Assembly (NCBI RefSeq): GCF_000733845.1
Contig: NZ_JPOI01000001.1
Coordinates: 1,527,501-1,591,500 of the forward strand
DNA from: Geobacillus vulcani PSS1
GTDB taxonomy: Bacteria; Bacillota; Bacilli; Bacillales; Anoxybacillaceae
Direction: 5' to 3'
DNA length: 64,000 nt
The notes beneath the pieces were generated by a model that saw only the letters and a list, made by a program, of their open reading frames with translations, was not told where the DNA came from and searched no databases. The first letter of the stretch is position 1. Every line of letters starts with the position of its first letter. Positions 1-64,000 of this stretch are shown here, in pieces. Made by a program: the position numbers and the translations under genes.

Positions 1-161
1 CGTACAATCGTGTTCGGTGAGGTGAAATGGAAAGTGGGAAGAATGGAAAATGAGAGAAAATTGCAGAGAAAGAGCAAGAGAGGAAGGTACCTCCAAAAAT
101 AGACAATAATATTTAATGTTCTACAAGAACTAAACGTAATCTCCACAAGAGAATTTATTTC
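1..161. other. Left edge, no gene recognised
   Basis: This purine-rich and AT-rich leading stretch has no open frame with a ribosome binding site. It lies downstream of the minus-strand acetyltransferase gene, so it may hold that gene's 3' untranslated region, but no clear hairpin with a T-run was seen. Confidence 0.4.
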
Positions 162-644
162 TTACTCTAAATACTGGTTACTTAGCTCAGGATTTAAATA
201 CCTTGCCATTCCTGTTTTAACCCTTTTTAATCCAAGTTTCCGATAAAACTCTTCATTTCCAGTTGTTGATATTAAATGCACACAAGAAACACTACTTAGT
301 TTATCCAACAAAAACTCCATAATTTTTTTAGCTATCCCTTGCTTTTGAAAATCTCGATGAACCACAACATCATAGATTGCAGCATTAAAAACGCCATCTG
401 AAAGGGCTCTTCCAAATCCAATAATTCGACCATTTACAGTAGCCAATGCTATAACATTACTTGCTTCAAAAACCTGCTTAATAATCTCGTTTGTATGTTT
501 TGTCCAACCGACAGAACAATAAACTTCTCTCATTTCATCAAGATTTGCATTAGAAAAATCACGATGATGTATAAAATTTTGTGTAAAGCATTTTACTAGA
601 CCAAAAGAAAAAGGTAGGGTATTCTCTGATTTGGACCAACACAT
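162..644 (-). CDS. GNAT family N-acetyltransferase, 5' end replaced by IS sequence
   Basis: The product resembles small Gcn5-related N-acetyltransferases, which move an acetyl group from acetyl-CoA to an amine; the substrate is unknown. The acetyl-CoA loop is visible as RDFQKQGIAKKIME near residues 97-110, followed by the typical EEFYRKLGLKR segment near the C-terminus. The ATG at 644 and about the first ten codons lie inside the left end of the neighbouring IS256-type element, so the original start and probably 10-25 N-terminal residues are lost. The fold core seems whole, so the protein could be active if expressed, but no ribosome binding site of its own is seen. It may equally be a pseudogene. 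Confidence 0.65.
   Translation of the reverse strand: MCWSKSENTLPFSFGLVKCFTQNFIHHRDFSNANLDEMREVYCSVGWTKHTNEIIKQVFEASNVIALATVNGRIIGFGRALSDGVFNAAIYDVVVHRDFQKQGIAKKIMEFLLDKLSSVSCVHLISTTGNEEFYRKLGLKRVKTGMARYLNPELSNQYLE
613..634. repeat. Left inverted end of the IS256-family element
   Basis: GGTAGGG followed by TCTCTGA matches the right end in inverted orientation with one extra base. The end overlaps the start of the minus-strand acetyltransferase reading frame. Confidence 0.7.
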
Positions 645-668
645 TCCAGAGAAAGGAGAACCCTACCT

Positions 669-1835
669 ATGTCTAAAAGTATACCGAATGTCGACTGGAC
701 AAATCAACTGGAAAGCGTCATTCGTCAGTTTGTAAAGGAAAAATTAGAACGGATCATGCGGGAAGAAATCAAGAATTTCCTCGAAATAGAACAAGCCGGA
801 ACATCGAATATGAGAAACGGCTACTATCAACGAAATCTAGATACGCAATATGGCCGGATTGAAGGCCTTTTGGTCCCAAGAGACCGAAACGGGGAATTTC
901 AAACGCAGTTGTTCCCCCCTTACCAACGCCATACCGGCTGGCTCGAGGAAGCCATCATCAAGATGTATCAAAGTGGCATGAGTACGCGTGAAATTGGCAA
1001 GTTTATTGAACGAATTTTAGGCAATGCCTATTCTCCTGCAACGATCAGCCGGATTACCGATGTAGTGAAGGAAGACATCGAGAAATGGCACACTCGTCCA
1101 CTGCACAAGCGTTATTCCGTCTTATATTTGGATGGTTTATACGTAAAACTTCGTCGCGAAACCGTGGAGAAAGAAGCCATTTATGTGGTGTTAGGGGTGA
1201 ATGAAGAAGGATATCACGAAATTCTTGATTTCTTTGTGGGAGGACAGGAAAGCGCCTATGTATGGCAGGACATTCTTCAACGCCTCTACCAAAGAGGCGT
1301 CAAGGAAGTGCTTCTGGGTGTATTCGATGGACTACCGGGGTTGGAGGAAGCCTTTAAGGCGGTTTATCCGAAAGCCGATGTGCAGCGTTGTGTCGTTCAC
1401 AAAGTACGTAATACCTTCAATCGTGTTCGGAAAAAAGATCAATTCGAAGTGGCAGAGAACCTCAAGCTGATTTATCGCGCGCCGAATAAGGAGATGGCAT
1501 TACAGATGTTTCAACAGTTTGAGTCGAAATGGTCAAGCAAGTATCCGAGAGAAGTTCAATCTTGGGCCAACGAGTTGGATGTCCTCCTCGCCTTTATGGA
1601 CGATCCAAGCAGTATTCGAAGTGTGATTTACACGACCAATGCCATCGAACAAACGATCAAGGAGATTCGGAAACGTCTAAAGCCGATGAACAGTTTGAGC
1701 AGTTTAGAAGCCGCGGAAAAAGTCGTGTATTTGACCATTCAAGATTTTAATGAGAAATGGGCAGGGCGAAAGTTACGAGGATTTACCGAAGCGCATGAAG
1801 CCCTTCAACGAATGTTTGAAGAACGTTATCATTAA
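669..1835 (+). CDS. IS256-family transposase (DDE Mutator type)
   Basis: This 388-residue transposase cuts and joins the ends of the surrounding insertion sequence. The three expected catalytic acids are present: D155 in YLDGLY, D220 in GVFDGLPGL and E327 in TNAIEQ. The C-x2-H motif typical of this family is at C241-H244. The N-terminal third (about residues 1-130) is the helical DNA-binding region, with a recognition-type helix near STREIGKFIERI. Length matches the family norm of about 390 residues. The ATG at 669 is preceded by GAAAGGAGAA. The gene looks whole, so the copy could still move. Confidence 0.93.
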   Translation: MSKSIPNVDWTNQLESVIRQFVKEKLERIMREEIKNFLEIEQAGTSNMRNGYYQRNLDTQYGRIEGLLVPRDRNGEFQTQLFPPYQRHTGWLEEAIIKMYQSGMSTREIGKFIERILGNAYSPATISRITDVVKEDIEKWHTRPLHKRYSVLYLDGLYVKLRRETVEKEAIYVVLGVNEEGYHEILDFFVGGQESAYVWQDILQRLYQRGVKEVLLGVFDGLPGLEEAFKAVYPKADVQRCVVHKVRNTFNRVRKKDQFEVAENLKLIYRAPNKEMALQMFQQFESKWSSKYPREVQSWANELDVLLAFMDDPSSIRSVIYTTNAIEQTIKEIRKRLKPMNSLSSLEAAEKVVYLTIQDFNEKWAGRKLRGFTEAHEALQRMFEERYH

Positions 1836-1939
1836 CCAAATACTGTAAATAAACAAAATAGGGGGATTCTCCCTTTCCACACAGGAGACTGAATATTCAG
1901 TCTCCTGTGTGGAGGAAACTAGTTCCCTATTCATTCCAA

Positions 1940-1962
1940 ATCCATTTCAGAGAAACCCTACC
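1940..1962. repeat. Right inverted end of the IS256-family element
   Basis: The sequence TTTCAGAGAAACCCTACC is the inverted partner of the left end at 613-634. It sits about 110 bases after the transposase stop codon. Confidence 0.7.
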
Positions 1963-2063
1963 CCATTACATTACACAAAATTCTTGACGGTACCGATTTT
2001 TGTTAATAACGATCATTCTGGCACCTCATTTCATAAAAATAAAGATGTAATTTCGATGTTATG

Positions 2064-2486
2064 TTAATCCAAAAATTGCATATGGTGCATTTCACTTTTG
2101 TAATAGGATAATCGGTCATTCAACGTGCCTGTATGAAATTCGAATTTATGTCCATCAGGGTCTGTAAAATAGACGGAACGTTTGTCCCTTTCATCTCTTT
2201 CTCTACCTGGAAGAATATTGACGCCCAACTCTTTCAATTTTTCCACTACACGATCAAAGTCTTCTTCCTTTACAGAGAAAGCGATATGGGTGTATGAATG
2301 CTGGATGTCGTTTCGAGGAATATCTCGTTGAACATTTAAAGCTAACCAGATCCCGTTTAAATCAAAGTAAGCCAAATTTCTCCCTTTGACTAATAGCTTT
2401 GCTCCGAACACGTTTTGGTAAAAATGAATGGATTTCTCTAGATCAGATACAGAGAACGTCAAATGATTAATCCCTCCGATTAGCAA
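2064..2486 (-). CDS. fosB: FosB-type metallothiol transferase (fosfomycin resistance)
   Basis: FosB enzymes add a low-molecular-weight thiol, bacillithiol in Bacilli, to the epoxide of fosfomycin in the cytoplasm. The 140-residue protein has the vicinal-oxygen-chelate fold. The metal ligands are in place: H8 in GGINHLTF, H67 in SYTHIAF and E116 in HKFEFHTG. The near-invariant segments [10 protein letters not shown] and [12 protein letters not shown], followed by [15 protein letters not shown], match Bacillus FosB closely, so the family call is firm. The gene is alone, transcribed leftward, with GGGAGGTAGG before the ATG. It sits next to an insertion sequence in an AT-rich stretch, but FosB is often a chromosomal gene in Bacilli, so transfer cannot be assumed. 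Confidence 0.93.
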
Positions 2487-2630
2487 TCGTCCTACCTCCC
2501 GTCTTAATGGTTTCTCTTCGTACTTTTTATGATTACGCTAAACGATGGAACATTTTCCTTCCTGTGGGAATGATACCTAATCGGGGTTTCCCTTTTCTTT
2601 TCAACTAATGCACCCGTTAGACTATGATGA

Positions 2631-3134
2631 TTAAAGCGGTGGATTGTCCACACCGAAATGAACCCAATCTTCTTTTGATGGCCCGTAAACTCCAAAAGGT
2701 TTGAGTCCCGCTTGACGCATGAGAACGGTCACTTGGCCACGATGATGAATGATGTGCTTGATTAGCCCCATTAAGATTTGAGCATTGGTTTCTTGCCTTC
2801 CGAATGCATTTTGCACTTCCTTCAACGATTCGTCTGCCCATTGTTGTTCAATGACTTTGGCCGCATAGGAACTTACCTTTTGAAAGGTTTCTGCTATTTC
2901 TTTGACTGAAGTTGGAACGTTTTCTGCATTTTCTACTTTATCGATCTTCAAACCGAAATGGGCTAAGTATTCGGGGATGTTTGTTGTAAAATGCCACACA
3001 ATCCTTCCTAGCGTACGACCTTCTGGGTAAACTTTTTGGTTTAACGCTTCATCGGTCAAACCATCCAAAACCTTTTGAGTTAGGCTTGCTTCCCAATTCC
3101 ATTCCCTAATGAAATCTGCGACTGTGACATACAT
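2631..3134 (-). CDS. DinB-family metal-binding protein
   Basis: A 167-residue protein of the DinB/YfiT four-helix family, whose members bind a divalent metal and often act as bacillithiol-dependent transferases or remain unassigned. The metal triad is visible as H48 in IVWHF and H127 and H131 in IKHIIHHRGQ. The segment HHRGQVTVLMRQAGLKP is characteristic. The ATG at 3134 is chosen because GGAGG stands eight bases before it, rather than an upstream in-frame ATG without a binding site. It shares strand with fosB 145 bases downstream; both could relate to bacillithiol chemistry, but that link is inference from the families only. Confidence 0.85.
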   Translation of the reverse strand: MYVTVADFIREWNWEASLTQKVLDGLTDEALNQKVYPEGRTLGRIVWHFTTNIPEYLAHFGLKIDKVENAENVPTSVKEIAETFQKVSSYAAKVIEQQWADESLKEVQNAFGRQETNAQILMGLIKHIIHHRGQVTVLMRQAGLKPFGVYGPSKEDWVHFGVDNPPL

Positions 3135-3326
3135 ATACAATACCTCCAAACCATTAATCATGTATTTCCTCATAGGAATACTCGTTTTTTATCTGTATGG
3201 GATTGGTTGTCGATTGACTTGAACGAGTCACAAAACACTTTACTTTTGTAGCCTTATTGGGTATTTGTTTTATAATGGATTGTAACAAATTTACTCTTCA
3301 TTAATACTACCAGAAGGGATGAGCAA

Positions 3327-3737
3327 ATGGCAAGAATTCACGCATCCACTTTCGGGAATACACTGTTTCAGAAGCGTTTAGGACATAACAAAGAAGTGAT
3401 GGAGGGTGTGGGCACATTTAGGAGAAGTATGAGAAAAAGACGGGCTGCTATCAGCCGAATGAAAAGAACATTAGCGCAAGGGAATGGTTGTGAATATTGC
3501 AAAGCCAAAGGAAAACCTGAACCTCATTCATTTAATGAAAAAATCGCTGTTGCCGTAGGATTTGTGGAGGTCTTTTTAAAACAAAAAGGAGATATCCCGG
3601 ATTCTGCTTTTGACATATTGAGGGAATCCTTTTCCGAAGGAGAAATCAGTGAGCTTTGCGCGTTTATTACCTTTACGACGGCTCAACAGTATTTTGGTGC
3701 CATAATGAAGTTAGAAGCGCCGAAAACAGGGAGTTAA
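3327..3737 (+). CDS. Probable AhpD/CMD-fold protein with CxxC
   Basis: This 136-residue protein has a C55-E-Y-C58 pair within a helical sequence, followed by FNEKIAVAVGFVEVFL and a C-terminal FITFTTAQQYFGA helix. That layout resembles the carboxymuconolactone decarboxylase/AhpD family, where such a pair acts in peroxide reduction. The helix 35-45 is very basic (RRSMRKRRAAISRMKR), which is unusual. An AAGGGATGAG binding site precedes the ATG, and TATAAT at 3271 may be its -10 box. The family assignment is moderate; the cysteine pair is the only firm functional clue. Confidence 0.6.
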   Translation: MARIHASTFGNTLFQKRLGHNKEVMEGVGTFRRSMRKRRAAISRMKRTLAQGNGCEYCKAKGKPEPHSFNEKIAVAVGFVEVFLKQKGDIPDSAFDILRESFSEGEISELCAFITFTTAQQYFGAIMKLEAPKTGS

Positions 3738-3876
3738 ATAGCACTTTCTATCAAACGATCTGGAAAATCAATCTTTTCATATCTTGGCCTTTACGTGGGA
3801 GAATGATCGTTGCGGACGCTCACTCTGCGATTTATGGTTGGCTACAAGTAGGTTAATAGTGAAACGAGGAGGGAAA

Positions 3877-4341
3877 ATGATGCAATATACCATTACACCA
3901 ATCGCATTTGTGAAAAACAACCGCAAAGATGTGGAAGATGATAAGTGGGGTAGTGTGATTTCAATCATTGAATTATCAGATGAAATCGATGATTCAGCTT
4001 TACAAGGGATCAGTGAGTTTTCGCATTTAGATATTATTTTTTATTTTGACCGAGTTACAGATGACAAAATTCAATATGGAGCAAGGCATCCAAGAAATAA
4101 TAAAGAATATCCAAAGGTCGGAATTTTCGCTCAAAGAGGCAAAAATCGACCGAATAAATTAGGTTTAACAACCGTTGAATTGTTAGAACATAAAGGGCGA
4201 ACATTGAAAGTAAGAGGATTAGATGCCATAGATGGTACTCCGATTATTGATATTAAACCGGTTATGAAGGAGTTCTTACCCAAAGGCGAAGTAAGGCAGC
4301 CTGCTTGGTCGGTATCATTAATGGAACGATACTGGGATTGA
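3877..4341 (+). CDS. trmO: TrmO/TsaA family tRNA methyltransferase
   Basis: TsaA-domain (TrmO) proteins use S-adenosylmethionine to methylate t6A37 in threonine tRNAs. The 154-residue product is essentially one TsaA beta-barrel domain: the N-terminal YTITPIAFVKNNR strand, the central FSHLDIIFYF and the signature IFAQRGKNRPNKLGL are all present. The C-terminal DGTPIIDIKPVMKEF is also typical. AGGAGGG at 3867-3873 lies just before two adjacent ATG codons (3877, 3880); the second has the better spacing, so the protein may be one residue shorter. The gene is short compared with two-domain E. coli TrmO, as usual in Bacilli. Confidence 0.88.
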   Translation: MMQYTITPIAFVKNNRKDVEDDKWGSVISIIELSDEIDDSALQGISEFSHLDIIFYFDRVTDDKIQYGARHPRNNKEYPKVGIFAQRGKNRPNKLGLTTVELLEHKGRTLKVRGLDAIDGTPIIDIKPVMKEFLPKGEVRQPAWSVSLMERYWD

Positions 4342-4575
4342 CAACGTACTTTATTTAAATAGATGAGCAATTTTTATAGTCATCATGATCATGGGAAAAG
4401 AAACAATCGACCCCTTATGCCACGTGGAGCTGTTTGTTACGATATCAATGGGAATATTTTATTTTGCGCCGTAGATTCATTCGACAAGGAAAGGGCGGTA
4501 AAAGCCGATCATATTCCAACTTTATGGGAAACGATGAAGTATGGACAATATGAAATACAAGGAGGGGAACTAACG

Positions 4576-4818
4576 ATGAGCACTTTCGGGATGGGGATGG
4601 TGATGCTAGCAGTAGGCTTAGGACTTTTTCCCTTTGGAGTACTATATTTCAAGGCAAGTTGGAAGGAATATAGAAACTTGCCGTCAAACAGAAAGAAAGT
4701 AGCTATTTTTCTTGAAATGTTAGACGTATTCTCATTATCCCCTTCCCTATCGATGTGGTTCATTTTTATCTCGCTCCTGCTTATTATTGGAGGTTGTGCA
4801 CTAATTTTTTGTACGTGA
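4576..4818 (+). CDS. Small two-helix membrane protein, function unknown
   Basis: An 80-residue protein with hydrophobic segments at about residues 3-25 (ends in FPFGVLYF) and 57-78 (FIFISLLLIIGGCALIF), joined by a charged loop, SWKEYRNLPSNRKK. I recognise no family. The ATG at 4576 is chosen because GGAGGGG stands eight bases before it. The same frame is open upstream to an ATG at 4363 with no binding site. That upstream 71-codon stretch (for example AVDSFDKERAVKADH) looks coding-like and may be the remains of a fused or older N-terminal part. Confidence 0.6.
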   Translation: MSTFGMGMVMLAVGLGLFPFGVLYFKASWKEYRNLPSNRKKVAIFLEMLDVFSLSPSLSMWFIFISLLLIIGGCALIFCT

Positions 4819-4861
4819 TAAGAGGGGGGAACCATTGCTTCTTCATATTATGAATATTTTA

Positions 4862-4972
4862 ACCTCTGTCCGAAAGAAGTCTCCCACTTCTAGCGGTTTT
4901 GAGGCTGATCGAGATGCCAATGCTGCCATCAATCTCAAAAAGGAAGACCTGAAACAGTTAGGTATGGCCTAA
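4862..4972 (+). pseudogene. Remnant of a TnpB (IS200/IS605) C-terminus
   Basis: The frame ending at 4972 reads GFEADRDANAAINLKKEDL and so on to a stop. The D-R-D-x-NAAINL block is the last RuvC motif of TnpB/OrfB RNA-guided nucleases of the IS200/IS605 superfamily. The rest of the protein, about 330 residues, is absent, so this is only the 3' end of a lost element. The boundary at 4862 is approximate. The zinc-finger cysteines that normally stand just before this motif are not seen. Confidence 0.75.
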
Positions 4973-5085
4973 CTGGATCTTGAACCGTGGGGCACACGGG
5001 GATCGCTCGGTCAACTTCCTGCGTTAGACGGGATGACCTGAGAAGCCCCCACCTCGAAGCGTTAGCGTAGGTGGTGGGAGTATGT
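4973..5085 (+). ncRNA. Probable right end / omega (reRNA) scaffold remnant of the TnpB element
   Basis: Directly after the TnpB stop lies a GC-rich stretch with several hairpins, the clearest being CCCACCT at about 5048-5054 paired with AGGTGGTGGG at about 5070-5079. In TnpB systems this position holds the RNA scaffold whose 3' end runs over the element border into the guide. The expected border is near 5080-5090. With only a stub of TnpB left in cis, the RNA could work only with a TnpB encoded elsewhere. Confidence 0.5.
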
Positions 5086-5144
5086 CACATGAATGCGAAA
5101 AGCAGAGCCTCTATACGAACTCGAAAGATCGGTTTGTACGTTTG

Positions 5145-5467
5145 CGAGTGGTTCGGGCGCAAAAGGAAGCTTTATGATGAAAATTGCCTCAAAAGAATTA
5201 AGTCGTTCGCAGCAATGAATAGGTTCTATGTGTTCAGGAGCTCTCGTCGTAGCAGCTCTTAGTTTATTAGAAGACAAGACGGCAACCACTTATCCAACAG
5301 CAAAAAAAGGAATTCGAAAAGTTTCATGTTCGCGCTGATGCAGAGTCATTCGTGGTTGAAGGCAATGTGGCAGCCGCAGCGGATTGCTTTGCTGCCTAAG
5401 CAGTTGGCTTATTTATGGAAGGGGGAATTAGTAAGAAAGTTAGACATGCAGTATTACATTCGATTTA
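5145..5467 (+). pseudogene. Broken DJ-1/PfpI family gene
   Basis: Three pieces in different frames add up to the C-terminal two thirds of a DJ-1/PfpI (ThiJ) protein. The nucleophile-elbow segment reads CSGALVVAALSLLEDKTATT from 5230, with the expected Cys. An upstream piece, LKRIKSFAAMNRFYV, joins it through a frameshift near 5229. A downstream piece, FHVRADAESFVVEGN, needs another frameshift near 5310-5330 and contains an in-frame TAA near 5397. The start is absent. Family members are glyoxalases, deglycases or chaperones; this copy cannot make a full protein. Confidence 0.6.
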
Positions 5468-5533
5468 GCCTGTTCGCTAAGGTGTTGAATCAGTTATGGA
5501 GCTGATGGATGCTGACAATAAGGAGGAGCGCTA

Positions 5534-6246
5534 TTGATAAGAACGATGAAATTTGTGGCCGGAATAATATTGGAATGCTTGTTTGCCATCGCGGGAATCG
5601 TGATGATCAGCGGTTTCCCTAGCTTATTTCATAATATTTCGATCAATGTAACGGAATATGTAAAAAAACATTAGGGTACATCATTATGAAGCTTATTCAT
5701 CCACTGAGTATCGAATATGGAATGAATAGAAAAGTATTCCCGCAAATTCTTATTCATTATCGGGAGTCGCTTCTATTATGCGGATTGGCAATCGTGGTAG
5801 CACTATATAGTAGCATGGGTGATAACGTATATCACGCTTCTTTTCTTTCGGAGCCATATGGAGCGAATCAAAATGATATTGGCTTTTTTTGAATCCTTGC
5901 CCGATCTGCTGATTATCGTGACCTTTCAGTTAATCGTAATTGCAATATTTAAAAAGACCGGCTGGCTCATCTTTCAGCCTGCTTCCATAGGAGAGGAAAG
6001 AAGCCTTTTTTTGCCCATTGCTTGTCTGAGTATTCCGATTTCTTTGTTGTTTGCAAAGCTGCTTTTGCAGCAATATGAAAACGAACTTCGCAAACCATAT
6101 GTAGAATACGCGTTTTCGAAAGGGCTGTCTTTTTTCTATATTTTGAATAAGCATGTGCTGCGGAACGTAGCGCTAGGATTGCTTTATTATTCGAAAAACA
6201 ATGATTTGGTTTATTTCTTCCACAGATGTGGAAAGGGGGGGAAGTA
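5534..6246 (+). pseudogene. Broken peptide-type (OppB/DppB-like) ABC permease
   Basis: Pieces of one membrane permease are spread over at least three frames. An N-terminal part starts with a TTG at 5534 (after AAGGAGGAGCG) and stops at 5673 after VTEYVKKH. A middle part follows (GLAIVVALYSSMGD). A long third part holds the cytoplasmic loop VEYAFSKGLSFFYILNKH followed by VLRN, the EAA-type contact for the ATPase in peptide/nickel transporters. In-frame stops and shifts separate the parts, so it is not functional. The next gene remnant belongs to the partner permease. Confidence 0.65.
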
Positions 6247-6249
6247 GCT

Positions 6250-6356
6250 TGATTCGTATATTGATCCGCGACAAGTTATTTATGCTGGGGTTCCTTTTTA
6301 TCATCTCAATGTATACTCAATGGCTTAAAAAGAGCCTTCGTATTGAAGACGGCTGA
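6250..6356 (+). pseudogene. Truncated partner (OppC/DppC-like) permease, N-terminus only
   Basis: A TTG at 6250 opens a short frame, LIRILIRDKLFMLGFLFII, that looks like the N-terminal arm and first membrane helix of the second permease of a peptide-type ABC transporter. It ends at a stop near 6356. The rest of the transporter (permease body, ATPases, binding protein) is absent. This marks a deletion boundary against the GC-rich sequence that follows. Confidence 0.5.
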
Positions 6357-6673
6357 TAGAAAAAGATGGTGTTAGCATGGCCGCTATTCACAATAGATTT
6401 GTGTGCGGCGTGCAGCATTATGCGCACGAATTGGCGTCAAAGGACAAGTGGAGGAGTGAAGTCGGCGAATTTGGCTGGGGAGAGGGAGGGGGCTCCGCGT
6501 GTGTTGCCCCCTTTTCTCCCTGCATATGCGCTGAAACATTGGTTGGACATCCTGTACTCGCCTTGAAGCCAAGGGCCCTTTTCGATCCACACTCCTGTTG
6601 CCAGCTTTGGTTTTTGCCCCAGCCAATGAGGAACGATCATTTTGTCACCGTCCCTGTGCGCGAAAAGGCATGA
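6357..6673. other. Noncoding junction, no gene seen
   Basis: Base composition shifts here from AT-rich to GC-rich. The short open frames on both strands have no convincing binding site or family match. The stretch probably marks the join between accessory sequence and the backbone. Confidence 0.4.
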
Positions 6674-7900
6674 TCACGGCCGCAGCGTAGAGGCCAAGGG
6701 GCGCTCGGGCAGATAGAGTTGGGCGTCATCGCTTTGGCCGGCTGCGATCCAATCGCGCAGGCATTTGGCAAGCACCATGCTGTAGACCGCCCCGTTGTCC
6801 CCGTAAGCATAGACGAAATAGCAGTTCGGATATTCGTCATACACCCCGATGATCGGCAAGCCGTCATGCGTGCCGGCGTAGTAGGCGCCGAGGTAAAATT
6901 CCGGCTGCACATTGATGGTGGGGAAGCGCTGATTGAATTCGGCGATCAACTGGTCGCGCTTATGGATGAGTTTCGCGTCGCGTTCATCGGCGTAGGTCGT
7001 ATCTTCATCCAACCCGCCAATGATCACGCGGTTGTCAGCGGTCGTCCGCATGTAAATGTAGGGACGGGCGGTTTCCCAGATGAGCGTCCGGTTGTACCAG
7101 CTCGAGAAATCATCGACTGGATTGGTGACTACCGCGTACGTGCTCGTCAACACAGCGTTCCGGTCCTTTTTGAAATCCAACGTTTCATATCCCGCGGCGA
7201 TGATGACGGATTTTGCTTGGATGACCGCTCCCGTTTTCGTATAAAAAATTGCTTTGTCTTTTTCTAGTTTTTTTCCGTTGATTTCGGTTTGTTCGAACAG
7301 GCGGACACCGCGGTTTTTGGCGTATTCAAGCAAGCCGATCGTCAGTTTGTATGGATTGACTTCGCCATCGTTTTTCGTCAGCATCGCCGCGGGCTTGCGG
7401 AACGGGTAGTGGCGGGCGATTTGCTCTTCCGTCCACCATTCGACGGCAAAGCCGTGTTTCTGGAGAGCGGCGTATTCGTTTTCCAACTTGCTTACATCTT
7501 CAGAAGAGCTGGCGTAATACAAACTGTCGCGGGTGACAAATTCGCAATCGAGCGGCAGCTTTCCGGCAGCCTGAGCGAGATCGCGGATGGCCTGTTCGCA
7601 AAGCTTGAGATGCCGGGCTGCGTACGCTTCGCCAAAACTGTTGATCAGCTCGAAAAACATTTTTTCCCCCAAGTATTGAATGAGGGCGGTGTTGACGGCC
7701 GTGCTCCCATGTCCCGCTTTTCGCTTGTCGACGACGACGATGTCGAGGTCGGTGTCACTCAGGAAGTAGGCGCATTGGGCGCCCGAGGTACCTGCGCCAA
7801 TAATGAGTACATCGCAGTCAATATCTTCCTCCAAGACCGGGTAGCTCGGCGGGGCTGGCAAGGTGGTGGGCCAGTACAATTTGCCGGATTGTAAGTTCAT
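6674..7900 (-). CDS. FAD-dependent amine oxidoreductase (DAO family)
   Basis: A 408-residue flavoprotein of the D-amino-acid oxidase/glycine oxidase superfamily. The N-terminal Rossmann motif VLIIGAGTSGAQCAYFL binds FAD near residues 30-46, followed by VVVDKRKAGHGSTAVNTA, where the flavin is met. The C-terminal part has GAYYAGTHDGLPIIG and YGDNGAVYSMVLAKCL, the second FAD-contacting block. No signal peptide or membrane segment is seen, so it is cytoplasmic. The start at 7900 is chosen for GGAAGGAGT ten bases upstream; an earlier in-frame ATG has no such site. It diverges from the iron-uptake operon. The substrate is unknown. Confidence 0.85.
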   Translation of the reverse strand: MNLQSGKLYWPTTLPAPPSYPVLEEDIDCDVLIIGAGTSGAQCAYFLSDTDLDIVVVDKRKAGHGSTAVNTALIQYLGEKMFFELINSFGEAYAARHLKLCEQAIRDLAQAAGKLPLDCEFVTRDSLYYASSSEDVSKLENEYAALQKHGFAVEWWTEEQIARHYPFRKPAAMLTKNDGEVNPYKLTIGLLEYAKNRGVRLFEQTEINGKKLEKDKAIFYTKTGAVIQAKSVIIAAGYETLDFKKDRNAVLTSTYAVVTNPVDDFSSWYNRTLIWETARPYIYMRTTADNRVIIGGLDEDTTYADERDAKLIHKRDQLIAEFNQRFPTINVQPEFYLGAYYAGTHDGLPIIGVYDEYPNCYFVYAYGDNGAVYSMVLAKCLRDWIAAGQSDDAQLYLPERPLASTLRP

Positions 7901-8077
7901 GTTTGTTCGACTCCTTCCACACCATGGTTCGCTTTTAGCATGACCGGAATGATTTGGTTTATTCGTTGCGACCAAGCCAACATCGACTAGCCCATTGATG
8001 AAGGAACGCGGCGCCATGGATGAAGCGGCATGTTGATGGGTTGGAAACGGAAAGGCAAAGGATTTTTTATCATTGTA

Positions 8078-8107
8078 TTGACAAAGATATTCAATATCAA
8101 TTATGAT
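8078..8107 (+). promoter_or_regulatory. Sigma-A type promoter of the iron-uptake operon
   Basis: TTGACA at 8078-8083 and TATGAT at 8102-8107 are separated by 18 bases. The Fur box begins seven bases after the -10 box, so bound Fur would block the start of transcription. Confidence 0.7.
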
Positions 8108-8113
8108 CTTAAT

Positions 8114-8128
8114 TGATAAGGATTATCA
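8114..8128 (+). promoter_or_regulatory. Fur box
   Basis: TGATAAGGATTATCA matches the Bacillus 7-1-7 Fur consensus TGATAAT-N-ATTATCA at 13 of 14 defined positions. It lies just downstream of the promoter of the iron-siderophore operon, so iron repression is expected. Confidence 0.85.
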
Positions 8129-8162
8129 TTATTAAATAGAGGTTGAAGGGGGAATATGTAAC

Positions 8163-9104
8163 GTGGTGCAGAAAAAATGGACTTCTCTTCTTGCCGTGCT
8201 GATGGCGCTACTCGTGCTGCTTGTGCCATTGGCTCAACCGGCCGCATCGGTGGAGGCTGCAGCCAAGACAAGGGTGTTTAAAACAGAGCTTGGCAAGCTG
8301 GTGATCAAGGGAACCCCGAAGCGGATTGTCACGCTAAGCATGGCGGGGACCGATGCCGTGGTTACGTTGGGATTAAAGCCGGTGGGCTATACGATTTCGA
8401 ATTCGGGAACGGTGCCTACATACTTGCGTAATAAATTAAAAGGTGTACCGAGCGTTGGAGCTCTTAGCGCCCCGAGTTTGGAGAGAATCGCAGCGCTCAA
8501 ACCGGATTTAATCATTATCGACCATGAATTTGAGTTTCATAAAGCGATTATTCCTCAGTTGAAAAAGATTGCACCCGTGGCGGGATTCCGCGCAAACAGC
8601 TACAAAGAGGCGATGAACCAGCTCCTTGTATTGGGAGACATCTTAGGCCGGAAGGCGAAGGCAAAATCGTTCGTGAATCAGTTTTATAAAGAATTGAAAT
8701 CGCAACAAGCAAAATTAAAAGATAAAAATCTTCGTGTATTGGGCTTTTTCGTCAATAAAGATGGCATTAACGTATGGCAGGACAACTCATTCTCTGGATC
8801 GATTTTTACTGCCCTTAAGGCGGATTATGCCTTTAAGGAAAAAGGGGATGAATACTCCGACTTTAAAACAGTAAGTTTAGAACGAATTTTAGAAATCGAT
8901 CCAGATGTGCTGTTTGCCTATACAGATCCTGGGAAGAATGATCTGAAAAAAGTGAAAGCCAACCCGATTTGGTCCCAATTAAAAGCGGTGAAAAAGAAGC
9001 GGGTGGTGGAAGTCAATCGCGATCTTTGGTCTCGCAGTCGGGGACCGTTGGCAGCGAAATTGATTGTAAAAGAAGCAGCATCCATTTTAAAACGTTATCA
9101 GTGA
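8163..9104 (+). CDS. Iron-siderophore ABC transporter binding protein, apparently not lipidated
   Basis: This 313-residue extracellular protein should capture a ferric siderophore or haem and pass it to the two FecCD-type permeases downstream. After the signal peptide comes the periplasmic-binding type III domain: PKRIVTLSMAGTDAVVTLGL and later GVPSVGALSAPSLERIAALK are the typical FecB/BtuF blocks. The signal peptide ends with VEA-AAK and contains no cysteine. Most Gram-positive binding proteins have a lipobox Cys, so how this one stays at the membrane is unclear. Start is GTG at 8163 (or the GTG at 8166) after AAGGGGGAA. First gene of the operon. Confidence 0.88.
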   Translation: MVQKKWTSLLAVLMALLVLLVPLAQPAASVEAAAKTRVFKTELGKLVIKGTPKRIVTLSMAGTDAVVTLGLKPVGYTISNSGTVPTYLRNKLKGVPSVGALSAPSLERIAALKPDLIIIDHEFEFHKAIIPQLKKIAPVAGFRANSYKEAMNQLLVLGDILGRKAKAKSFVNQFYKELKSQQAKLKDKNLRVLGFFVNKDGINVWQDNSFSGSIFTALKADYAFKEKGDEYSDFKTVSLERILEIDPDVLFAYTDPGKNDLKKVKANPIWSQLKAVKKKRVVEVNRDLWSRSRGPLAAKLIVKEAASILKRYQ

Positions 9105-9125
9105 TGGGATGGGGCTAGCGAGAGG

Positions 9126-10133
9126 ATGTCATCTTTGACATACGGAAAAAAAGCCATATGGATCAGCACCATAGCAGGACTGGGCATCGTTTTGTTGATG
9201 ATCGTTTCGTTGGTCTCTGGTCCGTTTTTCGTGCCGGTTCAAAAGGTGATCGATGTTCTTTTTCATGACGATGGATCCAAAGCACGAACGGTGGTTTGGG
9301 ATCTGCGTTTTCCCCGCGCCCTTCTAGCGGTTTTGATTGGGGCGAATCTGGCGGTCGCTGGCGCGATGATGCAGTGCTTAACCAAGAATCCGATGGCTGA
9401 GCCGAAAATCATGGGGGTGTCGGCCGGCGCAGCTGTGGTGGTTGTCCTTATCGAATATTTTTTTGCCGGCCTTCCCCTGCTTTTCTTTTCTCCCCTTGTC
9501 TTTTTGGGGGCGGCGGTTGGAGGGGCTCTCGTATACAGTTTGTCCTTGAAGAGAGGCGCTCTTTCCCCGGTTCGTTTGACCCTTGCCGGAGTGGCTGTCA
9601 GCGCATTTTTGCATGCGATCACGGTTGGAATTTTGGTCTTGCTTGGCCAAGATGCGGCCGCCGTATATGCCTGGTTGGCCGGCGGGTTAAATGGATTGAC
9701 ATGGCGTCATTTTTCGATGATCGCGCCATGGTCTCTCGCCGGCTTGCTTGTCTCCATCATGATCGCTTCGAAACTGGATCTGTTGGAGCTGGGCGATGAT
9801 ACAGCGAAAGGGCTTGGTATTCATGTGGGAATTCTCAAAACAGTGATGGCAGTCATCATTATTATTTTGGCTGGAAGTGCGGTGTCCGTATCCGGGGTGA
9901 TCGGGTTTATAGGCTTGATGATCCCGCACATCGTCCGAAAAATGGTCGGCGTGAATTATCGGCATATCATTCCAGTCAGCGCCTTGTGCGGGGGAATGTT
10001 GCTTTTGATGGCGGACTTGCTTGCACGCTTAGTGGCGCAGCCGATTGAACTTCCTGTCGGGGTGTTTACCGCCGCCATTGGTTGCCCATACTTTTTGTAT
10101 TTGATTAGGAAGCAGGGCGAATGGAATGCGTAA
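9126..10133 (+). CDS. FecCD-family iron-siderophore permease
   Basis: A 335-residue inner-membrane permease with about ten hydrophobic segments, forming half of the uptake channel. The family block GANLAVAGAMMQCLTKNPMA near residues 76-95 and GVIGFIGLMIPHIVRKMVG near residues 258-276 are both clear; the latter is the loop that meets the ATPase. It lies 21 bases after the binding-protein gene and overlaps the next permease gene by eight bases, so the two are translationally coupled. Confidence 0.92.
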   Translation: MSSLTYGKKAIWISTIAGLGIVLLMIVSLVSGPFFVPVQKVIDVLFHDDGSKARTVVWDLRFPRALLAVLIGANLAVAGAMMQCLTKNPMAEPKIMGVSAGAAVVVVLIEYFFAGLPLLFFSPLVFLGAAVGGALVYSLSLKRGALSPVRLTLAGVAVSAFLHAITVGILVLLGQDAAAVYAWLAGGLNGLTWRHFSMIAPWSLAGLLVSIMIASKLDLLELGDDTAKGLGIHVGILKTVMAVIIIILAGSAVSVSGVIGFIGLMIPHIVRKMVGVNYRHIIPVSALCGGMLLLMADLLARLVAQPIELPVGVFTAAIGCPYFLYLIRKQGEWNA

Positions 10134-11109
10134 GCGTGATGTGGGACTTGTGGCTGGTTTGGCGTTGCTTCTTGTCATCATCGTGCCTCTCGGCGCTTGT
10201 TTCGGGGATGTGAAAATCCCTGTTTCGCAAGTATGGGAGGCATTGTTCAACCGAACGTCTTCCCTCAACGGGGAAATCGTTTGGGAATATCGCTTGCCAA
10301 GAATATTGGTTGGGATGTTTGTCGGTGCCAACCTCGCCGTATCCGGGGCGCTGTTGCAAGCCGTGACGCAAAACCCGCTTGCCGCTCCGAATGTCATTGG
10401 AATGACGGCTGGCGCCAGCTTGTTTGCCGTGCTGGCATTGCTGATCATTCCGCACTTTCCTGCCAGCGGCCTGCCGTTTGCCACCTTTTTCGGGGCTCTC
10501 TTCGCCGGCCTTTGCGTGTATGCGTTTGCCTGGAAGAAAGGGATGGATAAAGGGCGGTTTGCTCTATCAGGGATTGCTTTTGACGCCTTGTTTCAGGCGG
10601 CTGTTACGGGGATTTTGGTTTTTGCGACCAAAGGGATTGATGCTGCGGTCATTTGGTTGGCGGGGAGTTTATGGGGACGGACATGGGAACATGTTGCTCT
10701 CATTGTTCCTTGGTCGGTGATGGGGCTCGCGTTGGCTTACCTTTGTTATCGCCGCCTGAATGTCTTGCAGTTGCACGATGATGTCGCCGCAAGCTTGGGA
10801 ATGCGTGTTCAGGCGGCGCGCTTCCTGATCTTCCTCATCGCGGTCGGTTTGTGCGGAAGCGCCGTGGCCGTATCGGGTCCGATCGGATTTGTGGGACTCG
10901 TCATCCCCCATCTCGCCCGTTTGTTGACAAGGGCGGATTATCAGCGGCTCATTCCGGTCAGCGCCTTATTAGGAGCGATGTTGATGATCGGCGCGGATAC
11001 GGTGGGAAGAACCATCGCGGCGCCAATCGAAATTCCGGTCGGCATCTTAACGGCCTTCATCGGTGCGCCGTATTTTCTCTTTCTGCTTCGACGAGCAAAA
11101 TTATCATGA
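10126..11109 (+). CDS. FecCD-family iron-siderophore permease, second subunit
   Basis: The partner of the preceding permease, 327 residues with about ten membrane segments. GANLAVSGALLQAVTQNPLA and GPIGFVGLVIPHLARLLT are the conserved blocks. The ATG overlaps the end of the previous gene. No ATPase gene follows. In B. subtilis several such uptake sets share one ATPase, YusV, encoded elsewhere; I infer the same here. Confidence 0.92.
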   Translation: MRKRDVGLVAGLALLLVIIVPLGACFGDVKIPVSQVWEALFNRTSSLNGEIVWEYRLPRILVGMFVGANLAVSGALLQAVTQNPLAAPNVIGMTAGASLFAVLALLIIPHFPASGLPFATFFGALFAGLCVYAFAWKKGMDKGRFALSGIAFDALFQAAVTGILVFATKGIDAAVIWLAGSLWGRTWEHVALIVPWSVMGLALAYLCYRRLNVLQLHDDVAASLGMRVQAARFLIFLIAVGLCGSAVAVSGPIGFVGLVIPHLARLLTRADYQRLIPVSALLGAMLMIGADTVGRTIAAPIEIPVGILTAFIGAPYFLFLLRRAKLS

Positions 11110-11122
11110 AAAGGGGATCGGT

Positions 11123-12643
11123 ATGGGTTGGAAAAAATGGGTGGTTTCTAGTTTCGCAGCCGTCAGTTTAGCCATAGTGGGGGCGGCGGAGTCTGAAGCA
11201 TATGCGGCGAAACCGGCCAAGCTTGTCATTGAAAGTGCACAGCCGGTGAATGCTTCGACTGTAAAAGAGTATATCGTAAAAGGAAAAGGGCTCAAGGGAG
11301 CGAAGATCAAAATTGTCATCACCGATGGAAAAGCATCTGTCACTCGTTACACTGTTGTTCAAAAGAGCGGAGCGTTTGAGGCGCCGGTCAACGTATCGAC
11401 GTTACGGGACGGGACGCTAACCCTATCTGTCATCCAAATCGTCAAGGGTCAGAAGTACAGCAGTGTAAAGAAAAAGATGATCAAGGATACGAAGGCTCCT
11501 TCCGTTCCGGTGATCACGAACAAAGGATGGATCAATGCCAAGCAGCAGAACGCTTATGCTGTCCAAGGAACAGCAGAACCCCATAGCGTTGTGAAGGTTT
11601 CGTTGAGCGATGGAAAGCAGCGCATTACCAAAACGGTGCATGCAGACGGCAAAGGGAGATTCCGGGCGGTGATCGATGCAAGAAAATTGGCGGAAGGAGA
11701 GATTACGGTCTCCGCGGTTAGCGTGGATTCGGCAGGAAACCAAAGCGGCCAATCGAAGAACGTGCTTCGGAAAGATGTGAGCATAGAGGCTCCTGAACTG
11801 TTGAATGAAGGATATATTAACGCTTTCAACTATGAAGCGTATCCAGTCACAGGGACAGGCACGCCTGGAGAGAAAGTGGTGGTGGAGGCTGCCGATGGAA
11901 AAAAATCCGTCTTGGCAAGCGGGTTGGTAGATGAAGATGGAAACTATGAAGTAGAGATCAATACGTCTTCGCTGAAAGATGGGAAGGTCATCATCCGTGT
12001 GAAAACGATCGATCAGGCGGGGAATGAAAGCCGGATTGCAAGCGTCGTCCTCATCAAATCGTTGGCTTCTCCGGCCAAGCCGTCTATTGACAATAAAGGA
12101 TATGTGAATGCCGGCACAGATGCAACCGCTTATGAAGTAACGGGCAAGGGAGAACCAGGAGCGGAAGTGGAGGTCACGTTGTCCGATGGCACGAATGAAA
12201 TCAGCACAGTCGGTACGGTGGAAGAAAACGGGAGATACCGCGTAGAAGCGGATATTTCGCCGTTAAGCGATGGACTGATTACCATTACAGCCGTTCAAAC
12301 GAGCGTTACAGGCAATGTAAGCCTGGAGGCAACCGCGACGGTTTGGAAGGATACCACTGTTGACGCTCCATCGTTGAACGCCCTGCCAGCCGTTACGAAC
12401 CAAAATCAAGCGGCCTATACGATCGCAGGAACGGCAGAAAGCAACGCATTGGTGCAAATCATCATTACGGATGGGCAAAAATCGCTTGTTGCATGGACAT
12501 CGGCGGACTCGAATGGGAGTTTTTCCAAGACGCTCGATCTGTCCGCATTGAACCATGGTCAGCTGACGGTCATTGTGATGCAGGAAGACGCAGCACAAAA
12601 CCATAGTGAGGCGACCACAGCGACGGTGACGAAAGGGCAATAA
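11123..12643 (+). CDS. Secreted protein with five Ig-like repeats
   Basis: A 506-residue protein with a signal peptide (basic MGWKKW start, hydrophobic core, cleavage near AYA-AKP) and five repeats of roughly 95 residues each. Every repeat has the pattern Y-x-V-x-G-x-(4)-V-x-V-x(3)-DG, then a G-x-(F/Y) strand and an L-x-DG-x-(I/L)-T strand, as in bacterial Ig-like adhesion domains. Inter-repeat joints carry PxxPxIxNKGxxNA. There is no LPXTG motif, lipobox or membrane tail, so it is probably released or held by cell-wall charge. AAGGGGA precedes the ATG. It is 13 bases after the second permease gene, and so presumably shares Fur control. A role in holding metal or siderophore at the surface is only a guess. 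Confidence 0.8.
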   Translation: MGWKKWVVSSFAAVSLAIVGAAESEAYAAKPAKLVIESAQPVNASTVKEYIVKGKGLKGAKIKIVITDGKASVTRYTVVQKSGAFEAPVNVSTLRDGTLTLSVIQIVKGQKYSSVKKKMIKDTKAPSVPVITNKGWINAKQQNAYAVQGTAEPHSVVKVSLSDGKQRITKTVHADGKGRFRAVIDARKLAEGEITVSAVSVDSAGNQSGQSKNVLRKDVSIEAPELLNEGYINAFNYEAYPVTGTGTPGEKVVVEAADGKKSVLASGLVDEDGNYEVEINTSSLKDGKVIIRVKTIDQAGNESRIASVVLIKSLASPAKPSIDNKGYVNAGTDATAYEVTGKGEPGAEVEVTLSDGTNEISTVGTVEENGRYRVEADISPLSDGLITITAVQTSVTGNVSLEATATVWKDTTVDAPSLNALPAVTNQNQAAYTIAGTAESNALVQIIITDGQKSLVAWTSADSNGSFSKTLDLSALNHGQLTVIVMQEDAAQNHSEATTATVTKGQ

Positions 12644-12655
12644 GAAGGAACCTGT

Positions 12656-12711
12656 CGGCCGAGTCTTTCTTTGAAGCGGAATGCTTAAAAGAGGACTCGG
12701 TCGATTTTTTT
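12656..12711 (+). terminator. Terminator of the iron-uptake operon
   Basis: CGGCCGAGTC at 12656-12665 pairs with GACTCGGTCG at 12694-12703 and is followed by ATTTTTTT. The loop is long, about 28 bases. Confidence 0.7.
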
Positions 12712-12986
12712 GATGAATAGACATGTTTCAATATGACATAATCATGGGGAACGTGGGGCTCTTAGGGAATCGATGATTGGATTAACATGAGGATAAGGAT
12801 GGCGGTTTCTGTTTTTCGAATCCCAATTATTATGGCAGATTGATAGAGAATGAATATAACCAATTAGGAGAAGACCTTGTTTTCCATTTTTGTTCCCATA
12901 GATGAACCTACTCCCGCTTTTTACATGCCTGTATTTGCCGCGTGAAAATAGATCCGTCCGGGAAGGCCTCTGGCCTCTCCCGGATG
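12712..12986. other. Noncoding gap with a terminator for the leftward gene
   Basis: No gene is seen. At about 12956-12984, GTCCGGGAAGGCC pairs imperfectly with GGCCTCTCCCGGAT. Read leftward it is followed by TCTATTTTCAC, so it probably terminates the methyltransferase transcript. Confidence 0.5.
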
Positions 12987-13889
12987 TTATTTGCGCACCG
13001 CATGGACATAATGGACATGTTCAAACGCTGTCAGATCGTCGTTTCGGTTCGAGAAAAATTCCGCTTGGATTTGTTCCGGCGATACGTGTTCGAAAATGAA
13101 GAGACGGTGATGTTGCAGCTGTTTCTCAAGTTCCTCCAGCGAATATGCCGCTTTCATCGGCTCACCGCTTTGCCGGGCGAGGGCGAGCGTGTTTTGCACC
13201 CGCTTGACGGGGGAGGCAAACAGCTGCTCATCGGCAAAATCAAACACGATGGAGCTGCCCTCTGTCATCAATGGAGCGAGTTGGTGCAAAAGACGATAGA
13301 AGTGCTCTTTTTCCAGATAATATGAGACGCCAAGCAGGCTGAACACCGTTTTTTCACTTGGGCGAAAGCCGGCTGCGAGCAATCGAGGAACCACGTCATC
13401 CTTGGTAAAATCGGCGGCGACCAGTTGCAAGCCGCTCGGCATATTCCAGCTGGCCATGTGGAGGCGTTCGCGCTTGAATTGCTGCGTGTTGGGATGGTCG
13501 ACTTCGAATATCGTCAGGCCGCTGTGTGGATGGCGGAAGGCGAACGTATCCAGCCCTGCTCCTAACATGACATATTGCGTCGCGCCAAGCCGTTTTTCGT
13601 GTTGGACGATCCGTTCGGTATAGGCAGCGCGAGCGAGCGGAGTCGGAGCGAGCTGCGTTTGGACGATCCATTTCACTTTCTCTTCGTCCGATGAGAATGC
13701 ATCAAGCTGCTCGGGGGCAAAAAATCCCAAGCCGTTGGCGAGAAAGGTTTGGATTTGTTTGTATTCTTCATCCGTGATCAGCTGTCTGGCCATATCGTCA
13801 CGAAAAATGACAGGCGTGTCATGTTCCGTATGATAAGCGCGGACGAAACAGGACATCAATGCGGTCATGCTCGGTTCATTTGGTTTCAT
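12987..13889 (-). CDS. Class I SAM-dependent methyltransferase (LCMT/PPM1-like)
   Basis: This 300-residue protein belongs to the leucine-carboxyl-methyltransferase-like group, often annotated TIGR00027. YVMLGAGLDTFAFRHP is the S-adenosylmethionine loop with the GAGLDT signature. IFEVDHPNTQQFKRERL carries the acidic residue that binds the ribose, and the N-terminal RAAYTERIV is typical. Members methylate carboxyl or hydroxyl groups of small molecules; the substrate here is unknown. Its start overlaps the stop of the TetR gene upstream in an ATGA, so the two form one unit under the same regulator. Confidence 0.85.
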   Translation of the reverse strand: MKPNEPSMTALMSCFVRAYHTEHDTPVIFRDDMARQLITDEEYKQIQTFLANGLGFFAPEQLDAFSSDEEKVKWIVQTQLAPTPLARAAYTERIVQHEKRLGATQYVMLGAGLDTFAFRHPHSGLTIFEVDHPNTQQFKRERLHMASWNMPSGLQLVAADFTKDDVVPRLLAAGFRPSEKTVFSLLGVSYYLEKEHFYRLLHQLAPLMTEGSSIVFDFADEQLFASPVKRVQNTLALARQSGEPMKAAYSLEELEKQLQHHRLFIFEHVSPEQIQAEFFSNRNDDLTAFEHVHYVHAVRK

Positions 13890-14512
13890 AGCAACGGCTC
13901 CTTTGCGAGGCTATTGAAAATCATCTTCTGGCCGTAGGCAAAAAACTGCTCTTTCGTCTTGCCGAGTGTCGGCAGCAAAAACGATCCCTTTGTTTCGACA
14001 AGGTCAAACAACGCATGCAGTTGTGCAGAAAACACGTACACGGCCATCATGACGTCTGCGGTTTCACGGACAACGCCTTCTGCGATGCCTTGCTCGATCC
14101 AGCGGGCGAGGGCGTCATTGATGTCCGTTCCTAAAGAGAAAATAGCTTCCATGGTGGGTGTCACTGCGCCCAACGATGGCGGGCGAAACTCGCGGACGGC
14201 GCGCGCCGAAATGGGACAGTGTTCGTAGTAAGCGCGCATCGCCGCACAAATGTGCTCGTACTTGGCCAAAAACGGCTGCTCGGCTTGCACGATGTCGGTG
14301 AGACGATCACGCAACTGTTCGAGACCATTCACGACAATGTAGTACAAAATCTCCTCCTTCGTGGCAAAGTAGCGGTACACCGTGCGGCGGCTGTATCCCG
14401 ATGCCGCACAAATATCGCTGATCGACGTGCCGTCAAACCCACGTTCGAGAAACAGCTGCTCAGCCGCTTGAGCAATCGTTTGTTTGTGCACAGCAGCGAT
14501 ATGTTCTTTCAT
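13886..14512 (-). CDS. TetR/AcrR family transcriptional regulator
   Basis: A 208-residue regulator. The N-terminal helix-turn-helix is clear: AAEQLFLERGFDGTSISDI then AASGYSRRTVYRYFATKEE, residues 12-50. The remainder is the ligand-binding helical domain. The ATG at 14512 is chosen over one seven codons upstream because of AGGGGT seven bases before it. It overlaps the methyltransferase gene by four bases and starts 23 bases from a perfect dyad (14535-14553), so it should repress its own operon. The inducer is unknown. Confidence 0.9.
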   Translation of the reverse strand: MKEHIAAVHKQTIAQAAEQLFLERGFDGTSISDICAASGYSRRTVYRYFATKEEILYYIVVNGLEQLRDRLTDIVQAEQPFLAKYEHICAAMRAYYEHCPISARAVREFRPPSLGAVTPTMEAIFSLGTDINDALARWIEQGIAEGVVRETADVMMAVYVFSAQLHALFDLVETKGSFLLPTLGKTKEQFFAYGQKMIFNSLAKEPLL

Positions 14513-14534
14513 GGTGGATACCCCTAGTATCAAA

Positions 14535-14553
14535 AGTATACTACGAGTATACT
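14535..14553. promoter_or_regulatory. Probable operator of the TetR regulator
   Basis: AGTATACT-acg-AGTATACT is a perfect dyad with 8-base arms and a 3-base centre. It lies between the start of the TetR gene and the divergent acetyltransferase gene, and could control both. Confidence 0.7.
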
Positions 14554-14627
14554 CTTTGTTTTTCTGGTCGTCAAGCAGATTTTTTATTCACAAGTGAGCA
14601 ACCAGAACAATGCAAGGAGGGATCGTT

Positions 14628-15182
14628 ATGGGAAACATCCAGCCAAGGCGGTTGGTGACGGCAAGCGGCCAACCGATTGTTATACGGACGGCATGGCCCG
14701 AGGATGCCGAGCGGATCGTTGCGTTTGTGAAGGCGGTGGCGGCGGAAGCGTCGTATTTGCTGACGACGGCATCGGAAGTAACAATCACGAGCGAGCAGCA
14801 AAAACAATGGTTGCAACAAATGATGGATGATCCCGGAAAGCTGGCGATTGTCGCCGAGCAGGAAGGGGATATCATCGGGTTTTTGGATTTTCATAACGGT
14901 AATAAGCAACGGACGAAGCACCAAGGGGCTTTTGGTATGAGCGTGAAAAACAGCTTTCGGGGCCAAGGGGTCGGCAAGGCGCTGCTTGCGACGCTTCTTG
15001 AGTGGGCAACGGAACATCCGTTTATTGAAAAAGTTTGCCTCGAAGTCGTCGCTGACAACACGAACGCGATTCGATTGTATCAAAAGTTTGGATTTGTGGA
15101 AGAAGGGGTGAAGAAAAACGCGGCGAAAATCGATGACAAGACGTATTGGGATTTGCTTTTGATGGCCCGCTTTGTCAACTAG
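14628..15182 (+). CDS. GNAT family N-acetyltransferase
   Basis: A 184-residue cytoplasmic acetyltransferase. The acetyl-CoA loop is SFRGQGVGKALLATLLEWA, and VCLEVVADNTNAIRLYQKFG with the following FVEEG is the classical C-terminal half. AGGAGGG at 14614-14620 sets the ATG at 14628. It is divergent from the TetR-methyltransferase operon. The substrate is unknown; the sequence resembles the broad RimI/YjaB-like group. Confidence 0.87.
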   Translation: MGNIQPRRLVTASGQPIVIRTAWPEDAERIVAFVKAVAAEASYLLTTASEVTITSEQQKQWLQQMMDDPGKLAIVAEQEGDIIGFLDFHNGNKQRTKHQGAFGMSVKNSFRGQGVGKALLATLLEWATEHPFIEKVCLEVVADNTNAIRLYQKFGFVEEGVKKNAAKIDDKTYWDLLLMARFVN

Positions 15183-15206
15183 GTGTGCAGCTGCTAAAAA
15201 ATCTTA

Positions 15207-15230
15207 AGCAGGCTGAAAAAACAGCCCGCT
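15207..15230. terminator. Bidirectional terminator between GNAT and LysE genes
   Basis: AGCAGGCTG pairs with CAGCCCGCT around an A6 loop, with one mismatch. Read leftward it is followed by TAAGATTTTTTAG, and rightward by CGTTTCGTTTT. Confidence 0.6.
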
Positions 15231-15247
15231 CGTTTCGTTTTCGGCCG

Positions 15248-15874
15248 CTACGAACGCTCGCTGAAGGCGATTTGGATGCCGATGGCGGCGAAAAGGGCGC
15301 CTTTGAGCCAGTGGATCCGCCGAGCGATTTGTTCGTTCGACAGCAGCCAGTGGCGCAGTTTTTCCGCGCCGATGCTCACCAAGGTGAACACGGCGAGCGC
15401 CTGAATGAGGAAGACGGCGCCAAGAAGCAACATCTGTTGCGGCACGCGGCCCGCTGATGGATCAACGAACTGCGGCAGGAGCGCCAAAAAGAAGAGCGAC
15501 ACTTTCGGATTGAGCACGTTCATCAAAATGCCTTTTTTGTACAACGATCTCAAGGCGAGCTGCTCTTGACGCCCGAGTGCTAGGCCAGCGTCTTTTTCGT
15601 GGAACGCCTGCCATGCCAAGTACAGCAAATACCCGGCGCCTGCGTATTTGACGACGGCAAAGGCCAAGGCCGACTGATAAATGATGGCTGAGACGCCAAG
15701 CGTGGCGGCACTGATATGGACAAGCAGGCCGGTGCACAGCCCGAGGGAGGTGGCGATGCCCGCCTGTTTGCCCTGGGACAGGCTTTGGGCGATGACGAAC
15801 AAAATGTCCGGGCCTGGGGCTAACGTAAGCAAAACAGCGACGCCGAAAAACGAGAAGATCGTTCCGATTTCCAT
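15248..15874 (-). CDS. LysE/RhtB-family exporter
   Basis: A 208-residue membrane protein with six hydrophobic segments, of the family that exports amino acids such as lysine or homoserine lactones. The signature APGPDILFVIAQSL sits at about residues 20-33, and NPKVSLFFLALLPQFVDP in the middle is also typical. The start at 15874 follows GGAAGGGAAGGCTT; the frame is open further upstream but without a binding site. The cargo cannot be told from the sequence. Confidence 0.88.
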   Translation of the reverse strand: MEIGTIFSFFGVAVLLTLAPGPDILFVIAQSLSQGKQAGIATSLGLCTGLLVHISAATLGVSAIIYQSALAFAVVKYAGAGYLLYLAWQAFHEKDAGLALGRQEQLALRSLYKKGILMNVLNPKVSLFFLALLPQFVDPSAGRVPQQMLLLGAVFLIQALAVFTLVSIGAEKLRHWLLSNEQIARRIHWLKGALFAAIGIQIAFSERS

Positions 15875-15979
15875 AAGCCTTCCCTTCCTTTGGCAGCTGA
15901 TGTCTGTATCTTGATGTTCGCCGTGGATCGTCTTGATTCCTTTTGGCTTGAAAGGGAAAATGGACAAGCAAACGAAAAA

Positions 15980-16009
15980 GCCGCCCATGCCATTCCAAGC
16001 AGAGGCGGC
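15980..16009 (-). terminator. Terminator of the CDF transporter gene
   Basis: GCCGCC and GGCGGC arms enclose an 18-base loop; read leftward the hairpin is followed by TTTTTCGTTTG. Confidence 0.65.
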
Positions 16010-16014
16010 ATTTT

Positions 16015-16965
16015 CTATTCATGGGAAGCTTTTTTCTCCAAAAACGCCCGGCCATAGTGGCCGTGGTCATGCAGCATGGCGTGTTCGACTTGGATGGTCG
16101 CATGTTCGATTCCGTATTTTTCCTTCAACATTTCATTCACCGCCAAGATGACGCAAAGCGGTTGGATGTGTTCGTTGACAAACACATGAGCTGACAGCGA
16201 GTAATGGTCGGTCGAGATGGCCCATAAATGCATATCATGCACATCTTCCACCCCTTCGATCGTTCGAATGTCAGCGCGGATTTGTTCGAGGTCAAACCCA
16301 TCGGGCACGGCTTCCATTAAGATGAGATACGATTCACGCATAATTTTCGCCCCGCCTGTGAAAATGATGGCGGCGATCACCAAGCTGATGATCGGGTCGA
16401 ATACTGTCCAACCGGTCCAATAAATGAGAAGCGCGGAAACGATGACACCGATCGAGCTGATCAAGTCACCGATGAAATGCCAAAGGGCGCTCTGAACGTT
16501 CAAGTTGTCTTCCGCTTTCGTGCTTCGGCTTAAGACGATCGTCAGCGTCGCGTTGACGACGAGGCCAATCGCGGCGATCCCGAGCATGAGGCGAAAGTGG
16601 ATCGGTTCCGGATGGAGAAAACGCTGAATGCCTTCCCATAAGATCCACAGCGCAATGACGGCCAATGTCAGCCCGTTCAAAAACGACGTGATAATTTCAA
16701 ATCGCAAAAAGCCGAACGTAAACCGGCGGTTTGGCGGGCGCGTCGCCATATAGAGAGCGACCATGCTTAAGCCGAGCGCCAGCACATCGGATGCCATATG
16801 GGCGGAATCGGACAACAGCGCGAGCGAGTTCGAAAGGATGCCGCCGGTGATCTCAACGGCGGTGAAAAACACGGTCAATAAAAGCGTCACCCAGAGCGCT
16901 TTTTTCGATTCATTTTGCGTTTTGACGTGCGGGAGATGGTGAAAATCGTACAGTGTTGGAGCCAT
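16015..16965 (-). CDS. czcD: CDF-family divalent metal exporter (CzcD-like)
   Basis: This 316-residue antiporter should move Zn2+, Cd2+ or Co2+ out of the cell in exchange for protons or K+. Six membrane helices are visible. The metal-site residues lie in SDSAHMASDVLALG (helix II) and HFIGDLISSIGVIV (helix V). The C-terminal cytoplasmic domain (about residues 205-300) has the DVHDMHLWAI segment of the family. The tail is rich in histidine (HATIQVEHAMLHDHGHYG). GGAGGTGCATT precedes the ATG. The upstream 60 bases are almost pure AT and contain AT-rich dyads, but no operator was identified with confidence. Confidence 0.88.
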   Translation of the reverse strand: MAPTLYDFHHLPHVKTQNESKKALWVTLLLTVFFTAVEITGGILSNSLALLSDSAHMASDVLALGLSMVALYMATRPPNRRFTFGFLRFEIITSFLNGLTLAVIALWILWEGIQRFLHPEPIHFRLMLGIAAIGLVVNATLTIVLSRSTKAEDNLNVQSALWHFIGDLISSIGVIVSALLIYWTGWTVFDPIISLVIAAIIFTGGAKIMRESYLILMEAVPDGFDLEQIRADIRTIEGVEDVHDMHLWAISTDHYSLSAHVFVNEHIQPLCVILAVNEMLKEKYGIEHATIQVEHAMLHDHGHYGRAFLEKKASHE

Positions 16966-17182
16966 AATGCACCTCCATTTTTTATAATAATTATTAATTT
17001 ATATATATTATAATATAAATGCCCGGCTGTGTGCAAAGGAAAATTCGACAACCCAAAACAGCGGTTGTTGGAATTTGTCTAAAAATATAGACGAATCATT
17101 CAAGGAATGAAGCGTTCTGTTGGCGAATAGGAATCAATGTCGTGTATGGCCATCATCTTGTTTCGGAAAGGATGCGATCGGT

Positions 17183-19183
17183 TTGATTGCGGCGAATCCG
17201 ACAGATTTAGAAATGTATTTGTTTCATGAAGGCAGCTTGTATAAATGCTATGAGCTGTTTGGCGCCCATATCATCCATCAAGGGGAGACAGTCGGCACCC
17301 GGTTTTGCGTGTGGGCGCCGCATGCGCTTGATGTGCGTCTCGTTGGCAGTTTCAATGATTGGAATGGGGCCAATTTCCGCTTGACAAAAGTGAACAACGA
17401 AGGGGTATGGACGATCGTTGTTCCAGAAAACTTGGAAGGCCATCTCTATAAATATGAGATCATCACACCGGATGGCCGTGTACTGTTGAAAGCAGACCCG
17501 TACGCCTTTTACTCCGAAGTGCGCCCTCATACTGCCTCGATTGTCTATAATCTGAAAGGGTACGAGTGGAATGACTCATCTTGGCAGCGGAAGAAGCGGC
17601 GGAAGCGGATTTATGACCAACCGATGGTCATTTATGAACTTCATTTCGGTTCGTGGAAAAAGAAACCGGACGGCCGCTTTTATACGTACCGCGAGATGGC
17701 CGACGAACTCATTCCGTACGTGCTTGAGCGCGGGTTTACGCACATTGAGCTGCTTCCGCTTGTCGAGCATCCGCTCGATCGTTCGTGGGGATATCAAGGG
17801 ACCGGCTATTATGCGGTGACGAGCCGCTATGGCACACCGCACGATTTCATGTATTTCGTCGATCGCTGCCATCAAGCGGGGCTTGGGGTCATCCTCGATT
17901 GGGTGCCAGGGCATTTTTGCAAGGATGCCCACGGGCTGTACATGTTTGACGGCGCGCCGACGTATGAATACGCGAATGAAAAAGACCGAGAAAATGACGT
18001 CTGGGGGACGGCGAATTTTGACCTAGGCAAGCCGGAAGTACGCAGTTTTCTGATCTCTAATGCATTGTTTTGGCTGGAGTATTACCATGTGGACGGGTTT
18101 CGCGTCGATGCGGTCGCCAATATGCTTTATTGGCCAAACAATGACCGGCTGTATGAAAATCCGTATGCGGTCGAATTTTTGCGCAAGTTGAATGAAGCGG
18201 TGTTCGCCTATGATCCGAACGTCTTGATGATCGCCGAAGATTCGACCGACTGGCCGAAGGTGACGGCGCCGACGTACGACGGCGGGCTTGGGTTTAATTA
18301 CAAATGGAACATGGGCTGGATGAACGATATGCTCAAGTATATGGAAACGCCGCCGCATGAGCGGAAATACGTCCACAATCAAGTCAGTTTTTCCCTCCTT
18401 TATGCGTATTCAGAAAATTTCATTTTGCCATTTTCCCATGATGAGGTCGTGCATGGAAAAAAATCACTGCTCAATAAAATGCCTGGGTCATACGAAGAGA
18501 AGTTCGCCCAGCTGCGCCTATTGTACGGCTACATGATGGCCCATCCTGGAAAAAAGCTGTTGTTTATGGGCAATGAGTTCGCCCAGTTTGATGAATGGAA
18601 GTTTGAGGGAGAGCTTGACTGGGTGCTGTTTGATTTCGACTTGCACCGGAAAATGGACGAATATGTGAAGCAGCTGATCGCCTGCTATAAACGGTATAAG
18701 CCGTTTTACGAGCTCGATCATGATCCGCACGGGTTTGAATGGATTGACGTTCATAATGCCGAACAAAGCATTTTCTCATTCATCCGCCGGGGGAAAAAAG
18801 AAGGGGATGTGCTCGTTATTGTTTGCAATTTCACAAACCAGGCGTATGACGATTACAAAGTCGGCGTGCCGCTTTTGGCGCCGTACCGCGAAGTGCTCAA
18901 CAGCGACGCGCCAGAGTTCGGCGGTTCGGGGCATGTCAACGGGAAGCGGCTTCCCGCTTTCCGTGAGCCGTTTCATGGAAAACCGTACCATGTGCGCATG
19001 ACGATTCCACCGTTTGGCATTTCCATTTTGCGGCCAGTGCAACAACGAGGGGAGAGAAAGCAGAATGAAGAAGAAGTGCATCGCCATGTTATTGGCCGGC
19101 GGGCAAGGAAGCCGGCTTCGCTCGCTGACGAAAAACATCGCGAAACCAGCCGTACCGTTTGGGGGGAAGTACCGGATCATTGA
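17183..19183 (+). CDS. glgB: 1,4-alpha-glucan branching enzyme
   Basis: GlgB makes the alpha-1,6 branches of glycogen. Domains in order: CBM48 (about residues 20-130), the GH13 barrel, and a C-terminal beta domain. The catalytic set is D309 in [11 protein letters not shown]352 in IAEDSTDWP, and H419-D420 in FSHDEVVHG. The TTG at 17183 is chosen because the protein then begins like the G. stearothermophilus enzyme (IAANPTDLE) and GAAAGGAT lies about ten bases before it. The 666-residue product has a charged tail, and its last 119 bases overlap glgC in another frame. First gene of glgBCDAP. Confidence 0.95.
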
Positions 19184-20234
19184 TTTTACCTTGAGCAATT
19201 GCACGAACTCAGGCATTGACACAGTCGGGGTGTTGACCCAATATCAGCCGCTTCTTTTGCACTCGTACATCGGCATCGGAAGTGCATGGGATTTGGATCG
19301 GCGAAACGGCGGGGTCACTGTCCTTCCGCCCTATTCCGTCTCTTCCGGTGTCAAATGGTACGAAGGCACGGCGAACGCCATTTATCAAAACATCAATTAT
19401 ATCGAACAGTACGACCCGGATTACGTTCTCGTGCTGTCTGGCGATCATATTTACAAGATGGATTATCAGCAGATGCTCGACTACCATATTGCCAAACAGG
19501 CCGATGCAACGATTTCCGTCATTGAGGTGCCGTGGGAAGAGGCGAGCCGATTCGGCATTATGAACACAAATGAAAACATGGAAATTGTCGAATTTGCCGA
19601 AAAACCGGCCCACCCGAAAAGCAATTTGGCGTCGATGGGCATTTACATGTTCAACTGGCCGCTGTTGAAAGAATATTTGCAAATCGACAACGCCGATCCG
19701 CATTCGTCGCATGATTTCGGCAAAGACATCATTCCGCGGCTGCTCCGGGAGAACAAGCGGCTCGTGGCGTATCCGTTCAAAGGCTATTGGAAAGATGTCG
19801 GAACGGTGAAAAGCTTGTGGGAAGCCAACATGGATTTGCTCGATGAACACAATGAGCTCGACTTGTTTGACCGCTCGTGGCGCATTTATTCGGTCAATCC
19901 GAATCAGCCGCCGCAATACATCGCTCCCGAGGCGGAAGTGAGGGATTCCCTCATCAATGAAGGATGCGTTGTGGAGGGAACAGTGGAGCGCTCGGTGCTG
20001 TTTCAAGGTGTGCGCATTGAGAAGGGGGCGGTTGTGAAAGAGTCCGTGATTATGCCAGGGGCAACGGTTGGTGAAGGAGCGTATGTCGAGCGAGCGATCG
20101 TTACTCCGGAGATCCTCATCCCGCCGCATTCGACTGTAAGCTTGGACGATGCTGATGATGACGTCGTGCTCGTAACGACCGAGTGGCTCAAGCAACGGAA
20201 TAAGGACACCGCAAGGAAGGATGGAGCACAATGA
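19065..20234 (+). CDS. glgC: Glucose-1-phosphate adenylyltransferase, catalytic subunit
   Basis: GlgC makes ADP-glucose from ATP and glucose-1-phosphate, the committed step of glycogen synthesis. The 389-residue protein has the nucleotide loop [20 protein letters not shown] near residues 8-27, then [12 protein letters not shown] and [10 protein letters not shown], and a left-handed beta-helix C-terminus. In G. stearothermophilus it acts with the GlgD-like subunit. The ATG at 19065 lies inside the glgB frame after GGGGAGAG; the end overlaps glgD in ATGA. The long overlap with glgB implies coupled translation. Confidence 0.95.
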
Positions 20235-21265
20235 ACAACAACATGATGTTAGGCGTCATTGACGCGACGACGTATATGGAGGCGATGGCGCCGCTTGTCG
20301 AGAGACGTTCCATCGCAGCAGTGCCATTCGCCGGGCGGTATCGGCTCATTGACTTCGTGCTTTCGAGCATGGTCAATTCCGGCATTGAAAGTGTGGCGAT
20401 TTTTCCCAAATACCAATATCGGTCGTTGATGGACCACTTAGGATCAGGGAAGAATTGGGATTTAAACCGAAAACGGGACGGACTGTTTTTCTTCCCATCG
20501 CCGGATTTGTTGTTTTCCGGCGAGCGCCGGGTCGGGGCGTTTGCCCATTTTGAGCAGCATATCGACTATTTTTTGCGAAGCCGGCAAAAGTATGCGGTTA
20601 TTGCGAACGGCTATACGGTGTGCAACATCGACTTTGACGCCGTTCTCGAGCGCCATATCGAACGCGGCTGCGATGTGACGCAAATTTGCCATCGCGGCGA
20701 GCCATTGGAGATGTATGTGCTTGAGACGTCTCTTCTGCTTGATTTGATCGCCGGCTACAAAGACCGCGGTTATCGAAGCATCGTCGATGTCATCGACGAC
20801 GATCGTCATTCGCTGTCCATTTGCGACTATGAATACAACGGGTATGCGGCCGCCATCGATTCGCTCGCCCGCTATTTCCGCGCGAGCATGGAGCTGCTTG
20901 ACCGCCGCGTTTGGGAGCAGCTGTTTCTTCCATCGCGGCCGGTTTATACGAAAGTAAAAGACGAGCCGCCGACGAAATACGGCCGGGAAGGGAATGTGAA
21001 GCGCTCGATGATCGCCAACGGCTGCGTCATTGAAGGAACGGTGGAAAACAGCATCCTGTTTCGTTCCGTGAAAATCGGCAAAGGAGCTGTTGTGAAGAAC
21101 AGCATCATTATGCAAAAATGCCAAATCGGCGATGGTTGTGTGCTGGATGGCGTCATCGTCGATAAAGATGCGAAAATCGAACCGGGGGTTGTTTTACAAG
21201 GGACGGCGGAACGGCCGTTTGTCGTCCGGAAAGGAACGGTGCAAGGGGAGGTCTTGAATCGATGA
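20231..21265 (+). CDS. glgD: Glucose-1-phosphate adenylyltransferase, GlgD subunit
   Basis: The 344-residue partner of GlgC. It has the same two-domain layout, but the nucleotide loop is degraded: where GlgC has AGGQGSRL, this protein has [12 protein letters not shown]. In the family GlgD stimulates or stabilises GlgC rather than acting well alone. [18 protein letters not shown] and [12 protein letters not shown] are the conserved blocks. ATGA overlaps join it to both glgC and glgA. Confidence 0.94.
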
Positions 21266-22719
21266 ACGTGCTGTTTGCCGTTTCTGAATGCGCCCCGTTT
21301 GCCAAGTCGGGGGGGCTGGCCGACGTCGCCGGCGCCTTGCCAAAAGCGCTGCGCCGGCTTGGCGTCGATGTTCGCGTGATGTTGCCGAAATATGAAACGA
21401 TCGCCCCCGAATGGAAACAGAAGATGAACAAGGTGGCGGAGTTCATCGTGCCGGTCGGGTGGCGCCGCCAGTATTGCGGGGTGGACAGACTGGAGCACGA
21501 CGGGGTTGTCTATTATTTTATCGATAATGAATACTATTTCAAACGGCCGCAGCTGTACGGCCATGGTGACGACGGCGAGCGGTTCGCCTATTTTTGCCGG
21601 GCGGTGCTGGACGCGCTGCCGGCGATTTCGTTTCAGCCCGACATCATTCATTGCCATGACTGGCACACGGGCATGATTCCGTTTTTCTTGCGCGAGCAAT
21701 ACCGGCATGATCCGTTTTATGCGGAGATCCGCACCGTGTTTACGATTCACAACTTGCAGTTTCAGGGGCTGTTTCCGCGCGGGATTTTAGAAGATTTGTT
21801 GAATTTGGATGGACGGTATTTCACCGTCGATCATCTGGAATTTTACGGAAGCGTCAGCTTTATGAAAGGGGCGCTTGTCGCCTCTGATTTGATTACAACG
21901 GTCAGCCCGACGTACAAGGAGGAGATTCAAACCGCCTATTACGGCGAGCGGCTTGACGGGCTGTTGCGGGCGCGGCGGGATGATTTGCTTGGCATTGTAA
22001 ACGGCATTGACGACGAGTTTTACAACCCGGAAACCGATCCGTTTTTGGCGGCGACTTATAGTGTACATACGCGGGAGAAAAAAAAATGGAACAAGCGCGC
22101 TTTGCAGCGGCGGTTCGGTCTGCCAGAGCGGGACGATGTGCCCGTTGTCGCGATGGTGACGCGAATGACGGCGCAAAAGGGACTCGATTTAGTCACGTGC
22201 GTGTTCCACGACCTCATGCAGGAAGAGATGCAGCTCATTGTGCTCGGCACGGGGGATTGGCGGTTTGAACAGTTTTTCTCGCAGATGGCGGCGGCCTATC
22301 CCGACAAGGTCGGGGTGTACATCGGCTTTCACGAACCGCTCGCCCATCAAATTTACGCCGGCGCGGACTTGTTTTTAATGCCCTCGCTGTTTGAACCGTG
22401 CGGGCTGAGCCAAATGATCGCGCTTCGGTACGGGACGATTCCGATCGTTCGGGAAACGGGCGGGTTAAACGATACGGTGCAATCGTACAATGAATTCACA
22501 GGAGAAGGGAACGGATTCAGCTTTACGAACTTTAACGCCCATGATATGTTGTACACGATCCGCCGGGCGCTGTCGTTCTACCGTCAGCCGTCGGTCTGGG
22601 AGCGCCTCATGGAGCGGGCGATGCGCGGCGATTACAGCTGGCGCCGGTCGGCGAGAGAGTATCAAAAAGCGTACGAGCAGCTGGTCGAAAAGGGGGGAGA
22701 CGCGCTTGTTCGCGGATAA
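21262..22719 (+). CDS. glgA: Glycogen synthase (ADP-glucose)
   Basis: GlgA lengthens alpha-1,4-glucan chains from ADP-glucose. This GT5 enzyme of 485 residues has the N-terminal [19 protein letters not shown]-glucose loop at residues 15-30, [23 protein letters not shown], and the C-terminal [19 protein letters not shown] with the catalytic glutamate, then ETGGLNDTV. It overlaps glgD by ATGA and glgP by 14 bases. Confidence 0.96.
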
Positions 22720-25105
22720 AGAAACGTTTCAACGGACGTTTGTAGCGCGGGTGGAGGCGCTGTGCGGCAAGCCATTTGCAGAGTCGACGGCGCGCGATCA
22801 TTATCACGTTCTCGGCCAGATGGTGCGCGAACATATCAGCCGCCATTGGATCGCGACGAACGAGCGCTACCGGGCAGAGCGGCGGAAGCAAGTGTACTAT
22901 TTGTCGATCGAGTTTTTGCTCGGCCGTTTGCTCGGAAGCAACTTGTTAAACCTCGGCGTCCGCCCGATGGTCGAAGAGGCGCTTCGCGAGCTCGGCATCC
23001 GCCTTGAGGACATTGAGGAATGCGAAGCGGACGCCGGGCTTGGCAACGGCGGGCTGGGGCGGCTCGCCGCCTGTTTTCTCGATTCGCTCGCGACATTGAA
23101 TTTGCCGGGCCACGGCTACGGCATCCGCTATAAACACGGACTGTTTGACCAAAAAATCGTCGACGGCTATCAAGTCGAGCTGCCGGAGCAATGGCTGCGA
23201 AACGGGAACGTTTGGGAAATCCGTAAAGAAGAGCTGGCGGTCGAGGTTCGTTTCTGGGGAAGGGTTGAGGTGTCGGAACAAAACGGCCGCCTCACCTTCC
23301 GCCATGTCGACAGTGAAAACGTGATGGCTGTGCCGTACGATATGCCGGTCATCGGTTTCGAGACGAACACGGTCAACACGCTCCGGCTTTGGAGCGCCGA
23401 GCCGGCGAAAACGTTCCCGCTTCATAAAGATGTGATGCAATACAAACGGGAGACGGAAGCCATTTCGGAGTTTTTGTATCCTGATGATGCGCACGATGAA
23501 GGGAAATTGTTGCGGTTAAAGCAACAGTATTTTCTCGTCGCCGCCAGCCTCGGCAGCATCACTCGCGCGCATCGCCGCCAGCACGGGAGCCTGCACCGCC
23601 TTCATGAATATGTCGCCATTCATATCAACGACACGCACCCGGCGCTCGCGATTCCGGAATTGATGCGCATTTTGCTCGATGAGGAAGGGATGAGCTGGGA
23701 AGAGGCTTGGCACATTACGACCCATACGATCGCGTACACGAATCATACGACGCTGGCGGAAGCGCTGGAGAAATGGCCGATTCGTCTGTTTCAGCCGCTG
23801 TTGCCGCGCATTTACATGATCGTCGAGGAAATCAACGAACGGTTTTGCCGCGAGCTGTGGGAGCGTTATCCCGGTGATTGGGGAAGGATCGAGCAAATGG
23901 CCATCATTGCCCACGGGATGGTGAAAATGGCGCACTTGGCCGTCGTGGCGAGCCATAGCGTCAATGGGGTGGCGAAACTGCATACGGAGATTTTAAAACA
24001 ACGGGAAATGCGCTTGTTTTACGAGTGGGCGCCGCACAAGTTCAACAACAAAACGAACGGCGTGACCCACCGGCGCTGGCTGTTGAAAGCCAATCCCGAG
24101 CTGTCGGCGCTGATTACGGAAACGATCGGGCCCCGCTGGATCCGCGAACCGGAAGCGTTGATTGAGCTGAAATCTTATGCTTCCGATCCGGCGTTTCAGC
24201 AGGCGCTGGCTGCGGTCAAGCGGCAGCGGAAGATGAAGTTGGCCAAGCGCATTTCCGAAAAAACGGGCGTTCTTGTTGACGAATCGTCGATATTTGATGT
24301 CCAAGTGAAACGGATGCACGCTTATAAACGGCAGTTGTTGAACGTGTTGCACATTATGCATTTATACAATCGTCTGAAAGAGGACCCGCATGTTTCGATC
24401 CACCCGCGCACGTTCATTTTCGGAGCGAAAGCGTCTCCGGGCTATTACTACGCCAAGCGGATCATCAAGCTCATCCATTCAGTGGCGGATCAGGTGAACA
24501 ACGATAAACGGACAAATGAGCAACTGAAGGTCATTTTCTTGGAAAACTACCGCGTATCGCTCGCGGAAGAGATTTTCCCCGCCGCCGATGTGAGCGAGCA
24601 AATCTCAACCGCCAGCAAAGAAGCATCCGGGACGGGCAATATGAAGTTTATGATGAACGGTGCCATTACGCTCGGCACGCTCGATGGAGCGAACGTCGAA
24701 ATCGCGGAAGCCGTCGGAGAGGAAAACATGTTTTTGTTCGGGCTGGCGGCCGAGGAAGTGCTCCACTACTATGAGCAGGGCGGCTACCGGGCGCATGAGT
24801 ATTACCATCACGACAAACGCATCAAGCAAGTCGTCGACCAGCTTGTCAACGGCTTTTTCCCTGGCGTCGGCGACTACTTTGAGCCGATTTACGACTCGCT
24901 GTTGGCGCAAAATGACGAATATTTTGTGCTGCGCGATTTTGCCTCCTATGCCGAGGCGCAAGAGCGGGTGGAAGAGGCTTACCGCGATCCGGCGCGCTGG
25001 TGGCGGATGAGCGCCATCAACATCGCCCACTCCGGCTACTTTGCCAGCGATCGGACGATTGCCGAGTACGCTGTGGATATTTGGGGCCTTTCGCCGTCGA
25101 TGTAA
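22706..25105 (+). CDS. glgP: Glycogen phosphorylase
   Basis: GlgP releases glucose-1-phosphate from glycogen ends by phosphorolysis, using pyridoxal phosphate. The cofactor lysine lies in [15 protein letters not shown]; other blocks are [17 protein letters not shown] and [15 protein letters not shown], and [13 protein letters not shown] is present too. The TTG at 22706 is chosen because AGGGGGG lies nine bases upstream and the 799-residue product then has the usual Bacillus length. The frame is open further upstream inside glgA, but that part has no match to the family. Last gene of the operon. Confidence 0.94.
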
Positions 25106-25196
25106 GGCAGAAGCGAAACACAGGAGCGGCGGGCATACCAGATTAGAGGGCTGATGTATGGCCGTTGCCAGCCCTTCGTGGAGAGGGCATGAAAGG

Positions 25197-25240
25197 AAAC
25201 GGGGTGTCCGGCTTAACCGGAACGCCCCGTTTCGTTTTAG
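25197..25240 (+). terminator. Terminator of glgBCDAP
   Basis: AAACGGGGTGTCCGG pairs with CCGGAACGCCCCGTTT around CTTAA, followed by CGTTTTAG. Confidence 0.85.
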
Positions 25241-25303
25241 GTGCCAACTAGAAATGGTTACGAATGAATCGTCAGGCTTCCCGTCAGAATGCCTCGTTTC
25301 GTT

Positions 25304-26098
25304 TTAGTCGTCGCCGTCGAGCCAGTCGCCGATGCCGCCGAGGAGGCTGCCTTCGCCGACCGATCGTCCGCCAGCGCTTGGGGCGGCAGCGAGGACGCGG
25401 TCAGCGAGCCGGCTGAACGGAAGCGACTGCACCCACACCGATCCCGGGCCGGTGACGGTGGCCAAAAACAGCCCTTCCCCGCCGAAAAAGGCGGTTTTGA
25501 TGTTGCCGACGTATTCAATATCGTAGTCAATGTCTTTCGTCATGGCGACAAGGCAGCCGGTGTCAATGCGAAGCGTTTCCCCCGGCTGCAGCTCGCGGCG
25601 ATGGATCGTCCCGCCGGCGTGCAAAAAGGCGAGTCCGTCGCCTTCCAACTTTTGCATAATAAACCCCTCACCGCCGAAAAAGCCGGCGCCGAGCTTGCGT
25701 TGAAACTCAATGCCGACCGACACGCCTTTGGCCGCGCATAAAAACGAATCTTTTTGGCAAATGAGCTTCCCGCCCAGTTCGCTCAAATCAACCGGAATGA
25801 TTTTTCCCGGATACGGAGCGGCAAACGCGACGCGGCGCTTGCTGCTGCCTTGGTTCGTAAACACGGTCATGAACAAACTTTCCCCGGTGAGCAGCCGTTT
25901 GCCGGCGCCGACGAGGCGGCCGAGCAGCCCTTTTCCTCCCGAGGAGCCGTCGCCAAAGACCGTTTCCATCACGATGCCGTCTTCCATCATCATCATGCCG
26001 CCCGCTTCCGCAATGACGCTTTCGCGCGGATCGAGCTCGATCTCGACAAACTGCATGTCATCGCCGTACAGCTGGTAATCAATTTCGTGTGCGTTCAT
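25304..26098 (-). CDS. AIM24/TIGR00266 family protein
   Basis: A 264-residue protein of the AIM24 (DUF124) family, built from repeated beta-roll units. Family members have no agreed biochemical role in bacteria. Typical segments are [32 protein letters not shown] and [19 protein letters not shown], with [18 protein letters not shown] near the end. The C-terminal 40 residues are glycine- and serine-rich, ending [15 protein letters not shown]. No signal peptide. GGAGGCGAAACG precedes the ATG. It stands alone between two terminators. Confidence 0.85.
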
Positions 26099-26414
26099 CG
26101 TTTCGCCTCCATCAACGTTTTCGTCACATTCCGCTATGTATTACGGAACCCGCGCCTTTGCTGTTTCAAAAAGCATGGGAAAACATATGTTCATGGTTTT
26201 GCAAGCGGCACGGAAATCCACATCCTTGCTGTTTCAAACACGCTTTCGTTCGTTCAAAAACCGTCACGCTCTCTTTGCCTGTTTTCCAACAAGCCATTGA
26301 AACATGCGGCATCCTTGTTGCAACCCCGCCATTGAAAAGTATGCTTTTCTTGCTTTGCCCCGCTTTTGGAGAGCGCACGTTTCCTGTTTTGGCGGAAGAG
26401 CGCGTCCCTGTTTC
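26099..26414. other. Noncoding gap upstream of the AIM24 gene
   Basis: No gene is supported on either strand. The phrase TTGCTGTTTCAAA occurs near 26158 and again near 26226, and looser CTGTTT copies recur near 26279, 26394 and 26408. This hints at a decayed repeat, but the copies are too imperfect to be sure. Confidence 0.35.
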
Positions 26415-26446
26415 CAAAAAAGGCCATCGCACGGATGGCCTTTTTC
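26415..26446. terminator. Terminator of yteA
   Basis: AAAAAAGGCCATC pairs with GGATGGCCTTTTT around GCAC; T-runs on both sides allow use in either direction. Confidence 0.8.
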
Positions 26447-27254
26447 ATGGATTTGATTCCCCAAAGCTTTGTTGGGTCGGTCGTTCATCATAGCGGCGGT
26501 AGCTCTCATTGACCGTATACGGGTCTTTTTCATACGCCGGCAAATCACCGATATTTGACATGATGCCTTCGTCATCCAATATGTTTTCCAGCAGCTCATG
26601 CTCCCGTGTCGGGTACACTTTGACGTTTTTGCCATGCAAATCGACAGCCGCGAAATTTTCCAAGTCTTCGACATAGCCGACGTTCTCTTCCGACTCGGCG
26701 TACACTTCGCTGTAGAAATCGACGTTTTTGCCAAGATCCGAAGGAGTGTCAGATGTGCCGTAGCGGGCGACTTCCTGCCATGCATCTTCCGCGTCATAAG
26801 CGACCGATTCTTCGCGGTCATCGAAATCGAATTTGGCAAACGGCGGCATGAGAACGCCCTCTTCAAGCGGCCGCTTTTGCGACACCGTTTGATCCGGGCT
26901 GTGGTCGCGGCAGTAGAGCGTTGTCGGCAGCGCCTCGAGCCGTTCGTATGGAATCGGCCGGCCGCATACGCGGCATGTTCCGTACGTGCCGTCGGCGATG
27001 GCGCCAAGCGCCCGTTCAATCTCGCGAACTTCGCGTTCGGCATGTTCCTGCAAGGCGAGATCTTTTTCCCGCTCATACAGCTCCGTCGCCTCATCGGCCG
27101 GATGGTTGTCGTAGCTCGCCAGCTCGCCGACCGCATCGTGGGCGTGGCTGCGGATCATGCCGAAATGGTCGTTTTGTTTCAGCCGCTCTTCTGTCTCCCG
27201 TTTCATGTCGAGCAACCTTGAGCGGAGGACGTCAAGTTGTTCGTTCGTCAGCAT
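26445..27254 (-). CDS. yteA: YteA family DksA/TraR-type zinc-finger protein
   Basis: A 269-residue member of the YteA family, which carries a DksA/TraR-like zinc finger (CRVCGRPIP then YCRDH near residues 92-115) after a long helical arm (LTNEQLDVLRSRLL to EREVREIERAL). The conserved ELASYDNHPADEATELYERE lies at about residues 42-61. The C-terminal acidic region (YDAEDAWQEVARYGTSDTPSD) is also found in B. subtilis YteA. The role in Bacillus is not settled; a sporulation-linked or RNA-polymerase-linked role is often suggested. The start at 27254 follows AAGGGAT; the frame is open upstream without a binding site. Confidence 0.88.
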   Translation of the reverse strand: MLTNEQLDVLRSRLLDMKRETEERLKQNDHFGMIRSHAHDAVGELASYDNHPADEATELYEREKDLALQEHAEREVREIERALGAIADGTYGTCRVCGRPIPYERLEALPTTLYCRDHSPDQTVSQKRPLEEGVLMPPFAKFDFDDREESVAYDAEDAWQEVARYGTSDTPSDLGKNVDFYSEVYAESEENVGYVEDLENFAAVDLHGKNVKVYPTREHELLENILDDEGIMSNIGDLPAYEKDPYTVNESYRRYDERPTQQSFGESNP

Positions 27255-27487
27255 CGGTTGCCATCCCTTCCTTCGCCATAGCGTCTTGTCGTATCGGCCG
27301 CCTCGGGCCGTTTCCCCCTTTTCCATCGCGTCTATAAGGCTGGTGATGGAATGAAAAATGGCCCAAAGCCAACTCTTCACGAGTTTGGGGGCTTTGTACG
27401 ATCAGCTCTTCATTCCCGGCAAACCCCGTCAATTTGGCTAAAATCATCGTTTTTCTAAAGCCTTCTATATGATGTAGTATGGGCGAA

Positions 27488-27520
27488 AAACAAAAAAAAA
27501 CACGGTCGTGTTGACCGTGT
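27488..27520 (-). terminator. Terminator of menA
   Basis: ACACGGTC and GACCGTGT arms around a 5-base loop; read leftward the hairpin is followed by a run of nine T. It touches the menA stop codon. Confidence 0.85.
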
Positions 27521-28449
27521 CAAAGCCAATAGGCGATAAGCAAGCCGGCGGCGAGCAAAAAGCCGAACTGCGTATTCGTTTGCGCCGTCGCTTTCATGGC
27601 CGGCATCATCTCGATCGGCTTGATTTTGCCGATAAATCCGCGCGTCGCCGCAACCGCTTTCGGGATGCTCAACAGCGCAAGCAGCGCCCAGGGCGGAACG
27701 ATATGAAACGCAACGAGTGCGGCCGTCCAAAGGAAGGCAAGAGCGAACATGATGGCAAGCAGGCGGATGGCCCAATCGCGGCCGATCAAAATGGCGAGCG
27801 TCTTTCGCCCTTTTTCACGGTCGCCGTCCAAGTCGCGGATATTGTTCGCCAGCAAAATCGCGCCGACCAAAATCGCGACCGGAATGGCGGTGAGCACCGC
27901 TCCGTCGCTGATATAGCCTGTTTGAATGAAAAACGAAATCAAAATGATGACAAAGCCCATAAAAAACCCAGCTGCCAGTTCGCCAAACGGCGTATAGGCG
28001 ATCGGAATCGGACCGCCGGTGTAAAAATAGCCGGCCGCCATGCAAATCGTTCCGACAGCGGCGAGCCACCAGCTGCTTTCGGCGCAAATATAGACGCCGA
28101 TCAGCACGGCCGCCCCAAGGCAGCCGAACGCCAGAGCGAGCACTGTTTTCGGCTTGAGACCGTCGCGGACGATGGCGCCGCCGATGCCGACCGATTCCGC
28201 GGAATCGAGGCCGCGCTTGTAGTCATAGTATTCGTTGAACATGTTCGTCGCGGCTTGAATCAATAACGAGGCAATCATCATTGCGGCAAACAACAGCCCA
28301 TCGATCGATGTTTCCCGAAGCGCCAGCACCGTGCCGACGCATACAGGCACAAACGCCGCCGTCAACGTGTGCGGCCGCGTCAGCCGCCAGAAAACGCGCC
28401 AGTCGCGGTGTGCCGGCGGGCGATGGTCCATATGTGTCAATGGTTGCAT
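27520..28449 (-). CDS. menA: 1,4-dihydroxy-2-naphthoate polyprenyltransferase
   Basis: MenA attaches the isoprenoid tail to DHNA in the membrane, giving demethylmenaquinone. The 309-residue UbiA-family protein has about eight to nine membrane helices. The first Asp-rich motif is NEYYDYKRGLD and the second is DLDGDREKGRKT, both Mg2+-prenyl diphosphate sites. RLTRPHTLTAAFVPVCVGT near the N-terminus is typical. The ATG at 28449 is preceded by AAGGGG with seven bases between; another ATG lies two codons upstream. It is divergent from menF, as in other Bacilli. Confidence 0.93.
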   Translation of the reverse strand: MQPLTHMDHRPPAHRDWRVFWRLTRPHTLTAAFVPVCVGTVLALRETSIDGLLFAAMMIASLLIQAATNMFNEYYDYKRGLDSAESVGIGGAIVRDGLKPKTVLALAFGCLGAAVLIGVYICAESSWWLAAVGTICMAAGYFYTGGPIPIAYTPFGELAAGFFMGFVIILISFFIQTGYISDGAVLTAIPVAILVGAILLANNIRDLDGDREKGRKTLAILIGRDWAIRLLAIMFALAFLWTAALVAFHIVPPWALLALLSIPKAVAATRGFIGKIKPIEMMPAMKATAQTNTQFGFLLAAGLLIAYWL

Positions 28450-28608
28450 ATTCATTCCCCTTATACTTCGTGAAAATGTCATCCGTTTACGTTCAAAATA
28501 AGTGTAGGAAAACGTTGAAAGCATGTCAACCCTTCCCGATAGATAAATGATTTCCTATTATATTATAATGGGAAGTGAAGATGGAGGGGGAATTTTGCAA
28601 AAGAAAGC

Positions 28609-29994
28609 GTGAGGAATGTGGCGATTGGATTTCGACAACACTTGCGGCAACAATTGCATAAAGCGGCGGCCGATGCGGCGCGGCCGTTTGTCAGCTGGAC
28701 GGAACCGTGGGAGGGCCTCGACCCGCTTTCTTTTTTTCTGCTCGGTCCGTCATGCGGGTTTCGCGAACGGTTTTTTTGGTCGGACCGAAGCGGGAGCACG
28801 ATCTTCGCCGGCCTCGGCGTTGCGTATGCGATCGAAACGGAGAAGATGGGCGACCGGTTTGACGACATGGAGGCAGGACGCCGCCGATGGGAGGGCATGA
28901 CGGAGCCGTGCGGAGCCGCAGATGGGCCGCCCATCTTGTTCGGCGGGTTTTCATTTGATCCGCACCGCCCGCGCGCTGAATGGTGGCGCGGTTTTCCGGC
29001 CGGAAAGCTTGTGGCGCCGGCTGCGCTTTTGGCCGTAAGAAACGGGCGAACGACGTTGACCGTTACCGTGCCGACCGATCAAAAAGGAAGGGATTGGGAA
29101 CGGATCGGGCGGCTGCTGGATCGGCTTGACGGCTCGATGTCCGTTTCGAAGCGCCTCCCGCCTCTCATGGCGAATGAGGAGGAAGAGAAAGAACGATGGC
29201 TGGCAGCGGTCCGAGAAGCGATCGCCGCGATTCGGGCGCGGGAATTGGATAAAGTGGTGCTCGCCCGCGCCCGGCGTCTGACGTTTGCCGAGGCGGTGGA
29301 TGCAGCGGCTGTGCTTGGGCGGCTTCGCGAACAGCAGCCGTTTTCTTACCTTTTTGCCTTTGAGCAAGACGGCCGTTGTTTTCTCGGCGCCTCGCCGGAG
29401 CAGCTTGTGCAAAAGGAAGGGGAGACGTGCCGGTCGGTCTGCCTCGCTGGATCAGTGCGGCGCGGGGGCGGCCTTGAGGAAGATGAGCGTCTTGGCGCCT
29501 GGCTGCAGCAAGATCGGAAAAACCGCGAGGAGCATCAATTTGTCGTGCAAATGATTGGCCGCTTGTTTGCTTCCGTTTGTGATACGGTTGAGATGCCGCC
29601 TGCACCGCAGCTGCTCAAGCTGCCGCACATCCAGCATTTATGCACCCCGGTCATCGGCCATGGCTGTCGGGAGCGCTCAGTGCTCCGCTTAGTGGAACTG
29701 ATGCATCCGACCCCTGCGCTCGGCGGAACGCCGCGCGATCGAGCGCTGGAGGCGATCGGCGCCCTTGAGCCGCTTGACCGCGGATGGTATGCGGCGCCGA
29801 TCGGCTGGGTGGATGGCGAAGGCAATGGGGAGTGGGCGGTTGCCATTCGATCGGCCTTGCTCGTCGGGAAGGAAGCCGTGCTGTTTGCCGGTTGTGGCAT
29901 TGTCGCCGATTCCCACCCCGACAGCGAATATGAAGAGACGAACGTCAAAATGATCCCGATGTTATCGGCGTTGGGAGTGATGAACGATGGCTGA
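28609..29994 (+). CDS. menF: Isochorismate synthase
   Basis: MenF turns chorismate into isochorismate, the entry to menaquinone synthesis. The 461-residue protein ends with the chorismate-binding domain: LDKVVLARARRL, CFLGASPEQLVQ, LAGSVRRGGG, HPTPALGGTPRD and ILFAGCGIV-like AVLFAGCGIVADSHPDSEYE. The start is uncertain: GTG at 28609 is the first possible codon in frame, but the best binding site, GGAGGGGG at 28583-28590, is 18 bases away. TATAAT at 28563 may be the -10 box. The gene overlaps menD by eight bases. Confidence 0.9.
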   Translation: MRNVAIGFRQHLRQQLHKAAADAARPFVSWTEPWEGLDPLSFFLLGPSCGFRERFFWSDRSGSTIFAGLGVAYAIETEKMGDRFDDMEAGRRRWEGMTEPCGAADGPPILFGGFSFDPHRPRAEWWRGFPAGKLVAPAALLAVRNGRTTLTVTVPTDQKGRDWERIGRLLDRLDGSMSVSKRLPPLMANEEEEKERWLAAVREAIAAIRARELDKVVLARARRLTFAEAVDAAAVLGRLREQQPFSYLFAFEQDGRCFLGASPEQLVQKEGETCRSVCLAGSVRRGGGLEEDERLGAWLQQDRKNREEHQFVVQMIGRLFASVCDTVEMPPAPQLLKLPHIQHLCTPVIGHGCRERSVLRLVELMHPTPALGGTPRDRALEAIGALEPLDRGWYAAPIGWVDGEGNGEWAVAIRSALLVGKEAVLFAGCGIVADSHPDSEYEETNVKMIPMLSALGVMNDG

Positions 29995-31735
29995 TGCCTT
30001 GTCTGTTTATGTAGCGGCATTGGTGGACGGGTTGGCGCAGGCCGGGGTGGCGGAGGCAGTCATCAGCCCCGGTTCGCGCTCGACGCCGCTCGCGATGGCG
30101 ATGGCGGCCCACCCTGGCCTTCGCCTATATATGAACATCGATGAGCGCTCCGCCGCGTTTTTCGCTCTCGGCTTGGCGAAAGCGAAGCAGCGGCCGGTTG
30201 CGCTCGTATGCACGTCCGGAACGGCGGCGGCCAACTATGGGCCGGCGGTTGTCGAGGCATACTATTCGCGCGTGCCGCTCGTGGTGCTGACGGCCGACCG
30301 GCCGCATGAACTGCGCGATGTCGGAGCGCCGCAGGCGATTGATCAGTTGCACTTATACGGACGCTACGCCAAGTGGTTTGTGGACTTGGCGCTGCCGGAA
30401 GAGACGGATGACATGCTGCGCTATGTGCGGACGATGGCGGCAAGAGCCGTCCAAACGGCCGCCGGTTCGCCATGCGGGCCTGTGCATGTGAACGCGCCGT
30501 TTCGCGAGCCGCTTGTCCCGCATATCGATGAGGCGGTGTGGGAGCGGGTGCGGACAGCGTCAGGAACGCCGCAAGTATGGCGCGGCCTCCCGACGTTGCC
30601 GCCCGAAGAAGCGGCGGCGCTCGCTAGGCAGCTATCGGCGGCGGAACGCGGGCTGATCGTCTGCGGACCACTCGATCGCCCTGGATTTGCCGAGGCGGTC
30701 ACCGAGCTGGCGCGAGCGCTTGATTTTCCGATTTTGGCCGATCCGCTTTCCCAGCTGCGTGCTGGATGGCATGACAAAACGTACATCATTGACAGCTATG
30801 ACGCCATATTGCGAGAGGAAACGGCCGCTGCCAAGCTCGTTCCGGACGTCGTCCTTCGCTTTGGCGCGATGCCTGTGTCGAAACCGCTCTTTTTATGGCT
30901 CAAGCGCCATCGCGCGATTCGCCAAATTGTGGTCGACGATGGCGGCTGGCGCGATCCGACGTTGTCCGCAGACAGTTTTGTCCAGAGTGATGAACGGCTG
31001 CTTTGCCTCCAGCTTCTCGAATGGGTGAAGCCGAGGGAAAACAAAAGCGCGTGGTCGGCGATATGGCGCGAGATGAACGCGGCCACCCGCGCGGCGCTTG
31101 AGCGCCATCTGCCGGAAGAGGAATGGTTTGAAGGGAAAGTGTTCACAGAGCTTGCCGATTTGCTTCCGGCCGGAGCGGCGCTGTTTGTCGGCAACAGCAT
31201 GCCGATTCGCGATGCGGATACGTTCCTCTTTGCAACGGACAAGCCGCTTCGCATTCTCGCCAACCGCGGCGCCAACGGCATTGACGGAGTCGTCTCGAGC
31301 GCCTTGGGCGCCAGCGTTGCCGCGCCTCCGCTTGTATTGGTGATCGGTGATTTGTCATTTTACCACGATTTGAATGGCTTGTTGGCGGCGAAAATGCATT
31401 CGTTGTCGGCCACCATTGTGTTGTTGAACAACAATGGCGGCGGCATTTTCTCGTTTTTGCCGCAGGCGCGCCATAAAGGGCCGTTTGAAACGCTGTTTGG
31501 CACGCCGACCGATTTATCGTTCGCCCACGCTGTCGAGATGTACGGCGGCCGCCATACGGTGCCGCACCATTGGACGGAGTTCCGCCGCCATGTATCGGAA
31601 TCATTGTCATCAGGCGGGCTTCATGTGATTGAGGTGCGCACGTCGCGCGCGGAAAATGTCCGAATGCATCGATTGTTGTGGAGCGAGGTTGCCCGGGAAA
31701 TCGCAAAATATCTCGAATCAAGAGGAATGGCATGA
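29987..31735 (+). CDS. menD: SEPHCHC synthase (MenD)
   Basis: MenD is the thiamine-diphosphate enzyme that joins isochorismate and 2-oxoglutarate to make 2-succinyl-5-enolpyruvyl-6-hydroxy-3-cyclohexene-1-carboxylate. The 582-residue protein shows the N-terminal pyrimidine-binding block EAVISPGSRSTPLAMAMA with the conserved SRSTP, then CTSGTAAANYGPAVVEAY. The C-terminal diphosphate-binding GDLSFYHDLNGLL ... NNNGGGIFSFLPQA is the GDG-N variant of this family. It overlaps menF and, by ATGA, menH. Confidence 0.95.
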   Translation: MADALSVYVAALVDGLAQAGVAEAVISPGSRSTPLAMAMAAHPGLRLYMNIDERSAAFFALGLAKAKQRPVALVCTSGTAAANYGPAVVEAYYSRVPLVVLTADRPHELRDVGAPQAIDQLHLYGRYAKWFVDLALPEETDDMLRYVRTMAARAVQTAAGSPCGPVHVNAPFREPLVPHIDEAVWERVRTASGTPQVWRGLPTLPPEEAAALARQLSAAERGLIVCGPLDRPGFAEAVTELARALDFPILADPLSQLRAGWHDKTYIIDSYDAILREETAAAKLVPDVVLRFGAMPVSKPLFLWLKRHRAIRQIVVDDGGWRDPTLSADSFVQSDERLLCLQLLEWVKPRENKSAWSAIWREMNAATRAALERHLPEEEWFEGKVFTELADLLPAGAALFVGNSMPIRDADTFLFATDKPLRILANRGANGIDGVVSSALGASVAAPPLVLVIGDLSFYHDLNGLLAAKMHSLSATIVLLNNNGGGIFSFLPQARHKGPFETLFGTPTDLSFAHAVEMYGGRHTVPHHWTEFRRHVSESLSSGGLHVIEVRTSRAENVRMHRLLWSEVAREIAKYLESRGMA

Positions 31736-32556
31736 CCATGATGGCGAATGGGGTTCGTTACCATGTGGAACAATACGGTGAAGGAGAACCGCTTCTATTG
31801 CTTCATGGGTTTACGGGCAGCGCGGACACGTGGCGGCTGTTCGTGCCGTTTTGGCCGAACTTCCGCCTGATCGCCGTCGATTTATTGGGCCACGCACGGA
31901 CTGAGGCGCCAAAGGACATCCGGCGGTACCGGATCGAACGTGCAGCCTCCGACTTGGCAACATTGCTTGACCAACTTGGCATCGAGGAAGCGAACGTGCT
32001 CGGCTATTCGATGGGCGGCCGGCTTGCGTTGGCGTTCGCCGTTTGGCATCCGCACCGCGTCCGCCGTTTGGTGCTGGAAAGCAGTTCGCCCGGCTTGAAA
32101 ACGGAAGCGGAGCGGCGCGCACGGCGGGAAGCGGATGAAGCGTTGGCGCGCCGGATTGAACAGGATGGCATCCGTGCGTTTGTCGATTATTGGGAGCGGC
32201 TGCCGCTTTTCGCCACGCAACGGATGCTTCCGGAGCCGGTGCGGGCGGCGATTCGCCGCGAGCGGCTCCGCCATACGGCAACGGGGCTGGCCAACAGTTT
32301 GCGCGGGACGGGGACCGGCGTGCAGCCGTCGTTTTGGGAGCGGCTTGGTGAACTGGCCATGCCTGTGTTCCTTGTTTGCGGGGAGCGCGATGAGAAGTTT
32401 TGCCGCATCGCGGCCCACATGCATGAGCGGCTGCCCAACAGCGAACTTGTGTGCGTCAAAGGAACCGGGCATGCAATTCACGTGGAACGGCCCGGCATTT
32501 TTGCTAAAATAGTAAGTGAATTCATGACAAAAGGGGGAAGTGTAAATGCCGTTTGA
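31732..32556 (+). CDS. menH: SHCHC synthase (MenH), alpha/beta hydrolase fold
   Basis: MenH removes pyruvate from SEPHCHC to give SHCHC. The 274-residue protein has the alpha/beta hydrolase fold: [15 protein letters not shown] (oxyanion region), [16 protein letters not shown] with the nucleophile Ser, and the C-terminal [13 protein letters not shown] with the catalytic His. The ATG at 31732 overlaps the menD stop. It overlaps menB by 11 bases. This corresponds to ytxM of B. subtilis. Confidence 0.93.
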
Positions 32557-33364
32557 ATGGGTAAAGCAGTACGACTATGAGGACATTATTTACGAAACGT
32601 ACAACGGCATCGCCAAAATTACGATCAACCGTCCGGAGGTACATAACGCATTTCGGCCGAAAACGGTGAATGAGATGATCGATGCGTTTACGAAAGCGCG
32701 CGACGATGCAAACATCGGCGTCATCATTTTGACCGGCGCCGGCGGCAAGGCGTTTTGCTCGGGCGGGGACCAAAAAGTGCGCGGCCATGGCGGATACGTC
32801 GGCGAGGATGAAATTCCGCGCCTCAATGTGCTTGATTTGCAGCGGCTCATCCGCGTCATTCCGAAACCGGTCATCGCGATGGTCGCCGGATATGCGATCG
32901 GCGGCGGGCATGTGCTCCATGTCGTCTGCGATTTGACGATCGCCGCGGACAACGCCATCTTCGGCCAAACCGGACCGAAAGTCGGCAGCTTTGACGGTGG
33001 CTATGGCGCCGGCTATTTGGCCCGCATCGTCGGCCATAAAAAGGCGCGGGAAATTTGGTATTTGTGCCGCCAGTATACGGCGCAAGAAGCTCTCGAGATG
33101 GGGCTTGTCAACAAAGTCGTGCCGCTTGAGCAGCTTGAGGAAGAAACAGTGAAATGGGCGCAAGAAATTTTGGAAAAAAGCCCGACGGCCATTCGCTTCT
33201 TAAAAGCGGCATTCAACGCCGACTCCGACGGTTTGGCCGGCATCCAGCAGCTCGCCGGAGACGCGACGCTTCTCTTCTACACGACCGAAGAGGCGAAGGA
33301 AGGCATGCGGGCGTTCAAAGAAAAACGGAAGCCGGACTTCAGCCAATTTCCGCGCTTTCCGTGA
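32546..33364 (+). CDS. menB: 1,4-dihydroxy-2-naphthoyl-CoA synthase
   Basis: MenB, a crotonase-fold enzyme, closes the second ring of the naphthoquinone from o-succinylbenzoyl-CoA. The 272-residue protein shows [37 protein letters not shown] (oxyanion hole), [32 protein letters not shown], and [17 protein letters not shown], all close to Bacillus MenB. AAAAGGGGGAAG precedes the ATG. The menE gene that normally follows directly is about 2 kb further on, behind a terminator and an IS110-type element. Confidence 0.96.
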
Positions 33365-33372
33365 TGAGAACG

Positions 33373-33407
33373 AAAAAGCAGCTTGATGGCGCGTCAAGCT
33401 GCTTTTT
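33373..33407 (+). terminator. Terminator after menB
   Basis: AAAAAGCAGCTTGA pairs with TCAAGCTGCTTTTT around a 7-base loop. It separates menFDHB from menE, which must now have its own promoter or rely on read-through. Confidence 0.85.
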
Positions 33408-33551
33408 CCGTGAAAATCCCCACCACTGGGTGAGTGCTGTATACGCTCCTGATCCGTGTGGGTATACTGAAAATGGCCAAAGAAGGCAATAGGAAAGCAG
33501 AGGTGCCCCATTTTCGGGCATCTCGTATCATCCGGCTGCCTGTTGGCTATA

Positions 33552-34688
33552 CTAAATGAGTTGTGGTTGGCGGAACGACTCTTTGCGGGAGATCATGCAA
33601 AAGATGATCACCAACATTCGTCGAGCCGTGGCGATGAGGGCTTTTTTCTTCCCGCATCGGGCCGCCAACGACCAAAATTTTCGGGACAAGGGATGTGTCT
33701 TGGATCGAGCTGCTGACCATGCCGCCTCGCATAACGCTGATCGAAGATGGGGATTGCCTTTGGTGGTGCGCGTGCTCTTTCGCTTTCCGGCGCTTTCATG
33801 GTTGCCGGGGGACAACCCCGTCCATGAAGCCGCCCGTTCCGGCGTTTCAAAGACGCTCATGTCGGTTCCCATCTCGGCGATGATGACGGCGGCGGTTTGT
33901 TTTTTGATTCCAGGCATGGTCATCAGTAAGTCCACTTCCTCCCGATACGGCTCGAGCAGGCGGTCGATGTGCTGGTCGACTTCTTCGATGAGCCGCTCGC
34001 ATTCCTCCACGTGTTTCCACAAGAGGCGAAGGAGACAGAGCTCATGTTCGGTCAAGGTGCCCAGCAGCGAATCGTACACCGCCTGCTTTTTCGTTTTGAG
34101 CCTGCCGCGCAGGCATTGATCCAGCTCGTCCTTGTCCACGTATCCCTTCTCGAGCAGCCGGGCAAGGATGTTTCGTCCGGAAACGCCGAAGAGATCCGAG
34201 AGGACGGAGCCCAGCTTGACATTGGAAGACTCCAGCACTTTTTGAATCCGGTTTTTCTCTGAACTCAACTGTCCGACCCACTTTTTGCGCAGGCGGGTAA
34301 AATCCCGCAGTTCACGAATCGGCGCTGGGGGGACGAAACTTTTTTCAATGAGTCCATGGCGGAGCAGCTTGGCGATCCACTCGGCGTCAGAGACATCGGT
34401 TTTTCTTCCCGGGACATTTTTGATCCGCTGCGGATTGGCCAAAGTCAAGTCGACATAGCCCTCGAGGAAGGCAAAGACCGGTTTCCAATACACGCCGGTG
34501 GATTCCATGGCGACATGGGTGACCCCATGGTCTTCGAGCCACTCGAGCAGGTCGCCAAGCCCTTTCGAGAACGTTGAGAACGTTTGGATCTCCTTTTGAA
34601 TCTCCCCCTCTTCTTCCCATAGGGCACAAGCGACAATAGTTTCGGTATGAACATCCAATCCTGCGCAGCGAGGATAGATGACATCCAT
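33552..34688 (-). CDS. IS110-family transposase (DEDD/serine recombinase type)
   Basis: A 378-residue recombinase of the IS110 family. The RuvC-like DEDD set is D12 in AGLDVHTETI, E62 in AMESTGVYW, and D98 and D101 in RKTDVSDAEW. A coiled-coil middle part follows, then the Transposase_20 domain with MPGIKKQTAAVIIAEMG and the nucleophile-type serine S299 in LSPGNHESAGKRKS. Such enzymes are guided by a bridge RNA made from the element's own noncoding end. The ATG at 34688 is preceded by AGGAGG nine bases away. The gene is full length and is inserted, in reverse, between menB and menE. Confidence 0.92.
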   Translation of the reverse strand: MDVIYPRCAGLDVHTETIVACALWEEEGEIQKEIQTFSTFSKGLGDLLEWLEDHGVTHVAMESTGVYWKPVFAFLEGYVDLTLANPQRIKNVPGRKTDVSDAEWIAKLLRHGLIEKSFVPPAPIRELRDFTRLRKKWVGQLSSEKNRIQKVLESSNVKLGSVLSDLFGVSGRNILARLLEKGYVDKDELDQCLRGRLKTKKQAVYDSLLGTLTEHELCLLRLLWKHVEECERLIEEVDQHIDRLLEPYREEVDLLMTMPGIKKQTAAVIIAEMGTDMSVFETPERAASWTGLSPGNHESAGKRKSTRTTKGNPHLRSALCEAAWSAARSKTHPLSRKFWSLAARCGKKKALIATARRMLVIIFCMISRKESFRQPQLI

Positions 34689-34860
34689 GATGAAACGCCT
34701 CCTTTTCGATGATGGAGTGCGCAAACAGCGAATCCACGGGAGACATGCGGCAGTTTTCCGTTCGTCGTCACCTTTCCTCTATCACAGGAAAGGGCGGACA
34801 ATGGGTGGTGCACCCAGTGGATTCAAACACTTTTCCGTACAGGGTCTAAGCCACCATTAA
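34689..34860 (-). ncRNA. Candidate bridge RNA region of the IS110 element
   Basis: In the IS110 group proper, the bridge RNA is encoded between the left end and the recombinase start codon. The equivalent stretch here is about 170 bases, read leftward. It folds readily: CTTTCCT pairs with AGGAAAG around GTGATAG at about 34772-34792, and ACTGGGTG lies beside CACCACCC further out. These could be the stem-loop and guide loops, but neither loop nor element border was proven. The coordinates are only an outer estimate. Confidence 0.45.
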
Positions 34861-34916
34861 GCATAACGTCCTGTTGAACTGTTTGCGCCTATTCTTCATT
34901 ATGGGAAGAAAAGGGG

Positions 34917-34973
34917 GATTTTCATCCCCGGGTGGAGGGCAGATCGTGCTGCCCATGGATCTTTTCCGTGAAA
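34917..34973. repeat. Short repeat with inverted ends, copy 1
   Basis: Starts GATTTTCATCCCCGGG and ends TTTTCCGTGAAA. ATTTTCA and TGAAAAT (reading one base further) form outer inverted arms, and GGGCAG-ATCGTG-CTGCCC forms an inner hairpin. Confidence 0.75.
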
Positions 34974-34990
34974 ATGCCGAACTGACGCGA

Positions 34991-35047
34991 GATTTTCATC
35001 CCCGGGTGGAGGGCAGATCGCGCTGCCCATGGACCTTTTCTGTGAAA
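34991..35047. repeat. Short repeat with inverted ends, copy 2
   Basis: Same 57-base unit, 74 bases downstream, with three substitutions (GTG to GCG in the loop, GAT to GAC, CCG to CTG). Both copies keep the inner GGGCAG/CTGCCC hairpin. Confidence 0.75.
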
Positions 35048-35189
35048 GGGCTTTCTCTTTTTGGTTTAAAAGACCGGTGATGAAAAGAGCAGGTCGCTTC
35101 ACCGCCTTGTTTCTCCAAATGGAGAAACTTTGCGGCATCGGCTTCTCATTTCATGTGATCCGACGTCAGCTAGGGGCGATCACTGTTTT

Positions 35190-35215
35190 TCACCAACCTT
35201 CTAGAGAGCTGATGA
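35190..35215. repeat. Dispersed palindrome, copy A
   Basis: TCACCAACCTTCTAGAGAGC then TGATGA is a decayed palindrome, preceded by CTGTTTT. Its left half matches copies at 44120, 56092 and 56210. Confidence 0.6.
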
Positions 35216-35403
35216 TTTTACAGGAACCTGCGGCTCAACAAACGTGTGCGCTCCATGGGCAGCCGTTTCTATTCCTGGGTTGCGGATCGAAAAGGAGCTG
35301 ACGATTGGGCTTGTCCACGAGGCAACTCGGCCCGCTTCAGCAATGGAACGGACATTCCCACGTTGACCGCGGGCGGAAAAAGGAACGAACGGAGGGAAAA
35401 CAG

Positions 35404-36924
35404 ATGACGACGATGCCAAACTGGCTGAAGCAACGGGCATGTTTAACCCCGGAGCGGATGGCTGTAAGCGACGGCAAGCAGGAAAAGACGTTTGCCGAGC
35501 TGTATGAAGCGGCCGCAGCTTGGGCACGGCGCCTTGCGCGGGCGGGCGTCAAGGAAGGGGATGTAGTCGCGCTGCTCATGAAAAATCGCATCGAAATGGT
35601 CGAGATCATTCATGCGCTGTTTTTGCTCGGCGCCCGCGTCTTACTGCAAAACGTGCGCCTGACGCCCTATGAGCTTGGCTGGCAGCTCGACGACAGCGGG
35701 GCGCGGCTTGTCATCGCCGATGAGGAGCTGGCCGGCCGCCTCAGCGGCGACGGGCGCGTTCTTACCATAGGTGCGTTGGCTGGGTTGCCGGAAGCGGTCG
35801 CTTCCTTCAAAGAAACGTGCGATTTGGAGGAAACCGCCACGATCATGTATACGTCTGGGACGACCGGCACTCCGAAAGGCGTCTTGCAAACGTATGGCAA
35901 CCATTGGTGGAGCGCGGTCGGCTCGGTGCTCAATTTAGGCTTGCACGAGCGCGACTGTTGGCTGGCCGCTGTGCCGCTGTTTCACATCAGCGGCCTGTCG
36001 ATCGCCATGCGCAGCGTCATTTACGGCATGCCGATGCGGCTGCAAACATCATTCGACCCGAAAGAAGCGAACGAATGGATCATGCGCGGCGACGTGACGA
36101 TCATGTCAGTCGTGGCTGCCATGCTTCAGCGGATGATGGCTGAGCTCAGGGAAGCCCGCTATCCCGATACATTCCGCTGCATGCTGCTCGGCGGCGGGCC
36201 GGCGCCGCTCCCGCTGCTTGAGGCGTGCAAAGAAAAAGGCATCCCGGTGTACCAGACGTACGGGATGACGGAAACGGCATCGCAAGTCGCGACGCTCGCG
36301 CCGGAATATAGCTTGACCAAACTCGGTTCCGCCGGCAAGCCGCTGTTTCCGGCCGAGTTGCGCATTGTTAAGAATGGGCGACAAGCCGCGCCGTATGAAG
36401 AAGGGGAAATTGTGGTCAAGGGGCCGAATGTGACGAAAGGCTATTTGCACCGCCCCGAGGAGACCAAACAAGCGATCCGCGATGGCTGGCTGTACACAGG
36501 CGATATGGGTTATCTCGATGAGGATGGGTTTTTGTATGTGCTGGACCGCCGTTCCGATTTGATCATTTCCGGCGGTGAAAACGTCTATCCCGCGGAAGTT
36601 GAAGCAGTGCTGCTGTCGCATCCCGCTGTCGAGGAAGCCGGGGTGACCGGCGTCGAGGATGAAACGTGGGGACAAGTGCCATATGCGTTCGTCCGCCTGA
36701 AACACACAGCGGCGGCGGATGAGGCGGCGTTGCGGGCGTTTTGCCGCGAGCGGCTGGCGAAATATAAAGTGCCGGCCCGCATTTACTTTGTCGACGAACT
36801 GCCGCGCAACGCCGCGCAAAAACTGCTGCGCCGAGAGCTGAAAAGGCTCATTCCAAAAACGGAACAAACAGATAGCGCTGAAAACGCTTGTTCCGAAAGC
36901 GGAAAAGGCAGGGGCCTCGCCTAG
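35404..36924 (+). CDS. menE: o-Succinylbenzoate-CoA ligase
   Basis: MenE activates o-succinylbenzoate to its CoA thioester via an adenylate, just before MenB acts. The 506-residue ANL-family enzyme shows MYTSGTTGTPKGV (phosphate loop, about residues 149-161), YQTYGMTETASQVATL, WLYTGDMGYLDEDG, and the hinge RRSDLIISGGENVYPAEVE. The catalytic lysine is in RNAAQKLLRRELK. GGAGGG seven bases before the ATG at 35404 fixes the start. It is separated from the other men genes by a terminator and an IS110-type element, so its expression may be uncoupled from theirs. Confidence 0.95.
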   Translation: MTTMPNWLKQRACLTPERMAVSDGKQEKTFAELYEAAAAWARRLARAGVKEGDVVALLMKNRIEMVEIIHALFLLGARVLLQNVRLTPYELGWQLDDSGARLVIADEELAGRLSGDGRVLTIGALAGLPEAVASFKETCDLEETATIMYTSGTTGTPKGVLQTYGNHWWSAVGSVLNLGLHERDCWLAAVPLFHISGLSIAMRSVIYGMPMRLQTSFDPKEANEWIMRGDVTIMSVVAAMLQRMMAELREARYPDTFRCMLLGGGPAPLPLLEACKEKGIPVYQTYGMTETASQVATLAPEYSLTKLGSAGKPLFPAELRIVKNGRQAAPYEEGEIVVKGPNVTKGYLHRPEETKQAIRDGWLYTGDMGYLDEDGFLYVLDRRSDLIISGGENVYPAEVEAVLLSHPAVEEAGVTGVEDETWGQVPYAFVRLKHTAAADEAALRAFCRERLAKYKVPARIYFVDELPRNAAQKLLRRELKRLIPKTEQTDSAENACSESGKGRGLA

Positions 36925-36943
36925 TCGGGGTTCCTGCCTTTTT
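36903..36943 (+). terminator. Terminator of menE
   Basis: AAAAGGCAGG pairs with CCTGCCTTTTT; the menE stop codon lies in the loop. Confidence 0.75.
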
Positions 36944-37070
36944 GTCGCTGCGGCCAAACCTCGTTCACCCATCTAGGTTCAGCCACCGTGGCCCCCTGTC
37001 CTCTAATAGGCGGGCTGCCATCAAACTTCGATTCTCGCTCAATATGGCGTTGGTTCCGAAATGGAGGCCC

Positions 37071-37268
37071 TCAAACGTCATCCATCCACCCGAGTTCAGC
37101 GGCTCGACCGGCTATGAGCCGCTCAATGTCAGGCGGGAGATGGTCAAATGAGCCGAACTCATAATCCCACAAACGGACAAAGGAGTCGATGCAAGCCGGG
37201 TGGGCTCCAAAAGCGGCGCGCTTCACTTCATTTTGCAACGCCTGAATGAGGCTGGCTCGTTTGTCCAT
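37071..37268 (-). CDS. Small acidic protein, function unknown
   Basis: A 65-residue protein (starts MDKRASLIQALQNEVKR, ends LIAGRAAELGWMDDV). No family is recognised. GAGGGAG six bases before the ATG at 37268 supports the start; another ATG two codons upstream is too close to the site. It follows the DUF1540 gene with a strong hairpin between them. Predicted mostly helical, no membrane segment. Confidence 0.55.
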   Translation of the reverse strand: MDKRASLIQALQNEVKRAAFGAHPACIDSFVRLWDYEFGSFDHLPPDIERLIAGRAAELGWMDDV

Positions 37269-37280
37269 CGTCATCTCCCT

Positions 37281-37326
37281 CGAACGAGGCAAGCGCCGCC
37301 CGGTCGGCCGGGCAGCGCCTCGTTCG
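37281..37326 (-). terminator. Strong intercistronic hairpin
   Basis: CGAACGAGGC and GCCTCGTTCG form the outer arms, with CCCG and CGGG continuing inside. There is no T-run, and the binding site of the next leftward gene follows at once. It may attenuate transcription or protect the DUF1540 message rather than end it. Confidence 0.6.
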
Positions 37327-37333
37327 TCTCGCA

Positions 37334-37495
37334 TTATGCTTCGTGGGCCGGAACAAACGTTTTGCAATCTGTTTCCGTTGAATCGGCCGCCATTTTCCCT
37401 GCATGGCTGACCACGTAAATGGCTTCAGCGCTGCAGCGGTTCCCTTCCGCCCAATAACGGCAGTTGCGAACTTCGCAAAGAACATCTTTCGCCAT
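37334..37495 (-). CDS. DUF1540 domain protein
   Basis: A 53-residue cysteine-rich protein of the DUF1540 family, usually small metal-binding proteins of unknown role in Firmicutes. Cysteines are in VLCEVRNCRYWAEGNRCSAE and DCKTF, the spacing expected of the domain. AAGGGGGATGACC places the start at 37495. It is divergent from the DUF2325 gene. Confidence 0.85.
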   Translation of the reverse strand: MAKDVLCEVRNCRYWAEGNRCSAEAIYVVSHAGKMAADSTETDCKTFVPAHEA

Positions 37496-37606
37496 GGTCA
37501 TCCCCCTTGTTGTGATGAAATCGCCCGCACCTATAGTTTGGTACACGCAAAGGAATTTATGAGCGGAGGAACGGAAAAGTAGAAGTGAGAATATGTATCA
37601 TTTTAA

Positions 37607-37636
37607 TTGACATAGAAAATCATTCTCAATTAAAAT
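37607..37636 (+). promoter_or_regulatory. Promoter of the DUF2325 gene with a Fur-like box
   Basis: TTGACA at 37607-37612 and TAAAAT at 37631-37636 are 18 bases apart. In the spacer, 37614-37628 read on the minus strand is TGAGAATGATTTTCT, which matches the 7-1-7 Fur consensus at 11 of 14 defined positions. Such a site would hide the promoter when iron is plentiful. Confidence 0.65.
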
Positions 37637-37672
37637 AAGAAAAGAAAGAAGCGAGCAAAGGAGGCTTTTGTG

Positions 37673-37945
37673 ATGGCATCACTGCTTGTTGTCGGAGCCG
37701 ATCATTTAGGCCATATTACCGATAAATTGGAGCGTTCCGGATTCCGGGAAATCATTCATCTTAACGGACGGAAAGTGAATATGGTGAAACGCGATATTCC
37801 GGAGCATGTCGACGCCATATTGGTCATGATCGATTACGTGAACCATAATTTGGCGAAGAAAGTGAAAGAAAAGGCGAAAAGCAAAGACAAGCCCATTTAT
37901 TTTGCAAAACGGTCATGGAGCTCGATTCACGCCGTATTGGAGTAG
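37673..37945 (+). CDS. DUF2325 domain protein, possibly iron-regulated
   Basis: A 90-residue protein (starts MASLLVVGADHLGHITDKL) that is one DUF2325 domain, with a Rossmann-like alternation of strands and helices. HLGHITDKLERSGFREIIHL and VMIDYVNHNLAKKVKEKAK are the family blocks. The function is unknown. AAAGGAGG is eight bases before the ATG at 37673; a GTG one codon earlier is possible. The promoter carries a Fur-like box. It is followed 35 bases later by another unknown gene, so the two probably form one transcript. Confidence 0.82.
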   Translation: MASLLVVGADHLGHITDKLERSGFREIIHLNGRKVNMVKRDIPEHVDAILVMIDYVNHNLAKKVKEKAKSKDKPIYFAKRSWSSIHAVLE

Positions 37946-37980
37946 CTTGAAAAACATGCATGAACAAAAGGAGGCGAGCC

Positions 37981-38469
37981 ATGGTGCCTATCCAGCACGA
38001 GACGTTGGACGTCTGGCCGCATGCGCTGCGCCGATTTCTCCGCTCCGTCCTGCAGACGTATTGTGAAACCGCTCCTTCGCTGCGGTCGCCGCTTTTCTTG
38101 CTGCGGCTGATTGATCAGCATCGTTCGCTCCTTCCTTTGTCGATGTTTCCGACGCCGCTGCATTACGGCCTTGTGTTGGCCAAGGTGACGGATCATTTGC
38201 TGCAGTTTTTCGGTTCAAGGGAAGAGGCGGCGTGCAAGCCGCTGTTGCTGGCGGACGGCGGATGGGGCGAAGAAGCGGACCGGGAGTTGTACATCGTTTA
38301 CCGCGATCGGGTTCGTGTGCTGCTATGGTGTGAGGAAGAGGAAGCGATTTGGCGCTGCAAAGAAACGGCGTCGTCCTTATGCCGCAAAGCGATCGGACAT
38401 TGTCCGAACGAACTGGAATGTTGCTTTTTATGGACGGGCGGACGCCGCATTGAGTGGATTCCCGCTTAA
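37981..38469 (+). CDS. Conserved-looking cytoplasmic protein, unknown
   Basis: A 162-residue protein with several cysteines and tryptophans, no signal peptide and no membrane helix. The first half is basic and helical (LRRFLRSVLQTYCETA); the second half is mixed (ELYIVYRDRVRVLLWCEEEEA). No family is recognised. AAGGAGGCG before the ATG at 37981 fixes the start. Its last codons (EWIPA and stop) are echoed 65 bases downstream by a partial copy. Sharing a probable Fur-controlled transcript with the DUF2325 gene suggests an iron-related setting. Confidence 0.65.
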   Translation: MVPIQHETLDVWPHALRRFLRSVLQTYCETAPSLRSPLFLLRLIDQHRSLLPLSMFPTPLHYGLVLAKVTDHLLQFFGSREEAACKPLLLADGGWGEEADRELYIVYRDRVRVLLWCEEEEAIWRCKETASSLCRKAIGHCPNELECCFLWTGGRRIEWIPA

Positions 38470-38529
38470 GGGAACGAGAAGAGGCATGAAAAGCGCCTTT
38501 CTCGGGCGTGTGATGGAATGGATTCCGGC

Positions 38530-38588
38530 TTGAATGAAGGGGATCGACGGCGTATAATGAAATAGGTTGAAAATGAAAATCGTTATTT
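38530..38588 (+). promoter_or_regulatory. Promoter of the 692-residue lipoprotein gene, with a weak Fur-like site
   Basis: TTGAAT at 38530-38535 and TATAAT at 38553-38558 are 17 bases apart. Downstream, 38574-38588 (TGAAAATCGTTATTT) matches the Fur 7-1-7 consensus at only 10 of 14 defined positions; chance cannot be excluded. Confidence 0.5.
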
Positions 38589-38612
38589 TTAAAGAAAATG
38601 GGGGAGCAAGCC

Positions 38613-40691
38613 ATGAAGCGCATGCCTTGGAAAGTGATGGCCACATCGGCGGCGGTGTCACTGCTATTGGCGTCCGGCTGTTCCGCCGTCGGGGAAAAAG
38701 AGAACAAACGTTCAGCGGAAGCGCCGCGTCTGCACGTGCCGGTAGCGGACGATCAGTTTGATACGGCCGGCAATATGTTTGCCTACTCGGAGTTTGAGCT
38801 TTCCGGCGAACCGTTGGCGGAAGGGCTCGGACTGGACTTGGATACGCTCGATGCAAGGAAACTTGACAAGCCGACGAAATTTGACTATACGGCCGGCATC
38901 GAGTCGTACGAGTATTCGGAAGAGGCGATGTACGAAGTCGTGGAAAAGTCCGGGCTCGGACTTCATCTTATTCACGGCCCGATCGCCAAAAAGCGCGCGG
39001 AACAACAGCAAAAGCCTGCCGATCAGGCGCTTGCCGACCGTTTTTATGAGCTTGCCGACAGCGTCGGCTATCCGCGTGAGGAAATTTTCCGCAACATGTT
39101 TCCGACATTCATTGAATATGCCGGCGGTGACCCGCATTATGCGCAAAAGGTCGACACGGACGTGTACGCGGAAAATGACGACGGCACATACGTTCCTGTC
39201 TATCAAGTCGATTTTCAATCGCTCCGTTGGGATCGCGGAAAAATGGAGAAAGTGCTCACGCCGGCAGCTTACGGCGGCGTCTTTTTGAAGCAGGCGCTTT
39301 GGGCTGGCGACTTTTTGGGCAATTTCCATCAAAAAGACAGTGACGAAGAAGTGGAAGCGAAAACGCCAAACGACGACCAAAGCGGGAACGTCGCTCTTGG
39401 TGTCAGCTCCGCCGACGGGCTGCAAGGGATGATTTTGACGGAACAAATATGGAACAAGCTCGCTTTCATCCGCGACCATTTGTTTTATGATGCGAAGCGA
39501 CAGGCGTTGACGAAAGCAGCGGGCAGCCGCTACAACCCAAGCGGCGGATTTGTCTATTTGCCGCATGCCGTGGAAGTGGCCGAAGGGGGAAGCGAGCGGG
39601 CGCCGGATGCGGCGAAGCTGGTCGTCAAAGATCCCCGCAGCTTGCTTGCGGATCAATGGCTGATGCTTTGGCCGGCGGCGGAGTTTTTCGGCATGACCGA
39701 CCAGCGTCCGGAAAACCAAAACCAAAATCCGGCGTTTTTGGCCGTGTTTGACGGAAGCCCGTTCCCGAAAGCGGCGAAGGAAAATGTGGATGCCGATCCA
39801 GCCAACGACCGCACGGCCGATGACCCGTATTCCGTCAACCGCGACGTGCTGCTGCAAGTGTTCCGCAACATCGATGCCATGCATTTCAATGAACAGGCGG
39901 GTGCGTTTGTGACCGAACATGACGGCCATGCGCAAGGAAAGCGGGTCGATACGTTCCACGCCGGTTATACGATGGAAGCGCTCCGCATTTTTGAGCGCGC
40001 CATTGATGGGCTGCCGGTCGGCTATGCGAGCGGCGAGAGCGCCAAAGGGCTTGGCACGCCGGAAGGAAAGCGGGCGCTTGAGATGATCCGCCGGCAAGCG
40101 AACTTTATCTTGAAACACTTGATGCGAAAAGACGGGCTGGTCGCCAACGGCTACACGATCGGCCAAGGGCCGGATCAAGAGGAGCCGACGCTGCTTGCCC
40201 AGCTTGGCGCCATCCGCGGGCTGACGGCGGCGTTTTTGGCGACGAAAAACGAAGCGTACCGCGATGCGGCGCGCCGTGTTTACGAGGCGATGGACCGCCA
40301 TTTTTGGGATGAAACATGGCATGTGTACCATACCGGCGAAAAAGAGGACAAGTACACCCCATGGCTCGCCGGCGCGTTGTCGGGCGTGTTCCGCGTCGCG
40401 CTGCAAAACTTGAACAACGACCAAGCCGGTGAGACGGCGAAATCATTGGAACGCGAAACGATCATCTCACGCTACGTCGACTTTTACGACCGGATCGTCG
40501 ACGGGCCGACGCTTTCCGAAGGGATGCAGGCGAGCGAGTTTTGGGATACGGGGGATGTGTACATCAAAGGGAAAACATTGGGCAACACCGACCGCGACCA
40601 TGTGCCGCAAGTGCAGTCAGCCGGCGGCAAATACGGCGTCGCGCCGGTGCTGCGGACGGTCAAAATCGAAGCCGGCTCCGGCAGCAACTAA
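38613..40691 (+). CDS. Large surface lipoprotein of unknown function
   Basis: A 692-residue lipoprotein: basic start, hydrophobic core, lipobox LLASGC with the lipidated Cys at 23. The mature part has no membrane helix. From about residue 400 on it is mainly helical, with repeated aromatic-rich helices (GYTMEALRIFERAIDG; EAYRDAARRVYEAMDRHFWD; WLAGALSGVFRVALQNL) that suggest an alpha/alpha toroid like those of six-hairpin glycosidases or epimerases. This is inference from pattern. No CxxCH and no catalytic signature was seen. GGGGGAG precedes the ATG at 38613. The following gene encodes a cytochrome-type lipoprotein on the same strand, so the two may act together outside the membrane. Confidence 0.7.
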   Translation: MKRMPWKVMATSAAVSLLLASGCSAVGEKENKRSAEAPRLHVPVADDQFDTAGNMFAYSEFELSGEPLAEGLGLDLDTLDARKLDKPTKFDYTAGIESYEYSEEAMYEVVEKSGLGLHLIHGPIAKKRAEQQQKPADQALADRFYELADSVGYPREEIFRNMFPTFIEYAGGDPHYAQKVDTDVYAENDDGTYVPVYQVDFQSLRWDRGKMEKVLTPAAYGGVFLKQALWAGDFLGNFHQKDSDEEVEAKTPNDDQSGNVALGVSSADGLQGMILTEQIWNKLAFIRDHLFYDAKRQALTKAAGSRYNPSGGFVYLPHAVEVAEGGSERAPDAAKLVVKDPRSLLADQWLMLWPAAEFFGMTDQRPENQNQNPAFLAVFDGSPFPKAAKENVDADPANDRTADDPYSVNRDVLLQVFRNIDAMHFNEQAGAFVTEHDGHAQGKRVDTFHAGYTMEALRIFERAIDGLPVGYASGESAKGLGTPEGKRALEMIRRQANFILKHLMRKDGLVANGYTIGQGPDQEEPTLLAQLGAIRGLTAAFLATKNEAYRDAARRVYEAMDRHFWDETWHVYHTGEKEDKYTPWLAGALSGVFRVALQNLNNDQAGETAKSLERETIISRYVDFYDRIVDGPTLSEGMQASEFWDTGDVYIKGKTLGNTDRDHVPQVQSAGGKYGVAPVLRTVKIEAGSGSN

Positions 40692-40699
40692 CAGGAACG

Positions 40700-40736
40700 A
40701 AAAGCGGCGAATGCGATTGAGATTCGCCGCTTTTCT
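40700..40736 (+). terminator. Terminator of the 692-residue lipoprotein gene
   Basis: AAAAGCGGCGAAT pairs with ATTCGCCGCTTTT around a 9-base loop, followed by CTTTG. Confidence 0.85.
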
Positions 40737-40745
40737 TTGTAAAAT

Positions 40746-40760
40746 TGAGGATGGTTATCA
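40746..40760 (+). promoter_or_regulatory. Possible Fur box
   Basis: TGAGGATGGTTATCA matches the 7-1-7 consensus TGATAAT-N-ATTATCA at 11 of 14 defined positions. It lies 28 bases before the start of the cytochrome lipoprotein gene. Confidence 0.5.
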
Positions 40761-40787
40761 TTTTCGTAAAAAAACGGGGGAATGGAA

Positions 40788-42746
40788 ATGCGCACATGGT
40801 GGTTCGCCGTGGCGGCGGCCGTCTTATTGGCCGGCTGCCAGGCCGAGAAAGCGTGGCAAGAAAAGCCGAAAACGACAAGACACGCCCCGGCGCACGGCGA
40901 CAACATCGCCATCAGCAGCGACGGACGCTATGTCTACACCGCCAACATTGACGTCGATACGGTGACGGTCGTCAACACGAAAACAAAGAAGAAGGAGGCG
41001 GAGATTCCCGTCGGCCGCGAACCGCGCCAACTCGCGCTCAGCCCGGATGGACGGACGCTGTATGTTTCCTGCATGTATGATGATGAAGTGGACGTGGTGT
41101 CGCTTGCCAAGCGGAAAGTCATTGATCGTTGGAAAACGGGCATCGAGCCGTTCGGCATCGTCACCAGCCCCGACGGGACGGAAGTCTACGTAGCCAACTA
41201 CCGCTCGGGCACGGTCTCGGTGTTTGACGCCGAGAGCGGGAAGCGAATCAAAGACATCCAAGCGGGGGACCGCCCGCGGGCGCTGGCGCTGACAGCGGAC
41301 GGAAGGAAGCTGTACGTGACGCAATATTTGGCCGCGAAAGTCACCGTGATTGACGCGAAAAAACGGAAGGTCATCAAGGAAATCGCCCTCGCCCCGTCGC
41401 CGGATCAAGCCGACCGGAAAAAAAGCCAAGGCCTCCCGAACACACTCGAGCAAATCGTCATCGCGCCGGACGGGAAGAAGGCGTACGTTCCGCATTTATT
41501 GACGAATGTCGACACGCCGATTCAATTTGAGGAAACGGTGTTTCCGGCCATTTCGGTCATTGATGTGACGAACGACGTTGAGTTGAGGGACGAGCGGAAA
41601 GAGCTGTTTGCTGCCATCAATGTCACCGATGTCCATAACGAGACGATCATCGTCTCCAATCCGTACGATGTGGCGTTTTCGCCGGACGGCGGCAAAGCGT
41701 ACGCGGTCATGTCCGGCAGCGAGGATCTCGTCGTCTTCGACTTGCGCCGCGGCGGCAAGGCGACGCAAATTTTGCGCCGCATCCACGGCAACAATCCGCG
41801 CGGGGTGGCGATCTCGCCTGCGGGAAACGTCTTGTACGTCCACAACGCCATGAGCCATGATGTCGCGGTGATCAACACCGGCGGGAAAAGCCCGTATGCG
41901 AAAGCGAAGCAGGAAGACGGCACGATCCGCCTCATTGCCAAAGATTCGCTCTCCCCGCTCGTGCGCGAAGGGAAAACGATCTTTTACAGCGCAAACAGCG
42001 ACGAATTTGCCATCAATATAACAGGTAATAACTGGATGAGCTGCGCGTCGTGCCATAGCGACGGCGACATCAACGGCTTGACGCTCATGACGGCGAAAGG
42101 GCCGCGCAACGTGCCGAGCAACATTTTGGCGACGAAAACGGGGTTGTTTATGTGGGACGGCTCGCGCGACGATTTTACCGACTATATTCATACGGTGCAA
42201 GGTGAGATGGGCGGCATGACGGCGATCGACCCGTCCAAGCCGCTGCCGCCGAAAGTCCAGCATATGTTTGACGCCATGCTCGCCTACTTGAATGACCCCC
42301 GCTCCTTCCCGGTGCCGAAAAGCCCGTACCGAAAGGCGGACGGCCGCTTGACGGAGGAAGCGCAGGAAGGGGAGCGGCTCTTTAACGGGAAAGGGAATTG
42401 CTTACGCTGCCATGGGGGCGAATATTTCACCGACAGCGTCAAAGCGGTCGGGCCGGACGGCAAATTGACGACCGCCAATACCGCTTATTTGCATGATATC
42501 GGCACGGCCAACCCGAAGGACCGCGCCTCCCAAGGCGACGCCCGCGCCCGGTTCACAAACCCGCGGACGCCGAAGCAGTGGGATACGCCAACGCTGCGCG
42601 GCGTCTGGGCGACCGCTCCGTATTTGCATGACGGCAGCGCGAAAACGATCGAGGAAGCGATCCGCCGCCATCGGACGAAAGAAGTGTCGACGTTGACCCC
42701 GGGGGAAATCGCGGCGATCGCCGCCTACGTCCGCTCGTTGCAATAA
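40788..42746 (+). CDS. Beta-propeller / di-haem cytochrome c lipoprotein
   Basis: A 652-residue surface lipoprotein (lipobox VLLAGC) of two parts. Residues about 30-390 are YVTN/YncE-like propeller blades, e.g. VYVANYRSGTVSVFDAESGK and LYVTQYLAAKVTVIDAKKRK. Residues about 400-652 resemble MauG/di-haem cytochrome c peroxidase, with haem motifs CASCH at 419-423 and CLRCH at 538-542 and a late TPTLRGVWATAPYLHDGS block typical of that fold. Such domains oxidise or reduce substrates outside the cell; the substrate is unknown. CGGGGG before the second ATG (40788) decides the start. It could supply or accept electrons for an iron or quinone pathway; that is inference. Confidence 0.8.
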   Translation: MRTWWFAVAAAVLLAGCQAEKAWQEKPKTTRHAPAHGDNIAISSDGRYVYTANIDVDTVTVVNTKTKKKEAEIPVGREPRQLALSPDGRTLYVSCMYDDEVDVVSLAKRKVIDRWKTGIEPFGIVTSPDGTEVYVANYRSGTVSVFDAESGKRIKDIQAGDRPRALALTADGRKLYVTQYLAAKVTVIDAKKRKVIKEIALAPSPDQADRKKSQGLPNTLEQIVIAPDGKKAYVPHLLTNVDTPIQFEETVFPAISVIDVTNDVELRDERKELFAAINVTDVHNETIIVSNPYDVAFSPDGGKAYAVMSGSEDLVVFDLRRGGKATQILRRIHGNNPRGVAISPAGNVLYVHNAMSHDVAVINTGGKSPYAKAKQEDGTIRLIAKDSLSPLVREGKTIFYSANSDEFAINITGNNWMSCASCHSDGDINGLTLMTAKGPRNVPSNILATKTGLFMWDGSRDDFTDYIHTVQGEMGGMTAIDPSKPLPPKVQHMFDAMLAYLNDPRSFPVPKSPYRKADGRLTEEAQEGERLFNGKGNCLRCHGGEYFTDSVKAVGPDGKLTTANTAYLHDIGTANPKDRASQGDARARFTNPRTPKQWDTPTLRGVWATAPYLHDGSAKTIEEAIRRHRTKEVSTLTPGEIAAIAAYVRSLQ

Positions 42747-42810
42747 CGAGGGGGAAAACAGGGGCAGGCGGTGAAACAGGCCTTGCGGGGTTCCCGCCGC
42801 GCGGCGGTCC

Positions 42811-42849
42811 GGGAAAAGGCGCCCCTAGCTGTGTGGAGCGCCTTTTCCC
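42811..42849. terminator. Terminator between the cytochrome lipoprotein gene and cydB
   Basis: GGGAAAAGGCGC pairs perfectly with GCGCCTTTTCCC around a 15-base loop. It can serve the leftward cydAB transcript and the rightward cytochrome gene. Confidence 0.7.
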
Positions 42850-42971
42850 ATTTATTTTGGCCGCGCATTTTCTGTCTTTTCTCCATTTATTTTGGCCGCG
42901 CATTTTCTGTCTTTTCTCCATTTATTTTGGCCGCGCATTTTCTGTCTTTTCTCCATTTATTTTGGCCGCAC
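42848..42971. repeat. Tandem 35-base repeat made from the 3' end of cydB
   Basis: The unit CCATTTATTTTGGCCGCGCA + TTTTCTGTCTTTTCT starts at 42848, 42883 and 42918, with a partial fourth copy at 42953-42971 that contains the real cydB stop codon. On the minus strand each copy repeats the coding end GGCCAAAATAA. Confidence 0.85.
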
Positions 42972-43991
42972 ATAGCGTTTGTCGTGCATGAACAGCCGCC
43001 AGAAATAGACGAAGCCCGGAAACAAAATCAGGAAGCCGATGATGTAGGAGACAAACAGCGCCCGGAATGTGTCCGGATGGGTAAAGGCCGACTCGATCGT
43101 CACATCCGGATATACCATATAGGGCAGATGGGCTTTTCCATAGGCGTAACTGGCGAGAAAATACTGAATGACAATCGCAACGACCGCCAACCGCGGCCGC
43201 CCCCGCACGCCCGGATGCTTCGCCGACGGCAGCAGCAACGCCATGCCCGCGGCGGCGAACATCGCTACCGAGCCGGCGAGCCAAGGCCAATACTCCATCA
43301 TGTTGTCATACAGCCATGCCGCTTCGTTGTGCATCGTCAACATCATGCCTGCGGCCATCAGCAGCGAAATCGGCCCGGTAATCCAAGCGTCGCGCCGATA
43401 CAGGCGGTAGGCTTCCCGATCTCCGGCTTCGAGCGAGTAGTCCGCCAATAAAAGAGAGGAGAGAAACAGCGTGCTCGAAATCGCAAAGCCCATAAAGGAA
43501 TAGGCGTGGGGGCTGGTAAAAAAGCGTTTCAAATTGAGCGTCGGAACGCCCTCATCGACCTCGATGAACGTTCCATGCGTGATCGGCAGCACGCTGATGA
43601 GCAGAGCCGGGATGATGATGCCGGTGAGGCCGGAAATATAGGTGAGCGCTTTTTCATATTCTTTCGCCACGTGGGCAAAGACCAAGAAAGCGCTGCGGAT
43701 GGCGAGCAAGATCAAAATGATGCTGCCGGGGACAAGCAGCACCGTCCCGAGCAGGAAGGCGGCGCCGGGAAAAAAGCTGAACAAGGCGACGACAATGGCG
43801 ACGATAAAGACATTGGTCACCTCCCAGGTGGGCGATAAATAGCGGTTGGCAATCTTCGTGGCGTTCGCTTTGTCGCGATGGATGTAGATCATCGACCAAA
43901 ACCCGGCGCCAAAATCCATCGTCGCCATAACCGCATAGATGAAAATAAATCCCCACAGCACCGAAACAGCGATCAACTCGTTTGTCATCAA
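42957..43991 (-). CDS. cydB: Cytochrome bd oxidase subunit II
   Basis: The 344-residue second subunit of a bd-type quinol oxidase, a membrane protein with about nine helices. SVLWGFIFIYAVMATMDFGA at the N-terminus is typical, as are YLSPTWEVTNVFI and FTSPHAYSFMGFAISSTLFL. It stabilises the haem-bearing subunit CydA, whose gene lies 143 bases upstream on the same strand. The extreme 3' end has been copied as a tandem repeat beyond the stop codon. It corresponds to B. subtilis YthB. Confidence 0.9.
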   Translation of the reverse strand: MMTNELIAVSVLWGFIFIYAVMATMDFGAGFWSMIYIHRDKANATKIANRYLSPTWEVTNVFIVAIVVALFSFFPGAAFLLGTVLLVPGSIILILLAIRSAFLVFAHVAKEYEKALTYISGLTGIIIPALLISVLPITHGTFIEVDEGVPTLNLKRFFTSPHAYSFMGFAISSTLFLSSLLLADYSLEAGDREAYRLYRRDAWITGPISLLMAAGMMLTMHNEAAWLYDNMMEYWPWLAGSVAMFAAAGMALLLPSAKHPGVRGRPRLAVVAIVIQYFLASYAYGKAHLPYMVYPDVTIESAFTHPDTFRALFVSYIIGFLILFPGFVYFWRLFMHDKRYVRPK

Positions 43992-44108
43992 CGTTCCCCT
44001 TTCTAGGAGATAGGTGATTTAAGGAAGAATGGCGCTCCTGACAGCGTTGCTCAATGGACACATGCTGCGACATCAGACTTGATCCCTTTCGGATTCTCGC
44101 CAATGGAG

Positions 44109-44139
44109 CGAAGCGGCTGTTTTTCACCAGCCTTCTAGA
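44109..44139. repeat. Dispersed repeat, copy B
   Basis: GCGAAGCGGCTGTTTTTCAC continues CAGCCTTCTAGA and lies in the cydA-cydB gap, touching the cydA stop codon. It matches copy D (reverse strand, 56210-56256) over the GCGAAGCGGC-GTTTTTCACCA core. Confidence 0.65.
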
Positions 44140-45484
44140 CGGACAACGTGTCCTCGCCAGGCGATGGTCGCAGGTCATCCGCCACCGGATGGCGGCGGAA
44201 ATAGTAGCGAAGCACGAGCACGACAGCGATGCTCAACAAAAGGTAAATCGCCACGAACAACACAAACAAGACCGCTAAATTTTCCGTTTGCGTGACGGCG
44301 TCTTCTGTTTTCATCATCCGGTAAATGACCCATGGCTGTCTCCCAGTGCAGGCGAAAATCCAGCCGCATTCAATGCCGATTACTGCCAGCGGCCCGGCGG
44401 CGACGAAGCTGTAGAGAAACCAGCGCGGAAAATCGAGAGAAGCTCGCCGCTTTTGCCAAATCCAAGCCGCGATGGACAAAACCAAAAGAAACATGCCGAT
44501 CCCTACCATGGCGTTGAACAGCGTGTGGACAAACAGCGGCGGCCACCATTCTTTTGGAAAGTCGTTCAGCCCTTTGACGACCGTGTCGAAACGGTTGCCA
44601 GCTAAAAAGCTGAGCGCCCATGGAATTTCGATCGCCCATTTGACCGATTGCGTTTCCGGATCGGTCCATCCGCCGATGGCCAGCGGGGCATGGGATTGGG
44701 TGTCAAACAGCCCTTCAGCGGCGGCCAGTTTTTCCGGCTGGTACTCGTGCAGAAGCTGGGCTGATTCATGGCCGTTGATCGCGGTCAGCAGCGAGAAGAC
44801 GCCGCCGACCGTCAACGAGAGCTTGAGCGCCTTTTGGTGAAACCGGCGCACTCGTTCGTCCTGCCGGGCGCGCAATAACTGATAAGCGGCGATGGAAGCC
44901 AACACGAACGCCCCGGTCATATAAGCGGACAAAACGACGTGTCCGGCCGTGACGAAAAAGCTTGGGTTGAAAAAGGCCGCCCACGGGTCGACATCGACGA
45001 TTTCACCGTTTTCGATCCGAAATCCCGCCGGTGTGCCTTCAAACGCATGGACATTCGTAATCAAAATGGCGGAAGCGCTGGCGCCGAGGGCGACAAAACA
45101 CACGCTGACAATCCGCATCCATGGAGAGATGCGGTCAGCGGCGTACACATAAATCGACATGAACAGCGCTTCAATAAAAAAGGCGTAAATCTCAATTTGA
45201 AACGGAAGCGACATCACCTTTCCGATCACTTCCATAAACCCCGGCCATAAGAGCGATAGCTGCACCCCGGCGATGGTGCCGGACGGAATGGCGACCCCAA
45301 GCAAAACCGCCAATCCTTTCGTCCACCGTTTCGCCATGATCGCGTAATCGCGGTCTTTCGTCTTCTGGTACAGAAGCTCCGCCAATAAAATCAGCAGCGG
45401 GATTCCGACGCCCAGTGTGGCGAAAATGATATGAAAGGCCATCGTCGTCCCGAATAAGCTGCGGGCAATACCCAAATCGTCCAC
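44135..45484 (-). CDS. cydA: Cytochrome bd oxidase subunit I
   Basis: CydA holds the haems of the bd oxidase, which takes electrons from menaquinol and reduces oxygen to water. The 449-residue protein has nine membrane helices. The early His in TTMAFHIIFATLGVG, the FQIEIYAFFIEALFM block (haem b595/d region), and VTAGHVVLSAYMTG are clear. The Q-loop is short, as in the Bacillus/Geobacillus (YthA, CbdA) group. The GTG at 45484 is chosen because GAAAGGAATGG precedes it; the frame is open upstream with no family match. The menaquinone genes lie in the same window, but this is not evidence of co-control. Confidence 0.92.
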   Translation of the reverse strand: MDDLGIARSLFGTTMAFHIIFATLGVGIPLLILLAELLYQKTKDRDYAIMAKRWTKGLAVLLGVAIPSGTIAGVQLSLLWPGFMEVIGKVMSLPFQIEIYAFFIEALFMSIYVYAADRISPWMRIVSVCFVALGASASAILITNVHAFEGTPAGFRIENGEIVDVDPWAAFFNPSFFVTAGHVVLSAYMTGAFVLASIAAYQLLRARQDERVRRFHQKALKLSLTVGGVFSLLTAINGHESAQLLHEYQPEKLAAAEGLFDTQSHAPLAIGGWTDPETQSVKWAIEIPWALSFLAGNRFDTVVKGLNDFPKEWWPPLFVHTLFNAMVGIGMFLLVLSIAAWIWQKRRASLDFPRWFLYSFVAAGPLAVIGIECGWIFACTGRQPWVIYRMMKTEDAVTQTENLAVLFVLFVAIYLLLSIAVVLVLRYYFRRHPVADDLRPSPGEDTLSV

Positions 45485-45725
45485 GTTCAGCCATTCCTTT
45501 CTTTTTTCTTTATGGTCTGCCAATGTTCCGTAAGTTATTCCGAATGTCGGCTGCTGGCAAGCGGAATGTTTCCTGTTGCCGCGAGGGGAAGGGGCAAAGA
45601 GGAGGGCGCAGCGGCGTGAACCGTTCTCGTCGATCAAGGGCGCAGGAGCAGCAAAAAGGTTTCGGCCCCAACCGCGCTGGCTTGGGGCAAGCGGGGATCA
45701 ATGAAGGCGGCCATGCAGCGGCAAA
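45485..45725. other. Noncoding gap upstream of cydA
   Basis: No gene is supported. The stretch should hold the cydA promoter. No Rex-type dyad (TTGTGA-N6-TCACAA) was seen. Confidence 0.4.
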
Positions 45726-45758
45726 AAGGGCGTCTCATCGCTGGTTGAGACGCCCTCG
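45726..45758 (-). terminator. Terminator of the zinc-binding lipoprotein gene
   Basis: GGGCGTCTCA and TGAGACGCCC arms around an 8-base loop; read leftward it is followed by five T. Confidence 0.85.
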
Positions 45759-45766
45759 GGGTGTTC

Positions 45767-46753
45767 TTATTGAAGCGCTGTTTGCAATGTACGAACATTT
45801 TCCTCCATGATGGCGAAATAATCGCGCCCCGCTTTTCGATCGGCATTGGTCAGCGATTCCAAGTTATGCAGACGGAGCGGTTTGGCGCCGAGTTCGTTTT
45901 GAATCACTTCCGCTGTTTTCGGATGAATGTTTTGTTCAAAAATCATATAGCGGATATGATGCTGTTTCGCCGTTTCGATCAGCTGCGCCAGCGCTTTTTG
46001 CGACGGTTCATTGCTTGGCGACAGCCCGGAAACGCTCAGCTGCTTGATTCCGTAGCGGTCTTCCCAATATCCGTACGCCTGGTGGGAGACAAGAATTTCT
46101 TTTTTCGGCGCTTTTTCGATGACCGATCGGAACTGGGCGTCAAGACGCTCGAGCTTTGTCTTTACGGTTTCAAAGTTTTTCCTAAACAGCTCTTTTTTTT
46201 CCGGCTTCAGTTCCGTCAGCAGATCGCGAATGTTCTCGGCGATCACGATCGAGCGGATCGGATCAAGCCATACATGGGGGTCTTGGTCTCCGTGTTCGTG
46301 GCCATGGTCTGCCTGATCGTTTTCGCTGTGTTCGTCTTTGTGCGCTTCGTCATGCTCATGCTCGTTTTCATCGTTGGCTTCAAGCCATTCAATGCCTTTG
46401 GTGGCCACGAAAAATCGGACATGTTCATGTTGCAACGTTTCTTTCAGCTTTTCGGCGAACGGTTCCATTCCGTGGCCGATGTAAATGAAGGCATCCGCTT
46501 GGGCAATCTGTTGCACGGTTTTGGTCGTCGGTTCGAACGTATGAGCTTCCGCCCCCGGCGGATACACGCTTTTCACGATTACGGCGTCGCCGCCGATCTT
46601 TTTCGCAAAGTCTTCGAGCGGATACACTGTCGTGTAAATCGTTAACCGGTCTTTCGATGTTTGGGCTTCGTTTGTCTCCGGCTTCGATTGACAGCCATAC
46701 AGCAAAGCGCTCAGCGTCAAAAGGAGAGACAAAAGGATGGACGTTGTTCTCAT
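45767..46753 (-). CDS. znuA: Zinc ABC transporter binding lipoprotein (ZnuA/AdcA family)
   Basis: A 328-residue metal-binding lipoprotein (lipobox LLYGC, Cys 21). The cluster A-I fold is clear: TTVYPLEDFAKKIGGD, PPGAEAHTFEPTTKTV with the first His ligand, DPHVWLDP with the next, VSHQAYGYWEDRYG, and FEQNIHPKTAEVI. Between residues about 128 and 160 is the histidine/acid-rich loop (ENEHEHDEAHKDEHSEN) typical of zinc-specific members. No permease or ATPase gene is next to it, so those partners are elsewhere. A perfect Zur box lies 46 bases upstream, which supports zinc over manganese. Confidence 0.92.
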   Translation of the reverse strand: MRTTSILLSLLLTLSALLYGCQSKPETNEAQTSKDRLTIYTTVYPLEDFAKKIGGDAVIVKSVYPPGAEAHTFEPTTKTVQQIAQADAFIYIGHGMEPFAEKLKETLQHEHVRFFVATKGIEWLEANDENEHEHDEAHKDEHSENDQADHGHEHGDQDPHVWLDPIRSIVIAENIRDLLTELKPEKKELFRKNFETVKTKLERLDAQFRSVIEKAPKKEILVSHQAYGYWEDRYGIKQLSVSGLSPSNEPSQKALAQLIETAKQHHIRYMIFEQNIHPKTAEVIQNELGAKPLRLHNLESLTNADRKAGRDYFAIMEENVRTLQTALQ

Positions 46754-46798
46754 AGGGAACTCCTTTCTTGACTTACAGATGTCCGCTTTTTTATTTTA

Positions 46799-46813
46799 TC
46801 GTAATCATTACGA
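46799..46813. promoter_or_regulatory. Zur box
   Basis: TCGTAATCATTACGA is a perfect match to the Bacillus Zur consensus TCGTAATNATTACGA. It lies in the promoter region of znuA. Confidence 0.9.
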
Positions 46814-47007
46814 TTTGAAAATGATCAATCATCATTGACAAGGACGGCAAACACCGCCGTTGCCCGCCCGTCAACGGTATTTCGCCAAAAAACATTCATA
46901 AAGACATGCTCTTTGCCCCTGGGTGATTTTTACAGGAGTTTGGCGATAGGGTCCTGTCTCATCGATTGCGGCAAAAACGCAAACTGTTTCCGCCAAGCTT
47001 TGCGTTA
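46814..47007. other. Gap between yciC and znuA
   Basis: No gene is supported. A minus-strand stretch reads like coding sequence (for example EHVFMNVFWRNTVDG) but lacks a start, so it may be a remnant of a lost gene. Confidence 0.3.
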
Positions 47008-48225
47008 TTACGAAATATCTCCAGCAGCAGGCGGCACGAAGTCATCTGAAGGAATCAATGAAGGGAACGGATTCGGAAACAAAGCCCAATCTTCCTTCAT
47101 CTCCTCGTCGGTCAGCAAACATTGATCCAACGAGCGTGCGATGTCATCCGCATTCATGTGAATACCGATTAACACGAGTTCGGTCATGCGATCGCCGTAG
47201 GTCTCATCCCATTTTTCCCGCCATGTCTCCTCTTCTTGCAAGAACAGTTGTCTATCTTCCTCTGGATAGGAAGCGATCCATCGTCCTGCTGCTTGGATGG
47301 AGACGGATGTTCCCGCTTGGGATAGGAGAACGCATACGTCATTCCAAGGCGCAAGCCAAAGAAAGCCTTTCGCGCGAACCACCTCTGTTGGCCAGTTTTC
47401 AAGCCAATTCATCAACCGTTCCGGATGAAACGGCCGCCTTCTTCGATACACAAAGGAAGAGATGCCGTATTGCTCGGTCTCGGGTGTGTGCTCTTCATTC
47501 AGCTCTTTGATCCAACCCGCTGATTGGCTCGCTTTTTCAAAATCAAATAAGTGAGTGTTTAAAATGGAATCAAGCGGCACTTGGCCGAAGGTTGCCGGGA
47601 GGATGACAGCTTCCGGATTGAGCTTGTGAAGCACGGTTTGCAATTTTTGCGCTTCCTCCGGCGAGACAAGATCGATTTTATTGACGATAATGACATTGGC
47701 GAATTCGATTTGTTCAATGAGCAAATCCGCGATTTCTCGGCTGTCCGTTTCATCGACGGCCTGTTGGCGGTCAAGCAAGGTTTCGCCCGAGGAAAAGTCC
47801 GCCCAAAAACGATTGGCGTCGACCACCGTCACCATCGTGTCTAAACGGCATTTTTTCGACAAGTCGATTCCCAGTTCTTCGTCTAAATAAGTAAAGGTTT
47901 GAGCGACGGGAATCGGCTCGCTAATTCCGGAAGATTCAATGACAATATAGTCGATCTCCCCGTTTTCAACGAGCTGGTCAACCGCTTTGATTAAATCCTC
48001 CCTCAAGGTGCAGCAAATGCAGCCGTTTTGGATTTGCACCAGCTTTTCCTCCGTGCGGAAAAAGCCGTTTTGCCGAATCAGCTCGGCATCCACATTGATT
48101 TCGCTCATATCGTTGACAATGACGGCGATTTTTTTCCCTTCGCGATTGTGCAAGATATGATGAAGCAAGGTTGTTTTTCCAGCCCCTAAATAACCGCTTA
48201 CTACCGTGACAGGAATTTTGTTCAT
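47008..48225 (-). CDS. yciC: CobW/YciC-type GTPase, zinc metallochaperone
   Basis: A 405-residue G3E GTPase. Motifs in order: Walker [16 protein letters not shown] (residues 11-25), the metal site [21 protein letters not shown] (switch), NKIDL (guanine specificity), and a C-terminal CobW_C domain with [12 protein letters not shown]. Such proteins deliver zinc to client enzymes when zinc is scarce. AAGGAGGCG precedes the ATG at 48225. A one-mismatch Zur box lies 24 bases upstream, matching control of B. subtilis yciC. Confidence 0.92.
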
Positions 48226-48248
48226 CTGCCCCGCCTCCTTCTTGAAAA

Positions 48249-48263
48249 TAGTAATCATTACGA
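48249..48263. promoter_or_regulatory. Zur box of yciC
   Basis: TAGTAATCATTACGA differs from TCGTAATNATTACGA at one position. It could also control the divergent small open frame at 48321. Confidence 0.85.
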
Positions 48264-48320
48264 TTTAACAAGATTGATCATACAAAAAAATCAACCAAAT
48301 GGCAAGAGGGAAGTGATTTT

Positions 48321-48572
48321 GTGGCTCTTCATCAAAAGATGTGTTCGACTTGTAAAGACAAACATGATCGTCGTATTGACCAAAGAGGCGGGTGCCATGA
48401 AAAGAAAACATGCTGTTTTGATTTTTGGCATGATCGGTCAAGGACAATTTGTGGCAAAGAGACTATTTTGTTTCTTTCAGACGCTGAGATGGTTCAGGAA
48501 CGGGGTCAAAACCGCCTGGATGGAACGGATGGCACTTCAAAATGCGCTTTGTCGTCAGCCATCCTCCTTTGA
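48321..48572 (+). CDS. Possible small Cys-rich protein divergent from yciC
   Basis: A GTG at 48321 after GAGGGAAG opens an 83-codon frame with [26 protein letters not shown] and ICGKE in its first half: six Cys and four His in about 45 residues. This is a metal-binding-like pattern next to a Zur box. Against it, the second half overlaps yidD on the other strand and looks random, and no family is recognised. It may be a short real protein, a frame-broken remnant or chance. Confidence 0.3.
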
Positions 48573-48702
48573 GCGCGCCGAAGCGGCGGATCGCTTCAAT
48601 CCCGTAGTTCGAGCAGGTCGGGTAAAAGCGGCATGTCGGCGGTTTGAGCGGTGAGAGAAACCGCTGGTAAAAGCGGATGAGCGCGATCATGAGTTGGGCC
48701 AA
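48463..48702 (-). CDS. yidD: Membrane protein insertion efficiency factor YidD
   Basis: A 79-residue YidD-family protein that helps YidC/Oxa1 insert membrane proteins. [20 protein letters not shown] and [20 protein letters not shown] are diagnostic, with the conserved cysteines, then [17 protein letters not shown]. The TTG at 48702 is chosen because AAAGGAATGG stands nine bases before it; an ATG 13 codons upstream lacks a binding site. Confidence 0.9.
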
Positions 48703-48876
48703 CCGAAACCATTCCTTTCCGTGTTTCACTGTCTTTAGCATAGGATAAATGGGTTCGAGATTCAAGAAAAAGACGCGTGAGGGAAAGCGAGGAGCGGAAG
48801 CAGGCAAAAAAGGTGCGGGACGGGCGCCGTTTTGGTTATGATAAAAACGAAACCAAATGGTCAGGAGTGATGGAAC

Positions 48877-49353
48877 ATGCCTTCACCAGTGGAAAGCTTT
48901 GAGCTGGATCATTGCGCGGTCAAAGCGCCGTACGTGCGGCACTGCGGCGTTCACAAAGTCGGCAGCGACGGCGTCGTGAATAAGTTTGACATTCGTTTTT
49001 GCCAGCCAAACAAAGAGGCGATGGATCCGGCGGCGATTCATACGCTCGAACATTTATTGGCGTATACGCTGCGCAAACATGCGGCGAAATACGATCATTT
49101 CGATATCATCGACATCTCGCCGATGGGCTGCCAGACCGGATTTTACCTTGTCGTAAGCGGATCGCCGACCGTGGACGAAGTCATCGATTTGCTGGAAGAA
49201 GCTATGAAGGACGCGCTCGACGCGGCGGAAGTGCCGGCGGCAACTGAGCGGCAATGCGGCCAGGCGAAGCTGCATGACCTCGAGGCGGCCAAACAGTTGA
49301 TGCGCGTTTGGCTGTCGCAGGAGAAAGAAGAGCTAAAAAAGGTGTTTGGCTGA
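48877..49353 (+). CDS. luxS: S-ribosylhomocysteine lyase
   Basis: LuxS cleaves S-ribosylhomocysteine to homocysteine and DPD, the precursor of autoinducer-2, as part of the methyl cycle fed by MetK (also in this window). The 158-residue protein keeps the metal site H55-TLE-H59 and C127 in [13 protein letters not shown], with the general base E58 and the catalytic C85 in [26 protein letters not shown] precedes the ATG. Confidence 0.97.
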
Positions 49354-49355
49354 TG

Positions 49356-49403
49356 AACAAGCCGGCCCGCGCCGCTACTGCGGCTGCTTCGGGCCGGCTT
49401 GTT
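49356..49403. terminator. Terminator shared by luxS and ytzI
   Basis: AACAAGCCGGCCCG pairs with CGGGCCGGCTTGTT around a 20-base loop. The two genes converge on it. Confidence 0.8.
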
Positions 49404-49533
49404 GTTCGCTGCCGCGCTCGTTTGGAAGCGGATCGATCGTATGCTTGTACGCATACGCTTTGGAAGTCGTGATGACCGCTAAAGCGAGGACAACAGCGGC
49501 GATGATGAGGCAAATGGCTAATGTCCAGTACAT
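49375..49533 (-). CDS. ytzI: YtzI-like small membrane protein
   Basis: A 52-residue protein with one N-terminal membrane helix ([20 protein letters not shown]) followed by [16 protein letters not shown], a pattern shared with B. subtilis YtzI, whose gene sits in the same neighbourhood. Function unknown. AAGGTGGG before the ATG supports the start. Its 3' end lies inside the shared terminator hairpin. Confidence 0.75.
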
Positions 49534-49798
49534 GATGAGACCCACCTTTTTTCTTTCCATTATAACATACAAAAAGCGTCTTCCCCGCCGCGCTGCTTCG
49601 TCTTTTTCTTCCCGCCCCCGCCGGCAAACGGACCGGGTGCGTCTGCGTCCGCCAAACGGGCGGCTGCTTTTTCCTTTTCCGCTTGTCTTGGACGATTCAT
49701 ATTTCCGGCGGAATCGGGAGAAGCTATCCATCGGCAGGTTTCCCCATGTTTCATCAACAAGCCGGCTGGGTACAAGAACCATGAGGAGGAGTGAGACG

Positions 49799-50239
49799 AT
49801 GGCCAACCAGCTGATCGATCTTGTCAACAAGCAAATCGCCAACTGGACCGTTTTGTATGTAAAGCTGCACAACTACCATTGGTATGTCACCGGTCCACAG
49901 TTTTTTACGCTGCATGAGAAATTTGAGCAGCTTTACAATGAGGCGGCCACCCACATTGACGCCCTCGCTGAACGGCTGTTGGCGCTCGGCGGCAAGCCGG
50001 TGGGGACGATGAAAGACTGCCTCGAGCAGGCGTCCGTCAACGAAGCAACGGGAGCCGAAACGGCGGAGCAAATGGTGGCTGCGATTGTCGGCGACTTTGA
50101 AACGATGATTGGTGAATTGAAAGAAGGCATGCAGCTCGCGGAGGAAGTGAACGACGAAACGACGGGCGACATGCTGCTTGGCATTCACCGAAACTTGGAA
50201 AAACACGTTTGGATGCTGAAATCGTTCCTCGGACGTTGA
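49799..50239 (+). CDS. dps: Dps-family ferritin-like protein
   Basis: Dps forms 12-unit shells that oxidise and store iron and protect DNA from peroxide. The 146-residue protein keeps the inter-subunit ferroxidase ligands: H27 in [10 protein letters not shown]39 in [12 protein letters not shown]54 and E58 in HIDALAERL. The spacing matches Listeria Dps. GAGGAGGAG precedes the ATG. No PerR or Fur box was identified upstream with confidence. The order dps-ytkC-ytkD is as in B. subtilis. Confidence 0.94.
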
Positions 50240-50297
50240 TCAGGCGGGATTCATCTTCCTTGGAAGCGAATGCTTCCCGGTGATTGACGGCAACGAG

Positions 50298-50333
50298 AAA
50301 GGCTGTCCTCCACAGGTGGGACGGCCTTTTTCT
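50298..50333 (+). terminator. Terminator of dps
   Basis: AAAGGCTGTCC pairs with GGACGGCCTTTTT (one G-T pair), followed by CTTTG. Confidence 0.75.
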
Positions 50334-50433
50334 TTGTCGAAAAAGGGAGATTTTTTAGGGAATGCGCCGCGTCGCGTTCTCTCCTCCAGGCATACGATAG
50401 TTACGCGTATCCTATGTTCAAGGAGGGGGGAGC

Positions 50434-50829
50434 ATGAATAAGCCGATTCCGATGGTTGCCGTGTCGCTGTTCGGTTCGTTTCTGTCACTGTTTGTCGGCA
50501 GCGTGGACTCATTTGTCGTGATTTTGCTCGCGTTGGTCGTTGTCGACTACCTCACCGGCATCGCCGCCAGCGCTGTCGAAGGCAAGCTATCGAGCCAAGT
50601 CGGATTTCGCGGCATCGTTCGCAAACTGCTCATTTTCGTTCTGGTGGCGGCGTCGCATCTCGTCGATTTGGCCATTGGATGGAACATGCATGTAATCCGC
50701 GATGCGATCGTGTTTTTCTATATCGCCAATGAGTTTATCTCCATCATCGAAAACGCCGGCCGGGCGGGCGTCCCGATCCCGTCCGTGCTCCGCAAGGCGA
50801 TCGAGCTGTTGAAAGATGAAATGAAATAA
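50434..50829 (+). CDS. ytkC: Phage-holin-4 family membrane protein (YtkC-like)
   Basis: A 131-residue membrane protein with four hydrophobic segments, of the phage holin / toxin-secretion family. VVDYLTGIAASAVEGKLSSQ and FYIANEFISIIENAGRAGVP are the family blocks. B. subtilis has a copy, ytkC, at the same place, so this is a resident gene rather than a prophage remnant. Its role is not known; autolysis is a guess. GGAGGGGGG precedes the ATG. Confidence 0.85.
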   Translation: MNKPIPMVAVSLFGSFLSLFVGSVDSFVVILLALVVVDYLTGIAASAVEGKLSSQVGFRGIVRKLLIFVLVAASHLVDLAIGWNMHVIRDAIVFFYIANEFISIIENAGRAGVPIPSVLRKAIELLKDEMK

Positions 50830-50886
50830 GCATATTGTTTCCGGATTGCCCCATACTAAGCAAAAAGGCAAAAGGAGTGGACGAAG

Positions 50887-51219
50887 GTGGCAGACGAACG
50901 GAAAAAGACGTATTACGTCTCGATGGCGACCGGGGAAATTTCGCAGTTGAAGACCGCGTCGCCGTGGGATTTTGAGATTCAAGCGACCGATCGTGAAATC
51001 GCCCAACTGCGGGAATATTTTGACCAAAATTACTCGACCGATTGGCAGGCGTTTTGGCGCACCCATGTGCCGTATGTCCAATACCACTATGATCGGGAAA
51101 ACGATGCGTACGACCGGACGCTTGTCGACATTTACAAAATGATTTATGAGCTTGGCAATGAGGAAGCGAAAGCGCACATCCGCTCGATTGGCATCCTTCC
51201 TGATGAAAAAGAAGAGTAA
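50887..51219 (+). CDS. Small conserved-looking cytoplasmic protein, unknown
   Basis: A 110-residue protein without signal or membrane helix. It starts VADERKKTYYVSMATGEIS and holds FDQNYSTDWQAFWRTHVPYV in the middle. Aromatic residues are frequent. No family is recognised beyond a general likeness to short hypothetical proteins of Bacillaceae. GTG start at 50887 with AAGGAG nine bases upstream. It lies between ytkC and ytkD and ends at a strong terminator. Confidence 0.75.
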   Translation: MADERKKTYYVSMATGEISQLKTASPWDFEIQATDREIAQLREYFDQNYSTDWQAFWRTHVPYVQYHYDRENDAYDRTLVDIYKMIYELGNEEAKAHIRSIGILPDEKEE

Positions 51220-51246
51220 ACGCCGCGAGTCGAGCGGCGTTTTTCT
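51220..51246 (+). terminator. Terminator upstream of ytkD
   Basis: ACGCCGC pairs with GCGGCGT around a 7-base loop, followed by TTTTCTG. Confidence 0.85.
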
Positions 51247-51277
51247 GTATAATGGGGAGAGGAAAGGGGAGAGTCCG

Positions 51278-51745
51278 ATGCACGAATTCCGGGATTGCTA
51301 CGGACATCGCGTTCGACTGGCCTTTCGCGTTCATCCGTTTTCCTCTTCTCCGGGGCATGTGTGGGTCATTTGCCGCTATGGCGGACGATGGCTGCTGACC
51401 AATCATCCGCGCCGCGGCCTCGAGTTTCCCGGCGGCAAGGTGGAAAAGGGGGAAACGGCGGCGGAAGCCGCGGTCCGCGAAGTGATGGAAGAAACAGGCG
51501 GCATCATCCGCCAGCTCGAATACATCGGCCAATATGAAGTGGAGCCGGATATTGTGAAAGACATTTATTTTGCCGACATCGCGGCGCTCATCGAGCGGGA
51601 GTCGTATGCGGAGACGAACGGCCCGGTGCTGCTTGAGGCGCTGCCGGATGACATCCGCGGCGATGATCGGTTCAGCTACATCATGAAAGACGATGTCCTT
51701 TCGCTTTCGCTTGCCGAGTTGAAGCAGCGTGGGTGGATCGATTGA
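51278..51745 (+). CDS. ytkD: Nudix hydrolase YtkD (8-oxo-dGTPase type)
   Basis: YtkD removes oxidised nucleotides such as 8-oxo-dGTP and also acts on (d)NTPs in B. subtilis. The 155-residue protein carries the Nudix box at residues 53-75 (G53, E59, REVMEETGG ending at 75). Preceding FPGGK and the N-terminal beta sheet are as expected. AAAGGGGAGAG before the ATG at 51278 fixes the start. Confidence 0.92.
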   Translation: MHEFRDCYGHRVRLAFRVHPFSSSPGHVWVICRYGGRWLLTNHPRRGLEFPGGKVEKGETAAEAAVREVMEETGGIIRQLEYIGQYEVEPDIVKDIYFADIAALIERESYAETNGPVLLEALPDDIRGDDRFSYIMKDDVLSLSLAELKQRGWID

Positions 51746-51831
51746 AAAGGGGGCGTCGATCGACGGCTCCCAAAGATGGATTTCTCCAAAGCGGCGGATG
51801 CCGGCTCATCCGGGCGGCACCAATGAAACGA

Positions 51832-51858
51832 GACGCCCCTCAACATGTGGCGGGCGTC
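51832..51858 (-). terminator. Probable terminator of ytlACD
   Basis: GACGCCC and GGGCGTC arms; read leftward the hairpin is followed by TCGTTTCATT. Confidence 0.5.
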
Positions 51859-51861
51859 CCG

Positions 51862-52671
51862 CTAGCGGCGGCTTCCCCATTTTTTCTCGATCAAGGCGAC
51901 AAGCTGATACATCACGGTCGACAGCAAGGCGACAATGAGCAGGCTCATCAACACAAGGGTGAAGTTGAACACTTGGAAGCCATAAATGATCAAATACCCG
52001 AGCCCTTGTTTCGAGACGAGAAATTCGCCGGTGATGACGCCGACCCAAGCGAGGCCGACGTTCACTTTCAGCGTGGAAATGATGGCCGGAAACGACGCCG
52101 GCAGCACCGCTTCTTTGAAACATTGGTAGCGGGTGGCGCCGAACGTCTGCAATACTTTCAAATAGTTGGGATCGACCTCTTGGAACGCCGAATAGACGAC
52201 GATCGTCGTGATGATGATCGAAATGACGACGCCCATGGCGATAATCGACGTCAAGCCCGGCCCGAGCGCGACGATGAAAATCGGTCCGAGCGCCACTTTC
52301 GGCATGGCGTTGAACACGACCAAATACGGATCTAGCGTCTTCGCCAGGCGCGGAAACCACCAAAGCAACGCGCCGATCAGCGCCCCGCCGGCCGTGCCGA
52401 TGAAAAAGCCGAGCAATGTTTCGAGCAGCGTCGCCCATGTATGGACGAACAGAGAATGATCACTCATTTTTTCGGCAAACAGCTTGACGATGGCCGACGG
52501 AGAGCTGAACAAAAGCGGGTCGACCCATTGGAAGTGGCTCGCCGCTTCCCAGACAGCGAAAAAGGCGACAAGCAAGACGGCCTGAAAGAGGCGGATGGCC
52601 CGCTGTTCTTTGCGCAAGGCGGCAAGGTATTGGGCGTGCTTCGTTTCAATTTGTTTATTGGGCGGATTCAA
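51862..52671 (-). CDS. ytlD: ABC transporter permease YtlD (SsuC/ThiX-like)
   Basis: A 269-residue permease with about six membrane helices, of the nitrate/sulfonate/taurine/thiamine-precursor group. The EAA loop is [20 protein letters not shown], followed by [18 protein letters not shown]. The TTG at 52671 is chosen because AAGGAG and GGAGG stand just before it; it overlaps the ATPase stop by 17 bases, suggesting coupled translation. Substrate not established for YtlACD; the binding protein suggests a small organic molecule. Confidence 0.88.
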
Positions 52672-53476
52672 GGGCCTCCATCTCCTTCCAAATGGATTGA
52701 AAGAGCGCCGGAAACGATGGATGCTGGCGGGCGGCAAGCGGCGGGCGCCCTCGCAGATCGTCCGGGACGACGAACGTCTTCGCCAGGCGGCCTGGGCGCG
52801 GAGAAAGCAAGAAAATGCGGTCGCTCATGGCGATGGCCTCTTCAATGTCATGGGTGACAAGAACCGCTGTTTTTTCGTATTGCCGCAATGTGTTCCAAAC
52901 GAGCTCTTCGAGTCTCAGCTTCGTCTGCTGGTCGAGGGCGGAAAACGGTTCATCGAGCAACAAGAGTTTCGGATCGGTCGCTAAGGTGCGCACAAGCGCC
53001 GCACGCTGGCGCATGCCGCCCGACAGCTGACTCGGGTAATACGATTCCACGCCGGCCAAACCGATTTCCGACAGAAGAGCGAGCGCTCGCTCTTTGGTGT
53101 CAGCGTTCAGCGTGTTGGTGATTTTCAACCCGAGAAGGATGTTTTCTTCGATCGTTTTCCACGGAAACAAGTAGTCTTGCTGAAGCACGTAGCCGACCGC
53201 GCGGCGGATGGATGAATTCGATCCGGCCGCCCGGCGCGCCATAGCGGCGTTCGTTTCCCGCGGCCAAAGCAGTTCGCCGTCGATGCGGACCGATCCTTCC
53301 GTCGGTTCAATGAGCCCGGCGATGATCGACAGCAACGTCGTTTTGCCGCAGCCGCTTGGGCCGAGAAAGGAGACGAATTCTCCTTTCTCGACGGACAGCG
53401 ACACCTGATCGAGCGCGGTGACGGCGGTCGTTTTCGTCAAATACGTGTGCGAGAGGCGGTCGATGGCAAGAAACAT
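52655..53476 (-). CDS. ytlC: ABC transporter ATPase YtlC
   Basis: The 273-residue ATPase of the same transporter. Walker [19 protein letters not shown]-loop [13 protein letters not shown], signature [19 protein letters not shown] and Walker [13 protein letters not shown] are intact, then the H-loop [16 protein letters not shown]. The start may be GTG at 53485 or ATG at 53476; the latter has GGGTGA at good distance. It lies between ytlA (18 bases upstream) and ytlD. Confidence 0.93.
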
Positions 53477-53494
53477 CCGATTCACCCGCTTTCG

Positions 53495-54499
53495 TTACTC
53501 ATTCATCGCTTGTTTGGCAAACGATGAATCCACCAGCGTTTCAAGATCGATCCGCTTTGGCAGTTCGCCGGCTTCGTCCATGATCGTTTGCAAGTGGTTC
53601 CATTCGTCTTCATCCAAAATCGGATCGGTCGCGTAGGTTCCTTGGCTTTTGTAGCGATCAACCACTTTTTCGATGAGGGCCAAATCGGTGTCTTTGAAAT
53701 ACGGCTGAATGGCTTTCGCGATGTCCGAGGCGCTGTGCGATGCGACCCATTGCTGGGCTTTGTAGATGGCGCGCGTGAATTTTTCAATGACGTCTTTGTT
53801 CGCTTTTATATAGCTTTGTTTTGCCATGTACGATGTGTACGGGACGCGCCCGGACTCGGTGCCAAAGGAAGCGACGATGTAGCCTTTTCCTTCTTGCTCA
53901 AAAATGCTTGCGGTCGGCTCAAACAGCTGGACGAAATCGCCGGTCCCGCTCGCAAACGCGTTGGCGATGTTGGCAAACTCGACGTTCTGGATCAATTTCA
54001 AGTCCTGGTGCGGGTCGATGCCGTGTTTTTTCAACACAAATTCGCCGACCATCTGCGGCATGCCGCCTTTCCGCTGGCCGAGGAACGTGCTTCCTTTCAA
54101 CCTCTCCCACGTAAAGTGGTCAATTTTTTTGCGGGAAACGAGAAACGTGCCATCGGTTTGCGTGAGCTGCGCAAAATTGATGACCGGATCGTCCGTCCCT
54201 TGCGCATAGACATAAATGGATGTTTCCGAGCCGACCAAGGCGATGTCGGCGCCGCCGGACAGCAGCGTCGTCATCGTTTTGTCGCCGCCCCATGTCGTCG
54301 TTAGCTCGACATCGAGCCCTTCTTCTTTAAAGAAGCCTTTTGCTAAGGCGACGTACTGCGGCGCGTAAAAAATCGAGTGCGTCACTTCGGCGAGCCGGAC
54401 GTTTTTCAGCGGCTTTTCTCCTTGGCCGTTGCCGTTGTTGCAGGCAGCGAGCGGCAAAAGGAGAAGAAGCGAACACAACCATACCGCCCATTTTTTCAT
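53495..54499 (-). CDS. ytlA: ABC transporter binding lipoprotein YtlA
   Basis: A 334-residue lipoprotein (lipobox PLAAC, Cys 20) of the NMT1/ThiY/SsuA fold. AEVTHSIFYAPQYVALAKGF is the classical start, then LSGGADIALVGSETSIYVYA and GQRKGGMPQMVGEFVLKKHG. It should bind a small organic sulfonate, pyrimidine or similar compound; no riboswitch such as TPP was seen upstream. AAGGGGG lies nine bases before the ATG. First gene of ytlACD; it is divergent from ytmA. Confidence 0.9.
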   Translation of the reverse strand: MKKWAVWLCSLLLLLPLAACNNGNGQGEKPLKNVRLAEVTHSIFYAPQYVALAKGFFKEEGLDVELTTTWGGDKTMTTLLSGGADIALVGSETSIYVYAQGTDDPVINFAQLTQTDGTFLVSRKKIDHFTWERLKGSTFLGQRKGGMPQMVGEFVLKKHGIDPHQDLKLIQNVEFANIANAFASGTGDFVQLFEPTASIFEQEGKGYIVASFGTESGRVPYTSYMAKQSYIKANKDVIEKFTRAIYKAQQWVASHSASDIAKAIQPYFKDTDLALIEKVVDRYKSQGTYATDPILDEDEWNHLQTIMDEAGELPKRIDLETLVDSSFAKQAMNE

Positions 54500-54712
54500 G
54501 TGGTCTAACCCCCTTTTCGTCCACGTGTAGTGAACAGTGGCTTCACCTTATCGTATGCACGGGCGAAAAATGTGTGAATGCCTAGAAAAAATGGGCGGTG
54601 AGCCGAGAACGGGCGGCGGACGGGACGCTTTGCGCGCACCCGTCGGCTTTCGGATGAGGGGAATCGGGAACAAGACGGTGTGGTGGAGGTTGCATGGAAA
54701 GGAGCGAGCGCG

Positions 54713-55501
54713 ATGGACGGGGACATCATCGACTACTATCGGTTTCCGTCGCCGCATCCGGGCATCGAGGTGTTCTTGGTCACCTATATGTCCCAAAGGC
54801 TGAAGGTGAAAGGATTTTTGGCTGTGCCAAACCAAAACAAGGTGTATGACGGGTTTTTGTATTTGCGCGGCGGGATCAAAAACGTCGGGCAAGTGCGGGT
54901 GCCGCGCCTCATCCAATTCGCGTCGCACGGCTTTGTCGTCTTCGCCCCGCTCTATCGCGGCAACGGCGGCGGGGAAGGGAACGAAGATTTTGTCGGCGAT
55001 GACCGCTATGACGCCATCGCTGGATTTGAGCTTCTTCGCCGCCATCCGCTCGTCCATCCGGGGCGCGTGCACGTGTTTGGCTTCTCGCGCGGCGGGGCGA
55101 TGGCGCTTCATACCGCCATGCTCGCTGAACGGGTTTGTTCCGTCGCGGTTTGGGGCGGTGTGACGGATGTGGCGCTGACGTACTGGGAACGTCCGGATTT
55201 GCGGCGGATGATGAAGCGCGTCATCGGCGGCACGCCGAACAAATACCCGGAGCGCTATCGGCATCGAACCCCGCTTTATCATCTCGAGCGGCTTCGCGCG
55301 CCGGTGCTCATCATCCACGGCGGGCGCGATGACAACGTCTCGATCGAACACGCCTGGCGGTTGGAACGGCGATTGAAGGCGCTCGGCAAGCGAGTGACCG
55401 CGTGGTATTTTCCCGAGTTCACTCACTATTTTCCCCCGCGCGCCAACCGCGAGACGGTGAAAAGGCTTACAGCATGGATGAAACAACAGCCGACCGTGTG
55501 A
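54713..55501 (+). CDS. ytmA: Alpha/beta hydrolase YtmA (prolyl-oligopeptidase-like)
   Basis: A 262-residue cytoplasmic hydrolase of the S9/dienelactone-hydrolase-like group. The nucleophile Ser is in FGFSRGGAMALHTAM, the Asp in IIHGGRDDNVSIEHAWRL and the His in FPEFTHYFPP. AAAGGAGCGAGCGCG before the ATG at 54713 sets the start. It matches B. subtilis YtmA in place. Substrate unknown; peptidase activity is often assumed but not shown by sequence. Confidence 0.88.
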   Translation: MDGDIIDYYRFPSPHPGIEVFLVTYMSQRLKVKGFLAVPNQNKVYDGFLYLRGGIKNVGQVRVPRLIQFASHGFVVFAPLYRGNGGGEGNEDFVGDDRYDAIAGFELLRRHPLVHPGRVHVFGFSRGGAMALHTAMLAERVCSVAVWGGVTDVALTYWERPDLRRMMKRVIGGTPNKYPERYRHRTPLYHLERLRAPVLIIHGGRDDNVSIEHAWRLERRLKALGKRVTAWYFPEFTHYFPPRANRETVKRLTAWMKQQPTV

Positions 55502-55713
55502 TACGATAGAAGGGGAAGCGGCCGAATGAAACAGCCTTCGCGGGGTCTGGTCTTTGATCGTCGGGAGCTTGCGGTCATGGCCGATGGGAGAGGGAGCGGC
55601 CGATCGTTCGATGAGCAAGAATCCGAACCAAGCTGTTGCCGGAAACCGGCTTGATGTCGCGAAGGGTTCAAACGGGCCGCGACTTGAATCGATCAAAAGC
55701 AAGGAGGTCGGAA

Positions 55714-55959
55714 ATGATGGGCATGCCGATGGAGCTGCAGACGCTCATTGTGACCAAAGGAAACGAACAGCGCGTCCAAGGCAATTTGTTCGTGCTGAAA
55801 AAAGAAGGCTACCGCTTATATCCGCTCGACGTGCCGCTTGAAGTGCGCCGGACGCTGCAAAGCGAAGCGAGCGGCATCGCCGTCGTGAAAAAGCTGGAAT
55901 GGGAAGACAACCGGACGACGGTGACGTACGAACTCGTCAGCTTATATTCGACGAATTGA
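55714..55959 (+). CDS. ytmB: DUF2584 family protein (YtmB)
   Basis: An 81-residue protein of the DUF2584 family. ELQTLIVTKGNEQRVQGNLF and EGYRLYPLDVPLEVRRT are shared with B. subtilis YtmB, whose gene also follows ytmA. It is predicted as a small beta-rich cytoplasmic protein; the function is unknown. AAGGAGG lies six bases before the ATG at 55714, with a second ATG next to it. Confidence 0.9.
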   Translation: MMGMPMELQTLIVTKGNEQRVQGNLFVLKKEGYRLYPLDVPLEVRRTLQSEASGIAVVKKLEWEDNRTTVTYELVSLYSTN

Positions 55960-56011
55960 AACATGATGGGCTGCAAGGAGCGGGCTTGATCAGTGCGGAT
56001 TCATTTGGCAG

Positions 56012-56047
56012 GGGCGCAAACGGAAAAGCCGTCTGCGCCCTTAGTTT
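56012..56047 (+). terminator. Terminator of ytmB
   Basis: GGGCGCAAACGG pairs with CCGTCTGCGCCC (one mismatch) around AAAAG, followed by TTAGTTT. Confidence 0.7.
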
Positions 56048-56091
56048 CGGTTCTTGCCGTCTTTAGCCTGTGTCGTCAGGGCGACTGACAA

Positions 56092-56109
56092 GGCTGGTGA
56101 AAAACCGCT
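56092..56109. repeat. Dispersed repeat, copy C
   Basis: GGCTGGTGAAAAACCGCT is a reverse-strand half copy of the GTTTTTCACCAGCC core found at 44115 and 56230. Confidence 0.55.
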
Positions 56110-56209
56110 GATTCCCTTCATCAATGGGGGAACGCGTGAAAAGCAGGACCGATGCAACAAGGTTTTTCTAGTTGAGAAATGATATTGCAAAGCGGTATCC
56201 ACGATTCAA

Positions 56210-56256
56210 TCACCAACCTCTTAGAGGACTGGTGAAAAACGGCCGCTTCGCTCGAC
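56210..56256. repeat. Dispersed palindrome, copy D, most complete
   Basis: TCACCA-ACCTCTTAGAGGAC-TGGTGA (56210-56235) is a nearly perfect palindrome. It is followed by AAAAACGGCCGCTTCGCTCG, the reverse complement of the GCGAAGCGGC tail in copy B. Confidence 0.7.
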
Positions 56257-56421
56257 TTGTCGGATATCACAAGGAATAAACGATGGTGTTACACGGCTTT
56301 GCCATTTGCGAAACAACGTTGGACAGCCGTAAATCGTCAGCCTCCTAATAAGGAAAAGAAGGAATTCGGCCACAAAGAGCGAATAAAATACAGCGAATTC
56401 AATGTCGCAAGGAGGGAAAAC

Positions 56422-57336
56422 GTGACCAAACCGCGAATCGATCACGACCGGTTGTTCAAGGAGTTGCTGTCGACGTTCTTCGAAGAATTTTTGCTTCTCT
56501 TTTTTCCCGATGTGTACGAGCACATTGACGTTCGCCACCTCTCTTTCCTCTCAGAAGAACTGTTTACCGACGTCACGGCGGGGGAGAAGCATCGCGTCGA
56601 CTTGTTGGTCGAAACGAAGATGAAGGGGGAGGAAGGGCTCATCATCGTCCATGTCGAACACCAAAGCTATGCCCAACAGACGTTCCCCGAGCGAATGTTC
56701 CTCTACTTTAGCCGCCTGTTTCAAAAATACCGCCGCCGCATTGTTCCAATTGCCATCTTCAGCTATGACGAATCCCGCGATGAACCTTCTTCGTGGCGCA
56801 TCCAGTTTCCGTTCTTGACCGTTCTCGATTTTCGTTACTTGACGGTGGAGTTGCGCAAACTGCCGTGGCGCGCGTACATCCGCCATGACAACCCCGTCGC
56901 CGCCGCCTTGATAAGCAAAATGGGGTATAATAAAGAAGAGAAAGTCGAAGTGAAAAAAGAGTTTTTGCGCATGCTCGTCCGCCTTGAGCTCGATGAGGCG
57001 AAACAGAGGTTGTTGTTCGGCTTTTTTGAAACATATTTGCGGCTGTCTGCAGAAGAGGAAGCGAAACTGCGAAACGAGGTGAGGCAAATGGAGACAAAGG
57101 AGGCGAAGCAAGTCATGGAACTCATCATTTCGTATGAACAGCGGGGAATGGAAAAGGGAATCGAACAAGGTATCAAACAAGGGATCAAACAAGGCATGAA
57201 ACAAGGGCGCCAACAAGGGATCGAGGAAGGGAAGCTTGAGGTGGTGAAGCGCATGCTCGCTAAAGGATATGATGTCAACACGATCCACGAGCTGACCGGG
57301 CTGCCGGTTGAGAAAATCGAAAAGGTGAAGGAGTAA
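56422..57336 (+). CDS. Rpn-family recombination-promoting nuclease / putative transposase
   Basis: A 304-residue protein of the Rpn/YhgA-like group (PD-(D/E)XK nuclease fold). The nuclease core has D60 in HRVDLLVETK and E79-H-Q81 in IVHVEHQSYA, plus the N-terminal DHDRLFKELL. Members are DNA endonucleases linked to RecA-independent recombination, often in many copies. The C-terminal part has the usual helical domain and then Q-G repeats, GIEQGIKQGIKQGMKQG, written in 12-base tandem repeats. GGAGGG before the GTG at 56422 sets the start. It breaks the ytmB-pckA neighbourhood and sits beside short repeats. Confidence 0.88.
   Translation: MTKPRIDHDRLFKELLSTFFEEFLLLFFPDVYEHIDVRHLSFLSEELFTDVTAGEKHRVDLLVETKMKGEEGLIIVHVEHQSYAQQTFPERMFLYFSRLFQKYRRRIVPIAIFSYDESRDEPSSWRIQFPFLTVLDFRYLTVELRKLPWRAYIRHDNPVAAALISKMGYNKEEKVEVKKEFLRMLVRLELDEAKQRLLFGFFETYLRLSAEEEAKLRNEVRQMETKEAKQVMELIISYEQRGMEKGIEQGIKQGIKQGMKQGRQQGIEEGKLEVVKRMLAKGYDVNTIHELTGLPVEKIEKVKE
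57158..57230 (+). repeat. 12-base tandem repeats inside the Rpn gene
   Basis: Units such as ATCAAACAAGGG and ATGAAACAAGGG encode the I/M-K-Q-G repeats near the C-terminus. Such runs can gain or lose units by slippage without shifting frame. Confidence 0.75.
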
Positions 57337-57390
57337 GCCGGCTCTTCGCTGCTAGGCTGGCTTGGTGACGTGCACCGTTCGATTGGTTTT

Positions 57391-57726
57391 TTAACCGACT
57401 GGAAAAGGCAGGAGCGCAAACACCCCCTCGGTTTGCGCTCCGCCATATGATGAAGCCAGACTGACTCCTTGACTAATCGAAAGGAGAAATTTCGTTACGC
57501 CTTTCCCCTGAGCCACCTTCTCTGTTGTGCGTTCTTGTATGTGCAAAAGAAACATGAGAATGGTCGAGGCGACATAGAACAACAAGGTGATAAGGAGTAA
57601 CAGGGACGGCGATCCTAAACTGACAATCAAACTCCCGATCGGCCAGGCACTAAGTTTGATGAATTGATCTGTAGAGTCTATTTTTATTCCTAAATGTTCC
57701 TTGTTTGTCAAGGATTCGTTCGGCAT
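57391..57726 (-). pseudogene. Fragment of an MFS transporter
   Basis: A 111-codon frame that starts MPNESLTNKEHLG and continues IDSTDQFIKLSAWPIGSLIV, with a second hydrophobic stretch (LLLLITLLFYVASTILMFLL). This looks like the middle of a multidrug-type MFS permease (the PNLL...STxQF...GPxxGG region). About 300 residues on the two sides are absent, and the frame ends by running through a hairpin (57411-57441). A short real protein cannot be excluded. Confidence 0.5.
57411..57441. terminator. Hairpin downstream of the Rpn gene
   Basis: GGAGCGCAAAC pairs with GTTTGCGCTCC around a 9-base loop, without a T-run on either side. It may be a former terminator. Confidence 0.45.
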
Positions 57727-57800
57727 CGGAATGAAAAAATCCTCCCGATTTTCGCGAGAAGGCGGCAAAATCGGAGGTCCAAAGCAAAGGAAAGAAAAGA

Positions 57801-57839
57801 AAAAAACAGCCGGACAGGGAACGGCTTCCTGTCCGGCTG
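57801..57839 (-). terminator. Terminator of pckA
   Basis: CAGCCGGACAGG and CCTGTCCGGCTG arms around a 9-base loop; read leftward it is followed by TTTTTTTCTTTTC. Confidence 0.9.
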
Positions 57840-57847
57840 GGGGTTCG

Positions 57848-59434
57848 TTATACGAGCGGTCCGCCGAGCTTTTCGATCGTTGGGTCGATATGAGCGAACT
57901 TTCGGAAGTTGGCGCGGAATTTTTCCGCCAGTTCTTTCGCTTTTTGTTCGTACGCTTGTTTGTCAGCCCATGTGTTTTGCGGGCGCAAGACGTCGTCCGG
58001 CACGCCGGGGACGTGCGCCGGGATGGCGAGGCCGAAGATCGGGTCTTGCACGGTTTCGACGTTGTCAAGCTCTCCTTCGACGGCGGCTTGCACCATCGCG
58101 CGGGTGTAGGCGAGCTTCATGCGGCTGCCGACGCCGTACGGCCCTCCTGTCCAACCGGTGTTGACCAAAAAGACGCGGACGTTGTGCTCAGCGATTTTTT
58201 GCCCGAGCATTTTCGCGTATTCAACGGCCGGGCGCGGCAAAAACGGCGCGCCAAAGCACGTCGAGAACGTCGCTTCCGGTTCGGTGACGCCGCGTTCCGT
58301 GCCGGCGAGTTTGCTTGTGTAGCCGCTTAAGAAATGATACATCGCCTGTTCGCGCGTCAGCTTGCTGATCGGCGGCAGGACGCCGAACGCATCGGCCGTC
58401 AGGAACACGATCGTGGATGGATGGCCGGCGACGCTTGGGTCGACGATGTTTTTGATCGCTTGAAGCGGGTAGGCGGCGCGCGTGTTTTCCGTCAATGTGC
58501 CGTCATCGTAATCCGGCACCCGCGTCGCGTCGTCGAGAACGACGTTTTCGAGCACGGCGCCAAAGCCGATGGCGTCAAAAATTTGCGGCTCTTTCTCGCG
58601 CGATAGGTTGATGCATTTCGCATAGCAGCCGCCTTCGATATTGAAAATGCCGCGGCTCGACCAGCCGTGTTCGTCATCGCCGATCAAGCGGCGGTTCGGA
58701 TCGGTCGAGAGCGTCGTTTTCCCGGTTCCCGACAAGCCGAAGAAGAGGGCGACGTCGCCTTCCTGGCCGACGTTGGCCGAGCAGTGCATCGGCAGGATGC
58801 CTTGTTCCGGCAGCAAATAGTTCATCACCGAAAAGATCGATTTTTTCATTTCGCCGGCGTACTCCGTCCCGCCGATTAGGACGACGCGGCGTTCAAACGA
58901 GATGATGATGAACGCTTCCGAGCGCGTGCCGTCCACAGCTGGATTCGCCTTAAAGTTCGGCGCGCAAATGACGGTGAATTGCGGTTCATGCGCGGCGAGC
59001 TCTTCGGCGCTTGGCCGGATGAACAGCTGATGGACGAACAAGTTGTGCCAGGCGAATTCGTTCACGACTTGAATCGGCAGCCGGGATTTCGGATCGGCGC
59101 CGGCAAAGCCTTTAAAGACGAACAGTTCATCTTTTTTCATTAAATAATCGAGCACTTTGTCGTACAGTTTATCAAACGTCTCCGGAGACATCGGCTGGTT
59201 GATTGTCCCCCAGTCGATCGTTTGCTTCGTTGACGGTTCTTCGACGATGTATTTGTCTTTGGGCGACCGCCCCGTGTACTTGCCGGTCGTGACGGCGACG
59301 GCGCCGGTGTGCGTCAGCCGACCTTCCTTCCGTTGCAGCACTTTTTCGACGAGTTCAGCGACGGACAGTTGGTAGTGGACGTACGGTTTTTGCAGCAAGA
59401 GATCGAGTTTATTGGTCATATTGGCAATCCCCAT
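57848..59434 (-). CDS. pckA: Phosphoenolpyruvate carboxykinase (ATP)
   Basis: PckA turns oxaloacetate and ATP into phosphoenolpyruvate and CO2, the first step of gluconeogenesis. The 528-residue protein shows [16 protein letters not shown] (oxaloacetate side), the P-loop [37 protein letters not shown] and [17 protein letters not shown]. The ATG at 59434 follows AAGGCAGG; a TTG two codons upstream is possible. It is divergent from metK, as in B. subtilis. Confidence 0.96.
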
Positions 59435-59606
59435 GTTCAAAACCTGCCTTCTTTATTAGAATCACTCTTGAAAATAGTATAACACATTTTTATTAATAGT
59501 CCATACTAATTGTGTGGGTTTTTCAAACTTTATTTTTCCCAATGTGTCGATTTCTTTGAGGAAAGAATGTTCATGACTGGAAATAATAAAAAATGAATTT
59601 CGATAG

Positions 59607-59636
59607 TTGACTTTGCCGATTCCATTGCGATAAGAT
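59607..59636 (+). promoter_or_regulatory. Promoter of metK
   Basis: TTGACT at 59607-59612 and TAAGAT at 59631-59636, 18 bases apart. The riboswitch begins about 17 bases after the -10 box. Confidence 0.65.
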
Positions 59637-59652
59637 AAGTCATTGAACGGAT

Positions 59653-59830
59653 ACTCTTATCCCGAGCCGGCGGAGGGACAGGCCCGATGAAGCCCAGCAA
59701 CCGTCACAACTGTACATGTGTGAAATGGTGCTAACCTGTGGCAAGGCGCAGTCCTTGAACGATAAGAGTGAAAGGAAGCAATACGATTGCCATGACCTTT
59801 CCTCAGCCGTTACAGGAAAGGTTTTTTATA
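59653..59830 (+). ncRNA. SAM-I (S-box) riboswitch with terminator
   Basis: The S-box core is clear: TTATCCCGAGCCGGCGGAGG, then GACAGGCCCGATGAAGCCC and AGCAACC, then GGTGCTAA. P1 is ACTCTTATC (59653-59661) with GATAAGAGT (59761-59769). The terminator is ACCTTTCCT (59795) with AGGAAAGGT, followed by six T. SAM binding would hold P1 closed and let the terminator form, stopping metK expression. Confidence 0.95.
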
Positions 59831-59898
59831 TTGCGAAGCGAAAAAAGGGAAATGAGTTCCGTGTCGCCACATTATGCCAAGAGGAGGAAACAAACCGA

Positions 59899-61113
59899 AT
59901 GTCAGCCAAACGCCGCTTGTTTACTTCAGAATCTGTAACCGAAGGACATCCGGATAAAATTTGCGACCAAATTTCCGATGCGATTTTGGATGCCATCTTG
60001 GAAAAAGATCCGAACGCCCGCGTTGCTTGCGAAACGAGCGTCACGACCGGACTGGTGCTCGTGAGCGGGGAAATTACGACGTCGACGTATGTGGACATTC
60101 CGCGCATCGTCCGCGATACGGTTCGCGAAATCGGCTATACGCGCGCCAAGTACGGATTTGACGCCGATACGTGCGCAGTGCTCACGTCGATTGACGAGCA
60201 GTCGCCGGATATCGCGATGGGGGTGGACCGAGCGCTCGAGGCGCGCGAAGGTCAGATGACTGACGAGGAAATTGAAGCGATCGGCGCCGGCGACCAAGGG
60301 CTCATGTTTGGGTTCGCCTGCAATGAGACGGAAGAATTGATGCCGCTGCCGATTTCGCTTGCGCACCGCTTGGCGCGCCGCTTGGCGGAAGTGCGCAAAA
60401 CGGACGTCTTGCCGTACTTGCGCCCGGACGGGAAAACGCAAGTGACGATCGAATATGATGAAAACGGCAAACCGGTGCGCGTCGATACGATCGTCGTTTC
60501 CGCACAGCACCATCCGGAAATTACGCAAGAGCAAATCCAGCGAGACATTAAAGAACATGTGATCAAACCGGTCGTGCCGGCGGAGCTGCTGGATGAGAAC
60601 ACGAACTATTTCATCAACCCGACCGGACGGTTCGTCATCGGCGGTCCGCAAGGGGATGCCGGGTTGACGGGGCGGAAAATCATCGTCGATACGTACGGCG
60701 GCTACGCCCGTCACGGCGGCGGCGCGTTCTCGGGCAAAGACCCGACGAAAGTCGACCGTTCGGCAGCGTATGCGGCCCGCTATGTCGCGAAAAACATCGT
60801 CGCAGCTGGCCTTGCCGACAAGTGCGAAGTGCAGCTCGCCTACGCGATCGGCGTCGCCCGCCCGGTTTCGATTTCGATCGATACATTCGGCACCGGCAAA
60901 GTGTCCGAAGACATTTTAATTGAAGTCGTCCGCAACAACTTTGATCTCCGTCCGGCGGGCATCATCAAAATGCTCGACCTTCGCCGTCCGATTTACAAAC
61001 AGACGGCCGCTTACGGCCATTTCGGGCGCACGGACATCGACCTGCCGTGGGAGCGCACCGACAAAGCCGCCTTGTTGAAAGAACAAGCGTTGGCGTTGGC
61101 GAACAAACAATAA
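59899..61113 (+). CDS. metK: S-adenosylmethionine synthetase
   Basis: MetK makes SAM from methionine and ATP. The 404-residue protein shows [32 protein letters not shown], the P-loop-like [18 protein letters not shown], and [25 protein letters not shown] precedes the ATG at 59899. It is governed by the SAM riboswitch just upstream. SAM made here feeds the methyltransferases and, via LuxS, the methyl cycle. Confidence 0.97.
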
Positions 61114-61116
61114 AGC

Positions 61117-61163
61117 AAAAAAGAGGGTGGCCTACAGGCGATAGCCGGCCGCCCTCTTTTTTA
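61117..61163 (+). terminator. Terminator of metK
   Basis: AAAAGAGGGTGGC pairs with GCCGCCCTCTTTT (one G-T pair), followed by further T. Confidence 0.85.
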
Positions 61164-61321
61164 TTTTTTGTTTTGGCATAGGCGTGTGCTGGGAATGGAT
61201 GGCCGTGCGATCGGTGAGCGGTCGCCAACGGCCGTTTGCCTCTGTCGTTGGCCTGTTTGTGCCAGGGGACGCGCCTGCAGGGGCTTGGCGATGGGGGCAA
61301 CCTTCCCGCCGCTGGCGCCGG

Positions 61322-61852
61322 TTAGGTCTGATTGGCCCGCTGTTGCTGCAGTACTTTGTAATACTGTCCTTTCTCGACATATTCGCGGCGGATGCGCTCC
61401 ATTTCGCGGATGTCGTCTTCCGTCAGTTCGCGGACGACTTTCGCCGGCCGGCCGAGGGCGAGCGTGTTGGGCGGAATTTTTTTGCCTGGCGGCACCAAAC
61501 TGCCGGCGCCGATAAACGCGCCTTCCCCAATTTCTGCACGGTCCAGAATGATCGAGCCCATGCCGATCAAGGCGTTTTTGCGAACGATGGCGCTGTGCAA
61601 AATGACTTGATGGCCGACCGTCACCCCGTCCTCAATAATAAGCGGATTGTTTGGACTTTGATGCAAAATTGAGTTATCTTGAATATTGACCCGATTGCCA
61701 ATCACCGTCGGTGCTACGTCGCCGCGAATGACGGTATTGAACCAAATGCTCGTCTCTTCGCCGATGGTGACATCGCCGGTGATCGTCACATAGTCGGCGA
61801 TAAAGGCGGATGCGGCAATTTGCGGTGTTTTGCCTTTGTATGGGTAAATCAT
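61322..61852 (-). CDS. ytoA: Gamma-carbonic-anhydrase-like hexapeptide protein (YtoA)
   Basis: A 176-residue left-handed beta-helix protein of the gamma carbonic anhydrase/YrdA family. Hexapeptide turns run from residue 12 to 125 (VTITGDVTIGEETSIW). The metal-site histidines are in NSILHQSP, GHQVILHSAIV. Carbonic anhydrase activity is not certain for this subgroup. ALGRPAKVVRELTEDD closes the helix. The gene keeps the B. subtilis place near metK. Confidence 0.9.
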   Translation of the reverse strand: MIYPYKGKTPQIAASAFIADYVTITGDVTIGEETSIWFNTVIRGDVAPTVIGNRVNIQDNSILHQSPNNPLIIEDGVTVGHQVILHSAIVRKNALIGMGSIILDRAEIGEGAFIGAGSLVPPGKKIPPNTLALGRPAKVVRELTEDDIREMERIRREYVEKGQYYKVLQQQRANQT

Positions 61853-62192
61853 GGGCGTTCGTTCCTTTCCGTTTCAAAATCGATCGTTCACCATGTATTG
61901 TACAACGCTGCGTCCAAATCGCCAACGAAAGCGAGCACGCCTAATCGGGATTGGTGAAAAATGTTTCTTTTCGCCCGATGAGTGATTGGGATAGGGAAAG
62001 AAGATCCGAATTTCACAAAACTTCTCAACGTGAGAAAAACCGTTTTTGAGCGGCTTTTTCATTTCATTGCCAACCCCTTTTATGGTTTGCCCCAGCTGCA
62101 GGGATGGCAATACTGGAAAACGAGATTGCAGGCTGTTCAGACGCGAAACGATTTTGGTTGCCGATAAGATGGAAATGCTAGGAGACGAGACC
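61853..62192. other. Noncoding gap between ytoA and ytpB
   Basis: No gene is supported. TTGGTGAAAAATG near 61955 resembles the core of the dispersed repeat. In B. subtilis, ytpA lies in this interval; no trace is seen. Confidence 0.4.
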
Positions 62193-63302
62193 ATGGTGTT
62201 TGCACCTGAGGTGAGCCGATTGAACATTCCGAAAAACCCCATCGCCTTGATGAAAACGGTGTATCGTGACGTGCTTCCGCTTGTCCACCGTGAGCTTGCC
62301 TATTGGCAGCGCCAAGCTGAGCGCATTCCTGACCCGGAATTGCGGCGCCAGGCGCTCGCGAGCATCGCCTCAAAAACGTTCCATTGCGAAGGCGGCTCCA
62401 TTTTGGCGCTCTTGGCCGGAGAAAACATGGAGGATTGCATCCGCTTTATCGTTGCTTACCAGACGATCAGCGATTATTTGGATAATTTGTGCGACCGCAG
62501 CACCTCGCTTGATCCGCTCGACTTTCGCGCCTTGCACGATTCGATGCCGGACGCTTTGACGATCGGCGCGGAGCCGTCGAACTATTACCGCCATCGCCGA
62601 GAACAGGAAGACGGTGGCTATTTGCCGGCGCTTGTGCGCACGTGCCAAGAGGTGCTCGAGACGGTGCGCCATTATGAGACGGTCGCCCCGTTTTTGCATG
62701 AATTGGCCGGATATTATTGCGACTTGCAAGTGCATAAACATGTCGAAGCGAGCGAGCGGGTGCCGCGGCTGGAGAAATGGTTCGAGCAATACAAAGCCGC
62801 CTTGCCGCCGATGGAATGGTATGAGTTTTCCGCCTGCTCCGGTTCGACGCTCGGCATTTTCTGCCTTGTCGCCTATGCGTTTGGCGAATCGCTGCCGCCG
62901 GAGATGGCGAGACAAGTGCGCGACGGCTATTTTCCGTACATTCAAGGGCTGCACATTTTGCTTGACTATTTGATCGATCAAGAGGAAGACCGGGAAGGCG
63001 GCGACCTGAACTTTTGTTTTTACTATCCGAATGAAACGGTGATGCTTGAGCGGCTTTGCCATTTCATCGAAGAGGCCGACCGCCATGTCGGCGCGCTCCC
63101 GCACGGCGAGTTTCATCGCCTCATCCACCGCGGCTTGCTCGGGTTGTATTTGTCGGATGCCAAGGTGAAGAAGCAACGCGGACTGCGCCGGCTGGCGCGC
63201 CGGCTCGTCCGCGCCGGCGGGGCGGCGTCGCAGTTTTTTTACTGGAACGGCAAGGCATACCGCCTCTGGCAAGGAACACAAAAACGGCTGTCCTTTTCAT
63301 AA
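62193..63302 (+). CDS. ytpB: Tetraprenyl-beta-curcumene synthase (YtpB)
   Basis: YtpB (DUF2600) cyclises a C35 prenyl diphosphate to tetraprenyl-beta-curcumene, a step to the bacterial sesquarterpenes. The 369-residue helical protein shows the acidic motifs DYLDNLCD at 94-101 and DYLIDQEED at 258-266, which should bind Mg2+ and diphosphate. SIASKTFHCEGGSILALLAG and FSACSGSTLGIF are family blocks. AGGAGACGAGACC before the ATG at 62193 decides the start; the frame stays open upstream. The partner cyclase gene is not in the window. Confidence 0.9.
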   Translation: MVFAPEVSRLNIPKNPIALMKTVYRDVLPLVHRELAYWQRQAERIPDPELRRQALASIASKTFHCEGGSILALLAGENMEDCIRFIVAYQTISDYLDNLCDRSTSLDPLDFRALHDSMPDALTIGAEPSNYYRHRREQEDGGYLPALVRTCQEVLETVRHYETVAPFLHELAGYYCDLQVHKHVEASERVPRLEKWFEQYKAALPPMEWYEFSACSGSTLGIFCLVAYAFGESLPPEMARQVRDGYFPYIQGLHILLDYLIDQEEDREGGDLNFCFYYPNETVMLERLCHFIEEADRHVGALPHGEFHRLIHRGLLGLYLSDAKVKKQRGLRRLARRLVRAGGAASQFFYWNGKAYRLWQGTQKRLSFS

Positions 63303-63359
63303 GGGCGGCCGTTTGCTTGTATTGGCGAGGACAGCGGTTTGTTGGTGAACCGGACGGAA

Positions 63360-63947
63360 TCAGGCGCCTCCATCTGCCCGATTCTCAAGCGCAAGCAAAA
63401 ACGGCGGGTCGTTTTGCCGATTGATGAATTCATATTTCAAAGCGTGGACGCGCCGTTGATCAAGAGAGCGGACGTAATCAAGGAGCGCGTCGCGTTCGCG
63501 CTTTCCTTCGGGATGACCATGGTAGACGACAAGGACGATGACGCCGCCCGGCTTCATGACGGAAAGCAGCTGGCGGACCGCTTCGATCGTCGATTCCGGC
63601 TTGGTGACGATCTGTTTGTTGCCGCCTGGCAAATAGCCGAGGTTGAACACGGCGCCGGCGATCCGCCCGTGCACGTCAGCGGGAAGTGCGTCAAGCAGTT
63701 CACTGTGGCTTCGTTCCAACAGCGTCGCCCGCTCGCGCAGTCCGTGTTCGGCGAGGCGGGCGGACGCCGCGGCGATGGCTTCGCGTTGGATGTCAAAACC
63801 GAAAACATGGCCGCTGCCGCCGACGCGTTCCGCGAGATAGACGGTGTCATGACCGTTGCCGACCGTCGCGTCAACGGCGATGTCGCCTTCATGGACCGCT
63901 TGGTCGAGCAAAAAACGAGCAAACGGCAAAATGTTCATCAATGCCAT
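63360..63947 (-). CDS. ytqB: Class I SAM-dependent methyltransferase (YtqB)
   Basis: A 195-residue methyltransferase of the YtqB/rRNA-methylase-like family. AVDATVGNGHDTVYLAERVG is the SAM loop, VFGFDIQREAIAAAS the second motif, and FNLGYLPGGNK carries the N-L-G-Y-L-P catalytic-like motif. KYEFINRQNDPPFLLALE ends the domain. GGAGG eight bases before the ATG at 63947 sets the start. It converges on ytpB and follows another gene that begins beyond the window. Confidence 0.9.
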   Translation of the reverse strand: MALMNILPFARFLLDQAVHEGDIAVDATVGNGHDTVYLAERVGGSGHVFGFDIQREAIAAASARLAEHGLRERATLLERSHSELLDALPADVHGRIAGAVFNLGYLPGGNKQIVTKPESTIEAVRQLLSVMKPGGVIVLVVYHGHPEGKRERDALLDYVRSLDQRRVHALKYEFINRQNDPPFLLALENRADGGA

Positions 63948-63971
63948 CGGTTGGTCCTCCTTGCGATCGTT

Positions 63972-64000
63972 TTATCGTTGGCGCTGGCACGGATGGCAGG
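63972..64000 (-). CDS. C-terminal end of an upstream gene, probably ytqA
   Basis: The last codons, CHPCQRQR and a TAA stop (63972-63974), are consistent with the tail of a gene running in from beyond 64000. In B. subtilis the radical-SAM gene ytqA stands just before ytqB. Only nine codons are visible, so the identity rests on context. Confidence 0.35.

Follow-up and report, generated by a model that had tools for sequence, protein, structure and literature searches.

Results

A locus with three Fur-like sites encodes two large lipoproteins

The window analysed here, 64,000 nucleotides of Geobacillus vulcani PSS1 DNA, contains four same-strand genes served by three promoters, all of which have a Fur-like site: one for a DUF2325 gene and the 162-residue gene that follows it, one for a 692-residue lipoprotein and one for a 652-residue lipoprotein. 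The features are as follows.

37586-37600: second Fur-like 15-mer at DUF2325 (11/14)
37607..37636, + strand: promoter of the DUF2325 unit, TTGACA-18-TAAAAT (consensus scan, 11/12)
37609..37627, + strand: Fur-like site within the DUF2325 promoter (14/19, reached by 13/1000 shuffles; 11/14)
37673..37945, + strand: DUF2325 protein, 90 aa (PF10087, 60.6 bits)
37981..38469, + strand: gene for the 162-residue protein
38530..38558, + strand: promoter of the 692 gene, TTGAAT-17-TATAAT (10/12)
38569..38587, + strand: Fur-like site GAAAATGAAAATCGTTATT, 10 bp past the -10 element of the 692 gene (15/19, 0/1000 shuffles)
38613..40691, + strand: 692-residue lipoprotein, predicted to fold as an (alpha/alpha)6 barrel like those of sugar epimerases and GH105, with large insertions
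40717..40745, + strand: promoter of the 652 gene, TTGAGA-17-TAAAAT (10/12)
40746..40765, + strand: second Fur box, in the 692/652 intergenic region (15/19, 1/1000 shuffles; 11/14)
40788..42746, + strand: 652-residue lipoprotein, YVTN propeller and MauG/CCP-like di-haem domain (from families, PDB matches and a model)
42042..42056, + strand: CASCH, the first of two CxxCH motifs in the di-haem domain; C419, C422 and H423 invariant in A2
42399..42413, + strand: CLRCH, the second of these CxxCH motifs; C538, C541 and H542 invariant in A2

The preliminary description had placed Fur-like 15-mers at 37614-37628, 38574-38588 and 40746-40760, and we recovered all three at these positions, with 11, 10 and 11 of 14 matches. 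Each lies inside a sigma-A-like promoter or no more than 15 bp past its end; the consensus scan found six promoter-like sites in the stretch, against a shuffle mean of 2.6. Scoring used what we take to be the classical 19-bp Fur box and other Fur consensus strings, and the significance of each 19-bp site was judged from 1000 mononucleotide shuffles. Upstream of the 692 gene, the 19-mer at 38569-38587 overlaps the 15-mer noted earlier and is the better reading of the operator.

DUF2325 is a local neighbor of the lipoprotein pair

The DUF2325 assignment exceeded its Pfam cut-off (33.6 bits). The 162-residue protein, searched in a slightly longer reading, had no Pfam match; it shares 29% identity over 138 columns (BLASTP E 4e-12) with a 273-residue protein beside DUF2325 in genome G033, which itself resembles PDDEXK_1 only at E 0.28. 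The preliminary description had grouped all four genes as one iron-controlled system, a reading that would draw on the conserved Fur-like site 5' of DUF2325 (best 15-mer 12/14 in G033 and 11-13/14 across the 14 named loci with the gene) and on the adjacency of DUF2325 to the lipoprotein genes in these same 14 loci and G033. This grouping was not borne out. DUF2325 was found in the fetched flanks of only 14 of 62 Bacillota loci with the lipoprotein pair, all titled Geobacillus, Parageobacillus or Anoxybacillus, leaving 48 with no DUF2325 match there; the search also found the 162-residue gene in 13 of these 14. Among 41 related genomes, moreover, DUF2325 is present in 33 and the pair in 15. Because the linkage of DUF2325 and the 162-residue gene is local, we set the four-gene group aside as having a slim chance of being correct, and DUF2325 is probably a neighbor that lies outside the conserved pair.

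The 692- and 652-residue lipoproteins are one unit

Both lipoproteins occur in an identical set of 22 of 219 order-level genomes, spanning 14 genera, and are adjacent every time. The 652 gene lies directly 3' of the 692 gene in all 62 named Bacillota loci. We conclude that the two are one unit, and their invariable adjacency supports the earlier suggestion that they act jointly. A phylum-wide sample proved too broad, with the 692 protein in 2 of 348 genomes, one of them the window genome, and in genome G022 the match to the 652 protein begins at residue 67, its start not being read. The 80 loci compared were the best 80 of 171 relatives, retrieved through the 692 protein, and some come from the same species as genomes in the other samples; the co-occurrence statistics ignore kinship. 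Open reading frames were chosen by a simple longest-first script, so that motif counts for the 652 family cover 57/62 Bacillota loci plus the window and 13/18 proteobacterial loci, and those for the 692 family 51/62 plus the window and 17/18; the loci missing from these counts are probably wrong-frame picks.

At E<=0.1 the window's 692 protein had no match among Pfam and NCBIfam families, MbnP-type partners included. A loose lipobox lies within the first 70 residues of 51/52 Bacillota family members, the window's included. The alpha/alpha toroid proposed in the preliminary description agrees with the predicted model, an (alpha/alpha)6 barrel whose fold is that of sugar epimerases and GH105/GH76. 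By profile, the window protein fell outside the sugar 2-epimerase and GH105 families, one homologue reached 21.6 bits against GH88 (cut-off 26.6), and the family profile matched 5zhb_A at E 0.029.

The 652 protein combines YVTN propeller repeats with a CCP_MauG domain (PF03150, 29.7 bits against a cut-off of 25.6) and two CxxCH motifs, and a loose lipobox was present in the first 70 residues of 50/58 Bacillota members, again including the window's. All 58 Bacillota members have two CxxCH motifs together with WDG[ST]R, QxEMG and PYxHDG; the Trp and Gln/Glu motifs are thus present, and we take these residues to have the roles they have in MauG and CCP proteins. Among 13 proteobacterial homologues, 12 have six CxxCH motifs and one has two, and the Bacillota motifs are found in none, so the two phyla share the propeller core but differ in the haem head. 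With the motifs absent from all 13, we rejected peroxide chemistry as an activity common to both phyla.

These features bear on a different possibility, a MauG/MbnH-like modifying enzyme (the 652 protein) acting on a dedicated substrate (the 692 protein), with Trp or Tyr residues oxidised into a metal-binding or redox site. The strict one-to-one pairing would fit such a relationship, as would the 652 protein's similarity to MbnH (TIGR04039, 62.3 bits) and the Trp/Tyr residues of the 692 family that are conserved in both phyla (W206, W230, W353 and others). However, the MbnH score is well under the cut-off of 362.85 bits, and the 13 proteobacterial partners lack the MauG motifs yet accompany the same toroid family; we consider this reading distinctly unlikely.

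Both halves of the 652 protein also match hydrazine synthase in the PDB, through its beta and gamma subunits; in the predicted model, structural matches cover only propeller residues 38-368 and the haem region has low pLDDT. The NCBIfam hydrazine synthase models scored 117.8 bits against 1250 (NF052342), 112.3 against 560 (beta) and 51.5 against 625 (gamma), and NosZ 85.3 against 700, and membership of either family was rejected. An enzyme related to copper or nitrogen oxides, a speculation made for the Parageobacillus thermoglucosidasius homologue, or a hydrazine-synthase-like activity is scarcely plausible given these scores, the apparent iron control and the link to FTR1 described below.

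Fur boxes are conserved upstream of the pair

Upstream of the 692 gene, 42/62 Bacillota loci have a Fur box scoring at least 12/14, compared with 7/536 control regions, four of which (in L045-L047, upstream of genes adjoining the pair) may share the pair's own box. Within Geobacillus the corresponding site is weak by the 15-mer measure: the window's scores 10/14, and those of L035-L038 and L077, the five named loci of the genus, score 8-10/14, which 8 to 82% of the shuffles of these five loci also reach. The intergenic box before the 652 gene scores 11-13/14 in 12 of 14 named Geobacillus, Parageobacillus and Anoxybacillus loci. Proteobacterial loci have a box of at least 12/14 in 4/18 cases versus 1/179 controls. 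It is the strong box in other Bacillota that makes the putative Fur control convincing, and the iron control first proposed from the window is, at the level of sequence, upheld for the lipoprotein genes. We looked for independent occurrence of the two families and for sites that were not conserved in relatives, and the idea of a shared, iron-controlled unit survived.

The pair is linked to an FTR1-type permease

In alpha- and gammaproteobacteria, homologues of the pair form same-strand clusters with an FTR1/EfeU permease (6/18 loci; in L104, PF03239 at 149.9 bits against a cut-off of 25.3) and with the protein family c22 (9/18, and not seen in the other 9); this clustering is new here. Contigs L097, L101 and L112 end early, so these neighbor counts are lower bounds. 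The toroid lacks a nearby propeller in 4/18 loci. A small membrane protein, c11, judged by eye to have several helices, is present in 14/18 loci and forms a fusion with the propeller in L100 and, it appears, in L106; none of the 62 Bacillota loci yielded it. For a multihaem protein with a membrane protein, the reductase direction is equally possible.

In Bacillota, no FTR1 or c22 match was found in the 62 pair loci, and the pair and FTR1 are not neighbors. The window genome has a homologous c22-FTR1 cluster elsewhere, behind its only zero-mismatch Fur box, and 37/40 sampled c22-FTR1 loci have a 14/14 box. The pair genomes are nested among those with c22-FTR1 (61/219 overall): FTR1 (PF03239) is present in 22/22 pair genomes versus 70/197 others (p about 1e-9, kinship ignored) and c22 in 22/22 versus 39/197 (p about 2e-14, kinship ignored). 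In the 41-genome sample, FTR1 occurs in 14/15 pair genomes, G022 having none, and in both samples together in 30/31. The substrate proposed in the preliminary description, an iron complex or a quinol, is replaced by this permease link, from which we infer that iron is the substrate.

DyP peroxidase EfeB (PF04261) is present in 0/22 pair genomes and in 27/219 overall; it goes with another FTR1 subtype, occurring in 24/31 FTR1 genomes without c22. We rejected this absence as proof that the pair replaces EfeB: within the c22 set, the mutual exclusion of pair and DyP is not significant (p 0.55). Furthermore, 36/61 c22-FTR1 genomes have neither, meaning that FTR1 can do without either. The c22 family scored 18.7 bits against imelysin (PF09375, cut-off 23.5), with 8/32 members at E<=0.1, and had no convincing PDB relative by sequence; because the imelysin score is subthreshold, we do not regard c22 as a proven EfeO.

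The FTR1 locus of the window genome also encodes an LPG_synthase_TM and a phosphodiesterase-like protein (by Pfam), a GT2-like protein (by eye) and c23, which resembles a TMEM260-like transferase below the cut-off. With the epimerase and GH105/GH76 fold of the 692 model, these genes could mean that the toroid binds or acts on an envelope glycan, iron control then serving surface remodelling or glycan-bound iron instead of redox import. We find this very unlikely: no glycosidase or epimerase family scored above cut-off for the 692 protein or its homologues, and the obligate haem partner and Fur box point to redox and iron. The glycan-looking genes are left unexplained by a redox unit serving FTR1.

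Discussion

The pair is most likely the redox head of an FTR1-type importer; we infer its substrate and the direction of electron flow. Tentatively, and at slightly below an even chance, we favor a redox unit at the cell surface, repressed by Fur, that serves an FTR1/EfeU-type permease by oxidising Fe(II), the permease being encoded elsewhere in the genome in Bacillota. Iron scarcity would derepress both the pair locus and the c22-FTR1 locus; the toroid lipoprotein and the propeller would bind or position iron near FTR1; and the haem domain would oxidise Fe(II), with peroxide probably the oxidant at the MauG/CCP-like di-haem site in Bacillota and, in Proteobacteria, electrons running along the hexahaem chain and c11 toward the quinone pool. 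Fe(III) would then pass through c22 to FTR1. A precedent for an Fe(II)-oxidising partner of an FTR1-type permease is the proposal, in the part of PMC3068169 available, that YwbN oxidises Fe2+ for YwbL in Bacillus subtilis.

The same FTR1-linked unit could instead work reductively or destructively, ferric complexes or haem being reduced or broken and the freed iron taken up by FTR1. Excerpts of the literature lend this some footing, since transport of Fe2+ by EfeU was seen in proteoliposomes and EfeB is able to extract iron from haem (PMC3068169), and EfeB is assumed to turn ferric into ferrous iron (PMC3143127); the proteobacterial hexahaem chain with c11 would likewise suit a quinol-driven reductase. 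The intact CCP/MauG-type motifs of Bacillota, however, are better suited to a peroxidase, which consumes electrons, than to a reductase, and the 62 Bacillota loci yielded no c11, so we regard the reductive route as unlikely and prefer Fe(II) oxidation.

These results bear on an open question: how electron transfer is coupled to the movement of iron in FTR1-type importers, and what takes the place of EfeB where it is missing. The pair is a candidate made up of two proteins, and it yields a clean genetic prediction for thermophiles that are tractable; it also suggests a function for a large conserved family without a Pfam match and places relatives of hydrazine synthase in the context of iron uptake. 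It is possible, if doubtful, that a new redox family of FTR1 importers exists, with a toroid and propeller core and exchangeable haem heads (peroxide-using di-haem in Bacillota, quinone-wired hexahaem in Proteobacteria), whose propeller protein is related to the beta-gamma part of anammox hydrazine synthase, which may have evolved from an iron-handling protein or have a common ancestor with one. Among the literature matches listed, we found no description of the pair as an iron-controlled unit; excerpts of PMC13068155 mention both homologues, separately, and those of PMC5511505 contain nothing on such a unit.

Several known systems come close. EfeUOB/YwbLMN comprises an FTR1 permease, the imelysin protein EfeO and the DyP haem peroxidase EfeB, and shares with the pair the permease, extracytoplasmic partners including a peroxidase-type haem protein, and iron control. 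It differs in that none of the 22 pair genomes has DyP, the haem part being a propeller with a c-type di-haem domain; the partner is a toroid lipoprotein, Bacillota use two loci, and c22 is only weakly imelysin-like. The beta and gamma subunits of hydrazine synthase, fused in some anammox bacteria (NF052342), have the same order of propeller then di-haem, but the 652 protein is far under the family cut-offs, apparently iron-controlled and partnered by a toroid protein; an excerpt of PMC12758564 reports beta-gamma homologues in Bacillus and gives them no role. MauG, MbnH and bacterial di-haem CCP (PF03150) share two CxxCH, WDG, QxEM and PYxHDG with the Bacillota 652 protein, which unlike them is propeller-fused and lipid-anchored, and whose 13 proteobacterial homologues lack these motifs. 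Imelysin operons with a di-haem DUF1111 protein (IrpA/ICMP, for example PA4370-PA4373) also pair a di-haem protein under Fur regulation with a helical partner outside the cytoplasm, with EfeU absent from operons for putative outer-membrane clusters (PMC3143127, in part); the pair's di-haem family and helical partner are both different. Finally, Ftr1-Fet3 and FTR1-P19 follow the same logic of a permease with an extracytoplasmic redox partner (PMC9174327, as excerpted), but those systems use copper-site proteins, whereas the pair uses c-type haem.

Organization of the locus

The genome of the window is a single contig of 3.39 Mb, and the nearest named loci, among the best 80 of 171 relatives found through the 692-residue lipoprotein, are those of Geobacillus. 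Between 37.5 and 42.8 kb of the window, four genes are driven from three sigma-A-like promoters, and a Fur-like site lies within each promoter or no more than 15 bp beyond it. A positive control for Fur boxes (n/14, matches to the 15-mer 7-1-7 form) is present elsewhere in the window, ahead of a binding-protein gene of PF01497, which an excerpt of PMC13068155 lists under iron-siderophore uptake.

8114-8128, positive control, 13/14 Fur box 34 bp before the PF01497 binding-protein gene
37673-37945, DUF2325 gene, driven by the first promoter
37981-38469, gene of a 162-residue protein, driven by the first promoter with DUF2325
38613-40691, 692-residue lipoprotein gene, driven by the second promoter
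40788-42746, 652-residue propeller/di-haem lipoprotein gene, driven by the third promoter

Just 3' of the last gene, where the cytochrome bd subunit II gene of the opposite strand has its 3' end, a 35-bp unit is repeated in 3.8 copies at 97% (42842-42973). Elsewhere, the minus strand of the window carries an IS110-family transposase (33552-34724), which lies upstream of menE, and the plus strand a SAM riboswitch (59654-59768).

Two of the four proteins form a pair

The preliminary description had joined all four proteins into one possible iron-controlled surface group and proposed a search for co-occurrence across genomes. That search bore out the link between the two lipoproteins: both occur in the same 22 of 219 order-level genomes, from 14 genera and adjacent every time (kinship is ignored in these counts), and a 652 homologue directly follows the 692 gene in 62/62 named Bacillota loci, which range from Geobacillus to Paenibacillus and Tumebacillus. 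The other two members proved to be local neighbors, with a DUF2325 match in 14 of the 62 loci, every one of them under a Geobacillus, Parageobacillus or Anoxybacillus title, and the 162-residue gene detected in 13 of these 14. The 692- and 652-residue proteins are therefore a pair, two of the locus's four proteins.

DUF2325 is present in 33/41 sampled relatives and also adjoins the pair in one of them, G033. Beside it in G033 (L127 6848-7920) lies a 273-residue protein whose middle is 29% identical to the window's 162-residue protein and whose PD-(D/E)XK likeness reaches E 0.28 only.

Among the same 41 relatives, 15 encode the 692 protein, each of the 15 with an adjacent 652 orthologue. In one of these, G022, the match to the 652 protein does not begin until residue 67, and a second, separate match is present in the strain's named locus, so the gene is not read from its start. 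The gap between the pair genes is at most about 45 bp in 43 of the 60 Bacillota loci with a computed gap (lengths are approximate), and pairwise distances within the two families correlate (Pearson 0.92, 50 loci). In two relatives, G001 and G002 (L126, L128), all that is left of the 652 gene is its C-terminal end, near an open DUF2325 frame; here the pair has decayed, which is a loss within the genus.

In six loci (L045, L046, L047, L050, L053 and L089) a gene for a DoxX-like membrane protein (below the Pfam cut-off) lies 5' of the pair, either immediately or separated from it by a single small ORF, and in L045-L047 divergent response-regulator and kinase genes (by eye) lie beyond it.

Fur boxes of the pair

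For the 692 gene, we scored the best 15-mer in the 250 bp upstream against TGATAATNATTATCA over 14 positions. At least 12/14 positions matched in 42/62 loci, versus 7/536 regions before other ORFs of the same loci, and the match was perfect in 10/62. By this measure, the predicted iron control of the pair is conserved. Speaking against conserved control, the window and five named Geobacillus loci reach only 8-10/14 upstream of the 692 gene; the classical 19-bp form scores 15/19 there in the window. A second box, at 11-13/14, stands between the pair genes in 12 of the 14 Geobacillus, Parageobacillus and Anoxybacillus loci, where roughly 75-105 bp separate the genes; most other Bacillota have the two genes close together, with the Fur box upstream of both. 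Among Proteobacteria, a box of at least 12/14 was found in 4/18 loci versus 1/179 controls.

Proteobacterial loci link the pair to an iron permease

Within the best 80 of 171 relatives, the 692 family extends to alpha- and gammaproteobacteria at 42-45% identity. A propeller homologue is encoded nearby in 14/18 of these loci; we found no propeller match near the toroid gene in the other four, three from Aeromonas and one from Oceanospirillales (L101, L111, L113, L108). A small protein, c11, also present in 14/18, looks by eye like a multi-helix membrane protein (15.9 bits to DUF4405, cut-off 26.7). It is fused to the propeller protein, at the start of that ORF, in L100, and length and positions suggest the same fusion in L106. 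Nine of the 18 loci contain c22, a companion of FTR1; nine contain a flavoprotein (NF005547 in L104); and nine contain the protein c23. The FTR1/EfeU permease itself is present in 6/18 (PF03239, 149.9 bits versus 25.3 in L104), and this link of the pair family to an iron permease is unexpected.

The module of the proteobacterial loci exists in the window's genome as well, split from the pair. Its FTR1 locus (L125, at G000:C1 about 1.775 Mb) has the gene order c22, FTR1, c23, with proteins 25, 37 and 28% identical to those of Photobacterium.

L125 3379-6627 (G000:C1 1774878-1778126), c22-FTR1-c23 cluster

The cluster is preceded by TGATAATGATTATCA, the only zero-mismatch Fur site of this genome, in which sites with at most two mismatches number 23 versus 8 for a reversed control. 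In 40 sampled c22-FTR1 loci of other genomes (L136-L175; 21 from pair genomes and 19 from genomes lacking the pair), 40/40 kept the order c22-FTR1-c23, and a 14/14 Fur box lay near the c22 start in 37/40, the other three scoring 11, 13 and 13.

FTR1 occurs in 92/219 genomes and c22 in 61/219, and both are present in 22/22 pair genomes, so that the pair genomes of this sample are a subset of those with c22 and FTR1. Among the 41 relatives, FTR1 is found in 14/15 pair genomes, the exception being G022, and in 30/31 when both samples are taken together. The EfeB-type haem peroxidase DyP is present in 27/219 genomes and in 0/22 pair genomes. This pattern is consistent with replacement of EfeB by the pair but does not prove it, because DyP accompanies the other FTR1 subtype and both pair and DyP are missing from 36 c22 genomes.

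The L125 cluster is preceded by LPG_synthase_TM and phosphodiesterase-like genes (both by Pfam) and a GT2-like gene (by eye), and similar-sized genes precede c22-FTR1-c23 in most of the 40 sampled loci.

Proposed function

The pair may best be read as a redox head for FTR1 import, in which toroid and propeller would bind iron, the haem head would oxidize Fe(II), and Fe(III) would be handed on to c22 and FTR1. A glycan role for the toroid is a less likely alternative, suggested by its predicted fold, which is that of sugar enzymes, and by FTR1 neighbors of glycan type, two by Pfam and the rest by eye or below the cut-off. As for the direction of a redox head, oxidation is preferred because the haem head of Bacillota retains peroxidase-type residues; the multihaem/membrane version could work in the opposite direction, and EfeB is assumed to turn ferric into ferrous iron (PMC3143127, in excerpt).

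The excerpted text of PMC13068155 lists two Parageobacillus thermoglucosidasius lipoproteins, AOT13_18635 and AOT13_18640, which we take to be homologues of the pair from description, length and neighboring locus numbers. The former, with a propeller and a peroxidase domain, is described there as perhaps a copper recipient; the latter is truncated in the type strain, and its N-terminal part was seen by proteomics in LB. Homologues of hydrazine synthase beta-gamma have been noted in Bacillus (PMC12758564, in excerpt). Among the literature matches listed, no paper joined the 692 and 652 proteins, Fur and FTR1. For the reading of the pair as oxidation followed by import, the analogues are Fet3-Ftr1 and YwbN-YwbL, and in the latter the peroxidase has been proposed to carry out the oxidation (PMC3068169, in excerpt).
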